Source: Nitrospira sp. (GTDB lineage: Bacteria; Nitrospirota; Nitrospiria; Nitrospirales; Nitrospiraceae). From it: a DNA stretch of 46,939 bases. Each line of letters opens with the position of its first letter. The stretch's first letter is position 1. Of the stretch, positions 1 to 46,939 are shown piece by piece. The notes under the pieces are model-generated. The model saw only the letters and a list, made by a program, of their open reading frames with translations, was not told the DNA's origin and searched no databases. Both the position numbers and the translations under genes were made by a program. The stretch is taken from assembly GCA_020853775.1 (NCBI GenBank), contig JADYYH010000037.1, positions 1 through 46,939 on the forward strand, read 5' to 3'.

Positions 1-509
1 CAGACTACACGTACCTGACGGGAGGTTTCGATAAGGCGTTGCTCGACTACCTGCAGATCGACGCAGCGGCGTTTGAGCGGCGAGTCCTAGCCCGGACTAT
101 TCATGAATACCTGCTCCGTCGTCCGATTCTCTCGTCCGGCGAGGATTTTCTCGTTCGGCCTCCTCGACGGACTGCAAGTACGCCTCCGGCGGCCTCAGGT
201 GCGAGAAGCCCCGGCGGACTTCGGCCTCGAACGCCTCGCAACGGTATTCATGAATAATCCGGGCTAGAGGGTGGGACGGACGAGGACATCCTTCAATGGA
301 CGCGCGCACACGGTCGCCCGTTACGGGAAGCTGAGATTCGCCTGTGGACTCGGGGGGTCCTCAAAGCGAAGCCCGGCGACGAGGTCACGCAACAACGTTA
401 TCGCGATCTGTTGTCAGGCATTGCAGCGAAGCGCGGCGTGCCGATCGAATCGTTGCCTCCGGTCGCCACATGGGTGGAGGGTATCGACCTGGACGAAGGC
501 CGACTGTAA
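1..509 (+). pseudogene. DUF5069-type gene, 5' end outside window, interrupted by a small insertion
   Basis: The reading frame open at the window start encodes a segment ending AFERRV at about position 86. The same frame resumes at 267 with EGGTDEDILQW and runs to a TAA at 507-509, ending SLPPVATWVEGIDLDEGRL. Joined, the two parts read as a continuous C-terminal half of a DUF5069 protein, a small soluble family of unknown function. Between them lies a 177-bp palindrome-ended element. Its length is a multiple of three, but it brings a TAA at 255-257 into the gene's frame. Translation should therefore stop inside the element and lose the conserved C-terminus. Family assignment is by recognised pattern (GDEVTQQRY, AAKRGVPIESLPP). 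The start codon lies outside the window. Confidence 0.72.
87..267. mobile_element. MITE-like element with palindromic CTAG ends, copy 1
   Basis: The left end CTAGCCCGGACTATTCATGA (from 87) and the right end, ending ATCCGGGCTAG at 267, are inverted repeats of about 23 bp with one mismatch. CTA occurs once on each side of the join, and removing 90-266 restores the host gene frame, which implies a 3-bp (CTA) target duplication. No transposase is encoded. A second element with the same kind of ends lies at 14424-14683. The minus-strand translation next to the right end reads ARIIHE..C, as it nearly does in copy 2 (ARMIHE..C), so the ends and the sequence next to them are related. The parent transposon family is not identified. 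Confidence 0.75.
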
Positions 510-906
510 CCATCGGACTTGTGCGGTGCGGCGTCAATTCCCGCGCTAGCAATCGGTTGTTGAAGGATGGAATCCTTCCCATTCCCCATCCGAGCATCTG
601 GGGGCAGATTGCCGGAGTCCGGTCTTGCAATCGCACATCGCGCCGGACCAGCCGCATGATGTCGTTCACCAGGGTGGGCCTGTGACCTGTCTGCCTGATG
701 CAGAAGACGGTGGACTGGTTGAGCCCCTGAACAAAAGACGTAGCATCCGCCTGCAAGCTCGCGCACAACATCGATTGAAGAGGAGGGGGCTCGCAAGATT
801 TAACTTCTATTACGTGGGGGGTTTGTAGTATGCGGCCTTATTAGCCATCGATCTACTTCTCCAAGGCTTCGCTGAGGAACCGGTCGGCTTGCGCGGCACA
901 AACTCA
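510..906. other. Intergenic stretch, no gene recognised
   Basis: About 400 bases lie between the interrupted DUF5069-type gene and the stop codon of the last ABC permease. Open frames exist on both strands, but none shows a ribosome site, a recognisable motif or plausible composition. No clear promoter, hairpin terminator or RNA gene was seen. Confidence 0.5.
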
Positions 907-2076
907 TCAGGCCGTTCGCTCCCCCAGCGCCTGGACAATCTCAAGACGCGCGGCGCGAGCCGCCGGGACGAGTCCGCCGATGAGCCCCATACACACCGCG
1001 AACAGCACCCCTTCGCCGACCATGCCGGGCGTGAGATGAAATCCAAAGGCCAGTTCGGCGCCGGTATCCCAGTTCACCGTCGAAATCGTCACGCGATTGA
1101 GCAGGGCCGCGCCCGCCACACCCAAGAGACCTCCGGCAAGGCCGAGCAGGATCGATTCGAGCAGGAAGGCCTGCAGAATGTGGCCGCGCGTAAATCCCAG
1201 GGTGCGAAGCGTGCCGATCTCGGTCGTCCGATGCGCGACGGAGGCGGACATGGTCATCGTCGCCCCGAGGATCGCGCCGACACTGAACACCACGGTGAGG
1301 AACAAACCGGTCACGCGAATCAACCGGGCCAGCCCTTCGGCTTTTCCTTCGTAATACTCCGGCTCACGCTTCACCGAGACTTTGAACCGGGGATCACGCT
1401 CCAACCTCGTCTTGAACGCCGGTAGCACCTCCGGGTCGGCCAGGCGCAGGGTCATGGATGAGAAGGCTGTGCGATGGAACGTGGTCATCATCTGATCGAC
1501 GTCTCCCCACACCTCCGAGTCGAATCCGCTGCCCTCCGCTTCGAAGATCCCCACAACAGTCCACTCCCGCCGCCCGAACCGCAACGTTTCAGCCAGACGG
1601 GCCTCGGGAAACTGCCTGGCCACCTGGCTGCCGACGATCACCTCCGTGGTGCCGGGTTGCCACGCCCGCCCTTGAACGATGCGCACGCGGGGACGCACGG
1701 CAAACGCGACGAACGAAGACCCGCGCACGGAAAGATTCGCCAGGCTCCCTCGGTCCTGCTTGCGCAAGGTGAGTTGCAGGGCGATCTCACGCACCGCCGC
1801 GACCTGATGGTCTTCCAAAATGACCACTTCCGGCTGCGACGCCAACACCCCGGTCTGATCCCGCGACAGGCTGCTTTCGATTTCGGACAGCGCGCCTTTA
1901 CTCAACAGGATGGCGTTGGAAGGATCGCCGGTCCTGCCCATCGCCTGCTCCAGGCCATGCGTTAGCATGAGAATAGCCACGAACACAAAGACGACCAAAC
2001 CCAGCCCCGACAGGGTCAGTAGCGTCGTGACGCGGCGCGCCCACAGGTTCCGCAGACTGTATACGCTCCACAACAA
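907..2076 (-). CDS. ABC transporter permease, FtsX/MacB-type (second permease of the operon)
   Basis: This is an inner-membrane subunit of an ABC exporter of the MacB/LolC/FtsX superfamily. The 389-residue product has one N-terminal membrane segment (residues 15-40, LLTLSGLGLVVFVFVAIL), a periplasmic MacB-type domain of about 200 residues, and three C-terminal membrane segments. The last part carries the FtsX-domain signature TTEIGTLRTLGFTRGHIL. The frame is open far upstream, but that part overlaps the preceding permease gene in another frame and looks non-native. The chosen start is a TTG at 2076 with GAGG seven bases upstream, 17 bases after the previous stop. It is the last gene of the adaptor-ATPase-permease-permease operon. 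The substrate is unknown; from the neighbours, export of a metallophore or periplasmic/outer-membrane maintenance are both possible. Confidence 0.82.
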   Translation of the reverse strand: MLWSVYSLRNLWARRVTTLLTLSGLGLVVFVFVAILMLTHGLEQAMGRTGDPSNAILLSKGALSEIESSLSRDQTGVLASQPEVVILEDHQVAAVREIALQLTLRKQDRGSLANLSVRGSSFVAFAVRPRVRIVQGRAWQPGTTEVIVGSQVARQFPEARLAETLRFGRREWTVVGIFEAEGSGFDSEVWGDVDQMMTTFHRTAFSSMTLRLADPEVLPAFKTRLERDPRFKVSVKREPEYYEGKAEGLARLIRVTGLFLTVVFSVGAILGATMTMSASVAHRTTEIGTLRTLGFTRGHILQAFLLESILLGLAGGLLGVAGAALLNRVTISTVNWDTGAELAFGFHLTPGMVGEGVLFAVCMGLIGGLVPAARAARLEIVQALGERTA

Positions 2077-2093
2077 CGGCTGACCTCGTGACG

Positions 2094-3260
2094 TTATCCC
2101 CGGTGGCGCAAGCCTTCCAACGTCGTCATGCGGCTGAGGCGTACCGCGGGCCAGAGAGCTGCCAGCAGGCCGACCAGGACCATCGCACCCAGACACAACC
2201 AGATCGTCTCGGCGGTGATCTCGTACGCCCCCACCGTTTTCCCGCCCGCCACCATCACGGCATAGAGCCGCGCCGCCGGGTACAACAACCCCAACCCGAC
2301 AAGCGCGCCACCCAACGCGACCAGCAGCGACTCCCCCAAGACCAACGTCACCAGATGACGCGGCTGAAATCCCAGCGTCTTCATGACGCCATACTCCCGG
2401 GTTCGTTCGCGCACCGCCATGGCCAGCGCATTGACCAACACCAGGGCTGCAATCCCGTTCATCACGCCCGACAGCCAATCCAATGCCTCAAGCAATGCGC
2501 CGGCGCGCGCGACCCAACCGGCGATGTACGCCTGTTCCCGCTCCGTTCTGGTTTCGGCAAAGGAGTTGGCAAACGTGGCATCGATGGCCGCGACCACCGT
2601 GCGGGTATTCACCCCCGGGGCCGTCGTGGCGACGTACCAGCCCACCTGATCGATACGGTCAGGCGCCGTGGTCTTCAAACGCTCGTTGGCAAACTGCCAA
2701 TGCACATACAGTTCGCCTTCACCCATGATGGCGGGGTTGCTGCTGTGGAAAATGCCGCGGACGACCAACTCCCAATTCCCGGCATGGGTGGTTCCCTTGA
2801 GCGGGATCACATCCCCGACCTTCCAACCGAATCGGGCAGCGAGTTTCCAACCGATGAGGCATCCCCCCCGGTCCTTGAGAAACGCCAGGCGATCGCTTTC
2901 GTTCAGGAGGATTTCCGGATAGGTCTCGAAGAAGGTCCCCATGTGTTCGGCGAAGGCTCCGAACGACTCCTTGGCATCGCGATACTCGACGCCGAACACG
3001 TTCCCGTAATGCACCAATTGCACGCCAGGGATGACGGCCATCCGTTCTTTGTACGCCAGCGGCAGCTGCAAGGAGTCCGACATCGCGTGGACGGTGATGA
3101 GCCGATTGTTGGCGGCCGCTTTGACGCCGCTGTGCCATTCATCCAACGTCAGCCGCAACAACCCGAAGGCCAGGACGACCATCGCCAGACCGCCGATGGT
3201 CAGCGCCAGACGAACCGGCCGCCTGACCGTATTTCTGAGCATCAAGCGCAGCAGCGTCAC
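2094..3260 (-). CDS. ABC transporter permease, FtsX/MacB-type (first permease of the operon)
   Basis: This is an inner-membrane subunit partnering the ATPase encoded just upstream. The 388-residue protein has an N-terminal membrane segment (about residues 18-37, ALTIGGLAMVVLAFGLL), a large periplasmic domain, and three C-terminal membrane helices with the FtsX signature TREYGVMKTLGFQPRHLV. The start is the GTG at 3260, which overlaps the ATPase stop as GTGA, a typical translational coupling. The longer open frame reaching 3692 is the antisense-free shadow of the ATPase gene and was discarded. Having two separate, different permease genes suggests a heteromeric membrane core, as in LolCE-type transporters, rather than a MacB-type fusion of ATPase and permease. 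Confidence 0.84.
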   Translation of the reverse strand: MTLLRLMLRNTVRRPVRLALTIGGLAMVVLAFGLLRLTLDEWHSGVKAAANNRLITVHAMSDSLQLPLAYKERMAVIPGVQLVHYGNVFGVEYRDAKESFGAFAEHMGTFFETYPEILLNESDRLAFLKDRGGCLIGWKLAARFGWKVGDVIPLKGTTHAGNWELVVRGIFHSSNPAIMGEGELYVHWQFANERLKTTAPDRIDQVGWYVATTAPGVNTRTVVAAIDATFANSFAETRTEREQAYIAGWVARAGALLEALDWLSGVMNGIAALVLVNALAMAVRERTREYGVMKTLGFQPRHLVTLVLGESLLVALGGALVGLGLLYPAARLYAVMVAGGKTVGAYEITAETIWLCLGAMVLVGLLAALWPAVRLSRMTTLEGLRHRG

Positions 3261-3955
3261 GGCGGCATCTCCAACAGGCCCTTCTCCAAATGCCGGATCA
3301 TCTGCGCCCGCTCGGCGGCGCGGGGATCGTGAGTCACCATGACAATGGTCTTCCCCAGTTCCCGATTCAACCGAGCCAGCAGTGTCAGGATGTCGTCGGC
3401 CGATTCGCGATCGAGGTTGCCGGTCGGCTCGTCCGCCAGGATCATGGTCGGGTCGCTGACGATCGCGCGCGCCACGCCGACCCGCTGTTCCTGCCCGCCG
3501 GACAGTTGCCGCGGGTAGTGATCCATCCGATCGGCCAACCCGACCAGGCGCAACGCCGTCTTCACATGATCGGCACGTTCGCGCCTCGTCAGATGCGTCA
3601 ACGCCAGCGGCAATTCCACATTCTCCGCCGCCGTCAGGACCGGAATGAGATTGTAGGTTTGAAAGACATAGCCGATGTGGCGGGCCCGCCATCGCGCCAT
3701 CGCGCCCTCCGACATGTGATCCAGCCTGGTCCCGGCCACCACCACCGACCCGCTCGTCGGCCGATCGATGCCGGCCATGACGTTCAGCAAGGTACTTTTG
3801 CCGGACCCTGACGGCCCCATGATCGCGAGAAACGTCCCAGCGGGGATCACGAAAGACAACTCTCGAATGACCGACACCTCCGTGCCCCCGCGGCTGTAGG
3901 TCTTCGTGACGTTGTGGAGACTCACGACCGGATCAACCATGGCTGCGTCGCTCAT
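3257..3955 (-). CDS. ABC transporter ATP-binding protein, LolD/MacB-type
   Basis: This 232-residue ATPase powers the exporter formed with the two downstream permeases and the upstream adaptor. It has Walker [10 protein letters not shown] (about residues 43-51), the signature loop [14 protein letters not shown] (about 146-159), and Walker [13 protein letters not shown] (about 166-177) followed by the H-loop VTHD. The signature loop has E in place of the more usual Q (LSGGQQQR). Length and motifs match the LolD/MacB-N group of the ABC superfamily. The ATG at 3955 overlaps the adaptor's TGA (ATGA), and the stop overlaps the next start (GTGA), so the three genes are tightly coupled. Confidence 0.92.
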
Positions 3956-5220
3956 GGCACACGCCGAACCACTGAGACCATGCTCCCGGAACGGAGAGTC
4001 TCGTTCGGTGCGACGATCACTTCATCGGTCTGCGACAGGGGCCCGTGCACCGGGACGATCCCGGCCACGGCGGTGCCGGCTTGCACCACCGCTTCAGCCA
4101 CGAGGCCTGCCCGCACGAGCAGCACCACCGTCCGCCCATCGCGCGTGACAACTGCGGTAGAGGGGACCCCCCAGTCATCTCCTTGCGCGGGAGGAGCCCC
4201 CGGCATCGGACCGAAGGTTACTTTTGCGCTCAACTCAGGCCGCACCCGTTCATCCAAATCACGGAAGCGTATACGCGTCAGGACGGTTCCCTTGGCGCGG
4301 TCCGCAATCGGCATGACCTGCTGCACCTCGCCCTGGTACCGATGCCCCGGCACGGAGTCGAGCTGAATTTCCGCCGATTGACCAGCGCGCACTCGATGAA
4401 TCATCGCCTCCGACACCTCGGCATCCACCGTCACCGACAGGGGATCGACCATGTTCACCACGGACCCGCCGGAACGGACGGTGGCGGTGAAGGGCGACAC
4501 GACCTCGCCGATCTCCGCCAACTTCTTCACGATGACGCCATCGAACGGCGCGCGAATACTCGTATTCTCCAGCTGCACCGTGGCATTTTGCCGTTCCGCT
4601 TCTGCCGCAGTGACCGCCGCCTCGGCAGACTTGACCGTCGCAGCGGCGCGGCGAAGTCTCGCTGAGGCCATGTCGAATTCCGATTTGGTGACGAAAGACT
4701 TCTCCAGGAGGGTCCTGACCCGCTCGAAACTCAATGTCGCCTCTTCGAGCTCCGGCTTGGCAGCACCCAATTGTGCCCGCGCCACGCCCAACCGGGCCAA
4801 AGCCTGCCGGTACAGCGCATCCATATCGTCATGCTCGATGCGCGCGATCAGTTGTCCTCCCTTCACCCGATCACCGACGTTGACGCCGAAGTAAATCAGC
4901 CGCCCGGTGCCCTTCGAGGCAATGGACGCCTGCCGTTGCGCCACCACATACCCGGTCGCCGCAAGACCCGCCCCACTTCCGGACGTCATGCGCACCACCG
5001 GGACCACTTCAACTCGTTGGTCCGGTCGTAGCCAGGCGCTGCTCCAGGCCCAGCCGGCGGCAGCCAGCAGGAGGGCCAGCGTCAGCCAGAGCCACCGGCG
5101 GCGACCGGAAGACGGAGTCTCACCGGGGGCCGGACGATGAATCGCCAACCCGTCTAAATCGGCATCGTGAACGCCGGATTTCCGAGGCTCAGGGCGATCA
5201 GGTGATTGATGAATCGACAC
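3952..5220 (-). CDS. Periplasmic adaptor (membrane fusion protein, HlyD/MacA-like) of ABC exporter
   Basis: This 422-residue protein links the inner-membrane ABC exporter to the outer parts of the envelope. After a 40-residue cytoplasmic start there is one membrane anchor (about residues 42-62, RWLWLTLALLLAAAGWAW). A lipoyl-like half follows (TGYVVAQRQASIASKGTGRL), then an alpha-hairpin rich in Ala/Glu/Arg (about 130-215), the second lipoyl half (SIRAPFDGVIVKKLAEIGEVV), and beta-barrel and membrane-proximal domains. The start is a GTG at 5220 preceded by AAAGGAGGTACC, an excellent ribosome site. The longer open frame overlaps the PepSY gene and is rejected. No outer-membrane TolC-type partner is encoded in the window. 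Confidence 0.88.
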   Translation of the reverse strand: MSIHQSPDRPEPRKSGVHDADLDGLAIHRPAPGETPSSGRRRWLWLTLALLLAAAGWAWSSAWLRPDQRVEVVPVVRMTSGSGAGLAATGYVVAQRQASIASKGTGRLIYFGVNVGDRVKGGQLIARIEHDDMDALYRQALARLGVARAQLGAAKPELEEATLSFERVRTLLEKSFVTKSEFDMASARLRRAAATVKSAEAAVTAAEAERQNATVQLENTSIRAPFDGVIVKKLAEIGEVVSPFTATVRSGGSVVNMVDPLSVTVDAEVSEAMIHRVRAGQSAEIQLDSVPGHRYQGEVQQVMPIADRAKGTVLTRIRFRDLDERVRPELSAKVTFGPMPGAPPAQGDDWGVPSTAVVTRDGRTVVLLVRAGLVAEAVVQAGTAVAGIVPVHGPLSQTDEVIVAPNETLRSGSMVSVVRRVP

Positions 5221-5288
5221 GGTACCTCCTTTATGGAACGGCCACGACCCGTGCCGGTTCCTTCCCGTTTCCATTCGTGCGACGCGAG

Positions 5289-6524
5289 CTATGACGCCGG
5301 CGCGACCGACCGCCGTACTCGCCCTCGCCGCTTGCGCCACCACATGAGGAACCCGGTGGCGTAGATGACCGGGCAGGCCAGACCGCTGGCACACACCAGC
5401 AGGCGGCCGGGCATTCCGAACGCCTGCCCCGAATGCAAGGGCCATTGCCAATCGAGAAACGTTTCACCGGCGCTCCGCCTCGTATCGGGCGCACGCACGT
5501 CAAGAATTGCTCCGCTGTACTGATCGACGCTCACGATGCGCTCCGACCAAAACGCGCTCAGCCCAGGCACGCCCTGCCGGCCCACTTGGTAGACACCGCT
5601 CGCATCTCCCGGCATGGCGATGGAGCTCAGCCGGCCCTCGGGATACCGGGCTGCCGCCAATTCCACCGCCCGTTGCGGACTGATCGGATGCGCACCATCC
5701 ATAACAGCGGGCGGAGAAGACTGCGCAGGGCCGCGAGTGGCTGGCGACAGAATCTGCGTGACCCATAGGATCGGCTCGGCCCAGTTCATGTAGGCACCAG
5801 ACAGGAGCAGGGCTCCGATCGCCAGACAGAGATACAGCGACAGGGTCTTGTGCAGATCGAACAACAACCGGAACGAGGCGAACGGTCGCCTGATCACGAA
5901 GGCCTGTCGCCATTGGCCGTTCACCGGCCACCAGACGATCACGCCTGTGAACAACGACAGGATCAGCAGCCAGGCCGCGATCGCCGCCAGGGTCACGCCC
6001 GTCACACCGGCAAACAATTGGTAGTGCAACGCGAAGACGGCGTCCATGAGATAGCGCGGGATCCATTCGTCGGCCCCGTAACTCCGTACCCCGGTGACCC
6101 GCGCCCGGTAGGGATCGACAAAGATCCGCTGCCAGGCTTTCGTTGGCTGCTCCATATACACGGCCATGACCCGTTCGCGAGTCGTCGCGCCATAGACCTG
6201 CGTGATGCGGCTCTCCGGCGCCGCCGCCTGTTCCGCCGCCGCCAGAATCTCGCCGATCGGCCGGTAGCCATCCCGACCGGATACCGGTACGTCCACCGTC
6301 AGCACGGCTGGATTCAGCCATTCGTCGATTTCCTGAAAGAACACCAGGATGCTGCCGGTCAATCCGAAGACCACCAGCAAGGCGCCTACGGTCAACCCTA
6401 AATAGAGATGCGCCCGCACCCACCACGTTCGCCACACTCGCACGCGACGGTTTCGCACGCTGGCCTGCGCGACCTCGCGAGACGCCACTGAAACCGACGA
6501 GGATGTGACGGCTCTATCAGACAT
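5289..6524 (-). CDS. PepSY-domain transmembrane protein 1 (FoxB/PiuB-like)
   Basis: This is an inner-membrane protein of 411 residues of the PepSY-associated TM family, whose members FoxB and PiuB act in siderophore-iron release. Features seen: the first membrane helix with HLYLGLTVGALLVVFGLTGSILVF (its 20-residue core begins near residue 37); a first periplasmic PepSY-like region with FVDPYRARVTGVR; helices around ALHYQLFAGVTG and LILSLFTGVIVWWPVNG; the conserved LLFDLHKTLSLY motif; a second PepSY region ending SVDQYSGAILDVR; and a last helix with QWPLHSGQAFGMPGR. The His residues in HLYLG, ALHYQ, DLHKT and PLHSG are the usual candidate haem or metal ligands. The ATG at 6524 has AGGAG upstream. 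It lies between small protein B and the ABC exporter, probably in one operon. Confidence 0.86.
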   Translation of the reverse strand: MSDRAVTSSSVSVASREVAQASVRNRRVRVWRTWWVRAHLYLGLTVGALLVVFGLTGSILVFFQEIDEWLNPAVLTVDVPVSGRDGYRPIGEILAAAEQAAAPESRITQVYGATTRERVMAVYMEQPTKAWQRIFVDPYRARVTGVRSYGADEWIPRYLMDAVFALHYQLFAGVTGVTLAAIAAWLLILSLFTGVIVWWPVNGQWRQAFVIRRPFASFRLLFDLHKTLSLYLCLAIGALLLSGAYMNWAEPILWVTQILSPATRGPAQSSPPAVMDGAHPISPQRAVELAAARYPEGRLSSIAMPGDASGVYQVGRQGVPGLSAFWSERIVSVDQYSGAILDVRAPDTRRSAGETFLDWQWPLHSGQAFGMPGRLLVCASGLACPVIYATGFLMWWRKRRGRVRRSVAPAS

Positions 6525-6703
6525 GCAACAGACACTCCTGCGCCTGCGGACGCAGCATTGCGACAGTGATGCCACCGTTCGCAGGGCAATCCTCATTCCA
6601 GCGACAGACCGACTCCGGATGAAGACGTATTCCATGACGCGGGTTCCGATCGAATCGGACCCACGCCGGGATTGCGCCTATTCAGTACAGGTGAAACCGG
6701 TGA

Positions 6704-7105
6704 TCAGGAGAGAGGAATGGGAGGACCGCGGCCGTGGGCCACCACCAGAGGGCGGCCACTGAACGAGAGCACTATGAAGGTGAGCGGGACGAAGAGGGAC
6801 ACGAGCAACGGTAGTCGCGGGATGTCCGGAAGGATGAAGGCGGTTTCATCCTGCGTGACGGTACAGGCCCACGTCACAAGCGGGCTAGCCTCTGCCTGCC
6901 CATGGTGACAGGGATCCTGGTCTCCACCAGCGTGGAGATGGAAACTCCGAGAGGCGGGCCGTTCGAAATCAATAAAGCAGGTGTGGCAGACAAACCCCGC
7001 AACCACCCGGATGGCAATCAGTAGGCACGCCACCACCATTCCCACGTGGGTTGCCACGTGAGTCTGTGGACGAATGGAGTTGGCCGTGCTCGACGTGATC
7101 ACCAC
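6704..7105 (-). CDS. Small Cys/His-rich membrane protein B (RGPP family)
   Basis: Function unknown. The 133-residue product has two predicted membrane helices (about residues 22-39 and 97-114). Between them is a periplasmic-type loop with CHTCF (40-44), SFHLH (54-58), DPCHHG (64-69) and WAC (79-81). The C-terminus reads GRGPPIPLS. It is closely related to the proteins at 10935-11333 and 13907-14299. An upstream ATG at 7138 exists, but it falls on the -10 box TATGAT of the conserved promoter (7134-7139). A GTG at 7105 was therefore chosen, which puts the same distance between -10 and start as in the A and C genes; TTG 7108 and GTG 7102 are alternatives. It heads the PepSY1/ABC exporter operon. 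Metal or haem binding by the Cys/His loop is inference. Confidence 0.68.
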   Translation of the reverse strand: MVITSSTANSIRPQTHVATHVGMVVACLLIAIRVVAGFVCHTCFIDFERPASRSFHLHAGGDQDPCHHGQAEASPLVTWACTVTQDETAFILPDIPRLPLLVSLFVPLTFIVLSFSGRPLVVAHGRGPPIPLS

Positions 7106-7133
7106 CAATGACCTGACTGATACCGAACTGCTC

Positions 7134-7187
7134 ATCATACGAAACCCGCCGCGAATTGTCCACCCTCTCTGCTCACGAATACTACAG
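7134..7187 (-). promoter_or_regulatory. Conserved promoter motif P_B
   Basis: In gene orientation it carries CTGTAGTATTC, GTGAGCA and then TGGACA, a 17-bp spacer and TATGAT. The same layout precedes genes at 11333, 14299, 22140, 27358 and 28825. The -10 covers the distal ATG of gene B, which argues for the downstream start. Confidence 0.65.
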
Positions 7188-7224
7188 CCACGGAGACCGC
7201 TGAGCACAGGGCGGGAGGCGTTCG

Positions 7225-7409
7225 GGACAGGGTCGCCGTCCACCGGCCATCGAAGAACTCGGTCTTGATCCCGGCCTCCCACTGCTGGGACGTTTCCACT
7301 CTCAGCGGCGCCCCGGTCACACCCAGCGATCCGATATTCGGCACACCGAAGCCCTCGGCATAGTTGCCGTACAAGACCAGTTCCTTGATCCGTTGCCAGA
7401 GCAGGCCAC
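7225..7409 (-). pseudogene. Remnant of a TonB-dependent receptor gene (copy of part of R1)
   Basis: About 185 bases match the interior of receptor R1 (8951-9136), with roughly 20 differences counted by eye. In the minus strand they still encode LYGNYAEGFGVPNIGSLGV and SQQWEAGIKTEFFDGRW without a stop. Neither flank matches R1, so only an internal piece of a second receptor gene survives. It lies just upstream of promoter P_B and beside the toxin-antitoxin pair. It is evidence for duplication followed by deletion, or for recombination between receptor genes, in this island. Confidence 0.85.
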
Positions 7410-7481
7410 CAGGCCTGCTTCGCGCAGGACTTCCACACGCTCGCATCGGATTTGACGAACCGACCCCCACACGATATGCTC

Positions 7482-7509
7482 TGCATCACGATGATGCACA
7501 GCTGATGCA
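7482..7509 (+). promoter_or_regulatory. Candidate operator of the toxin-antitoxin operon
   Basis: TGCATCA-cga-TGATGCA (7482-7498) is a perfect 7-bp inverted repeat. A third TGATGCA half-site follows at 7503-7509, 11 bp after the previous one, or about one helical turn. It ends 15 bp before the antitoxin ATG and overlaps the expected promoter/leader. Ribbon-helix-helix antitoxins commonly repress by binding such repeats. Confidence 0.6.
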
Positions 7510-7524
7510 TGAAAGGATGGTTCC

Positions 7525-7785
7525 ATGAAAGCGATTACGTTGCGAAACCTTCCTCCTGAGATCGCCCGTACGGTTCAGCTGCGGGCCAAGCGGAAGAAAA
7601 CCAGCGTGAACAAGGCAGTCATCGAACTGCTGGAAGAATCGGCTGGAGGCACGGTCAGAAAGAAGACACCGGTCCGCTACCATGATCTGGACCACCTCGC
7701 AGGAACCTGGACGAAGGAAGAAGCCGCCGCATTCGAGCCGCTCATCACCGAACAACGCACGATCGATACGGAGTTCTGGAGGTGA
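7525..7785 (+). CDS. Antitoxin, ribbon-helix-helix type (VapB/FitA-like)
   Basis: This 86-residue protein is the predicted DNA-binding antitoxin for the PIN toxin encoded next. The N-terminus (residues 1-40, MKAITLRNLPPEIARTVQLR and onward) has the short beta strand and two helices of the FitA/Arc-type RHH fold. The C-terminal half (LAGTWTKEEAAAFEPLI) is the usual toxin-wrapping tail. The ATG at 7525 follows GAAAGGA, and the TGA overlaps the toxin's GTG start (GTGA). The likely autoregulatory site is the inverted repeat at 7482-7509. It lies on the opposite strand to the surrounding receptor island, so it was probably acquired separately. Confidence 0.86.
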   Translation: MKAITLRNLPPEIARTVQLRAKRKKTSVNKAVIELLEESAGGTVRKKTPVRYHDLDHLAGTWTKEEAAAFEPLITEQRTIDTEFWR

Positions 7786-8189
7786 CCCGGCTGTTACTGG
7801 ATAGCTCCGCGTATATTGCGTTTAAGAGACAACATCCCGAAGTGACCGAGATCCTCCCGCAAGCCGAGTTGATCTTCATCAGCCCCATTGTCCTAGGCGA
7901 ACTTCGCGCCGGCTTTCTCCAAGGCACCAAACGGGCCAGCAACGAGCGCGAGTTGGGACGGTTTCTCGAATCCCCGCGCGTTCGCGTGCTGGTCCTGGAC
8001 GAAGAAACGTCGGATCGTTACGCAGTGATTCGCGTCACGCTGAAAAATGCCGGCACCCCCGTTGCCGCCAATGACATCTGGATTGCCGCGAGCGCCATGC
8101 AGCACGGACTTCCGGTCCTCACATCTGATCGCGATTTTCAAAAGATCCCCCAAATCATGGTCCACCACTTTTCGGCGCTGACGACATAG
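7782..8189 (+). CDS. vapC: PIN-domain toxin, VapC family ribonuclease
   Basis: This 135-residue protein is predicted to be an Mg-dependent endoribonuclease inhibited by the upstream antitoxin. The PIN acidic residues are all present: Asp7 (LLLDSSAYI), Glu40 (LGELRAGF), Asp98 (ANDIWIAASA) and Asp116/Asp118 (TSDRDFQ). Length and spacing fit VapC/FitB proteins. The start is the GTG at 7782, overlapping the antitoxin stop and implying coupled translation. The gene is intact and convergent with receptor R1. It may stabilise the island, but that is inference. Confidence 0.9.
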   Translation: MTRLLLDSSAYIAFKRQHPEVTEILPQAELIFISPIVLGELRAGFLQGTKRASNERELGRFLESPRVRVLVLDEETSDRYAVIRVTLKNAGTPVAANDIWIAASAMQHGLPVLTSDRDFQKIPQIMVHHFSALTT

Positions 8190-8404
8190 GTACTCCGCCG
8201 CATCGCCCAGAACGAGCCTTCAGTGCGCAGACCACGCAGGGCCCGCTCTACAGCGCCATCTTCCCGCTCTCTTGCCCCGGCCCCTCCACCTGATGCGGCC
8301 ATGTCGCTTGCTTCTCGCGCCGAAGAGAAGCGGATGGCCCGCCCCAAAGGCCCTGTGGGAACGCGCGTGATGAGGACGCACGGCTCCCGCGCGTCCCCTT
8401 CTGA

Positions 8405-10759
8405 TCAAAATTCCATCTTCAGGGATCCCAGGAAGAAGCGCGGCGTGCCGATGTCGATGCGACTCCGGCCGAAGCCTGCGCTGCTCGGGAAGTACTCCTG
8501 GCCAAGCAGATTGTCCACATTCAATTGCGCGGTCAGTCGCGTGGGCCCCACGTGCATCGTATAACTCGCCATCAGGTTGACGAGGACATACCCCGGCATC
8601 TGGTAGTCGTTTTCCCGATTGCCTTCCCGCTCGCCTCTCGCCACCAGCCCGGCCCCGACTTTCCACCCAGTCAGACGCGGTTCCTGAAACCGGTAGGTCG
8701 TCCATAGGCTGCCCGCATGTTTCGGGACATTGGGAAAGCGATTGCCGACCGTGCCGTCGTTCATCTGGGTGATTTCGGAATTGGTGTACGTATAGGTGGC
8801 GATCACATCCAATCCCGGGAGCACTTCTCCGGCGACGTCCAGTTCGATACCCTTGTTGCGCGCTTCACCCGTTTGCACGGAGAACCCCAAGGCGGCCAGG
8901 ACGGGATCGGGATGGCCCGTGGCCACATTTTGCTTGGTCAATTCGAACCAGGACAGAGTCGCCATCCATCGGCCATCGAAGAGATCAGTCTTGATGCCAG
9001 CCTCCCACTGCTGGGACGTTTCCGCTCTCAGCGGCGCCCCGGTCACCCCCAGCGAGCCGATATTCGGCACCCCGAAGCCTTCGACATAGTTGCCGTACAA
9101 GGCGAATTCCTTGATCGGCTGCCAGAGTAGGCCCACACGCGGCGTGACGGCGGACTGCCGGCTACTCGATACGGTCCGCGTCCCGCCGAACGTATTGTCG
9201 GTCGTAATCTCCGCGCTGTCGTACCGCAGGCCCGCCAACAGATGCAGGTGAAACGGCAGTTCCACCTGGTCTTGCAGATAGAGGCCAAACCATTTCTCGC
9301 GAAGATCGAATGCAAAATTATCCGCCGGATCGGGGATCGGATTCCCGCCATGAACCGGATTGAAGATGTTGATGGAGGGAAAGGCAAAGTTGTCGACCAT
9401 GGTGGCGATATTCTTGAACTGGTAATAGTCCCCTCCCACCAAGAGCCGGTGTTTGAGCCCGAACGTGTCGAAGTGCCCGGTCAGGTCGAGGCTGGTCGTA
9501 TAAGTCTTGTGTTTGTTGCCCTGGAAGCCGGCGAAAAAGCGATCCAAGGTTTCGTTGTCGGCCTGCAGGGCCAGCGGCAGCACCACCTGATCGTCTTCCT
9601 TCGTCGATTGCAGATAGGCCCGGTGTTGAATCTTCCACTGGCTATTGAACTCATGCGACCAATTGAATCCGCCGAGCAGGGCCGTATAGTCCGCCTTGGC
9701 AAAGGACTCGCCCAGGTTACGCTCGATCGGCAGAGTGGCTGGCCGGGTGCCGAGAGCCACGGTGCCATAATCCGGCCGAACTTTGCCTTTGCTATATTCC
9801 CCGTCGAAGGTGATCTGCGTGCGGTTGCTCAATTTCCATTGCACCACCGGCGCAATGAACAGTTTCTGGTCATCGACAAACTCCCGAAACGAGCCCTTGT
9901 TTTCATAAGACATATTGAAGCGATACAGCAGCGACCCCGATTCGTTGAGTTTGCTGGTCGCATCTAAGGCCGTGCGGTAGAAATCGTAGGACCCGACCTG
10001 CTGCTGGATCGAATAGTAGGATTCCTCCAGCGGCTTCTTGGTAACGAGATTGATCATGCCACCCGGCTGGATCCGGCCGTAGAGAATCGAGGCCGGGCCC
10101 TTCAAGACCTCGATCCGCTCCAGATTCGCCATTTCCCTCCGGCCGGTTTGCGTCAGGGCCGACTGGAACCGGGTCCCTTCCCGATAGTAGTCGAACGTTT
10201 CAAATCCTCGAATCGTAAAGGACTCTAGGAGACTGAATGACTGATTGGCAAAGACTCCGCTGACATTGTTCAGCGCATGGTCGAGACGCGTTGTCTGTTG
10301 ATCTTTCAACACCTGTTGCGGGACGACCTGGATGGAGAACGGCGTCTCCATGATCGGCGTATCGGTCTTGGTCGCCGTCGTGGCATGGCTGGCATGGTAG
10401 GACTCCTGCTGGGCCATGACATACACCGGTTTGACATCCACCACCGGCACGTCCGGAGGGGTCGGCTGGGGCCCCGCCGCCGAAGGAGGCACGGGCGGTG
10501 AGGGAGGGAGCGAACCGGCCGCCGTCCCGGTCGGCGCCGGCGCAGCCTCAACAGGGGCAGGCCCGTCGGTCTGCTCGGGTGCCGGAACAGGCGCAGCCTC
10601 CTGCTTGTGCGTCGGCACCGGCTTATGTGGGCCGATACAGGCTGCGAGAGCAGCCAGTGAGAGAACGACCGCCAGGGAACGGGATACGGCTCGACCCCAC
10701 GGAGACACCGTGAGACCGGCCATGCGGATTTGAAAACGCGACATTGTAGCCTGTGACAT
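8405..10759 (-). CDS. TonB-dependent siderophore-type receptor R1 with lipobox-like N-terminus
   Basis: This is an outer-membrane receptor of 784 residues, most like ferric-siderophore receptors (FpvA/FhuA group). Its plug motifs are TPFSIQVVPQQVLKDQQTTR, FTIRGFETF, LERIEVLKGPASILYGRIQP and GGMINLVTKKP. The barrel ends GSLKMEF with the C-terminal aromatic residue. The N-terminus is unusual: the signal peptide ends LAALAAC (Cys41), a lipobox. A Pro/Ala-rich stretch of about 60 residues follows, then a TonB-box-like DVPVVDVKP (103-111). The ATG at 10759 has GAGAGGA upstream. It follows small protein A (176-bp gap) under promoter P_A. It is a paralogue of R4, which has the same CIGPH sequence at the same point. 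The ligand is unknown; a siderophore is most likely. Confidence 0.92.
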   Translation of the reverse strand: MSQATMSRFQIRMAGLTVSPWGRAVSRSLAVVLSLAALAACIGPHKPVPTHKQEAAPVPAPEQTDGPAPVEAAPAPTGTAAGSLPPSPPVPPSAAGPQPTPPDVPVVDVKPVYVMAQQESYHASHATTATKTDTPIMETPFSIQVVPQQVLKDQQTTRLDHALNNVSGVFANQSFSLLESFTIRGFETFDYYREGTRFQSALTQTGRREMANLERIEVLKGPASILYGRIQPGGMINLVTKKPLEESYYSIQQQVGSYDFYRTALDATSKLNESGSLLYRFNMSYENKGSFREFVDDQKLFIAPVVQWKLSNRTQITFDGEYSKGKVRPDYGTVALGTRPATLPIERNLGESFAKADYTALLGGFNWSHEFNSQWKIQHRAYLQSTKEDDQVVLPLALQADNETLDRFFAGFQGNKHKTYTTSLDLTGHFDTFGLKHRLLVGGDYYQFKNIATMVDNFAFPSINIFNPVHGGNPIPDPADNFAFDLREKWFGLYLQDQVELPFHLHLLAGLRYDSAEITTDNTFGGTRTVSSSRQSAVTPRVGLLWQPIKEFALYGNYVEGFGVPNIGSLGVTGAPLRAETSQQWEAGIKTDLFDGRWMATLSWFELTKQNVATGHPDPVLAALGFSVQTGEARNKGIELDVAGEVLPGLDVIATYTYTNSEITQMNDGTVGNRFPNVPKHAGSLWTTYRFQEPRLTGWKVGAGLVARGEREGNRENDYQMPGYVLVNLMASYTMHVGPTRLTAQLNVDNLLGQEYFPSSAGFGRSRIDIGTPRFFLGSLKMEF

Positions 10760-10821
10760 AACTTCCTCTCCTGTGGCTCCCTGTCGAAACAGAGCCCACA
10801 GCCTGTGTCCGCCGGATTAGA

Positions 10822-10891
10822 CGCGCAGGCCACTCGCCTTTCACAGGGCGTGCGGAACTGTCGTCGCGCATAGCCTTACTCGGCCTGCGCG
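10822..10891 (-). other. Long inverted repeat in the A-R1 spacer
   Basis: CGCGCAGGCC (10822-10831) and GGCCTGCGCG (10882-10891) are perfect 10-bp inverted repeats around a 50-base interior, between gene A and R1. It could fold as an intergenic hairpin limiting or protecting the receptor mRNA. No known riboswitch signature was recognised. Confidence 0.35.
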
Positions 10892-10934
10892 GGTCTCCGG
10901 CGCGTCAATGGTGTTCGATGTGATGACGGTGCGG

Positions 10935-11333
10935 TTAGAAAGACGTGAGAGGAGGTCCACGGCCGGTGGCCGCAAAGAGGAAGCGCCCGCGAAAGGGAAC
11001 AATCAGCAGAACCGCTACGGCCAGGAACGACACCACCAGAAAGAGCTGTGGCACGTCCGGCAAAACAACGGCGGGATCGTCAACCGTGACCGCGCAGGCC
11101 CATTTGACCAGTGGATGCGCCGTGGCCCTTCCGTGGTGGCAGGGATCGAGATCGCCCCCGCCGTGGAGATGGAAGGATCGGGTGTCCGGGCGTTCGATCT
11201 CGTTGAAACAGGTCGAACAGACAAATCCGGCTACCAGCCGGATCGCGATCAACAGCAGGGCCAGCAACGCCACGGCTTGTGCACTGCGGCTCACAGGAGC
11301 GGACTGATGGATGCACCGAAACGGAACTTTCAC
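10935..11333 (-). CDS. Small Cys/His-rich membrane protein A (RGPP family)
   Basis: Function unknown. The 132-residue product has TM1 at about residues 20-38, then CSTC (39-42), SFHLH (53-57), DPCHHG (63-68) and WAC (78-80), TM2 at about 96-113, and the C-terminal tail GRGPPLTSF. It is closely related to B and C. The start is the GTG at 11333 with GGAGAG five bases upstream. It precedes receptor R1 and lies 30 bases downstream of the -10 of promoter P_A. The Cys/His loop would face the periplasm if the N-terminus is cytoplasmic, which suggests metal handling. It resembles the DUF2946-like class of short Cys/His proteins found near TonB receptors; membership is not certain. Confidence 0.78.
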   Translation of the reverse strand: MKVPFRCIHQSAPVSRSAQAVALLALLLIAIRLVAGFVCSTCFNEIERPDTRSFHLHGGGDLDPCHHGRATAHPLVKWACAVTVDDPAVVLPDVPQLFLVVSFLAVAVLLIVPFRGRFLFAATGRGPPLTSF

Positions 11334-11363
11334 GGATACTCTCCAAGGTCGAGCGGCGCGCTC

Positions 11364-11419
11364 ACCCTACGAAACCCCACCAGGAATTGTCTACCGACGC
11401 CTGCTCACCGTTGCTACAG
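11364..11419 (-). promoter_or_regulatory. Conserved promoter motif P_A
   Basis: In gene orientation: CTGTAGCAAC, GGTGAGCA, GTCGGTAGACA, then an 18-bp spacer and TAGGGT. The TAGCA and GAGCA units are 10 bp apart, directly upstream of the -35-like TAGACA. This is one of six near-identical sites in the window. Confidence 0.7.
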
Positions 11420-11438
11420 GCGCTGAGGATACGAGGAC

Positions 11439-11470
11439 GTTGCCGAGCCGTCTGAGGGCGGCCCGGCAAC
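11439..11470 (-). terminator. Possible hairpin after R2
   Basis: GTTGCCG (11439-11445) pairs with CGGCAAC (11464-11470), with partial GC pairing inside. It lies just after the R2 stop and before P_A. There is no T-run, so it is a weak terminator candidate. Confidence 0.3.
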
Positions 11471-11516
11471 CAGTCTGCTGGCATCAGAGAGGCGGTCTCG
11501 ATCGATCCGGGACCGG

Positions 11517-13733
11517 TCAATACGTCATCGAATAGCCGATCATCGCAGTGGTGCCCCGTCCGGCATAGAGGAAACTGTTCAAGAAGGAAATCTGATTGAA
11601 CGCCGCCACATATTTCTGATTCAGGAGATTCTCGATTCCGAATCGTAAGGTGCCCGGCCCGGCTTTCACCGTGCTGACGAGGTCCACCACGAAGTATTCC
11701 GTCATGGAAAAGGGGTCGCCCGTCGGATCGAGGCCTGAGTTGAACGCCGTCAACGACCTGGTGCGACTGCCGGAATACAGGACCTGAACGCGATTCCGCC
11801 ACTGCCATTCCGGCACCGTCAAATGTTCCAGGTAGGCGGTAATCTTCTGCGGCTGAATGCTGAATCCATTGAGCGGCGTGCGCACGTCCGGACTGAGGGC
11901 AATGGTCTGATCCCCCTCCACGAACGTGTAGGTCCCACCAATCCTCCAGCCCTCATAGGGCTGCACATCGAGGGTGGCCTCGACGCCGTAGGTCGTTTGC
12001 GGCGCCCGCTGCAGGGAATTGGTGAACTGATCGAAATTCAAGCCGAGGTCAGATTTGGAAATGTAGCCCGACACCGATCCCTGCACCTTGCTCCAGGTCC
12101 CTCGCAGACCAAGCTCGTAATTGTTGACGCGCTGCGGCTGCAAACGCGAGAGTGAAATGGCGGTGCCGGGCGGCACGTTGCCTAAGGCATTGTCGATCGT
12201 TCCCACCGGCACACTAAACCCTTGGCTGAAGTTGAAGAACAGATCCAGCGGGTCCGTCATGTGGTACACGAACCCCGCGTTGAATACCGTCGTGTCGAAG
12301 CTGATCGAACTGGCCGGCAAGAACGTGGTGCTGTCGGTGAAATCGCTGCTGGACACCTTCACGCGCTCATACCGCACGCCGGCGCGCAGGACGAGCGCCG
12401 CCAGCGGGGTCCATTCTCCCTGCGCGAAGACGGCCGTGTTCGTAAAGACTCGCGAAGGCGACGACGGCACCTCACCGATCTTGCTGTAGACGCGTCCGCC
12501 GGTGGCGTCGTAGACGGACTGATCGTACAGCGTCGAGTTTTGAGCCCCGTGTTGGCTGGAGAAGTCCATCCCCCAGGTGATTTGCGGCTTGCCATAGATC
12601 GGAATCGGCGTCGTGATATCGAGCCTGGTTCCCAGCACATCCGTTTGATTGTTGCCTTGCAGAATATCCGTGCCTCCGAGCGGCCTGACATCGAATGTCG
12701 GGAACCGCGTCTGCTGGCTGCGATAATAGGCTTGAAGGTGAACCCGGCTGTCGAGGAAGAGATGCGGATGGGTATAATCCGCGCTGACCTGGGTATTCGT
12801 CAGCTTCGGTTGATCGTCGAGCGCCAGACCGGGAATGAAGCGCGCAGTCGTACGCGGCAACGCATCGACGCTCGGATCGACCAGATAGTTGGTGTCCTGC
12901 CGGGTCTGCTTGCGATTGAAGGTGAGCTGGAACCGGTGCTCGCCGAAGGTCGCGCCGAACTTGCTGAGAATATTGTACGTCTTCGTATCGGCGAACCCAC
13001 CGGTCGCGTTAGTTCCCGGCATGGTCCGGGATCCTTCGGAATCGAAGATCCCCCCCTGTTGGCTGAAGGTCCCGACGATGTTGTAGTCGAACCAGTCCTT
13101 CTTTCCTTGGAACCCCTGCACGACCGTGCCGCTGAGTCCTCGTAAGACCCTGGTCAAGGAGCCGCTGCCTTGCACTTCGGTATAGAACGCGGGTTTCCCT
13201 TCTCCGGCTTTTTTCGTGATGATGTTGATCAACCCTCCGGTTGCGCCGTTGCCGTAGATCGCAGTCGCGCCGCGCACAATCTCAATCCGCTCGATGGCGC
13301 TGGGATCGATGTGGGCCAGGTCCAATTCCGCGGTCGGACTGCTCTGCTGCGGCACGCCGTCGATCAAGATCGCGATCGACCGTCCTCTCATCTTCAACGT
13401 CGTGCCGGAGTCCATCGACTGGTCGTTCTGGGACATGCCGGGCACGAGCTTGGGCAGGATCTGTCCCAGACTCCGGCTGGACGAGGCGGCCATCTGGAGT
13501 TGCAGCTGTTCTTCCGTGACGATGGTCACGGACTGATTCACATTGCCGATAGAAGTCGGCGTCCGGGTCGCGGAGATCATCACATCCGGCGCGTTCACGA
13601 CCGGAATCTCCTCGGCGGTGTCCGTGGGTGACGGGTCCGCCGCCGACACAGACGGCAACGGAGAGAAACACGCAAACATGACAGCCGCAATGACATAGGT
13701 CGTGAGCGGGGAAGCAGAACGGGTGGTACTCAT
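11517..13733 (-). CDS. TonB-dependent receptor R2 (siderophore receptor-like)
   Basis: This is an outer-membrane receptor of 738 residues. The signal peptide ends near residue 31 (PLPSVSA), and the TonB-box-like region is PDVMISATRTP. The plug carries LKMRGRSIAILIDGVPQ and IERIEIVRGATAIYGNGATG followed by GLINIITKK. Barrel features include FNFSQGFSVPVG, VNNYELGLRG and a final aromatic (GYSMTY). The pattern is nearest to FepA/IutA-type siderophore receptors. The ATG at 13733 follows GAGGAAAGGA, with rather long spacing of about 11 bases. It follows small protein C (173-bp gap) under promoter P_C. Ligand not predictable from sequence. Confidence 0.9.
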   Translation of the reverse strand: MSTTRSASPLTTYVIAAVMFACFSPLPSVSAADPSPTDTAEEIPVVNAPDVMISATRTPTSIGNVNQSVTIVTEEQLQLQMAASSSRSLGQILPKLVPGMSQNDQSMDSGTTLKMRGRSIAILIDGVPQQSSPTAELDLAHIDPSAIERIEIVRGATAIYGNGATGGLINIITKKAGEGKPAFYTEVQGSGSLTRVLRGLSGTVVQGFQGKKDWFDYNIVGTFSQQGGIFDSEGSRTMPGTNATGGFADTKTYNILSKFGATFGEHRFQLTFNRKQTRQDTNYLVDPSVDALPRTTARFIPGLALDDQPKLTNTQVSADYTHPHLFLDSRVHLQAYYRSQQTRFPTFDVRPLGGTDILQGNNQTDVLGTRLDITTPIPIYGKPQITWGMDFSSQHGAQNSTLYDQSVYDATGGRVYSKIGEVPSSPSRVFTNTAVFAQGEWTPLAALVLRAGVRYERVKVSSSDFTDSTTFLPASSISFDTTVFNAGFVYHMTDPLDLFFNFSQGFSVPVGTIDNALGNVPPGTAISLSRLQPQRVNNYELGLRGTWSKVQGSVSGYISKSDLGLNFDQFTNSLQRAPQTTYGVEATLDVQPYEGWRIGGTYTFVEGDQTIALSPDVRTPLNGFSIQPQKITAYLEHLTVPEWQWRNRVQVLYSGSRTRSLTAFNSGLDPTGDPFSMTEYFVVDLVSTVKAGPGTLRFGIENLLNQKYVAAFNQISFLNSFLYAGRGTTAMIGYSMTY

Positions 13734-13906
13734 GACGTCACAATATCCTTTCCTCAGAGCGCAGAACGCCCCGCAGGGTAAAAGCTCCGCAGCCGCATCC
13801 GTTCAAGCCGGTACGTTGAAGGGAGCGTTCTCCCGACAAGACGCACGAACCAGACGCACGCGCAGGCGCTCGGCCTCGGTAGTTCAATACGCGTATGGGT
13901 GAATCG

Positions 13907-14299
13907 TTACGGCAGAAACGACCGGAGCGGAGGGGAGCGACCCTTACCGGCAAGCAACAGGCTGTCCCGGCGGGATAGACCGAGGAGAGTCAGCGGCACC
14001 AGGAACGACACGATGATCGGCAACGGGGGACTGTCCGGCAACACGAAATCCGCATCGTCCTGCGTGACCTCGCAAGCCCAGGCGACGAGCGGGCCCACCG
14101 GCTCGCGGCCGTGGTGACAGGCTTCATGGTCGCTCCCGTCATGGAGATAGAAGACGCGCGACGCGGGGGCGTCGAACTCGTTGAAACAGGTGGAGCAAAT
14201 CCCGACGGCGAGCACTCGAATACAGGCCAGGAGGCAAGCCAGCCCCGCGAGGGCACGACGGGAGCGCACAATCGATATGGAACGAATGATGGCGTCCAC
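13907..14299 (-). CDS. Small Cys/His-rich membrane protein C (RSPP variant)
   Basis: Function unknown. The 130-residue product has TM1 at about residues 17-34, CSTCF (35-39), VFYLH (49-53), EACHHG (59-64), WAC (74-76) and TM2 at about 93-108. The tail reads GKGRSPPLRSF, a variant of the RGPP ending. It is homologous to A and B, with the same order of Cys/His motifs. The GTG start at 14299 has GGGAG only three bases away, but it is supported by the promoter, whose -10 ends 30 bases upstream. It precedes receptor R2. A role in handling the ligand or metal imported by R2 is inferred from the pairing. Confidence 0.76.
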   Translation of the reverse strand: MDAIIRSISIVRSRRALAGLACLLACIRVLAVGICSTCFNEFDAPASRVFYLHDGSDHEACHHGREPVGPLVAWACEVTQDDADFVLPDSPPLPIIVSFLVPLTLLGLSRRDSLLLAGKGRSPPLRSFLP

Positions 14300-14328
14300 A
14301 GGCTCCCTACGTAGGAAAATCGGCCTCC

Positions 14329-14384
14329 ACCCTACGCAAGCGCAGGCGAGGTTGTCTACAGATGGGTGCTCACAGATGCTACAG
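14329..14384 (-). promoter_or_regulatory. Conserved promoter motif P_C
   Basis: In gene orientation: CTGTAGCATC, TGTGAGCA, CTGTAGACA, an 18-bp spacer and TAGGGT. -35, spacer length and -10 are identical to those of P_A although the spacer sequence differs. Confidence 0.7.
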
Positions 14385-14423
14385 TCCGAGACCTCCGACC
14401 GCCCATCGTGCCTCTGATCGACT

Positions 14424-14683
14424 TACCCCGCATTATTCATGACGGTTCGTCGCGAAATCGTCGATCCGCGTCGGGAGACCGGCGCGCGGAGCCGGGAAGA
14501 CCCGACGCGTACTCGTGCAGTGCGTTGAGGGACGCACGGCGCGATGAATACAGAGCGCCACGCCTATGCGCGCCGCTGAGTTGGTGAAGCGGCCGGACCG
14601 GAGCGGCGAGCCCGTGGGTCGAAGGCTCGTCGCAGCAACGGATCGGCAAGGGCGCAGAAGCGCTCATGAATCATGCGGGCTAG
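14424..14683. mobile_element. MITE-like element with CTAG/CCCGCAT ends, copy 2
   Basis: The left end TACCCCGCATTATTCATGA and the right end TCATGAATCATGCGGGCTAG are inverted repeats of about 16-19 bp, related to the ends of the element at 87-267 (ATTCATGA core, CCCG, CTAG). The interior is about 220 bp and codes for no transposase. The right-end CTAG supplies the TAG stop codon (14680-14682) of receptor R3, so the element inserted exactly at the end of that gene. It separates R3 from promoter P_C. Confidence 0.65.
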
Positions 14684-17022
14684 AACAATCCGAGCGTCAC
14701 GCCGCCATAGATGGCCCGGCCGTAGCCGGCGAAGAACAACGTCTTGTTCGCATCCGGCGTGCTGTCGGCAATGACGCCGCCGGAGCCGACGTACCGCTTA
14801 TCGGCCATGTTATCCAACTGTAGATAGAACTTCGCAAAACGAAACCAGGAGGTCGGTTTGAGCTCAATCGTCTTATGCAAATTCGCGTTCAACAACCAAT
14901 AGGCCGGCGCACCCACGGTATTGTTGTTGTTCAAGAAGTAGCTGTTCCAATAGGTCGTCTCAAACCAGCCGCCCCACCCGGACGGATGCTCGTACTCTTC
15001 CTTGAAATTCAGCACGTCGCGCGCCACGTTGGGCACCTGCTTGCCGTCCCGCAAAATCTGCGTGATCGGGCCCGCCCCGTTCACCCTGAACTGATCGGCG
15101 AAATTGATGTACTGCGCGTCGATGTGCGTATAGGCCCCGGAGAACCGCCAGCCTGGCGAGGGACGCCAATCATAACTGGCCTCGATGCCCCGGTACTGGG
15201 AAGAATCGGCGTTGATCGCAAACGATCCGGCCGTCGTCGAATTCACCTGGGTGATGATTTCATCTTTCACCAGCACCCAGAACCCGACCAACTGGACGCC
15301 GAACGTGCTGTGCAGTTTCGTGTCGGTGCCGATTTCGAAATTGTAGTTCTTCTGTGGCTTGATCGAAAAATTCGTCCCTGCGAGTCCATCCAACCCAGTG
15401 GTCAAGTTGGCGAATCCCGGCACGGAATAGCCGGTCGATGCCCGGACCCAATGCCGCTGAGACTCGGTCGGTCTCCAGGACAGCGACACCTCCGGCGCCC
15501 AGTTATAAAACGTCCGATCTGCGCCGGGGTTTGAGGCCAGCGCTCCCGCCGTATAGTTGATCGTCTGCACGCTGATTTGCGATTGTTGGAACCCGACGCC
15601 CGCGGCCAACGTCCACTTCGGGATGAACTCCAACTCTTCACGCAGGCGTCCGCCGATATTGCGAATGGTGCCACGACTATTTTGCACCAGCGTCCCGCGC
15701 GACCCGCGAAAGTCGCCGAGATTCTCGAACGTTTGCGATTCCTGCTCCATGTTGTTGGCGAAGAATCCCACATAACTTTTGAGCGGCATCTCGCCGAGTC
15801 GGCCGTCGTGCCGAAGATCGGCATACCCTTTGAAATTGGGATAGAACGCATCGTTGATTTGCGTAAAGGTCTGATTGATGTCTCGCACATCGTAATCGGC
15901 TTCCAACGTGAAGACGGTGTTTGCATCGAGTTGCCGCTCGTACAACCCGCCGATGACGGTCCGCCGATCAAGGCGTCGCTGGGCCAGGCGTAGCGGATCA
16001 TTGCCGAGCCCGGTGCCGCCGGCCTGCCGGGAGTCCGCGTTGAACTGCGCCAGTGTCAGCCGCGTCGGCACGTTCGCGTTCAAGGCATTCGTCACGGCCT
16101 TCACATAGAAATTATCCTTGTCTCCCAACTTGAATCGAAAATTCAGATTCACCGTCTGCGTGTTGTAATCGCTATGCCGGAGATAGCCGTCTTCGGCGGC
16201 GTGACTGGCGAACACCGCCACATCCACATCGCTGTATTCCCGGCCGATCGCCACCGCGTATTTTTGATAGCCGAACGAACCGCCGCTCAGAAACGTTTCG
16301 AGGCCGTTGATGTCTCCGCCGCGCCGCGTCTTGAAGTGAATCATGCCGCCCAGCGCCGCGTTGTCGTACAGCGACGAGGCGGCGCCGCGCGTGACCTCCA
16401 CGCTTTGCATGAACCAGGGGTCGTGCATATCCAGGCGCGAGAATCCGTCGGACTGTGTCTGGCCGATGCCGTCTTCGTAAAATTTCAGATCGCGGACGAC
16501 GCCGGTCGTTTTCACACCAGAGCCACGAATGGAGACGCCGAAATCACGCGGGCCGTTCGCGGATCGGAGGATCACACCTGGCAGCGACTCCATCGATTCC
16601 TTCATGGTGCGCGTCGGTTGCGAATCGGTTTCCGTGCGTGGGGTTGCCGAAAACGCCAGCCCCTCCGGATGTTTCTGCACCCGTTTGCTCACGATGCTGA
16701 TATCGGCCAACTCATACACAGGGACCGCTTCGTGCGCATCGACTCCATCGGACTGAGGCCCGGCCGCCTCCTGGTATCGCTGCGGCTTCTCATTCGGCGG
16801 CAAAGCCTCCTCGCGGGTGCGGCCGAGATCCTCCAACTGTTGCAGCAACTGTTCTCGTTCCCGCACATTCTGTTGAAGCCGTTCGCGCAGGACCGCCTCC
16901 GACTCCAGTGTGCTCGAGGTCGGCGGCGGCAGTTCGTTCTGGGCCCAGGTGGAACCCACGAGCCAACCGCATACCAACATCATTCCCGCGACCCCATGCT
17001 GCACGATTCTCCGTGACATCAT
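14680..17022 (-). CDS. TonB-dependent receptor R3 with N-terminal coiled coil
   Basis: This is an outer-membrane receptor of 780 residues, in the same subfamily as R5, R8 and the fragment at 39800. After the signal peptide (cleavage near TWA/Q, residue 27) comes a predicted coiled coil of about 35 residues (38-72, e.g. LRERLQQNVREREQLLQQL). A TonB-box-like YELADISIVSKRVQ follows. The plug carries SQPTRTMKESMESLPGVIL, SIRGSGVKTTGVVRD, MYEDGIGQTQSDG and ASSLYDNAALGGMIHFKTRRG. The barrel ends GGVTLGLF. The ATG at 17022 with AAAGGTGG five bases upstream is preferred over GTG 17031. It follows exbB-exbD directly, so it is likely the last gene of the D-R4-PepSY2-ExbB-ExbD-R3 operon. The stop codon lies in a MITE-like element end. 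Confidence 0.91.
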   Translation of the reverse strand: MMSRRIVQHGVAGMMLVCGWLVGSTWAQNELPPPTSSTLESEAVLRERLQQNVREREQLLQQLEDLGRTREEALPPNEKPQRYQEAAGPQSDGVDAHEAVPVYELADISIVSKRVQKHPEGLAFSATPRTETDSQPTRTMKESMESLPGVILRSANGPRDFGVSIRGSGVKTTGVVRDLKFYEDGIGQTQSDGFSRLDMHDPWFMQSVEVTRGAASSLYDNAALGGMIHFKTRRGGDINGLETFLSGGSFGYQKYAVAIGREYSDVDVAVFASHAAEDGYLRHSDYNTQTVNLNFRFKLGDKDNFYVKAVTNALNANVPTRLTLAQFNADSRQAGGTGLGNDPLRLAQRRLDRRTVIGGLYERQLDANTVFTLEADYDVRDINQTFTQINDAFYPNFKGYADLRHDGRLGEMPLKSYVGFFANNMEQESQTFENLGDFRGSRGTLVQNSRGTIRNIGGRLREELEFIPKWTLAAGVGFQQSQISVQTINYTAGALASNPGADRTFYNWAPEVSLSWRPTESQRHWVRASTGYSVPGFANLTTGLDGLAGTNFSIKPQKNYNFEIGTDTKLHSTFGVQLVGFWVLVKDEIITQVNSTTAGSFAINADSSQYRGIEASYDWRPSPGWRFSGAYTHIDAQYINFADQFRVNGAGPITQILRDGKQVPNVARDVLNFKEEYEHPSGWGGWFETTYWNSYFLNNNNTVGAPAYWLLNANLHKTIELKPTSWFRFAKFYLQLDNMADKRYVGSGGVIADSTPDANKTLFFAGYGRAIYGGVTLGLF

Positions 17023-17065
17023 CTGATCCACCTTTCATCACCGGCGCGGAGTCCGGCACGCATGC

Positions 17066-17440
17066 TTACGTCCGCACCACTTCCAAGCTCACCTGCTGAA
17101 AGCCCATCGAGCGCACACGATCCACGATCCCGACGAACCGCTCCAATTTTGTGACCTTATCTGCGCGCACCAGCACGGGCGAATCCCGCCTTCGATCCTG
17201 GAGCACCGATTCCAATGCCGCATCGACCAACGGGTGGTCATCGACAAACAGGCCACCCTCCGCCGTGACGGTGACAATGATCGGCCGATCGTGCCGTTCG
17301 CTCGCCGAAGCAGCTTTCGCAAGGTTGACGGGAATCTGTCCCGTGGTAATAAACGTGGCCGTCGTCAGCACAATCACGAGCAAGACCAGCATGATGTCTA
17401 CCAACGGAATGACATTGATCTGATCGACTTCACGCTCCAT
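17066..17440 (-). CDS. exbD: ExbD-type biopolymer transport protein
   Basis: This 124-residue protein is the periplasm-facing partner of ExbB in the proton-driven motor that energises TonB. It has a short cytoplasmic start (MEREVDQINVIPLVDIM), one membrane helix (about residues 16-35, VLLVIVLTTATFITTG) with the conserved Asp in PLVDIMLVLLVI, and a C-terminal periplasmic domain ending GFQQVSLEVVRT. The ATG at 17440 lies inside the last codons of exbB (11-bp overlap), so translation is coupled. The longer open frame reaching 17476 has no supporting start. Placement between PepSY2/ExbB and R3 shows that the motor is dedicated to this receptor island. Confidence 0.93.
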   Translation of the reverse strand: MEREVDQINVIPLVDIMLVLLVIVLTTATFITTGQIPVNLAKAASASERHDRPIIVTVTAEGGLFVDDHPLVDAALESVLQDRRRDSPVLVRADKVTKLERFVGIVDRVRSMGFQQVSLEVVRT

Positions 17441-17855
17441 GGTGCGCCTTGTACTGCGCGAGCAACTCGCTGACACGCCGCCGGAGCACGTTGTTCATGA
17501 CGACGCAGGGAATCGCGACGACCAGTCCCGCCGCGGTCGCCTTCAACGCGAGACTCAGGCCAATCATGATCGTGGTGACAGCCAGCGCGCCGGACGTGCC
17601 CATGGTGTGGAACGTGAGCATGATGCCCAACACGGTCCCCAGCAGCCCGATATAGGGCGCATTCGCCGCCACGGTCCCGATCACCACCAGCCGTCTGGTC
17701 AACGCAATTTCACATTCCTCGATCGAGGCGAACCCTCGCACATCGATGTTCCGGTAGCACCACCAGCGCTCGATGGCCACGGCCACCGCCCACAGGCTTA
17801 ATCCGATCAACAATCCGATCACGCCGTACTCTACGGCTTCCTTCAGTCCCTGCAT
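17430..17855 (-). CDS. exbB: ExbB-type proton channel protein (short form)
   Basis: This 141-residue inner-membrane protein is of the MotA/TolQ/ExbB family and forms the proton channel that drives TonB. It has three membrane segments: GVIGLLIGLSLWAVAVAIER (11-30), the pair around TVAANAPYIGLLGTVLGIM, and LALKATAAGLVVAIPCVVM. The family signature GLLGTVLGIMLTF and the Thr/Ala-rich third helix are present. It is shorter than E. coli ExbB but typical of the compact ExbB found with TonB systems. The ATG is at 17855 and it overlaps exbD by 11 bases. The matching TonB is about 22 kb away, at 40319-41488 in the same island. Confidence 0.93.
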   Translation of the reverse strand: MQGLKEAVEYGVIGLLIGLSLWAVAVAIERWWCYRNIDVRGFASIEECEIALTRRLVVIGTVAANAPYIGLLGTVLGIMLTFHTMGTSGALAVTTIMIGLSLALKATAAGLVVAIPCVVMNNVLRRRVSELLAQYKAHHGA

Positions 17856-17940
17856 GCTGCGTCACCTTCCGTCTCGTCCGATTGATTCATGGATCGGCCG
17901 TCCCGCCCAGGGCTTGGCTCCGACTCAAGGCCCGGAGATC

Positions 17941-19155
17941 CTACACGGCACTGCGCGGCACCCTGCGTTTTCGCCGCCAGAGATACCAGCCCGTCACAAA
18001 CAGGAGTGGACAGATCAGGCCCGAGACCAACACGATCCAGCGCCCGGTCAGCCCGAAGATCTGTCCCGAATGCATCGGCCATTGCCATTGAATGAAGTGG
18101 TCCCCGGCCGTCCCACGCTCCGGACTTTGTACATGCACAATTTCGCCGCTGTACCGATCCACCACCACGCATCGCCGGCTCAGGACCAGGCTGAGCCCGG
18201 GAACATCGCGCCGGCAGATCGTATAGGTGCCGGTCGGTTTCTTCGGCAGGTAGAGCCATTCCGGCCGCCCTCCCGGGTACTGCGTTTCCACGGTCTGCAT
18301 CACCTGTCCCAGAGAGACGGATACGCGGCCTTCGGCCGGTTTCGAGTGAATGTCGTATCGATCGGTGGTGGGAGAAAACAGCCGCACGACCGCGTGAAAC
18401 GGCGCCCGCAGATTGAGAAAGACCCCGGATACAAAGATGGCCAGGAAGATGAGCGAGCAATACACGCCCGCGGTCTTGTGCAGGTCGAAGTGGCGCCGGC
18501 GCACATGGGCCCGGCGTTTGATCGTCAACGCCGCACGCCAGCCGCCGTTCCGCGGCCACCAGAGGTACAGACCCGTGAACACAGAAACCATCAGCACCAT
18601 CCCGATGACGGCGACGACCGTATCCCCGAAAGGCGGGTCTCCGAATCGCGGCAACAGCAACGCATAGTGCAGCGCAAACACGAAGCCGACGAACGTACGA
18701 GGCACGGCGCCGCCGAGGCCGGCCGGCCGAACCAATCGGGACCCGGTGACCTCGGCGCGATACGGATCGACGAACACGTGGTGCAGCTCAAACTCCATCG
18801 GTGACTTCGCGTCCGGCCCGGTGGGCACCGACACGTTCCATCGAAAGGCGATTCCGTCATGACGCGGGTATTGCCCGAAGACTAGCTGCCCCCCCTGCGG
18901 CATGATGCGCAGCGCGGCCGCGGCAATCTCGTCCACCGGACGATAGGCCGCCGACCCACCGGGCTTCGGTGCCACCCGGATCAGGTCGGGGTTCAGCCAC
19001 TCGTCGATCTCCAGATGAAACACGAGGATGCTGCCCGTCAGCCCGATGAGCACCAACAGGGCTCCGGCCGTCAGCCCGAGGTATCGATGAGCCAGTAACC
19101 AACGCTTGCGTAGGGCGGCGACCGTCAGCGGCACCATGGGTTTTGCGGAGAACAT
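17941..19155 (-). CDS. PepSY-domain transmembrane protein 2 (FoxB/PiuB-like)
   Basis: This 404-residue inner-membrane protein is a paralogue of the one at 5289-6524. Motifs in order: HRYLGLTAGALLVLIGLTG and DEWLNPDLIR; the PepSY-like FVDPYRAEVTGSR; ALHYALL and MVSVFTGLYLWWPRNGGW; FDLHKTAGVYCSL; VDRYSGEIVHVQSPERG; and QWPMHSGQIFGLTGRW before the last helix. The conserved His residues in HRYLG, ALHYA, DLHKT and MHSGQ match PepSY1. It starts 21 bases after the R4 stop and is followed by exbB, so it sits in the R4 operon. A role in reductive release of iron or another metal from an R4-imported complex is inferred from FoxB/PiuB. Confidence 0.87.
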   Translation of the reverse strand: MFSAKPMVPLTVAALRKRWLLAHRYLGLTAGALLVLIGLTGSILVFHLEIDEWLNPDLIRVAPKPGGSAAYRPVDEIAAAALRIMPQGGQLVFGQYPRHDGIAFRWNVSVPTGPDAKSPMEFELHHVFVDPYRAEVTGSRLVRPAGLGGAVPRTFVGFVFALHYALLLPRFGDPPFGDTVVAVIGMVLMVSVFTGLYLWWPRNGGWRAALTIKRRAHVRRRHFDLHKTAGVYCSLIFLAIFVSGVFLNLRAPFHAVVRLFSPTTDRYDIHSKPAEGRVSVSLGQVMQTVETQYPGGRPEWLYLPKKPTGTYTICRRDVPGLSLVLSRRCVVVDRYSGEIVHVQSPERGTAGDHFIQWQWPMHSGQIFGLTGRWIVLVSGLICPLLFVTGWYLWRRKRRVPRSAV

Positions 19156-19176
19156 TCGCTGTCGCTCATCTCTCTG

Positions 19177-21591
19177 TCAGTATTCAAGGCGCAACGACCC
19201 GAACACCGTCATGGGCGCGCCCGGATAGACGCCGTTGCGCGGGGCCACGTTCGAATTCTGGTCGGCATTTTCGTAGTACTCCTGGTTCAGAAGATTGCGG
19301 ACCGTCACCTGGACGATCGCCCGCGTGGGCCCCATCATCCATTTGTAGGCGGCAAAACCGTCCAGCCGCACGTAGCCCGGCAGCGTGAACGTATTCTGGA
19401 TGTCGCCATGCCGCGAGCCCGACACGTACGCGCCAAACCCCACACTCAATCCCTTCGCCGGACCGCTCAGTTCGGCGAAGTCGTATTTCATCCAGAGGCT
19501 GCCGCCGTGCAGAGGGACTCCGGGCAGGCGTTTCTCCTGCAGGCCGGAATTGTCTTTGGTCACTTTGGTGTCGGTATAGGCGTAACTGCCGATGACGCTC
19601 ACCGCATTCGTCACTCGCCCGGTCATGTCGAACTCGATGCCCTGGCTGCGCTGCTCCCCCACGACGATTCTGGCCAACGGATCGCCGCTCGCGAGGTCGG
19701 GCGTCACAAGGTTGTTTCTGGTCAGGTGGTAGAAGGCCAACGTGGCATTCAAGCGGTGTTCGAAGAGATCCGCCTTGAATCCGGCCTCCTGCTGCTTACC
19801 GGTCTGCGGGGGAAACGGCTGATTGTTCGAAGACACCCCGTTATTGGCGCCGAATGAGGTGACATAGTTGCCGTAGACGGCCAGCGAGGGCGTGAGGTCG
19901 TAGAGCAGGCCGACTCGCGGATTGAAGCGTGAGTCCTTTCGCGTGACGCCATCCACATTGGCGCGCGCCTGGTCGAAGTTCCCGGCCGTGCCTCGCGCCA
20001 CCTCGGCCCAGTCGTACCGGCCGCCCACGAGAAGATGCAGCTTCTTCCAGAGCGTGATCTGATCCTGCAGATACAGCCCGTACCACTGCTCATGAAAGAC
20101 GCTGACGTTTCTGCCAGGCCGATCGGTCGTGGCACGAGCCGCCGTGAACAGGCTTGGCGCAATGCCATAGGTCGGATTAAAGAGGTCGATCGCGAGGGCC
20201 GGATTCCCGGAGGTGAAATTGCCGTAGATACCATAGTCGGTGGCGGCCCTGGTATAGTCCATCCCGATCAGCAGCGTGTGTTGCGTTCCCGCCACCGCAA
20301 ACTTGCCTGTCAGATCAAGATTCGTGGCATAGGTCCGTACGTAACTGGTCTGGCCGAAAATGTTCCGATCCAGCGTGCGGCCGTCCGCGCGAAGCGCATT
20401 CCCGAAAGCCGGCGCCGGATTGGCCCAAATACTCTCCGCATCAATGAAGCTGGAGAGAAAGCGATTCGTCAGCTTCCACGATTCATTGAACGTATGATCG
20501 AGATTGAATCCAATGTGAGTCTTGTTCGTGAACGACACCAGCGTATTCGGATCGCCGTACGACCGGCTGATCGGCACGGGCGCAGGACGATTTCCGATGA
20601 CCGGAATGCCACTGTCGGCGCGGAAGTCTTGCTTCAAGATCTCCACGTCCACGGTCAACGTCGTCCTCTCCGTCGGACGCCAGGTGACGCTCGGGTTGAA
20701 GACTTTGCGGTCGATGAAGTTGAAATCGCGGAAGGACCCGCTGTTCTGATAGCCGCCCGCAAACCGGACCGACAACGACCTGCTGTCCGTGATGGCCCCG
20801 CCGACGTCCCAGAGCGTGCGGTAGAAATTGTAGGAACCGAATTGTTGCTCCAGGGCGCCGTGCGGGGTGTCCAACGGCCGCTTCGTGTTGACGTTGATCA
20901 TGCCGCCCGGCTCGATGCGGCCGTAGAGAATGGAGGCCGGTCCCTTCAACACCTCAATGCTGTCGATGTTCGCGGTGTCCATTTCAAACGGAAACCCTGA
21001 CGGGGACGTGGCGAGCAGTCCATTGCGATAGGTTTTCCCGAGGTCCGGAAAGCCGCGAATGATGAATCGATTCCCCGATCCGATCGATTGATTGGGGCGG
21101 ACGCCGCTGACGTTCTCCAACGCATCCTTCATCCGCGGCGTCTTCTGGTCTTCGATAACCTGCCGCGGCACCACCTGAATGCTTGCCGGCGTCTCATGAA
21201 TCGGCGTATCAGTCTTGGTGGCCGTCGTGCTGTTCGAGACGGTGTAGGACTCGCGAGTCGATGCCACCACCACCGGACGCACCTCTACCACCGGCACATC
21301 ATCCTGCCTGGCGGTATCCTCCGAACCGGCTCTAATAAGCGGCGGGACCGGAAAAGGCGGGGCCGTCGGAGGGGTCGCTGCACGTGGCGCTTCTACCGTC
21401 TCCGCAGCGGGCTCTGAACGCGCCGCAACGGCAGACGTGTCTTGTTTTGCCTGCGGCGCCACATGCGGTCCGATACAACCCGTACAGGCGAGCATCGCGA
21501 AAACGACCCAGACCGGCCCCTTGCCCGGAGTCATTCTTTTGGCTGGTGAAGGGCGGCTCTGAGATCCTCGAACGAACGACAGCGCTTCCAT
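19177..21591 (-). CDS. TonB-dependent siderophore-type receptor R4 with Cys-containing signal region
   Basis: This is an outer-membrane receptor of 804 residues and a paralogue of R1. The N-terminus ends in FAMLACTGC (Cys36, Cys39), immediately followed by IGPH as in R1, so it may be a lipoprotein-type signal. A Pro/Ala-rich stretch follows, then a TonB-box-like DDVPVVEVRPVVV (98-110). Plug motifs are TPASIQVVPRQVIEDQKTPR, FIIRGFPD, IEVLKGPASILYGRIEPG and GMINVNTKRP. The barrel ends GSLRLEY. ATG 21591 has AAAGGA nine bases upstream; a GTG at 21594 directly before it is less likely. It follows small protein D by 87 bases and is followed by PepSY2 after 21 bases. Siderophore uptake is the best guess. 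Confidence 0.92.
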   Translation of the reverse strand: MEALSFVRGSQSRPSPAKRMTPGKGPVWVVFAMLACTGCIGPHVAPQAKQDTSAVAARSEPAAETVEAPRAATPPTAPPFPVPPLIRAGSEDTARQDDVPVVEVRPVVVASTRESYTVSNSTTATKTDTPIHETPASIQVVPRQVIEDQKTPRMKDALENVSGVRPNQSIGSGNRFIIRGFPDLGKTYRNGLLATSPSGFPFEMDTANIDSIEVLKGPASILYGRIEPGGMINVNTKRPLDTPHGALEQQFGSYNFYRTLWDVGGAITDSRSLSVRFAGGYQNSGSFRDFNFIDRKVFNPSVTWRPTERTTLTVDVEILKQDFRADSGIPVIGNRPAPVPISRSYGDPNTLVSFTNKTHIGFNLDHTFNESWKLTNRFLSSFIDAESIWANPAPAFGNALRADGRTLDRNIFGQTSYVRTYATNLDLTGKFAVAGTQHTLLIGMDYTRAATDYGIYGNFTSGNPALAIDLFNPTYGIAPSLFTAARATTDRPGRNVSVFHEQWYGLYLQDQITLWKKLHLLVGGRYDWAEVARGTAGNFDQARANVDGVTRKDSRFNPRVGLLYDLTPSLAVYGNYVTSFGANNGVSSNNQPFPPQTGKQQEAGFKADLFEHRLNATLAFYHLTRNNLVTPDLASGDPLARIVVGEQRSQGIEFDMTGRVTNAVSVIGSYAYTDTKVTKDNSGLQEKRLPGVPLHGGSLWMKYDFAELSGPAKGLSVGFGAYVSGSRHGDIQNTFTLPGYVRLDGFAAYKWMMGPTRAIVQVTVRNLLNQEYYENADQNSNVAPRNGVYPGAPMTVFGSLRLEY

Positions 21592-21678
21592 CACGCAAGG
21601 TCCTTTCCCTCGTAGTCGATGTGCAGCCTGGGCGGAGTCACCCGGCAGGTGCGTCGATGACAGGCTGATGTGAGGAGA

Positions 21679-22140
21679 CTACGTCGTGATCAGCGAGGGA
21701 GGCGCGCGAAACCCGAGAATCGTTGGATCGAGAGTCGCAAGGGATTGAGACGAGCCGGCATCGAGCATGAGTGGCGCGGGCACAGAGTGAGTGCGACACA
21801 CCCATTGCCACACAATGGCCGTGGGGGCGTCACCGGGCGATGACGCATCCGTTACGGTGCTCTGGTGAGGATCGCCGACGGCGGAGTCAGACAGGAGACG
21901 CGGATCGAGAGCGACAAGCCTTGAGGCATGGGCGGAGAGATCTGTCTGCGTTTCAGGCCTCGATTGTCGGGGGCCCGGTTCGACAACGGTCGCCTCCACC
22001 CATCGTTGCGACAGAAAACAATGCAGACAACTGAGCGCGCCGGCCGGCGTGACGGACATCCAGGCCAGCGCAACCCCGATCGCGAGCAAGAAGTTCGCAA
22101 TGCCGTTTCGCTTGCGTTGGATTACGTATTGTATCGACAT
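21679..22140 (-). CDS. Small Cys-rich membrane protein D (RAPP family)
   Basis: Function unknown. The 153-residue product has a single clear N-terminal hydrophobic segment (about residues 14-34, NFLLAIGVALAWMSV), followed by CLHC (38-41). A longer, less conserved middle contains a WQWVC motif, and the C-terminal tail is GFRAPPSLITT. It lacks the CHHG loop of A-C but keeps the CxxC pair, the Trp/Cys motif, the R-A-P-P ending and the position before a receptor (R4). ATG 22140 lies only six bases after the -10-like TACATA of promoter P_D, and no ribosome site is visible. Either the mRNA is nearly leaderless or the true promoter differs. Confidence 0.68.
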   Translation of the reverse strand: MSIQYVIQRKRNGIANFLLAIGVALAWMSVTPAGALSCLHCFLSQRWVEATVVEPGPRQSRPETQTDLSAHASRLVALDPRLLSDSAVGDPHQSTVTDASSPGDAPTAIVWQWVCRTHSVPAPLMLDAGSSQSLATLDPTILGFRAPPSLITT

Positions 22141-22146
22141 GCGCGT

Positions 22147-22213
22147 TATGTAACAGACTCCCGCTCCGCTGTGCTACAGACCGATGCTGCCGGATGCTAG
22201 CGAGTGCTACACA
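22147..22213 (-). promoter_or_regulatory. Conserved promoter motif P_D (diverged copy)
   Basis: In gene orientation: TGTAGCAC, then CTAGCATCC, GCAGCATC, CTGTAGCAC as -35 region, an 18-bp spacer and TACATA. It follows the spacing of P_A and P_C but is less conserved. It has an extra TGTAGCA box at the far end. Confidence 0.5.
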
Positions 22214-22356
22214 TCATTGCGCGCCCTGTATCCTCGGCTGCTGCGAAGGGATCTCGCAGACGTCTGCCCTCAACGCAACATCCGGATATTTTGCTCGCCA
22301 GCCGCACCGATCGATTCCTTGAGGTCATTCCCCTGCCCCTTCGCTGCATCGCCGCG

Positions 22357-24669
22357 TCAGAATCCCAGCGTCACTCCCACATAGGCCGCCCGTCCGATCC
22401 CTACATAGAAGGCTTGCTTGTTCGCATCCGCCACGCTGTCGGCCACGGGCGAAGCCCAGGCGACATAGGCCTTGTCGAAGATGTTGTCGACTTCGACATA
22501 AGTCTTGATGAACTTGATGTAGCGATTGTTGTGGGTGCGGTAGTAATGGTGCACGTTGGCATTGAACAGGACATAGGACGGCACTCCGAGCGTGTTGTTG
22601 TTATTCACGTAGAAACTGTCGATCCAACTCCCCTCGACCCAGCCGCCGAGCCCCGTTCCCGTATGATCATAGGCCGCCTTCATGTTGAACACGTTCTTTT
22701 CCACCGAAGGCACCTGGCGTCCCGACTGATTGACCTGCGTAACGACGCCACCGGTCCCGAACTGATCGACGAAGCGAATGTACTGACTATCCATGTGCGT
22801 GTACGCACCGGTGAGTCGCAACCCTTCCACGGGCATCCATCGCCAACCGAGTTCGACACCCCGATATTGGGACTCCTTCGCATTGACGGCGAAATTGCCC
22901 GCGGTCGTCGGCGTGATTGGCACGCTTTGCGTGATGATTTCGTCTTTAAAGAAGGTCCAGAAGCCGACCGCCTCGATCCACAGGGTGGGGGTCAGTTGCG
23001 TGTTGGTACCGATTTCGACATTGAAGTTCTTTTGCGGCTTCACGGTGTTGTTGAACCCGGGATTGCCGTCCAGGCCCACCGTCATATTGCTGAATTGCGG
23101 AATGCCGTATCCCACCGAGGCACGCGTCCAGATGTTCGTCCCTTCGTTCAGGCGGTAAGTCAGCGAGAGGTCGGGAGCCCAGTTGTCGAATGACCGGTTG
23201 ACGCCGACGGTGCTCGTGAGTGTGCTGGTCGTGGTCGTCGCGGCAAAGTTGTTGACGAAGCCGGAGATGTCCGAGCGTTCATAGCCCAAGCCCACCGCCA
23301 GGATCCATCTCGGCACGAATTCCAATTCTTCGCGGAAGCGCCCTCCGATGTTCCGCACCGAGAACCGGTTCTGCTGGGTCACCGGCCCAAAGGCCCCGGA
23401 CCCATTGTTCAGGTTGAGGTTATTCACTCCTTCCTGCTCCAGATAGTTGGCGAAAAACCCGACGTAACTCTTCAAGGGCATGCTACCGAGCCTCCCGTCA
23501 TGCCGCAGGTCCGTATAATGCTTGAAGCTCGGGTTGACAGTGGTGCCGACCGGCTGGTTGATATCCTTCACATGGTAATCGGCTTCGGTCGTCAGCACCG
23601 TGTTGGCGTCGATTTGTCGCTCATAAATGGCGCCGACCATGGTCAGGCGATCGCGCAGCTTCTGCCCCAACGTGACAGGATTGACCGTGGAGGTCCCGCC
23701 CATCTGTCTCGGGTTCGCCTTGAATTGGCTGAGAGTCAGACGAGTGGGAAATTTCTCATCCTCATCGACGTTGATCGCTTTTACGTACAGCGTCTGACGG
23801 TCGTCGATGCGGTACCGGATGTTGAGGTTCACTGTCGACATCCAATATTGGCTATGGTCTCGCCACCCGTCTTCGCGTTGATAACTCGAAAACAACGCGA
23901 TGTCCAAATTGCCGTATTCCTTGCCGATCGCGATCGCCTCTTTGTGATAGCCATACGATCCGGCGGTGACGAACGTTTCCACCCCGTCGATGTCCCTGCC
24001 GCGCCTGGTCCGGAGATGCACCATTCCACCCAACGCATAGTTGTCGTACAACGACGACGACGGTCCACGCCGCACCTCGATGCTCTGGAGGAACCAGGGG
24101 TCGTGGAGTTCCGGGCGCGCCGTGCCATCTGGCTGCGTCACAGAAAAGCCGTCTTCGTACATCTTGATATTGCGGACACAGCAGCCGGTTTTGTTGCCCG
24201 ACCCGCGAATCGAAAGATTCACCTCGCGCCCGCCATGTTCTTGGCGAGGCACAATGCCGGGAATAGATTCCAGCGACTCCCGCAGGTGCCGCGTCGGCTG
24301 CGAGTCATACTCGCTGCGTGGCGTGATCGATTCCGTGATACCTGCCGGCCTGCGCGAGACTCGATCGCTGGTCACCGCAATGTCGTGCAAGGCGACTTCC
24401 GGCACGGCGCCCGGCTCAGGGGCGGACGTGTGTGCCTTGATCACAGGCGGACCCGATTCCTTATGCCCCGTCGTCCGCCGCCGTTCCCGCACCTCATCGA
24501 GTTCTTCCAGCAATCCCTTCAGCTGCTCTCTCAGCGCTTCCTCTCGCCGGACCAGACCTTCATCCTCAGCAACGGCCTCGGACGGGTCGGCGGCGAACGT
24601 GCCACCGTTCCAAGCCAACAGGGACATCAGACCCAACATCGCGTTCGTCACACGTCGAAACCCGGACAT
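22357..24669 (-). CDS. TonB-dependent receptor R5 with coiled-coil N-terminus and Cys-Cys in the plug
   Basis: This is an outer-membrane receptor of 770 residues in the R3/R8 subfamily. The signal peptide ends near residue 27 (GGTFAAD), with a coiled coil at about 38-66 (REEALREQLKGLLEELDEV). The TonB-box-like region is VALHDIAVTSDRVSR. The plug has SQPTRHLRESLESIPGIVP, LSIRGSGNKTGCCVRN, MYEDGFSVTQPDG and SSSLYDNYALGGMVHLRTRRG. A Cys163-Cys164 pair occurs in the plug, where R3 and R8 have no Cys. The barrel ends YVGVTLGF. ATG 24669 with AAGGAG eight bases upstream is chosen over ATG 24675. It follows small protein E within the R6-E-R5 operon. Confidence 0.91.
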   Translation of the reverse strand: MSGFRRVTNAMLGLMSLLAWNGGTFAADPSEAVAEDEGLVRREEALREQLKGLLEELDEVRERRRTTGHKESGPPVIKAHTSAPEPGAVPEVALHDIAVTSDRVSRRPAGITESITPRSEYDSQPTRHLRESLESIPGIVPRQEHGGREVNLSIRGSGNKTGCCVRNIKMYEDGFSVTQPDGTARPELHDPWFLQSIEVRRGPSSSLYDNYALGGMVHLRTRRGRDIDGVETFVTAGSYGYHKEAIAIGKEYGNLDIALFSSYQREDGWRDHSQYWMSTVNLNIRYRIDDRQTLYVKAINVDEDEKFPTRLTLSQFKANPRQMGGTSTVNPVTLGQKLRDRLTMVGAIYERQIDANTVLTTEADYHVKDINQPVGTTVNPSFKHYTDLRHDGRLGSMPLKSYVGFFANYLEQEGVNNLNLNNGSGAFGPVTQQNRFSVRNIGGRFREELEFVPRWILAVGLGYERSDISGFVNNFAATTTTSTLTSTVGVNRSFDNWAPDLSLTYRLNEGTNIWTRASVGYGIPQFSNMTVGLDGNPGFNNTVKPQKNFNVEIGTNTQLTPTLWIEAVGFWTFFKDEIITQSVPITPTTAGNFAVNAKESQYRGVELGWRWMPVEGLRLTGAYTHMDSQYIRFVDQFGTGGVVTQVNQSGRQVPSVEKNVFNMKAAYDHTGTGLGGWVEGSWIDSFYVNNNNTLGVPSYVLFNANVHHYYRTHNNRYIKFIKTYVEVDNIFDKAYVAWASPVADSVADANKQAFYVGIGRAAYVGVTLGF

Positions 24670-24750
24670 AACCATGACTCCTTCCCGCGGAACGGGGCGG
24701 ACGCCCATCCCGGGCGCCGCCCGCCACACTGTGCGATTCAGTCCTGTCGA

Positions 24751-25140
24751 TCACATCGCCCAGAGAGGAAGAGGAGGCGGAGCCCGCGAATCACGAGTGA
24801 CGCACTGCCATGGGCAGGGGGGTGTCGGGAGGTCGAGGGAATGAACGGTGTTGGTCTGGGAGAACAGGTCCGGCACGGCACCGGCCACCACGGCAGAGTT
24901 CTCAGCCGCATGGCACAGGGCCTGACAAAGCATCGCGTGGCTGGCGTCGGCGGCCGGGTGTGGGACTGCGTGTGTCAGTGCGGGGCAGCCTCCCGTACCG
25001 ACCGTCCACAAGGCAAGTCCGCAGAGGTACACCGCGATCACCAGCCCCACTCGGACCGGGGACTGTTCCGCAGATGTGCCGGCACCTATACGGTGGATGG
25101 GCCGCCCACAGGCAAGGGCCGCAGGCCTACTCGAACACAT
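24751..25140 (-). CDS. Small Cys/His-rich membrane protein E (RAPP family)
   Basis: Function unknown. The product is 129 residues if ATG 25140 is used. That start lies inside the last codons of R6 (14-bp overlap) and would give coupled translation. A start nearer the hydrophobic segment (VGLVIAVYLCGLALW, about residues 31-45) is possible. Later motifs: HAVPHP, LCQALCHAAE (CxxxC-H), PWQCVTRD and the tail DSRAPPPLPLWAM. The order hydrophobic segment, Cys/His cluster, W-x-C, R-A-P-P matches D and F. It lies between receptors R6 and R5, 81 bases before R5. It is the most diverged member. Confidence 0.62.
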   Translation of the reverse strand: MCSSRPAALACGRPIHRIGAGTSAEQSPVRVGLVIAVYLCGLALWTVGTGGCPALTHAVPHPAADASHAMLCQALCHAAENSAVVAGAVPDLFSQTNTVHSLDLPTPPCPWQCVTRDSRAPPPLPLWAM

Positions 25141-27358
25141 ACCGCACCGACAGGCCGCCGAAAACGTTGCGGCCGATGAACGGTCCGAACGCCGGTGCGT
25201 TGGCCGGGTTCAGCGTGGCGAACGCATAATTCTCGTCAAACACGTTTTCCAGTCTGGCAAAGGCTTCGATCCCCCAATGTTTGTTCACCATCGTCTTGTA
25301 GCCCCCCTTCAGGTTCGTGACGGTGTAACTGGGATTTTTCTGCCCGTTGAGAGGGGAGGAGGACTCAAGATTCGTATCACTCAGGAAATAGGCGGTCTGG
25401 TATTGCCATTCCACCCCGGCAAAGGCGCCGGCCAGCAATCCCTGCAGTTGCTCGTACGTCCAGTCGATGACGAGGCGATGCGTCGGCACGCCTGGCAGGG
25501 TCTTGCCCGCCAGCTGGACGCCGTTGACGAGGTAGTCGCGAAAACGGTAATCCGCATACGTATAGGCAAGTTGGATCGTCAGAGGACGAACCGGCTTATA
25601 GGCCAGGCCGACTTCCAACCCGTCGTGGTCGCTCTTGCCCGCATTGCGAAAACAAGGCGCAAAAATATTGCACGGTCCGGTGAAACCGGTGCTGAAGCGC
25701 AAGAGCTCATCGGTGAAGTGCTGCCGATACAAGGCTACGTCGTAGTAAAACGATTCCCCCACGGCGCCCTTGACGCCGATTTCGTAATTGGTGGATTTTT
25801 GCGGTTGAATGCCCGGGTTCAAACCCGCGCCGCTCGCCGTCAGAGGATTGCGGAATTCCGAGCCGGTCGGCGTTTCGAACGACTGTCCGACGGTGAGATA
25901 CACATTGGCCCAGGGGACCGGGCTGTAGCGGATGCCGCCGAGGCCTGTCGTTTGCGCAAAATTCCGGCGACCCGATGCATCGATGCCGCCGCTTCGCAGC
26001 TGGTCCGAGACCTTGAATCGAACCTGGCTGTATCGCACCCCTCCCACGAGTTCGATCTGGTCGGTGAGTGTGAATTCGTTCTGGAGATAGACACCGTCCT
26101 GGTTGATCCGCTCCTGCGTAAAGGACTGCAGCGCCCCCGGCGAGCCCAGGACGTTCGCGAAGTTCTTGTTCACCGAGTTTTGATCCTGCCAGTCGTAGCC
26201 GACGATCAAGCGGTTCTCATGGCCGAGCACCGGCACCGTATTGATGTATTTCGCGAAGGCCGCGCTTTCAATGCGAGTCAACGTGATAAAGCTGCTGTTG
26301 AAACAGCAGAGCGGATGGTGCAAGTCGCGGGTAGCGAAAAACCCCGTGACGGTGATTTCCTGATGGTCGCTGATCTGATTGCGATACGTCAGGGCCGGAC
26401 GAAACCGCTCGTCCTTGCGGAACGGCTTGAACGCCGCATAGGGCGTATTCGCGGGAAATGTCGCCGGCGGAATGGCGTGCAGCGTCTGTTGTTGCAACCG
26501 CGGGCTGTTCTCGAATTCCGAACGGAAGAGGCTGCCCGGAATGTCGCCGTCCATCTGGCCGTACGTCATCACGAGGGAGAGATCCGAATGGTCGTTGAAG
26601 GTATATTTGAACTTGCCGAGAAACCGTTGATTCCGCGTGACGGATTGATCCCGGTAGCCGCCGTAATCCAGAAACGAATAGTTGGCCATCCAGCTGAACG
26701 TGTCGTTCGCCCCCGCAGCCTTCAGCCGGTATTTCGAGAAGTCATAGGAGCCGAACACAAAGCGAGGTTCCACATAGCGATGGTCTTTGTTCCCTTCCTC
26801 TAACACGTAGTTGATGACGCCCGCCGAGGCATTGCCGTACAGCGTCGAATTCGGTCCGCGCAGCACTTCCACACGGGCGACGGCATCCAGATCGATCGGC
26901 TCCAACCTGGTCTGCCCATCGACTTCGGTAAGCGGAATGCCGTCGATCAGGATGCGGACGCTCCGGACACCGAACGTGGACCGAACGCCGCTGCCGCGAA
27001 TCGAAATGCGCACGTCGTCGGGGCCGAACCGCCGCTCCGTCTGCACACCGGGCACGATGCGCAGCGTTTCATCCACGCCGACGGCCGGCCGCCCTTGAAG
27101 AATTTGCTTTTGATCAATCACCGATACCGCACCGGGAACTTGCGTCAGTTGTTTCGGCGCGCGTGTGGCGGTCACCACTACCGGATCCATGAGCACCAGC
27201 GGCGCATCGCCTTCTGCGCTGCTTCGGATTTCCTTGTCATATTCTTCCTGCAGGTTCGCTCGTTCCGGACCGGTTGCCTCCTCGGCTTCGGCCGTGCCGA
27301 AGGTCCAGATGCACATCACCATCACACCACCGCACAGCAGGACCTGGCCTGTCCGCAT
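25127..27358 (-). CDS. TonB-dependent receptor R6
   Basis: This is an outer-membrane receptor of 743 residues with a signal peptide ending near residue 25 (GTAEA). The TonB-box-like region is MDPVVVTATRAPKQL. Plug motifs are VISIRGSGVRS-type (VRISIRGSGVRSTFGVRS), ILIDGIPLTEVDGQTR and ARVEVLRGPNSTLYGNASAG. The barrel shows VYLTVGQSFETPTGSEFRNP and KSTNYEIGVKGAVG. The layout resembles FecA-like and other iron-complex receptors. Two Cys pairs occur in loops (HHPLCCF and PCNIFAPCF). The last residue is Glu (VRYVFE) rather than an aromatic. ATG 27358 has GGAGGT five bases upstream. Promoter P_R6 lies 45 bases upstream, and gene E overlaps the 3' end. Confidence 0.92.
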   Translation of the reverse strand: MRTGQVLLCGGVMVMCIWTFGTAEAEEATGPERANLQEEYDKEIRSSAEGDAPLVLMDPVVVTATRAPKQLTQVPGAVSVIDQKQILQGRPAVGVDETLRIVPGVQTERRFGPDDVRISIRGSGVRSTFGVRSVRILIDGIPLTEVDGQTRLEPIDLDAVARVEVLRGPNSTLYGNASAGVINYVLEEGNKDHRYVEPRFVFGSYDFSKYRLKAAGANDTFSWMANYSFLDYGGYRDQSVTRNQRFLGKFKYTFNDHSDLSLVMTYGQMDGDIPGSLFRSEFENSPRLQQQTLHAIPPATFPANTPYAAFKPFRKDERFRPALTYRNQISDHQEITVTGFFATRDLHHPLCCFNSSFITLTRIESAAFAKYINTVPVLGHENRLIVGYDWQDQNSVNKNFANVLGSPGALQSFTQERINQDGVYLQNEFTLTDQIELVGGVRYSQVRFKVSDQLRSGGIDASGRRNFAQTTGLGGIRYSPVPWANVYLTVGQSFETPTGSEFRNPLTASGAGLNPGIQPQKSTNYEIGVKGAVGESFYYDVALYRQHFTDELLRFSTGFTGPCNIFAPCFRNAGKSDHDGLEVGLAYKPVRPLTIQLAYTYADYRFRDYLVNGVQLAGKTLPGVPTHRLVIDWTYEQLQGLLAGAFAGVEWQYQTAYFLSDTNLESSSPLNGQKNPSYTVTNLKGGYKTMVNKHWGIEAFARLENVFDENYAFATLNPANAPAFGPFIGRNVFGGLSVRYVFE

Positions 27359-27402
27359 TCCGCACCTCCGGTCACCGATTTCGAGTGAAGGAAACGGCGC
27401 GG

Positions 27403-27456
27403 ACTGTAACAAAGCCTCCGGCGAGGCGCTACCGACGCATGCTCACTGATGCAACA
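27403..27456 (-). promoter_or_regulatory. Conserved promoter motif P_R6
   Basis: In gene orientation: CTGTTGCATC, GTGAGCA, GTCGGTAGCGC, then a 17-bp spacer and TACAGT. The GTGAGCA and CGTCGGTAG parts match P_A and the 28864 site exactly. The -35 ends in CGC instead of ACA. Confidence 0.62.
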
Positions 27457-27522
27457 GATGTGACAGAATTACGTAACATGGGAGAACGGACAGGAGAGGC
27501 AGACGCCATTCACAGGAGATCA

Positions 27523-27548
27523 CGGGGAGCCGGCAAGCCGGCTCCCCG
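27523..27548 (-). terminator. GC-rich hairpin after the BNR1 gene
   Basis: CGGGGAGCCGGC and GCCGGCTCCCCG are perfect 12-bp inverted repeats separated by AA, 26 bases after the stop of the sialidase-fold gene. There is no T-run. It is still a plausible intrinsic stop or mRNA-end structure between that gene and P_R6. Confidence 0.6.
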
Positions 27549-27574
27549 CAGGAATGAACCGGAGCGGTGAATGG

Positions 27575-28825
27575 TCACGGCTTGGGGAGATCAACGCGTC
27601 CCTCTTGCACCACGATCTTGTTGGTGGGGAACGCATGTTCAGTCCAAGCCAGAGCGATTCTGCCCGATGGGTGGAGCGCGACGGTTGGATGCTCGGCTTT
27701 CGCGCCGGCGCTCAGGGGAATGACCGGCCCGAAGGTCTTCCCGCGATCGAACGAGAGGCGGAGAACCACGCGTTTCCGTACGCCGGTCACTTCCTCCCAT
27801 ACGGCTGCGACGATACCATCCGGGTGAATCGCCAGGCGCAGATTGTCTGGCAGGGAATTGGTCGAGACATGCAGGGAGACAGGCTCGGTAAACGTCCCGG
27901 CCCGGTCGTCGGAAGTCGCGAGGTAAATGCGAGCCTGCTCGTCGGTCCCTTCCGTGTACCAGCCGACGTAAAGCCGCCCGTGCCGATCGAAGCCCAGCGA
28001 TGGACCGCGATGCGGACAGGCCGAAAAGACCCACTGGTCTTCCCGCACCAGATGGGGGGAAGCGAAGGTCTGCCCACGATCGACGGACTGCGCTACCACG
28101 ATATCGCGCACGTTGCCGTCATACGTTTTCCGCCAGGCAGCCCACAGGCTGCCGTCCGGCGCAGCTGCCAGCATGGGCCGGCAGCAGGGGCAGGCCATGC
28201 CGTCCACCGTCATATTGGGACCAAACGTCGCCCCTCCGTCCCGTGAACAGGCGAACTGCACCGCGGCGCCGCTGCGATCCTTGCCGCGCCCGTCGAGCCA
28301 CAGCATGTAGAGGTCGTGATCCGGCCCTTCGAGGACATCTTCAAAGGTATGAGCAATCGGCAAACCGTCGTCATTGACCTGAACCGGTGCGGTAAAGGTT
28401 CGGCCGCCGTCCCCGGATACGGTCACGCGAAGATCCGAAGCGAACATCGCACCCGCCGTCCGATTCGGCGTGGACCAACTCAACACCACTTTGCCGTCTG
28501 CTCCGCTGGCCAGCCCAGGCGCCTGATGCAGCGCCTCCGGCGCGAGTGCCGTCGGATTGACTTGAACCGGACTACTGAGCTGACGCGCGTCTCCCGCAAT
28601 CTGCCGGATCTTCACCGCGCCCTGTTGATCCGGCTTTTCCAGCCAGGCCACCTGCAACGTTCCTCCGGCGTCATATCGAAGGGAGGGTGGCGACAGGGAG
28701 AAAGGCCCGGCAACCACGGCCTGCGCCGGGCTCAAGGTCACGCCGAGACTGAGCGTAGACTCTGCGTGAAGGAGATCCGGACTCATCCAGAGCAGGAACA
28801 AGATCCACAAACCGGCCACCATCAT
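27575..28825 (-). CDS. Exported sialidase-fold (BNR-repeat) protein 1 with CPCC and CPH motifs
   Basis: This 416-residue secreted protein is a predicted six-bladed beta-propeller. It contains repeated Asp-box-like S-x-D-x-G-x-T-F motifs (SGDGGRTF, SRDGGATF, SVDRGQTF, SFDRGKTF). The signal peptide is about residues 1-21. A C212-P-C214-C215 motif in GMACPCCRPML and a CPH motif (C270-P-H272) are shared with the paralogue at 38496-39803 and could bind a metal. No sialidase Arg triad was identified, so enzymatic sialidase activity should not be assumed. ATG 28825 has AAGGAG five bases upstream, and a conserved promoter starts 39 bases upstream. The cellular site is probably the periplasm or outer surface. 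Confidence 0.85.
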   Translation of the reverse strand: MMVAGLWILFLLWMSPDLLHAESTLSLGVTLSPAQAVVAGPFSLSPPSLRYDAGGTLQVAWLEKPDQQGAVKIRQIAGDARQLSSPVQVNPTALAPEALHQAPGLASGADGKVVLSWSTPNRTAGAMFASDLRVTVSGDGGRTFTAPVQVNDDGLPIAHTFEDVLEGPDHDLYMLWLDGRGKDRSGAAVQFACSRDGGATFGPNMTVDGMACPCCRPMLAAAPDGSLWAAWRKTYDGNVRDIVVAQSVDRGQTFASPHLVREDQWVFSACPHRGPSLGFDRHGRLYVGWYTEGTDEQARIYLATSDDRAGTFTEPVSLHVSTNSLPDNLRLAIHPDGIVAAVWEEVTGVRKRVVLRLSFDRGKTFGPVIPLSAGAKAEHPTVALHPSGRIALAWTEHAFPTNKIVVQEGRVDLPKP

Positions 28826-28863
28826 GATGTCTCCTTCGAAAAACCCACACTGTCGGAGAAGGC

Positions 28864-28919
28864 ATACTACGCGGGACAACTCCGCACTGTCTACCGACGT
28901 ATGCTCACGGTTGCTACAT
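28864..28919 (-). promoter_or_regulatory. Conserved promoter motif P_BNR1
   Basis: In gene orientation: ATGTAGCAACC, GTGAGCA, ACGTCGGTAGACA, an 18-bp spacer and TAGTAT. It matches P_A at almost every position of the upstream boxes although the downstream genes are unrelated. Confidence 0.72.
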
Positions 28920-28941
28920 CAATCCGCGCCGAATGGCCGGG

Positions 28942-30915
28942 TCAGTCGAGGTACTGCGAGAGGAACCGCTCCATTTCCGAGAACAGGTGTAGACGATCCT
29001 CTTCCCGGCGGAGGGCTTCATCGGCCAGAGGCAATTCCACGTATCGTGAATTCGTCACACCCGCTGCGTTCAGCGCATCGGCCATCTCGCGACTCTGTAA
29101 CAGGGGCACGGAACGATCCATACGGCCATGCATCAGCAGCAGCGGCGTGCGCATCTCTTGCGCATGAGCAATGGGCGAGGTGTCGCGAAGCCGGTCCCGA
29201 TCGTTCCACCAGGAACCGATGCGTGCCTCGACCATCGGTTTCTGATTCAGGTACCACCGGCTATCGGACAGGACCTGGGTCAAGTCCGCCACCCCGCCTA
29301 CACTGACCGCGCAACGATACAGATCCGGCGTCTTCACGGCCCCCATCAACGCGGCGTATCCTCCGTAGCCCGATCCCACGATGCAGATGCGACTGGCATT
29401 CGCGATACCGGCGCGAATCGCGTATTGCACCACATCGGTCACATCGTCCTGCATCTCCAAGCCCCAGCGTTGGAATCCGCCGCGCAGCACGTCGTCTCCA
29501 TACCCTTCGGTGCCGCGAAAGCGCGGCTCCAGCACCGCCCAGCCGCGACTGACGAACCACTGCGTCCAATAGTTAAATGCACCGGGCATTCGTGCGGCCG
29601 GGCCTCCATGGGGAAACACAATCATCGGAAGGTGGCGCGGGTCCCGCTCCTTGGGCACAGTCAGAAAGACTTGCAGCTCCTTGCGGTCGCGCGCCGTGAC
29701 GTAAGTCGTGGTGGGGGCAGCCAGCGCGGCCGTCTCCAGATCGGGATACGATTTGCCGAGCAACACCATCCGTCCATCCTGCTCGTCGAAGATCGACCAG
29801 CGCGGGGGATGGGCCGCGCCGCTCGACTTCACGACATGCACCCGCCCGTCGTCGCTGCTGCTATGGATGACATTGACCGTTCCAGGAATCGCGCGATCGA
29901 TGCGCGCTTGCAAGCGCTGTGCGTCGAAGTCCCAGAAGAGTACGCGCTCATCCGTCGCGCTGAACCGGACGCCGACCACTTTCTTCCGCCCCGGCGCATA
30001 CACCAATTCACCGTTCAGATCGAACTTCGGGTCGGCCACCACGAGGATACGATCTGCCGCGCGGTCCACGACATTGAGCTTAAAAATCGCCGCCTTGCCC
30101 CGATGCTGATCCCGCACATACAACCAGGCGGGATCGGCATCGAAGGCCAACGGCACGAGTCCGGTTTCTTTGGCCAGGTCATAGTCGGCCAGTTCGCGCC
30201 AGAGGCTGGACTCCGGCAGCCTGGCAATCGCATGCACCGCGGTCTGGAATTGGCCGACCCCCGCCCGCACTGCTCCGGTCCGGTCAGCAATCCAATGCGC
30301 AATCGCGCTGCCATCCGGTTTCGAACTGGGATTCGCCTGGACCAATTGCCGATCACCCGAGTAGACATCCACCTTGTACACATCGGGAGCATCGGGATGC
30401 TCCCGATCGAGGGCAAGCAACACATGCCTGGGATCCCCGGGAATCGTACCAACGAGTTGATCCTGAAATTGAGGAACGTGTTTTTTTCCGAAAATCGACG
30501 AAAGGGAGCTCTGCTTGAGCAAATTAGGGGTCTCTTCCGTGCCGTCCCGGTTCACTGCCAACAATCGCATTTCGATGGTATCGTCTGCATTCTTCGTCGC
30601 CGCGAACCGGATACTCACGAGCAGCCGCTCATCATTGACCCAACGAAACCAGGTGATGATGTGCTCACGATTGTCCGTCGAGACGACACGGCGCATATCT
30701 TGTCCCGAAACAGTTTGGGTTTCGAGAATGGTGTGGCCCTCGTGGTTGCGCAGCACGGCCAAATGCCGGCCCGAAGGAGACAGTTGAATGGATTCGATAC
30801 GAGGCAGAAAAGCAAACGCTGCAGTGGGCGGAGGAGCGGAGCCTGGCTCGGCGTACACCGGTACCATGCTCCAGACCAGTAGCAGAACAGTGACAAGTCC
30901 GTAAATGGCCGGCAC
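28942..30915 (-). CDS. S9 prolyl-oligopeptidase-type protein, catalytic residues missing
   Basis: This 657-residue exported protein has a signal peptide (about residues 1-22), an N-terminal beta-propeller region and a C-terminal alpha/beta-hydrolase domain of the S9 family (GGPAARMPG, FRGTEGYGDDVLRGGFQRWG, LLMHGRMDRSVP). The nucleophile elbow reads CIVGSGYGGYAALM. The family Ser directly before YGGY is Gly (residue 516) here, with a Ser one position earlier. The usual GHGF containing the catalytic His is absent; the tail reads ADEALRREEDRL (about 631-642). Only the Asp (Asp600) remains. It is probably inactive as a peptidase and may act as a binding protein. Start GTG 30915 follows AGGGA. Confidence 0.85.
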   Translation of the reverse strand: MPAIYGLVTVLLLVWSMVPVYAEPGSAPPPTAAFAFLPRIESIQLSPSGRHLAVLRNHEGHTILETQTVSGQDMRRVVSTDNREHIITWFRWVNDERLLVSIRFAATKNADDTIEMRLLAVNRDGTEETPNLLKQSSLSSIFGKKHVPQFQDQLVGTIPGDPRHVLLALDREHPDAPDVYKVDVYSGDRQLVQANPSSKPDGSAIAHWIADRTGAVRAGVGQFQTAVHAIARLPESSLWRELADYDLAKETGLVPLAFDADPAWLYVRDQHRGKAAIFKLNVVDRAADRILVVADPKFDLNGELVYAPGRKKVVGVRFSATDERVLFWDFDAQRLQARIDRAIPGTVNVIHSSSDDGRVHVVKSSGAAHPPRWSIFDEQDGRMVLLGKSYPDLETAALAAPTTTYVTARDRKELQVFLTVPKERDPRHLPMIVFPHGGPAARMPGAFNYWTQWFVSRGWAVLEPRFRGTEGYGDDVLRGGFQRWGLEMQDDVTDVVQYAIRAGIANASRICIVGSGYGGYAALMGAVKTPDLYRCAVSVGGVADLTQVLSDSRWYLNQKPMVEARIGSWWNDRDRLRDTSPIAHAQEMRTPLLLMHGRMDRSVPLLQSREMADALNAAGVTNSRYVELPLADEALRREEDRLHLFSEMERFLSQYLD

Positions 30916-31060
30916 GGTCTATCCCTACAATTACCAGGACATGCCCATCCGGGGAGTACCCGACGGACTCAGTTATCACATGTTCGCGTGACGGTCGTCT
31001 ATCGCGTTTTTTTACGCACGCCGGGGCTACCCAAGGGTTGCCTGGTGCCGCCGAAGGCTC

Positions 31061-31096
31061 GATGCGGGGGCTCACCTGCTGATGAGCCCCCGCATC
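31061..31096 (-). terminator. Strong hairpin after R7
   Basis: GATGCGGGGGCTC (31061-31073) and GAGCCCCCGCATC (31084-31096) form a perfect 13-bp stem with a 10-base loop, 18 bases after the R7 stop. There is no T-run on the minus strand. It is a likely transcription end separating the R8-R7 operon from the S9 gene. Confidence 0.6.
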
Positions 31097-31114
31097 GGCA
31101 TGCTGCACATCAAT

Positions 31115-33376
31115 CTAAAACTTATACTCCACGCCGCCGAACGCGCTGATGCCCAAACCGGCGTTGGCAAACCGGTTGAATTGATCATTCACCACCACTG
31201 CCCCGGCATAGGTCTTGTCGGTCAAATTCCGCCCTTCGGCGAAGAGCGTCCAATGTTCATCGACGTTCCACCCTGACCGCAGATTGATGAGCGCATAGGA
31301 AGGATTCTTGATGGTGTTTTGGTAGTCCGTATAGAATCCCGACAACGACCACTCGACATTCGGCGCAATCCACCAGCCAGACGGATGGTCATACCGGAAC
31401 TCCACGTTCAGGCTGTGTTCCGGCGCGCCGGCAACCGTGTTCCCGTCCTTCGCAATGAGCACGCTGGGACCGACTCCTCCACCCGCCCGCACATCGTCGG
31501 TGAACTTGAAGCGCGACCAGGTATAGGCCACACGGGTCTGCAGGCTGTCTTCCTTACCGGCACCGCCCTGCGCGAACAATCCCTTCTTCAACACCATGCC
31601 GCCGCCCGCCTCCACACCGGTGTGCCTGGTGCCGTTCGCATTCTGGAAGGTGCCTTGATTGTTGATGATCGAGGCCAGAATCTCCTTTTGCATCTCGAGA
31701 TTGTAGACCGTGAGGTCCCAGTTGTAGCGCTTATTGGCCGACGTTCCTCGGTGGCCGAGCTCCAATTGCCAGGCCCGTTGCGCGTCAAGGTTGAGAAATC
31801 CCGTATTCGGCCGGCCGTTCGCATTCACCGAAGAGAGCAGCTCCAGATTGAGCGGCGCCTCATAAGCCCGGCTGGCGTTGAAATACAATTGCGAAGTCGG
31901 CGTCGTGCGATACACGAAGCCGATTTTCGGACTGATCGCATCGAAGTGCTGCAGCGGTCGATTGGTGCCGGTCGGCGTGGACGGCGTATTGGGATTGAAT
32001 GGATTGCCGGCCGGGCCGAAGTTGTCCACGGTCGCTTGGCGCGCCGTATAATCCCACCGGCCGCCGATCACAATCGTCAAATCCTTCGTGGCATCGAACG
32101 CATCTTCTGCATACAGCCCGAAATAGGTCGTCTTCGCCGTGTAGTTCTGCGTCAGGGCTCCGATGCTGCCGTTGATATTCACAAACCGCTGCTGCCGCTG
32201 GTTGCCGTACCGCGGCTGGACCCCCATGACGAACGAGTTGTTCTTCCCGAACAGGGAATTTGAATTCACGTAACGAAACTCGCCACCGACGTTATTGTTT
32301 TCCTGTCGGATCGTCTGGAAAATCGGATGATCCACATATTGATTCGAGAAATAGGGAATGATCTCGAAGTACTGATTCGGCGCGAACTCATTGTGATAGG
32401 CGATCCCGATACGCTGCAGGGTATAGTACCGGCCATAATTACAGACTTGGTTGTTCAGGTTACAGGCAAAGAAGGGAGGCGTGCCGGGAGGACTTTGTCC
32501 GCCGGGCTGTTGCCGGTTGAAAAACAGCTGCTGATTGGTCAAGGAGCCGGGGATACGTTCCGCCACGTTCGCCTGCAGGAAGTACGCGCGGATTTCCTGA
32601 TGGTTGCCGAGTTGCAGGCCGATGTTGGCATTGATGCGCTCCCGGGCCTGCTGGCTGTTATCCTGGAATCCATCCTGGCGATTGCCGGACACGCTGATGT
32701 AGTAGTCCATCGTCGCGCTCATGTTGCCCACCTGGAAGGGCTGCAGCACTTTGCCGCTCGACACCTGCCCGCTCACCATGCCGAAACTGCCGCCGAGCAT
32801 GCGCATTTGCAAGGTGGAGGCGCTGTAGCCGGTGCGGGGCACGAAGTTAATGGCACCGCCGATGCTGTTCGCGCCGTACCGCAGCGCATTGGCGCCCTTG
32901 TAGACCTCGATGCGTTCATAGGCCAGGAGGTCGATCGACTCAAAATCGGAAAACCCGTCGGCATCGCCGAAGAAAATTCCGTTGATCAGAATATTGATGC
33001 CGCGATGATGAAAATTATTGCGCAAGGATGTGCCGCGAATTTGAAACTGTCCTTCATCGGCCCCGAAGCGCGACTGAAACCGCACCCCCGGTGAGAATTG
33101 CAGGACGTCTTGCAAATTTATCGCGCGTGACTCCGTAATCTGCTTCTCTTCGATGAGGATGTTGCTGCCGGGACGGCGCGCAAATTCCTGCTTCACATCC
33201 TCCACGTTTTCGATCCGCTTCCCCTTTACCTCGACCGGCTCGACGACGATCACCGGCGCGTCTTGATCAGAGGGTTCGTCAGCCGCCCACACGACAGACC
33301 CATCCATGGCCAGCACCAACGCGATGACCAGGCAGGCCCTCCACACTCCTTTTCTCCACTGCTCAACTGACTTCAT
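31115..33376 (-). CDS. TonB-dependent receptor R7
   Basis: This is an outer-membrane receptor of 753 residues with a signal peptide to about residue 31 (MDGSVVWA/AD). The TonB-box-like region is APVIVVEPVEVKGK. Plug motifs are NLQDVLQFSPGVRFQSRFG, FQIRGTSLRNNFHHRG, ILINGIFFGDADG and IEVYKGANALRYGANSIGGA. The barrel ends FGGVEYKF. The ferric-citrate (FecA-like) type of receptor is the nearest recognised pattern. ATG 33376 follows GAAGGAG. The gene comes 76 bases after the amidohydrolase; the spacer holds two short palindromes. The gene is followed by a strong hairpin. An extracellular loop contains two Cys (FFACNLNNQVCNYG), probably a disulphide. Confidence 0.92.
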   Translation of the reverse strand: MKSVEQWRKGVWRACLVIALVLAMDGSVVWAADEPSDQDAPVIVVEPVEVKGKRIENVEDVKQEFARRPGSNILIEEKQITESRAINLQDVLQFSPGVRFQSRFGADEGQFQIRGTSLRNNFHHRGINILINGIFFGDADGFSDFESIDLLAYERIEVYKGANALRYGANSIGGAINFVPRTGYSASTLQMRMLGGSFGMVSGQVSSGKVLQPFQVGNMSATMDYYISVSGNRQDGFQDNSQQARERINANIGLQLGNHQEIRAYFLQANVAERIPGSLTNQQLFFNRQQPGGQSPPGTPPFFACNLNNQVCNYGRYYTLQRIGIAYHNEFAPNQYFEIIPYFSNQYVDHPIFQTIRQENNNVGGEFRYVNSNSLFGKNNSFVMGVQPRYGNQRQQRFVNINGSIGALTQNYTAKTTYFGLYAEDAFDATKDLTIVIGGRWDYTARQATVDNFGPAGNPFNPNTPSTPTGTNRPLQHFDAISPKIGFVYRTTPTSQLYFNASRAYEAPLNLELLSSVNANGRPNTGFLNLDAQRAWQLELGHRGTSANKRYNWDLTVYNLEMQKEILASIINNQGTFQNANGTRHTGVEAGGGMVLKKGLFAQGGAGKEDSLQTRVAYTWSRFKFTDDVRAGGGVGPSVLIAKDGNTVAGAPEHSLNVEFRYDHPSGWWIAPNVEWSLSGFYTDYQNTIKNPSYALINLRSGWNVDEHWTLFAEGRNLTDKTYAGAVVVNDQFNRFANAGLGISAFGGVEYKF

Positions 33377-33402
33377 CGTTCAACTCCTTCTGCGCAAATG
33401 AA

Positions 33403-33423
33403 TGTAGACCTACACGATTATCG
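33403..33423 (-). promoter_or_regulatory. Tandem short palindromes upstream of R7
   Basis: TGTAG-ac-CTACA (33403-33414) and ACGAT-t-ATCGT (33413-33423) overlap by two bases in the 76-bp spacer before R7. This resembles an operator overlapping an internal promoter. TGTAG also occurs in the TGTAGCA box of the six conserved promoters. Confidence 0.4.
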
Positions 33424-33452
33424 TAAATGGCGTCCGTTCCGACTGGGACGTC

Positions 33453-34913
33453 CTAGTGGGAACTCTGCCCGGTTCCTAAAGAGGCAGCATCAGGACCGAC
33501 GAAATGGTCCAGCGGCACACCCTGTTTGAATCTGCGACGGATGGCCTGTACCTGCGTAAAATCTTCAATGGGATTGCCGGCCAGCGCGAGAAAGCTGGCT
33601 TCGTATCCCTCCGCAAACCGTCCGATTTTTCGTTCCGGGAAAATGGCAGCCGGGGTAGCTTCGCACCACATCTTGAGCAACGTGAGGTTGTCGAAGAGGT
33701 GAAATGTGCGCAAATGCAGCACTTCGGCCAGCGAGGTGTCGGCATGGTCGCTGCCGATCACCACAGCCGCTCCCGCGCGATGAAGGAGACGGAGATTGTC
33801 TTTCAATACCTGTCCCTCCGACTCAGCTGGGGCCGGTTGGTGATGGTCGCTCGGTTCGGATGCAGGCCCCTCGTGCTGGCCATGCGGATGATGCCCTCCG
33901 ATCGACGGCATGGCGCTTCCGGCCACGCTCGTGGTCACGACACGCACCTTCCGTTCCGCCGCGAATCGCGCATCATCCTCCGTCAGCCTGGCACGTTCCG
34001 CATCGTCCACACCTTGAATCAACCAGCCCGGCACATGCGCCAGTTCATCGACGCCGGCTCGAACCGCCTGTCGAAAATCTGCCGCCGTTTCGACATGGGC
34101 CGTCACGCGAAGCCCGGCCGCATGCGCCCTCGCGACAATGCCGGGTACCAACGCAGGATGCAGTCCTTGCCTGTGATGACCGGGCCGTCCACCTGCCGAT
34201 CTGCCATCGTCTTCAGAATGCACCAGATACACTTTGAGAAAATCCGGGCGGCCGCTCATGACCAGCGGCCACTTGGCCTCGATCTCGGCCTCTGTCTCGA
34301 CCACGACGTATGCCCGATTCTCGAACCACCCCCGTTCGAGCGGCCCCACCGCCGGCTCATACCGTCCCACGCGCAACACATCTTCGTATAAGGCCACGGG
34401 ATGCCCGCCGCGCCCCGTGAGGCCGGCATGGGCAAAGGTCGCATCGATACTCGTCGGCACATTGAGGGACTGTCGAATCTGCAGGGCAAAGTCGCGCACG
34501 TCGTTGGGATTCTTCACATAGAACACGCCGTCCTGCAGGTAGCGCTGCACAACCGCCTGCATATTCCACCGCCCTTCGACATTGTGGTTGTGCGCCTCTC
34601 CGAACGGCGGGACGATGTAGAGGCCCGCAAGATCCACGGTCTGAATCGGCCCCGACGGCAGTTTCCTTGTCAGGCGTCCCTCGGTCGAATACCAGGTAGC
34701 GGGTTGAAATCCTTCCCCGTCGAACCACCGGCCGTTAACGAAGGCATAGTGCTCTGCCGCCGGCACGGTTGGAAAGCCCGCACCCCTTGCGCAGCCGGAC
34801 GCGTGCGCGATCAGCACCAACGCGAGCAGAGACCACATGAGGGTCGTGCCTCGCGTGCTACTAACCGCGAATCCCCTGACGGTCGTTCGCGGCGCCATTC
34901 CCCTGTTCGTCAC
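33453..34913 (-). CDS. Lipoprotein amidohydrolase with His-rich insertion
   Basis: This 486-residue protein belongs to the metal-dependent amidohydrolase superfamily (imidazolonepropionase-like group). The N-terminus ends LIAHASGC (Cys41), a lipobox, so it is likely anchored in the envelope. Active-site motifs: GEAHNHN (His108, His110), FLKVYL (Lys227, the bridging carbamylated Lys position), VTAHVET (His273), LAHVPG (His293) and VIGSDHADTS (Asp389). A His-rich segment (about 339-358, GGHHPHGQH and SDHHQ) is inserted before the last active-site strand. The GTG at 34913 overlaps the stop of the small HTH gene (GTGA), implying coupling; ATG 34898 is an alternative. Substrate unknown; it may process an imported metallophore or peptide. 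Confidence 0.82.
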   Translation of the reverse strand: MTNRGMAPRTTVRGFAVSSTRGTTLMWSLLALVLIAHASGCARGAGFPTVPAAEHYAFVNGRWFDGEGFQPATWYSTEGRLTRKLPSGPIQTVDLAGLYIVPPFGEAHNHNVEGRWNMQAVVQRYLQDGVFYVKNPNDVRDFALQIRQSLNVPTSIDATFAHAGLTGRGGHPVALYEDVLRVGRYEPAVGPLERGWFENRAYVVVETEAEIEAKWPLVMSGRPDFLKVYLVHSEDDGRSAGGRPGHHRQGLHPALVPGIVARAHAAGLRVTAHVETAADFRQAVRAGVDELAHVPGWLIQGVDDAERARLTEDDARFAAERKVRVVTTSVAGSAMPSIGGHHPHGQHEGPASEPSDHHQPAPAESEGQVLKDNLRLLHRAGAAVVIGSDHADTSLAEVLHLRTFHLFDNLTLLKMWCEATPAAIFPERKIGRFAEGYEASFLALAGNPIEDFTQVQAIRRRFKQGVPLDHFVGPDAASLGTGQSSH

Positions 34914-35104
34914 AGACTGAGGTTCAGTTCATGCGTCTTGTTGCGTTGGACCAGCCGGTCCAGCGACGCGCGAAAGACCCGGAGGCTGCCGCGGCCGATC
35001 TTGGTGCCTTCCAATCGACCGTCTTCTACCCAGCGATAAATCGTCCACCGGCTTACCGCCAACACATCCGCCGCTTCTCCGACACGCAAGAGTTGCTTGT
35101 TCAT
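34910..35104 (-). CDS. Small excisionase-type helix-turn-helix protein
   Basis: This 64-residue protein of the HTH_17/excisionase (MerR-like winged helix) type reads LLRVGEAADVLAVSRWTIYR and then WVEDGRLEGTKIGRGSLRVF. It is nearly all DNA-binding domain, and no ligand domain is visible. ATG 35104 has AAAGGAG six bases upstream. It lies between receptor R8 (64-bp gap) and the amidohydrolase (4-bp overlap). It may be a local regulator of the R8-amidohydrolase-R7 genes. A recombination directionality factor is the alternative, but no integrase or attachment site was seen. Confidence 0.82.
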   Translation of the reverse strand: MNKQLLRVGEAADVLAVSRWTIYRWVEDGRLEGTKIGRGSLRVFRASLDRLVQRNKTHELNLSL

Positions 35105-35168
35105 CGCAATCTCCTTTGAAGTAGGTGCGCGAGCGGCAACATTCCACGCTGCCGCTCACGCCACATGG

Positions 35169-37514
35169 TTAGAACAAACCGAACGTCACCCCGCCGTAAA
35201 TCGCCCGGCCATACCCGGCAAAAAACGCCTGTTGCAGCGCGGCAGCCCCGGCGGTTTCTCCGCCGATCACCTGCCCGGAGGTGGCGTATTTCTTGTCGGC
35301 GATGTTGTCCACTTCCACATAGAACTTGGCGAACCGGAACCAGCTGTTCTTGAGATCGACATTCTTGTGCACATTGATGTTTGCGATCATGTACGACGGA
35401 ATACCGAACGTGTTGCTGTTGTTCAGGAAGTAGCTGTTGTAGTAACTCCCCTCGACCCAGGCGCCCCAGCCGGTCGCCGCATGGTCATAGGCCACCTTGG
35501 TGTTGAACACGTCGGTCGGCACATTGGGCACTTTGTTGCCGTCCCGCACGAGGAGCCCGGCAGCGGTGTTCAGGCGGTCGGCGAAGTTGACATACTTCGC
35601 TTCGATATGGGTATAGGCACCGGACAATCGCAGCCCTTCCATCGGACGCCAATCGTAGAAGGCCTCGATTCCCTTGTACTGCGAGGAGTCGGCGTTCACC
35701 GAGGCTGTGTTCGTCCCGGACACCGCCTGCGTGATGATTTCATCCTTGAAGAAGGTCCAGAACCCCACGAGTTGCACGGTCAAGGTCTTGGTGAGTTTGG
35801 ACTCGGTACCGAGTTCAAAATTCAGGTTCTTCTGCGGCTTCAAATCGAAGTTGGTACCGGGCTGCCCCGTCACCGGATCTCGCAACAGATTGCCGAATCC
35901 GGGAATACCGTATCCCGTCGAGGCCCGCACCCAATGGCGCTGCTCGTCCGTCGGCTTCCACGTGACAGACATTTCCGGCGCCCAATTGGTGTACGTCCGT
36001 TCGGCGCCCGCCCGGCTGCTCACCGCACCGCCTGTGTAGCCGATCGATTGCACGCTCAACTGCGATTGCTCGAATCCCAACCCGGCTGCGAAGGTGACCT
36101 TCGGGATGAACTCCAGTTCCTCCCGGATGCGACCGCCCACGTTGCGGATCGTACCGCGCGAATTTTGGAGGAGCGCCCCGCGGGTGCCGAAGCCGTCCGC
36201 GAGATTCTGAAAGGTCTGAGATTCCTGCTCCATATTGTTCAGAAAGAACCCGACATAACTCCGCAACGGCATGTCGAAGAGCCGCCCGTCGTGCCGCAAA
36301 TCGGCATAATGTTTGTAGTTCGGATTCACGTTGTCGCTGATTTGCGAGAAGGTCTGGTTGATATCCTTCACATCGTAATCGGCCTCGATCGTCAACACGG
36401 TGTTGGCGTTGATCTGTCGCTCGTAGATCCCGCCGATGATCGTCCGGCGGTCCAATCGCCGCTGCGCCAACCGCTCGGCATCGCTACAGGTGTTGGCGTT
36501 ACACACGACGTTCGTTCCGCCCGCCTGCCGGCGATCGGCGTTGAACTGCCCCTGGGTCAATCGCGTCGGCACCCGGGCATCGAGCCAGTTCGTAATGGCC
36601 TTGAAGTAGAAATTCTGCTTGTCGTCGATCTTGAAGCGAAAATTCAGGTTCATGGTCTGCGTGGTGTAATTGCTGTTTCTGATGAACCCGTCTTCCGCCA
36701 CGTTGCTGACAAACAACGACACATCGAGATTTTCGAACTGCTGGCCGACTGCAAGACCTTCCTTGTGGTACCCGAACGACCCGCCGCTTAAAAACGTTTC
36801 CACGCCGTTGATATCACTCCCGCGTTTCGTTCGGAAATGCACCATGCCGCCCAAGGCGTAGTTGTCATAGAGCGACGAAGACGCGCCTCTCACCACCTCC
36901 ACGCTGCGCATGAACCAGGGATCGTGAATGTCCAACCGCGACAACCCGTCCGACTGCGTTTGAATGAAGCCGTCTTCGTACATCTTGATGTCGCGCACGG
37001 CGAAGGTGGTTTTGGCACCCTGGCCGCGGATCATCATGCTGAAGTCGCGCGGGCCGTTGGCCTGCCGCAGCACCACACCGGGGAGGGACTCCATCGATTC
37101 TTTCATCGTCCTGGTGGGCTGCGACTCCGTCTCCGATTGTTCCGTCGAGGACAACGACAATCCCTCCGGTCGTCGCTGCACGCGATTGCTGACGATACTC
37201 ACATCGGACAGCTCATATTGCGGAATCGGCTCCGCGGCGACCGCCGATGACGATTCGTCCACCGCCGCCGGTTGAACCGGTTTCACCGGCGTGACCACCG
37301 CGCCGGCCGCCGGTTGCTGCTGCAACTCCTCCAGCTCGCGAAGAATGTTTTGCAATTGATCCCGGAGGTCGCGCTCCCGAGCGCTTTTCTCCACGACGGT
37401 TTCGGCCCCCGTCCCCTCCTGCGCAAACGAGCTGGGGAGGGATATCGGCATAGCTGACAACAAGGCACCACATAGAACGGCATGAAGTTTGAACGCATCA
37501 CGGCGGGCCCACAT
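35169..37514 (-). CDS. TonB-dependent receptor R8 with N-terminal coiled coil
   Basis: This is an outer-membrane receptor of 781 residues, closely related to R3 (and R5). The signal peptide ends near residue 31 (SSFA/QEG), with a coiled coil at about 44-68 (RERDLRDQLQNILRELEEL). The TonB-box-like region is QYELSDVSIVSNRVQRRPEG. The plug has QPTRTMKESMESLPGVVL, MMIRGQGAKTTFAVRD, MYEDGFIQTQSDGLSR and SSSLYDNYALGGMVHFRTKRG. The barrel ends GGVTFGLF. A Cys pair occurs in a loop (VVCNANTCSD). ATG 37514 is six bases after GGGAGG and is preferred to ATG 37520 and the longer frame. It follows TlpA and small protein F; the 116-bp leader carries a perfect palindrome. Confidence 0.92.
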   Translation of the reverse strand: MWARRDAFKLHAVLCGALLSAMPISLPSSFAQEGTGAETVVEKSARERDLRDQLQNILRELEELQQQPAAGAVVTPVKPVQPAAVDESSSAVAAEPIPQYELSDVSIVSNRVQRRPEGLSLSSTEQSETESQPTRTMKESMESLPGVVLRQANGPRDFSMMIRGQGAKTTFAVRDIKMYEDGFIQTQSDGLSRLDIHDPWFMRSVEVVRGASSSLYDNYALGGMVHFRTKRGSDINGVETFLSGGSFGYHKEGLAVGQQFENLDVSLFVSNVAEDGFIRNSNYTTQTMNLNFRFKIDDKQNFYFKAITNWLDARVPTRLTQGQFNADRRQAGGTNVVCNANTCSDAERLAQRRLDRRTIIGGIYERQINANTVLTIEADYDVKDINQTFSQISDNVNPNYKHYADLRHDGRLFDMPLRSYVGFFLNNMEQESQTFQNLADGFGTRGALLQNSRGTIRNVGGRIREELEFIPKVTFAAGLGFEQSQLSVQSIGYTGGAVSSRAGAERTYTNWAPEMSVTWKPTDEQRHWVRASTGYGIPGFGNLLRDPVTGQPGTNFDLKPQKNLNFELGTESKLTKTLTVQLVGFWTFFKDEIITQAVSGTNTASVNADSSQYKGIEAFYDWRPMEGLRLSGAYTHIEAKYVNFADRLNTAAGLLVRDGNKVPNVPTDVFNTKVAYDHAATGWGAWVEGSYYNSYFLNNSNTFGIPSYMIANINVHKNVDLKNSWFRFAKFYVEVDNIADKKYATSGQVIGGETAGAAALQQAFFAGYGRAIYGGVTFGLF

Positions 37515-37594
37515 ACACATCCTCCCGGCACAACTGTGCACACGACAGAAGAGACCATCCCCTCGCGCCCCTGTCTGAACGGACGAGAAGAGAA

Positions 37595-37609
37595 GCTAGA
37601 TGATCTAGC
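37595..37609 (-). promoter_or_regulatory. Perfect 15-bp palindrome upstream of R8
   Basis: GCTAGAT-g-ATCTAGC is a perfect 7-bp inverted repeat in an AT-rich patch between small protein F and R8. It has no T-run, so it fits an operator or mRNA hairpin better than a terminator. Confidence 0.4.
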
Positions 37610-37630
37610 GATATGAAAAAGAATTAGAAA

Positions 37631-37951
37631 TTACGACTGAAGAGGCGGCGCGCGCGAGGCAGTGTGGAAGCCGCCGCCGCCCGCGATGATGGAATGGCTG
37701 TTCTCGACGAACAGCGTCGCCACGAAAAATGGCTGGAGCAAGAAGGCTACGGGGCCGGCGTCCGAGGTCGGATTCGCCTGACAGGCCCAGGCACAGAAGC
37801 TGGAATGAGAGACCGTTTCGCCATGGTGATGGGCGGCCGGTTTCGGATCGGCATGATCGAACACGCAGGCGACGGAGAAGACGGCAAGAACTAAGTAAAG
37901 CCCCGCCAGTACGACAGCCAGTCCGACAGGGAGTTTCGTCACACGCATCAT
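37631..37951 (-). CDS. Small Cys/His-rich membrane protein F (RAPP family)
   Basis: Function unknown. The 106-residue product has a hydrophobic N-terminal helix (about residues 8-28), then HADPKPAAHHHGETVSHS (His cluster 33-49), CAWAC (53-57), a second hydrophobic segment (about 66-82) and the tail ASRAPPLQS. ATG 37951 overlaps the TlpA stop (ATGA), so the two are translationally coupled. It precedes R8. The His cluster, C-A-W-x-C and RAPP ending are shared with G at 42223. The sequence recalls short DUF2946-type proteins reported near copper/TonB genes; that assignment is not certain. Confidence 0.76.
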   Translation of the reverse strand: MMRVTKLPVGLAVVLAGLYLVLAVFSVACVFDHADPKPAAHHHGETVSHSSFCAWACQANPTSDAGPVAFLLQPFFVATLFVENSHSIIAGGGGFHTASRAPPLQS

Positions 37952-38478
37952 GGCATCAGACGCTGCAACGCCTGCACGGCATGGAGCGCATCCCAGTCGC
38001 GGGGCCCGACGGCGCGACCGATCAACATACCCTGTTGGTCGATAAACACGGTCGTCGGCAAGGCCCGCACGAGGTAGGCTTGAGAGACGGCTTGGTCTTC
38101 ATCGAACAAGACGGGTAGCTGCACATGGAGGTTGGTGAGAAACTGTCTGATGCCCTCGCGTTGCAGATCGGTCGTGATCGTGAGCAGCACAAACCGTTCG
38201 GGATCCAGCTGCTGCCGCAATCGCTCGAAGGCCGGCATTTCTTCTTTGCAGGGGCCGCACCAGGTGGCCCAGAAGTTCAGCACGACGACTTTTCCCTTCA
38301 ACTGCGCCAGGCCGACCGAGCCTCCCCCCAGGGACGTGAGCTCAAACGCCGCCGCCGTGGTCCCCGGCGCGACCCGTCCCACCTTCAGCGCCGCCAGCCG
38401 GTCGTCAGCTGACGCTGGACCGAACCAGAGTCCGAGGGCGACACAGAGGGCGAAGGTTTGCACACATCGCGATCGCAT
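37948..38478 (-). CDS. TlpA-like exported thioredoxin
   Basis: This 176-residue protein is a periplasmic thiol-disulphide oxidoreductase of the TlpA/ResA type. It has a signal peptide (about residues 1-24, GPASA), FELTSLGGGSVGLAQLKGKV, the active site NFWATWCGPCKEEMP (Cys72 and Cys75 by count, approximate), the cis-Pro region RALPTTVFID and a C-terminal helix. ATG 38478 begins 17 bases after the BNR2 stop, and the stop overlaps small protein F. It could keep Cys residues of its neighbours (CxCC in BNR2, CxxxC in F) reduced, which is inference from the gene order. Confidence 0.92.
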   Translation of the reverse strand: MRSRCVQTFALCVALGLWFGPASADDRLAALKVGRVAPGTTAAAFELTSLGGGSVGLAQLKGKVVVLNFWATWCGPCKEEMPAFERLRQQLDPERFVLLTITTDLQREGIRQFLTNLHVQLPVLFDEDQAVSQAYLVRALPTTVFIDQQGMLIGRAVGPRDWDALHAVQALQRLMP

Positions 38479-38495
38479 CAGACGCGCATTCCCAT

Positions 38496-39803
38496 CTACT
38501 GGCCAGCAGCCGCCGCCGTGACGGACGGCATCCGCAAGGTCTGCGTGACAATTTTATGGCCGGGCATCCCATGTTCCATCCAGGCCATGGCAAAGACGCC
38601 ATGCCGATTCACGGCCACCACCGGCGTCTGACTTTTTCGCTCATTCAATTTCTGCGGCGCCGAGAAGGTCGTTCCACGATCGGTGGACGCGCTCATCACC
38701 ACATCGCGTTTGACCGGTCCCTGCTCTTCCCAGATCACGACCAGCCGCCCTTCAGGATCGACCGCGATCTGCGGATGGTCGGGAAAGGTGTTCTTGGAGA
38801 CATTCAACTGCTGCTTCGGTGAAAACGTCCGGCCCCGGTCATCGGAAAAGGCCAGATAGACCGCGGGGATTTCATCGGTCCCTTCCGTATACCAAACCAC
38901 ATATAAACGTCCCTGCCGGTCCACGCCCATCGAGGCCGGCCGGTGCGGACAGGCCGGAAACACCCATTTGTCATGGCCGACAATCACCGGGCCTTCAAAC
39001 GTCTCGCCGTGATCGAGGGATCGCGCCACCACGGTCTCCCGCACGTTGCCTTCGAAGATTTTTCGCCAAGCCACGTAGACCATGCCATCGGGACCACTGG
39101 TCACCGCCGTACGACAACAGACGCAGGTGCCTTCGTCCACTTTGCGATTACTCGTCACCGTCTGCCCCTGATCCAACGATCGCGCGACATAGGTCCCGGG
39201 ATCTTTCTTCCCTTCGCGCCCGTCGATCCACGACAGATGCAGCCGGCCCTCCGCATCGCGATGGAGCGCATCGAAGGTATGTTGGATGACGCCGGGATCG
39301 TCATTGACCACGATCGACGGCTGGAAGGTTCGTCCGCCATCGGACGAGCGGCTCAAGCGGAGTTCCGTCGCAAACGGCTGCTGCGGGGTAGCTTTCGGAT
39401 GGGCCAATCCCCAGGTGACAACCACCTCGTCTCCCTGCGCGACCAGAGCCGGCGCTTCCTGGCGCCAATAAGGCACATCGTCCGGACGGTTGATGCGCAC
39501 GGGCGCTCCCATAGGCCCGTCCGGCGCCGTACTCTTGGCGTAGAGAACCGACCGCACCTCCTTATCCTCTTCCATCCAGGCCAGCGAGAGTGCCCCGGCA
39601 TCGTCGATTTGCACCGAGGGCCCCACCACGCTCTTCACCTTATGCTCGGTCACAACCTTTGGGCCGAGCTCGAAGGGTCCCGCTTGGGCAGCCTGCGCGG
39701 CAGCCACAGGGAAAACCAGAGCAAAGCCGAGGGCCAACAGTCCGCCGAGGTTGTGGTCAGATCGTCTCATCAAGGCCGGCCCTCTGTTCGCGATGACATT
39801 CAT
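38496..39803 (-). CDS. Exported sialidase-fold (BNR-repeat) protein 2 with CVCC and CPH motifs
   Basis: This 435-residue secreted beta-propeller is a paralogue of the protein at 27575. The signal peptide ends near residue 36-40 (VAAAQA). Asp-box-like motifs are SSDGGRTF, SLDHGETF, SDDRGRTF and STDRGTTF. The motif C227-V-C229-C230 in DEGTCVCCRTAV and C285-P-H287 occupy the same places as CPCC and CPH in the paralogue, so they are conserved and likely functional. ATG 39803 overlaps the stop of the truncated receptor frame (ATGA); an ATG at codon 12 is an alternative start. It is followed by TlpA after 17 bases. Function unknown; metal binding or delivery is proposed. Confidence 0.86.
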   Translation of the reverse strand: MNVIANRGPALMRRSDHNLGGLLALGFALVFPVAAAQAAQAGPFELGPKVVTEHKVKSVVGPSVQIDDAGALSLAWMEEDKEVRSVLYAKSTAPDGPMGAPVRINRPDDVPYWRQEAPALVAQGDEVVVTWGLAHPKATPQQPFATELRLSRSSDGGRTFQPSIVVNDDPGVIQHTFDALHRDAEGRLHLSWIDGREGKKDPGTYVARSLDQGQTVTSNRKVDEGTCVCCRTAVTSGPDGMVYVAWRKIFEGNVRETVVARSLDHGETFEGPVIVGHDKWVFPACPHRPASMGVDRQGRLYVVWYTEGTDEIPAVYLAFSDDRGRTFSPKQQLNVSKNTFPDHPQIAVDPEGRLVVIWEEQGPVKRDVVMSASTDRGTTFSAPQKLNERKSQTPVVAVNRHGVFAMAWMEHGMPGHKIVTQTLRMPSVTAAAAGQ

Positions 39804-40133
39804 GTTCCCAACCCCCTGATGGAGAGATCGACAGCTCGCCCCCCGGCTCCCGGAAAGACCACCACCCCTGGCACCGACTCCATGGACTCCTTCAGGGTTC
39901 GGGTGGGCTGTTCGCTCAATTCTGACCTGGGCACAGACGATCGGCTGACGCCTTCCGGCTGCTGTTTCAATTGAGGTAACTCCCGCTCAATACGATCGCG
40001 CTGCCGCTGAAGCTCCTCGATCCGGTAGAGTGCCAGGAGAATCGGAGCCGCTCCCATGCCCCTCTCCGGCCCAGACGTAGCCCATCACAATCCACCAGGC
40101 CGCGAGAATCCCCCACGCAGGTAATAACGCGTA
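39800..40133 (-). pseudogene. 5' fragment of an R3/R5/R8-type TonB receptor, frameshifted and truncated
   Basis: One frame (about 40133 to 40060) encodes a signal-peptide-like ALLPAWGILAAWWIVMGYVW. A second frame (40057-39800) encodes a coiled coil (ELQRQRDRIERELPQL), then SEQPTRTLKESMESVPGVVV and LSIRGLGT before a stop. These are the ordered N-terminal parts of the R3/R5/R8 receptors, split by a frameshift near 40060 and cut off at the plug SIRG motif. No start codon is evident for the signal segment. The stop overlaps the BNR2 start, so the fragment's translation could still feed BNR2. It is clearly a decayed receptor gene. Confidence 0.82.
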
Positions 40134-40318
40134 CCGGTCGCTGAGCTTGTCGTAATCTATCCATGTCCAGCTGCGTACTCTTTCATCACGGTCCGGAAGA
40201 TGGTCAACATGGTCATCCAGCGAGGCCGCAGCAAGCGAGACGGCGAGGCGTACTCTCGTACGTTGAGCCGTTGAGCGCCACGAGAACAACGCTGAGCCCC
40301 TGTTCACCACCCTGCTGG

Positions 40319-41488
40319 CTACCGGTTCAAACTGTAACTGACCGGCAAATGCAAGACGACCATCGGAGCCGTCAGTTCATGTTTCATATGCAGGGGGCAG
40401 GCTCGCCGCACCGCTTCCATCGCAGCTTGGTCCAGCGACTCGTGGCCCGAACTCTTGACGACTTCAACACTCTTGAGCTGTCCATCGTTGCGAATCGACA
40501 CTTTCAGGACCACCTTGCCTTCCCATCCATTCAAACGCGCCGTGCTTGGATAGTGTCGCAATTCAATAATGCGACGATGCAGCGATTCCGCTAGCCACCC
40601 GTAATCAGCCTTCGCCGCCGGTCGCGCGACAGCCGCTTGAGCCACGACCTGATGTTCCCGCAAGGTAGCCGGATCCGCCTCCGACAGTGACGGCACCGGC
40701 GCAGGCGGCACCACCACCGCTTCCACCGGGGCCGGAGGTGCGGCCACCGGCTCACTGACAGCCGCGGCAACCGGTTCCATGGCCGGCGCGGGATCGACCG
40801 GGGCCGGCGCTGCTGCAACCGCTTCCACGGCTGGCGGGGTATGCACCACCGATGCACTGGCGGTCATCACTGGCTCGGGAACCGTTTCAACCACCGCCGG
40901 TGCGCTGACGGCCTGCTGTGCCTGATAGGTCTGGGCCGTCACCGGGGCCGCTTCCATGACCTGCTGCTCGACCACCGGCGCGGCTTCACGCTGCACTTCG
41001 GCCGGAGCCGCCGCTTGCAGCACCGGTTCCGTCTTTACGACCTCGTGTGGTTCGATGGCTTTCGCCTGCATCTGGACGACGTCCTGCTTCGGCTGGATCT
41101 GTTCTTGCGGACGCACCGTTTCGACGACCGGCTGCACGTCACGTTGGACCGCTTGCGGCAGGACTCTGGTTTCCACCTGGCGTTGCACCGGTTGAGGAGG
41201 CGGTTCCACAGCACGCACCGGCTGAGGCCGGGGTTTCACCGGAGTCGGCGCAGGCGGTTGGACCTGAGGAACCGGAGCAGGGGCCGCTTCTTGTTGACGT
41301 GTCACCTCGCGAGGCGCTTCCACAAGGGCCACGTCCCACTTGAACGGTTCCTGTTCCATCATGACGGTCATCTTCGGCAGGAGACCAAAGGCCACCAGCG
41401 CAAGGCAGGCGTGAAACACCAGCGATGCCCCCCAGCCTGTGACGGATTGGTTCGTGTGCCCTGAATGTCCGACTAAGACGTTATCCAT
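40319..41488 (-). CDS. tonB: TonB energy-transducing protein
   Basis: This 389-residue protein carries energy from ExbB/ExbD to outer-membrane receptors. It has a short cytoplasmic start, one membrane anchor (about residues 20-38, ASLVFHACLALVAFGLLPKM) and a very long periplasmic linker rich in Pro, Val, Ala and Gln (about 55-290; e.g. PPAPTPVKPRPQPVRAVEPP). A C-terminal TonB domain follows (YPSTARLNGWEGKVVLKVSI, SSGHESLDQAAMEAVRRACP, VVLHLPVSYSLN). ATG 41488 is eight bases after AAAGGGG. The linker is about twice the length of that in E. coli TonB. It is the only TonB in the window and presumably serves all eight receptors. Confidence 0.94.
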   Translation of the reverse strand: MDNVLVGHSGHTNQSVTGWGASLVFHACLALVAFGLLPKMTVMMEQEPFKWDVALVEAPREVTRQQEAAPAPVPQVQPPAPTPVKPRPQPVRAVEPPPQPVQRQVETRVLPQAVQRDVQPVVETVRPQEQIQPKQDVVQMQAKAIEPHEVVKTEPVLQAAAPAEVQREAAPVVEQQVMEAAPVTAQTYQAQQAVSAPAVVETVPEPVMTASASVVHTPPAVEAVAAAPAPVDPAPAMEPVAAAVSEPVAAPPAPVEAVVVPPAPVPSLSEADPATLREHQVVAQAAVARPAAKADYGWLAESLHRRIIELRHYPSTARLNGWEGKVVLKVSIRNDGQLKSVEVVKSSGHESLDQAAMEAVRRACPLHMKHELTAPMVVLHLPVSYSLNR

Positions 41489-41523
41489 GGGAACGGCCCC
41501 TTTCGATACGCTGCGTAATGCGC

Positions 41524-41979
41524 TTACTTAAACACCACCTTGGAGAGTGAACCGATCGGAACCTCGACCTGCCCGAAATCGGACTCGCCCTTGAAGCTGC
41601 CATTCACCACGGCGGGGACAAATTCCCCGCTTTTCCCGTTGGCCAAGGTGACGGTCATGGCCGGCGCGGCCTTGTCGGCACCCGGCTTCAACTCGATCTG
41701 CTTGATCTGATCGAACTTGATATTGACCGTCGCCGTGCCGCGCTTGGAGGGCAGGTGCCGCAGCTCATGCGGCACGAACGAGGTCTCACTCATTTTTTCT
41801 TCCCAATAGAAAATGCCGTTCTTCAGCTCGGTTTCAATACCCTGGGCATCGGTCACGGCAATGGTAAAGGTCTTTTCGGCCTTCGCATCGGCGGCCGAAA
41901 CAACCGGGGCCGTGAACAGGCACGCCAACCCGGCAAGCCCGCACACTCCCATACGGAACATCCACTGGTTCACTTGCAT
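41524..41979 (-). CDS. Conserved exported protein of unknown function
   Basis: This 151-residue protein has a signal peptide (about residues 1-30, VCGLAGLACLFTAPVVSA/AD). The mature part looks like a compact all-beta domain: FTIAVTDAQGIETELKNG, FYWEEKMSETSFVPHEL, KRGTATVNIKFDQIKQIELK, TVTLANGKSGEFVPAVV and GQVEVPIGSLSKVVFK. No named family is recognised with confidence. ATG 41979 has AAGGAG eight bases upstream; ATG 41985 is the alternative. It ends 35 bases before tonB and is probably co-transcribed with it. Its role may be as a periplasmic accessory, but this is not shown by the sequence. Confidence 0.8.
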   Translation of the reverse strand: MQVNQWMFRMGVCGLAGLACLFTAPVVSAADAKAEKTFTIAVTDAQGIETELKNGIFYWEEKMSETSFVPHELRHLPSKRGTATVNIKFDQIKQIELKPGADKAAPAMTVTLANGKSGEFVPAVVNGSFKGESDFGQVEVPIGSLSKVVFK

Positions 41980-42222
41980 GTTCATGACTCCTTCAACGCT
42001 TCACGCAGGAATGGATGCCGCCCCATTCCTGACCGTTCACGAGATCCGGTCTCCACGCCAGGCGCCGAGCACGATCCCGGCGGGATAGGGACCCGTCGCA
42101 GAACGACCCTCGAAAGGAAGAATGCACCCACAGCATGCGAGAGACCTCGCTCGACTGTTCGATTCAGGCTCCTCGACTCGCAGTCGCGGAGCAAGACTAT
42201 GCACAACAAGGGAGACGTGGAA

Positions 42223-42528
42223 TCAGAGAGACACAGGGGGAGCGCGCGAATGACACAGAGAGGATAACTGAGAGAGACGTATTATGCCGGACAGGAACGA
42301 CGCATCGCCGGACAGCGCCAACACATGGGTTGCATGAACCGACGTGACCACATGCACGCCAGCCGTGGCGCACATCCAAGCGCAAATGCCTGAGCCGTGC
42401 GTTCCCGCACCGTGATGCGCGGCATGCTGGAGCTCGTGCGCGACCGCGCTGCCGGTCGTGACCGCCAGAAGGGCCACGACGGCAAAGACGACAACCCAGA
42501 CGATGCTATGAAAGCGGGAACTTCGCAT
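42223..42528 (-). CDS. Small Cys/His-rich membrane protein G (RAPP family)
   Basis: Function unknown. The 101-residue product has a hydrophobic helix or signal (about residues 9-29), HELQHAAHHGAGTH (His cluster 31-44), CAWMC (49-53), a second weaker hydrophobic part and the tail CHSRAPPVSL. It is most like F (37631). A further ATG at 42555 lies inside the -10 box TAGCAT of a good promoter (42554-42583), so ATG 42528 is preferred. It is upstream of the exported protein and tonB (243-bp gap), and is the only family member not next to a receptor. Confidence 0.7.
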   Translation of the reverse strand: MRSSRFHSIVWVVVFAVVALLAVTTGSAVAHELQHAAHHGAGTHGSGICAWMCATAGVHVVTSVHATHVLALSGDASFLSGIIRLSQLSSLCHSRAPPVSL

Positions 42529-42553
42529 AGTTAAGAACGAGAACCTGGCGCGC

Positions 42554-42583
42554 ATGCTAGCAAACTCGCCGAGGGAGCGTCAA
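42554..42583 (-). promoter_or_regulatory. Sigma-70-like promoter of gene G
   Basis: TTGACG, an 18-bp spacer and TAGCAT in gene orientation, 26 bases before ATG 42528. It lacks the TGTAGCA/GTGAGCA boxes seen at the six conserved sites. Confidence 0.5.
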
Positions 42584-42614
42584 CGCAACTTTTCGCCCAG
42601 TGTGGCCCTGACGA

Positions 42615-43697
42615 CTACGGCCCGCCGACACCGATAATGCGTTCCACCCGTTCATCTCGCCCGCCCAAGTCACGATACCGACGGTATTGCGCCAACGCCC
42701 GCCCCATGTCTTTCCGGTGGAGTTCGTAAAACACCCCGAGATTGTAGTGGGCCTCCGCCGAGTTGGGTTTCAGCGCCACCGCCCGTTCATGCTCTCGCTC
42801 GGCCTCGTCCAGCCGGTTCAAGCTGGTGTAGACCATCCCCAAGTTTAAGTGGGCCTCGGCGTACTCAGGGCGATAGCGAATCACCTCGAGAAATTCCCGC
42901 TCGGCTTCGGCCAGCAGTCCCTGGCTCCGATAGACGAATCCAAGATTGTAATGGGCGTCGACCAGATCCGCTTTCACTGCAATGGCCTCTTTGAATGCGG
43001 CGGCCGCGGCGTTCAGGTCATTGCCCCGTTCGGCGAGACGCCCCAGGAGATACCAGGCGTTGGCATGTCCGGGATTGGCTTGCGTGAGACGGGACAAATA
43101 GTCGCGGGCCTGCTTGAGGTCGCCTTGGCTGTCGGAGAAACTCGCCAAGTGATAGAGCGCCTCCGCATGGTCCGGCCGCATGCGAAGGAGGGATTGGTAC
43201 ATCTTGACGGCGTTCGCGCGGTCATGCCGTTCTTCATAGAGCCGTGCCAGATCCAGATGCGCTTCTTCATTGCCCGGCGCGATGTCCAGCACCTGCCGCA
43301 GCACCTGCTCCGCCTCGTTCCCCCGCCCCTGAGCCAGATACACGTCGGCAAGATCGTTGAGAATCTCGGCCGATGGCGCACCCAGTTTCAACGACTGCTT
43401 ATAGGCTTGAATGGCGTCATCGGGATTCCGTTTGCTTTGAAAATAGACCAGCCCCAACACATGGTACGCTTCAGCCAATTTGGGATTTTGCGCGAGGGCT
43501 TTCTTCAGGGCGTCGATGGCGCCGTCGGCGTTGCCTTCGCGAAAGAGGGCTACTCCCCGCTCATAACTGCGGCGCGCCGATTCTGTCGAAACGTTAGAGG
43601 CGGCTGACGACTCGGTAATAGAGGTGACAAACAGGGCCAGACACAAGAGTGGAAGGCTCGTGAGAAGATAACGGGAACGGCTGGCCCTGTGCCACAT
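42615..43697 (-). CDS. Exported TPR-repeat protein
   Basis: This 360-residue protein has a signal peptide (about residues 8-33, SLPLLCLALFVTSITESSA) followed by about nine to ten tetratricopeptide repeats. These include RRSYERGVALFREGNADGAI, AEAYHVLGLVYFQSKRNPDD, VDAHYNLGFVYRSQGLLAEA and AEAHYNLGVFYELHRKDMGR. TPRs mediate protein-protein contacts; the partner is unknown. ATG 43697 was chosen over TTG 43709. It is divergent from secA, with the shared upstream region at 43698-43951. It may be the first gene of the TonB-side transcription unit or an independent gene; gene G has its own promoter. Confidence 0.9.
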   Translation of the reverse strand: MWHRASRSRYLLTSLPLLCLALFVTSITESSAASNVSTESARRSYERGVALFREGNADGAIDALKKALAQNPKLAEAYHVLGLVYFQSKRNPDDAIQAYKQSLKLGAPSAEILNDLADVYLAQGRGNEAEQVLRQVLDIAPGNEEAHLDLARLYEERHDRANAVKMYQSLLRMRPDHAEALYHLASFSDSQGDLKQARDYLSRLTQANPGHANAWYLLGRLAERGNDLNAAAAAFKEAIAVKADLVDAHYNLGFVYRSQGLLAEAEREFLEVIRYRPEYAEAHLNLGMVYTSLNRLDEAEREHERAVALKPNSAEAHYNLGVFYELHRKDMGRALAQYRRYRDLGGRDERVERIIGVGGP

Positions 43698-43951
43698 GGA
43701 AATCCGCAATGGAATCCGTGGGTGACGTCGCCGAGAGAGTCGGCGAAGTGGTGGGACCCACTATAGATCTGAGCGCCTCCGAAAGCAACGAGGAGCCCCG
43801 CGTCGCAGTCATCCATCGGGAAGGAGTTGAGACCGTCGCCGCGGTTTCGGTAGGATTCGATGATGAATTCCTGTATACTCCGCGGCCGAGTCCATGCCCG
43901 TGAGGCGAGCTTTGCCAAGTGGAGGGCTCGTGAGAATGAAGGTACGTCTGC

Positions 43952-46656
<2,705 letters not shown>

Positions 46657-46657
<1 letters not shown>

Positions 46658-46683
46658 CGACGGGCCGAAATGGCCTGCGTCGC
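46657..46683 (+). terminator. Possible hairpin after secA
   Basis: GCGACG...CGTCGC with an inner GGCC/GGCC pairing and a two-base bulge starts at the last base of the stop codon. Only a weak T-rich end (TTCGG) follows, so it is a low-confidence terminator. Confidence 0.35.
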
Positions 46684-46817
46684 TTCGGACGGAAGTTCGA
46701 CCGGCCAACGCTTCGCTTGCCTCAGCAGCGCAACTCGTTCCGCTACGAGCATAGCTCACAGCGGACCTTCAAACAGTGCTCGCTGTCTGCCAGGCGAAAC
46801 ACCTCGTCGAGAGCTAG

Positions 46818-46939
46818 GGAAGGTCTGATTAATTCCCGTTTGCATTCGGCACGCTGGTCCTGAGCTGATCACCAGCGGGAATTTGGTGGGGATTTGCTGG
46901 TCCAGGCCCCTCTTCCTGTGGCCCACCGCCTCTGCGCTA
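46818..46939. mobile_element. Possible left end of an IS5-family insertion sequence, cut by window end
   Basis: GGAAGGTCTGATTAATTCCC begins directly after CTAG (46814-46817). This resembles the terminal inverted repeat of IS5-type elements (GGAAGGT followed by an A-rich stretch), and CTAG fits the YTAR target they duplicate. No transposase start is visible in the remaining 120 bases, and the other end is outside the window. Confidence 0.45.

Follow-up and report, generated by a model that had tools for sequence, protein, structure and literature searches.

What can a protein with the body of an S9 peptidase do for its cell once both the nucleophile serine and the catalytic histidine are gone? 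S9 pseudoenzymes are known from animal ion-channel subunits; here, a candidate is found in a bacterial uptake locus. The gene lies on a contig stretch of 46,939 nucleotides (the window) from a Nitrospira genome (4.25 Mb, 121 contigs), and it points to an uncharacterised uptake component in these major nitrite oxidisers.

The protein and its predicted fold

The gene and the parts of its product are as follows.

28942..30915, minus strand: S9-like gene of the putative pseudoenzyme, 657 amino acids, GTG start listed (open reading frame, Pfam and fold match)
30904-30915, minus strand: start codon region GTGCCGGCCATT, with GTG listed as the start
30850..30915, minus strand: signal-peptide-like N-terminus (MPAIYGLVTVLLLVWSMVPVYA), read by eye
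29701..30798, minus strand: beta-propeller domain, about residues 40-405 (AF2 secondary structure)
28945..29688, minus strand: alpha/beta-hydrolase domain, residues 410-657 (Pfam, AF2 and structural match)

Translation of the frame gives no internal stop. The Peptidase_S9 model of Pfam matches with 117.8 bits against a curated cut-off of 22.6, as expected for homology to the S9 prolyl oligopeptidase family, and the solved proteins nearest in sequence alignment are acylaminoacyl peptidases and related S9 enzymes. An AlphaFold (AF2) model, built from 20 sequences, is of middling confidence (mean pLDDT 73.8, pTM 0.71, residues 599-603 below 50). Its best structural match is the acylaminoacyl peptidase of A. 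pernix, 3o4j (Z 27.6 over 529 residues, rmsd 5.1), and the model displays a beta-propeller followed by an alpha/beta-hydrolase. From the Pfam match, the nearest solved proteins and the model matches together, it follows that the protein has an S9 body consisting of these two domains. Acylaminoacyl or S9C-type peptidases (A. pernix AAP 1ve6/3o4j; 5l8s) are thus the nearest solved structures in both fold and sequence, and they share with the window protein the HGGP segment, the glycines of the elbow and the triad Asp. The window protein differs from them in having neither the Ser nor the His of the triad and in carrying a signal-like N-terminus; judging from this by-eye reading, it is apparently exported to the periplasm. 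Several orthologs probably start at an ATG in codon position 4, and in one ortholog GCG replaces the GTG.

The active site

Three codons define the state of the triad.

29368..29370, minus strand: GGC, Gly516, in the place of the nucleophile (from the alignment with solved S9 enzymes)
29116..29118, minus strand: GAT, Asp600, the triad acid, invariant in the clade
29017..29019, minus strand: GAA, Glu633, at the position of the catalytic His; Gln, Glu or His in orthologs and Tyr in G011, a genome outside the genus

Residues 510-520 read ICIVGSGYGGY, with GSGYGGY as the elbow. In the alignment to solved S9 enzymes, the family Ser falls on Gly516 and the family His on Glu633; the nucleophile Ser of GxSxGG and the C-terminal catalytic His, both required in an active S9 enzyme, are therefore missing. 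The catalytic Asp is present as Asp600, and the HGGP segment and the elbow glycines are likewise retained. An initial annotation of this DNA, made by reading the sequence, had noticed the Gly in place of Ser before YGGY, the retained Asp600 and the intact frame, and the alignment and translation bear out all three, with the Gly codon at the coordinates it gave. It had also seen the His motif, of DEGHGF type, as replaced by DEALRR. The absence of the His is correct for this protein, but the motif had been matched by eye, and the alignment puts the loss elsewhere: where closer relatives have G-D-H (GDHWLS, GDHYLS), the window protein has A631-D632-E633, and the lost His thus corresponds to position 633. 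An assembly or sequencing error at the nucleophile is ruled out by the presence of the Gly in 25 separately assembled genomes, among them the complete chromosome of Ca. Nitrospira defluvii (FP929003.1, L033).

It could be imagined that the protein is still an enzyme, either with Ser515 or another residue as a new nucleophile or with a different chemistry that makes use of Asp600 and residue 633. Such a reading would account for the retention of Asp600 and the HGGP segment, and one ortholog, in G020, combines Asp516, Asp600 and His633. However, position 515 varies between Ser and Ala among orthologs, with six changes, and Ser515 is ruled out as a shifted nucleophile, the case that the initial annotation had named as refuting its reading. 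Among the 58 positions newly fixed in the clade there is no Ser, Cys or His near the elbow, which rules out a replacement catalytic residue in that region. Moreover, since residue 633 may be Gln, Glu, His or Tyr, there is no fixed general base. Continued catalysis is thus improbable.

Distribution and residue states in relatives

The survey comprised 175 genomes of the family, 29 of which belong to the genus of the window. The S9 gene occurs in 27 of these 29; the exceptions are G031, with the paralog described below only, and G023, which is 84% complete and has neither. Residue 516 is readable in 26 of the 27 copies and is Gly in 25, Asp in one (G020) and Ser in none. At position 633 the 26 readable copies have Gln (12), Glu (8) or His (6). 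The combined loss of Ser and His that the initial annotation described is accordingly true of the window copy and not of the family as a whole, with 20 of 26 lacking the His and 6 keeping it. Outside the genus, G011 has Asn516 and Tyr633, and G102 has Gly516 with the His kept. The ortholog of G119, from a sister genus, has Ser516, Asp600 and His633 all intact, and its gene is adjoined by the same receptor, thioredoxin-like and BNR genes as in the window.

A Ser-intact paralog (L059-L065), 45-47% identical, is found in the same genus and in G047. It resembles the window protein in architecture, in genus and in its nearness to TonB and TonB-receptor genes, and differs from it in that Ser, Asp and His are kept, with GGSYGGY, the Asp and GDHxLS all present, as would be expected of an active peptidase. 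Losing the Ser is uncommon in S9 relatives: all 12 other S9 proteins from genus and order relatives have retained it.

Five complete-enough genomes of the genus (G017, G019, G020, G021 and G039) carry the Ser-less form together with the Ser-intact paralog. Here the former might act as a regulator or decoy of its active sibling, through heterodimer formation or competition for substrate. Most genomes of the genus, that of the window included, show only the dead form of this S9 family, however, and in the window's genome (G000) the single Peptidase_S9 match at E 1e-8 is the window protein itself, as is the case in many other members. Regulation of a sibling can therefore not be the general explanation, and there is little likelihood that it is the main role.

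Some individual copies deserve mention. The G020 ortholog (L073:8934-11075), with Asp at the nucleophile site and the His kept, is a single case; the order Asp516-Asp600-His633 is that of the Asp-nucleophile alpha/beta-hydrolases. In G047 a remnant (L067:8295-8807) comprises the last 140 residues, with the His, at the same place in an operon that is otherwise kept. In G027 (L066) the Ser-intact paralog is split into several frames. The copy of G005 is identical to that of G032 (L020 and L018) despite the other genus, on a 3.7-kb contig that is possibly misbinned.

Order of loss of the catalytic residues

In the tree, G102 and G119 are joined (100/100), and separately from these G011 and the genus clade (100/100). 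The nucleophile states require four changes on this tree, and the Ser would have been lost at least twice, unless it was regained by G119. A regain is the less probable course, since every residue that is otherwise invariant in the Ser-intact relatives, for example Gly257, Asp448, Asn465, Glu606 and Gly631, is common to G119 and G102. Within the genus clade, residues of this invariant set have changed too. The nearest intact relatives encode the Ser by AGC or AGT, and the Gly is mostly encoded by GGC, a single transition away.

The aligned states indicate that the nucleophile Ser was replaced, mostly by Gly, at or near the base of the window's genus. They indicate further that this loss came first and was fixed in the genus, and that the His, then free to vary, has been going piecemeal. 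There are thus apparent successive stages among living relatives: G119 is intact, G102 has lost the Ser only, and in the genus the Ser is gone, the second shell has changed and the His is drifting. These stages make the order of steps from enzyme to binding protein directly testable.

Constraint on the gene and its leader

A simple Nei-Gojobori count, restricted to pairs whose dS is below 1.5, gives a median dN/dS of 0.141 for the dead clade and of 0.159 for the intact paralog. Parsimony on the tree assigns to position 516 two amino-acid changes against seven codon changes, and the Gly is therefore being kept. Asp600 shows no amino-acid change against six codon changes. At position 633, amino-acid and codon changes number eight each, the mean for the catalytic domain being 2.7; this position belongs to about the fastest tenth of the domain and never changes in the intact paralog. 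The propeller evolves faster than the catalytic domain in the intact paralog, and this is not so in the dead clade. Relative to the active paralog, residues 255-400 (propeller blades) are slow in the dead clade and residues 560-657 are fast. The propeller has thus gained in relative constraint at the expense of the catalytic domain (ratio of ratios 0.69, bootstrap 95% 0.55-0.88), a shift that is only suggestive because the two sets, 24 dead-clade and 7 intact-paralog rows, differ in size and depth.

Constraint extends to the region in front of the gene, where two features are found.

30916..31025, minus strand: conserved promoter-like leader with a candidate extended -10 TGTGATAAC (hexamer 30972-30977) and the palindrome-like GGRCATGTCC
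31060..31097, minus strand: perfect hairpin of 15 bp, GC-rich and lacking a T-run, that separates the TonB-receptor gene from the leader

Some 110 bp immediately 5' of the start are conserved across 18 loci of the genus, also where the preceding gene differs. Their mean pairwise identity is 76%; in the sequence next upstream it falls to 42%, and the fourfold-degenerate sites of the S9 genes themselves give 50%. Within the leader TGTGATAA is invariant and possibly represents an extended -10 element. As a standard sigma-70 promoter and terminator scan of 30800-31300 called nothing, we only infer the promoter function. The leader motif is rejected as the operator of a regulon, since the window holds no second close match to it and the whole genome only one, with three mismatches. 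Similar stem-loops stand at the same distance between receptor gene and leader in several orthologs; a search for Rfam families found none within the window.

A gene in decay and about to be lost might leave the kind of remnant seen in G047, and the broken active paralog in G027 could be taken in the same sense. Decay is nevertheless highly improbable: 27 of 29 genus genomes retain the gene, the frame is open in the full-length copies, dN/dS stands at 0.14, and conservation of the leader exceeds that of synonymous sites. Loss of a catalytic residue is here combined with purifying selection, and from these sequence comparisons the window protein is very probably a conserved pseudoenzyme. The initial annotation had proposed a candidate pseudoenzyme and not simple decay, a proposal now strengthened by the conservation throughout the genus, the dN/dS, the retention of Gly516 across codon changes, the conserved leader and the existence of intact relatives.

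Genomic neighbourhood

Three genes next to the S9 gene belong to one conserved block.

31115..33376, minus strand: gene of the TonB-dependent receptor that directly precedes the S9 gene
33453..34913, minus strand: amidohydrolase gene
35169..37541, minus strand: the block's other conserved TonB-dependent receptor gene

Within the window there are eight TonB-dependent receptor genes, two PepSY-TM, one HlyD-type, two MacB/FtsX-type and one TonB gene. The order BNR, thioredoxin-like, receptor 35169, amidohydrolase, receptor 31115, S9 is kept in most loci of the genus. In all 18 loci with a visible upstream side, the S9 gene comes directly after a TonB-receptor gene. The two receptors are found in 42 (31115) and 83 (35169) of the 175 family genomes, mostly without the S9 protein, and the S9 gene persists in genomes that have no match to one or other of them. 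A one-to-one partnership with either adjoining receptor is not supported by this distribution and is unlikely, since receptors and S9 gene occur apart; the S9 gene is therefore to be seen as an accessory of the locus and an obligate part of neither receptor.

A general periplasmic scaffold or chaperone, unconnected with the adjoining receptors, would be compatible with the gene having its own leader, with the hairpin that separates it from the receptor gene and with its persistence when one receptor is lost. Against this, a receptor gene always comes immediately before the S9 gene, rearranged loci (L068, L071, L043) included, and the Ser-intact paralogs likewise lie near TonB and TonB-receptor genes. 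A role of this general kind is rather unlikely.

The eight receptor genes span 8405-37541, and at least two others are related to the 35169 receptor (66% and 52% identical), which suggests local duplication. In the amidohydrolase the metal-ligand motifs (HNH, K, H, H, D) are, by eye, apparently kept, and the protein weakly resembles an Xaa-Pro dipeptidase model.

Proposed role and comparison with known systems

We regard the protein as probably an exported S9 pseudoenzyme that serves the uptake locus by binding or as a scaffold. Given S9 chemistry and the absence of the Ser, no acyl-enzyme could form. The propeller and the empty hydrolase pocket would instead hold a ligand or contact a partner in the periplasm, for example a TonB receptor, and the protein may receive, hold or gate substrate imported by the adjoining receptors. 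A role in uptake appears most likely because the gene adjoins TonB receptors and because of the analogy with DPP10. Both partner and ligand are what we infer from this setting. The initial annotation had suggested a periplasmic binding protein for a peptide-based ligand; the TonB receptors alongside suit a part in ligand uptake, and the ligand is possibly a peptide. More tentatively, the S9 peptidase of the genus, in most members the sole one found, could have been turned into a non-catalytic binding or gating component of TonB-dependent uptake in the periplasm, a prokaryotic parallel to DPP10 in which living intermediates show the order of the steps.

Human DPP10 (DPPY) and DPP6 (DPPX) are S9B pseudoenzymes of Kv4 channels (PMC4350108, PMC4873792). 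DPP10 has Gly in place of Ser (GKGYGG) and uses its S9 body as a subunit of a potassium channel; changing the Gly back to Ser did not restore its activity (PMC4350108). The fly ortholog of DPP10 is still a peptidase (PMC4873792). As in the Nitrospira protein, an S9 propeller and an alpha/beta-hydrolase are combined with replacement of the nucleophile Ser, by Gly in DPP10 and by Asp in DPP6. The dead body is retained for a binding role, theirs established and that in Nitrospira proposed, and an active ortholog exists. The Nitrospira protein differs in being bacterial, S9C-like and not S9B, apparently exported and encoded in a TonB-receptor locus. DPP10 also retains its His759, whereas the His of the Nitrospira clade is drifting. 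On this analogy, the best reading of the window protein is that of a bacterial counterpart of human DPP10. In the open-licence literature, we found no S9 pseudoenzyme in a bacterial uptake locus or with TonB receptors, and nothing on this protein in Nitrospira.

Lasso peptide isopeptidases of the AtxE2 type are S9-related enzymes that have been reported beside TonB receptors. The window protein falls short of the model for these: it scores 35.7 bits with NCBIfam NF033523 against a cut-off of 400, and the catalytic Ser is absent. Another link between the S9 group and uptake loci is provided by a Sphaerotilus plasmid (L079), where a heme/iron uptake cluster that includes a TonB receptor also holds a 34%-identical S9 peptidase with its Ser intact.
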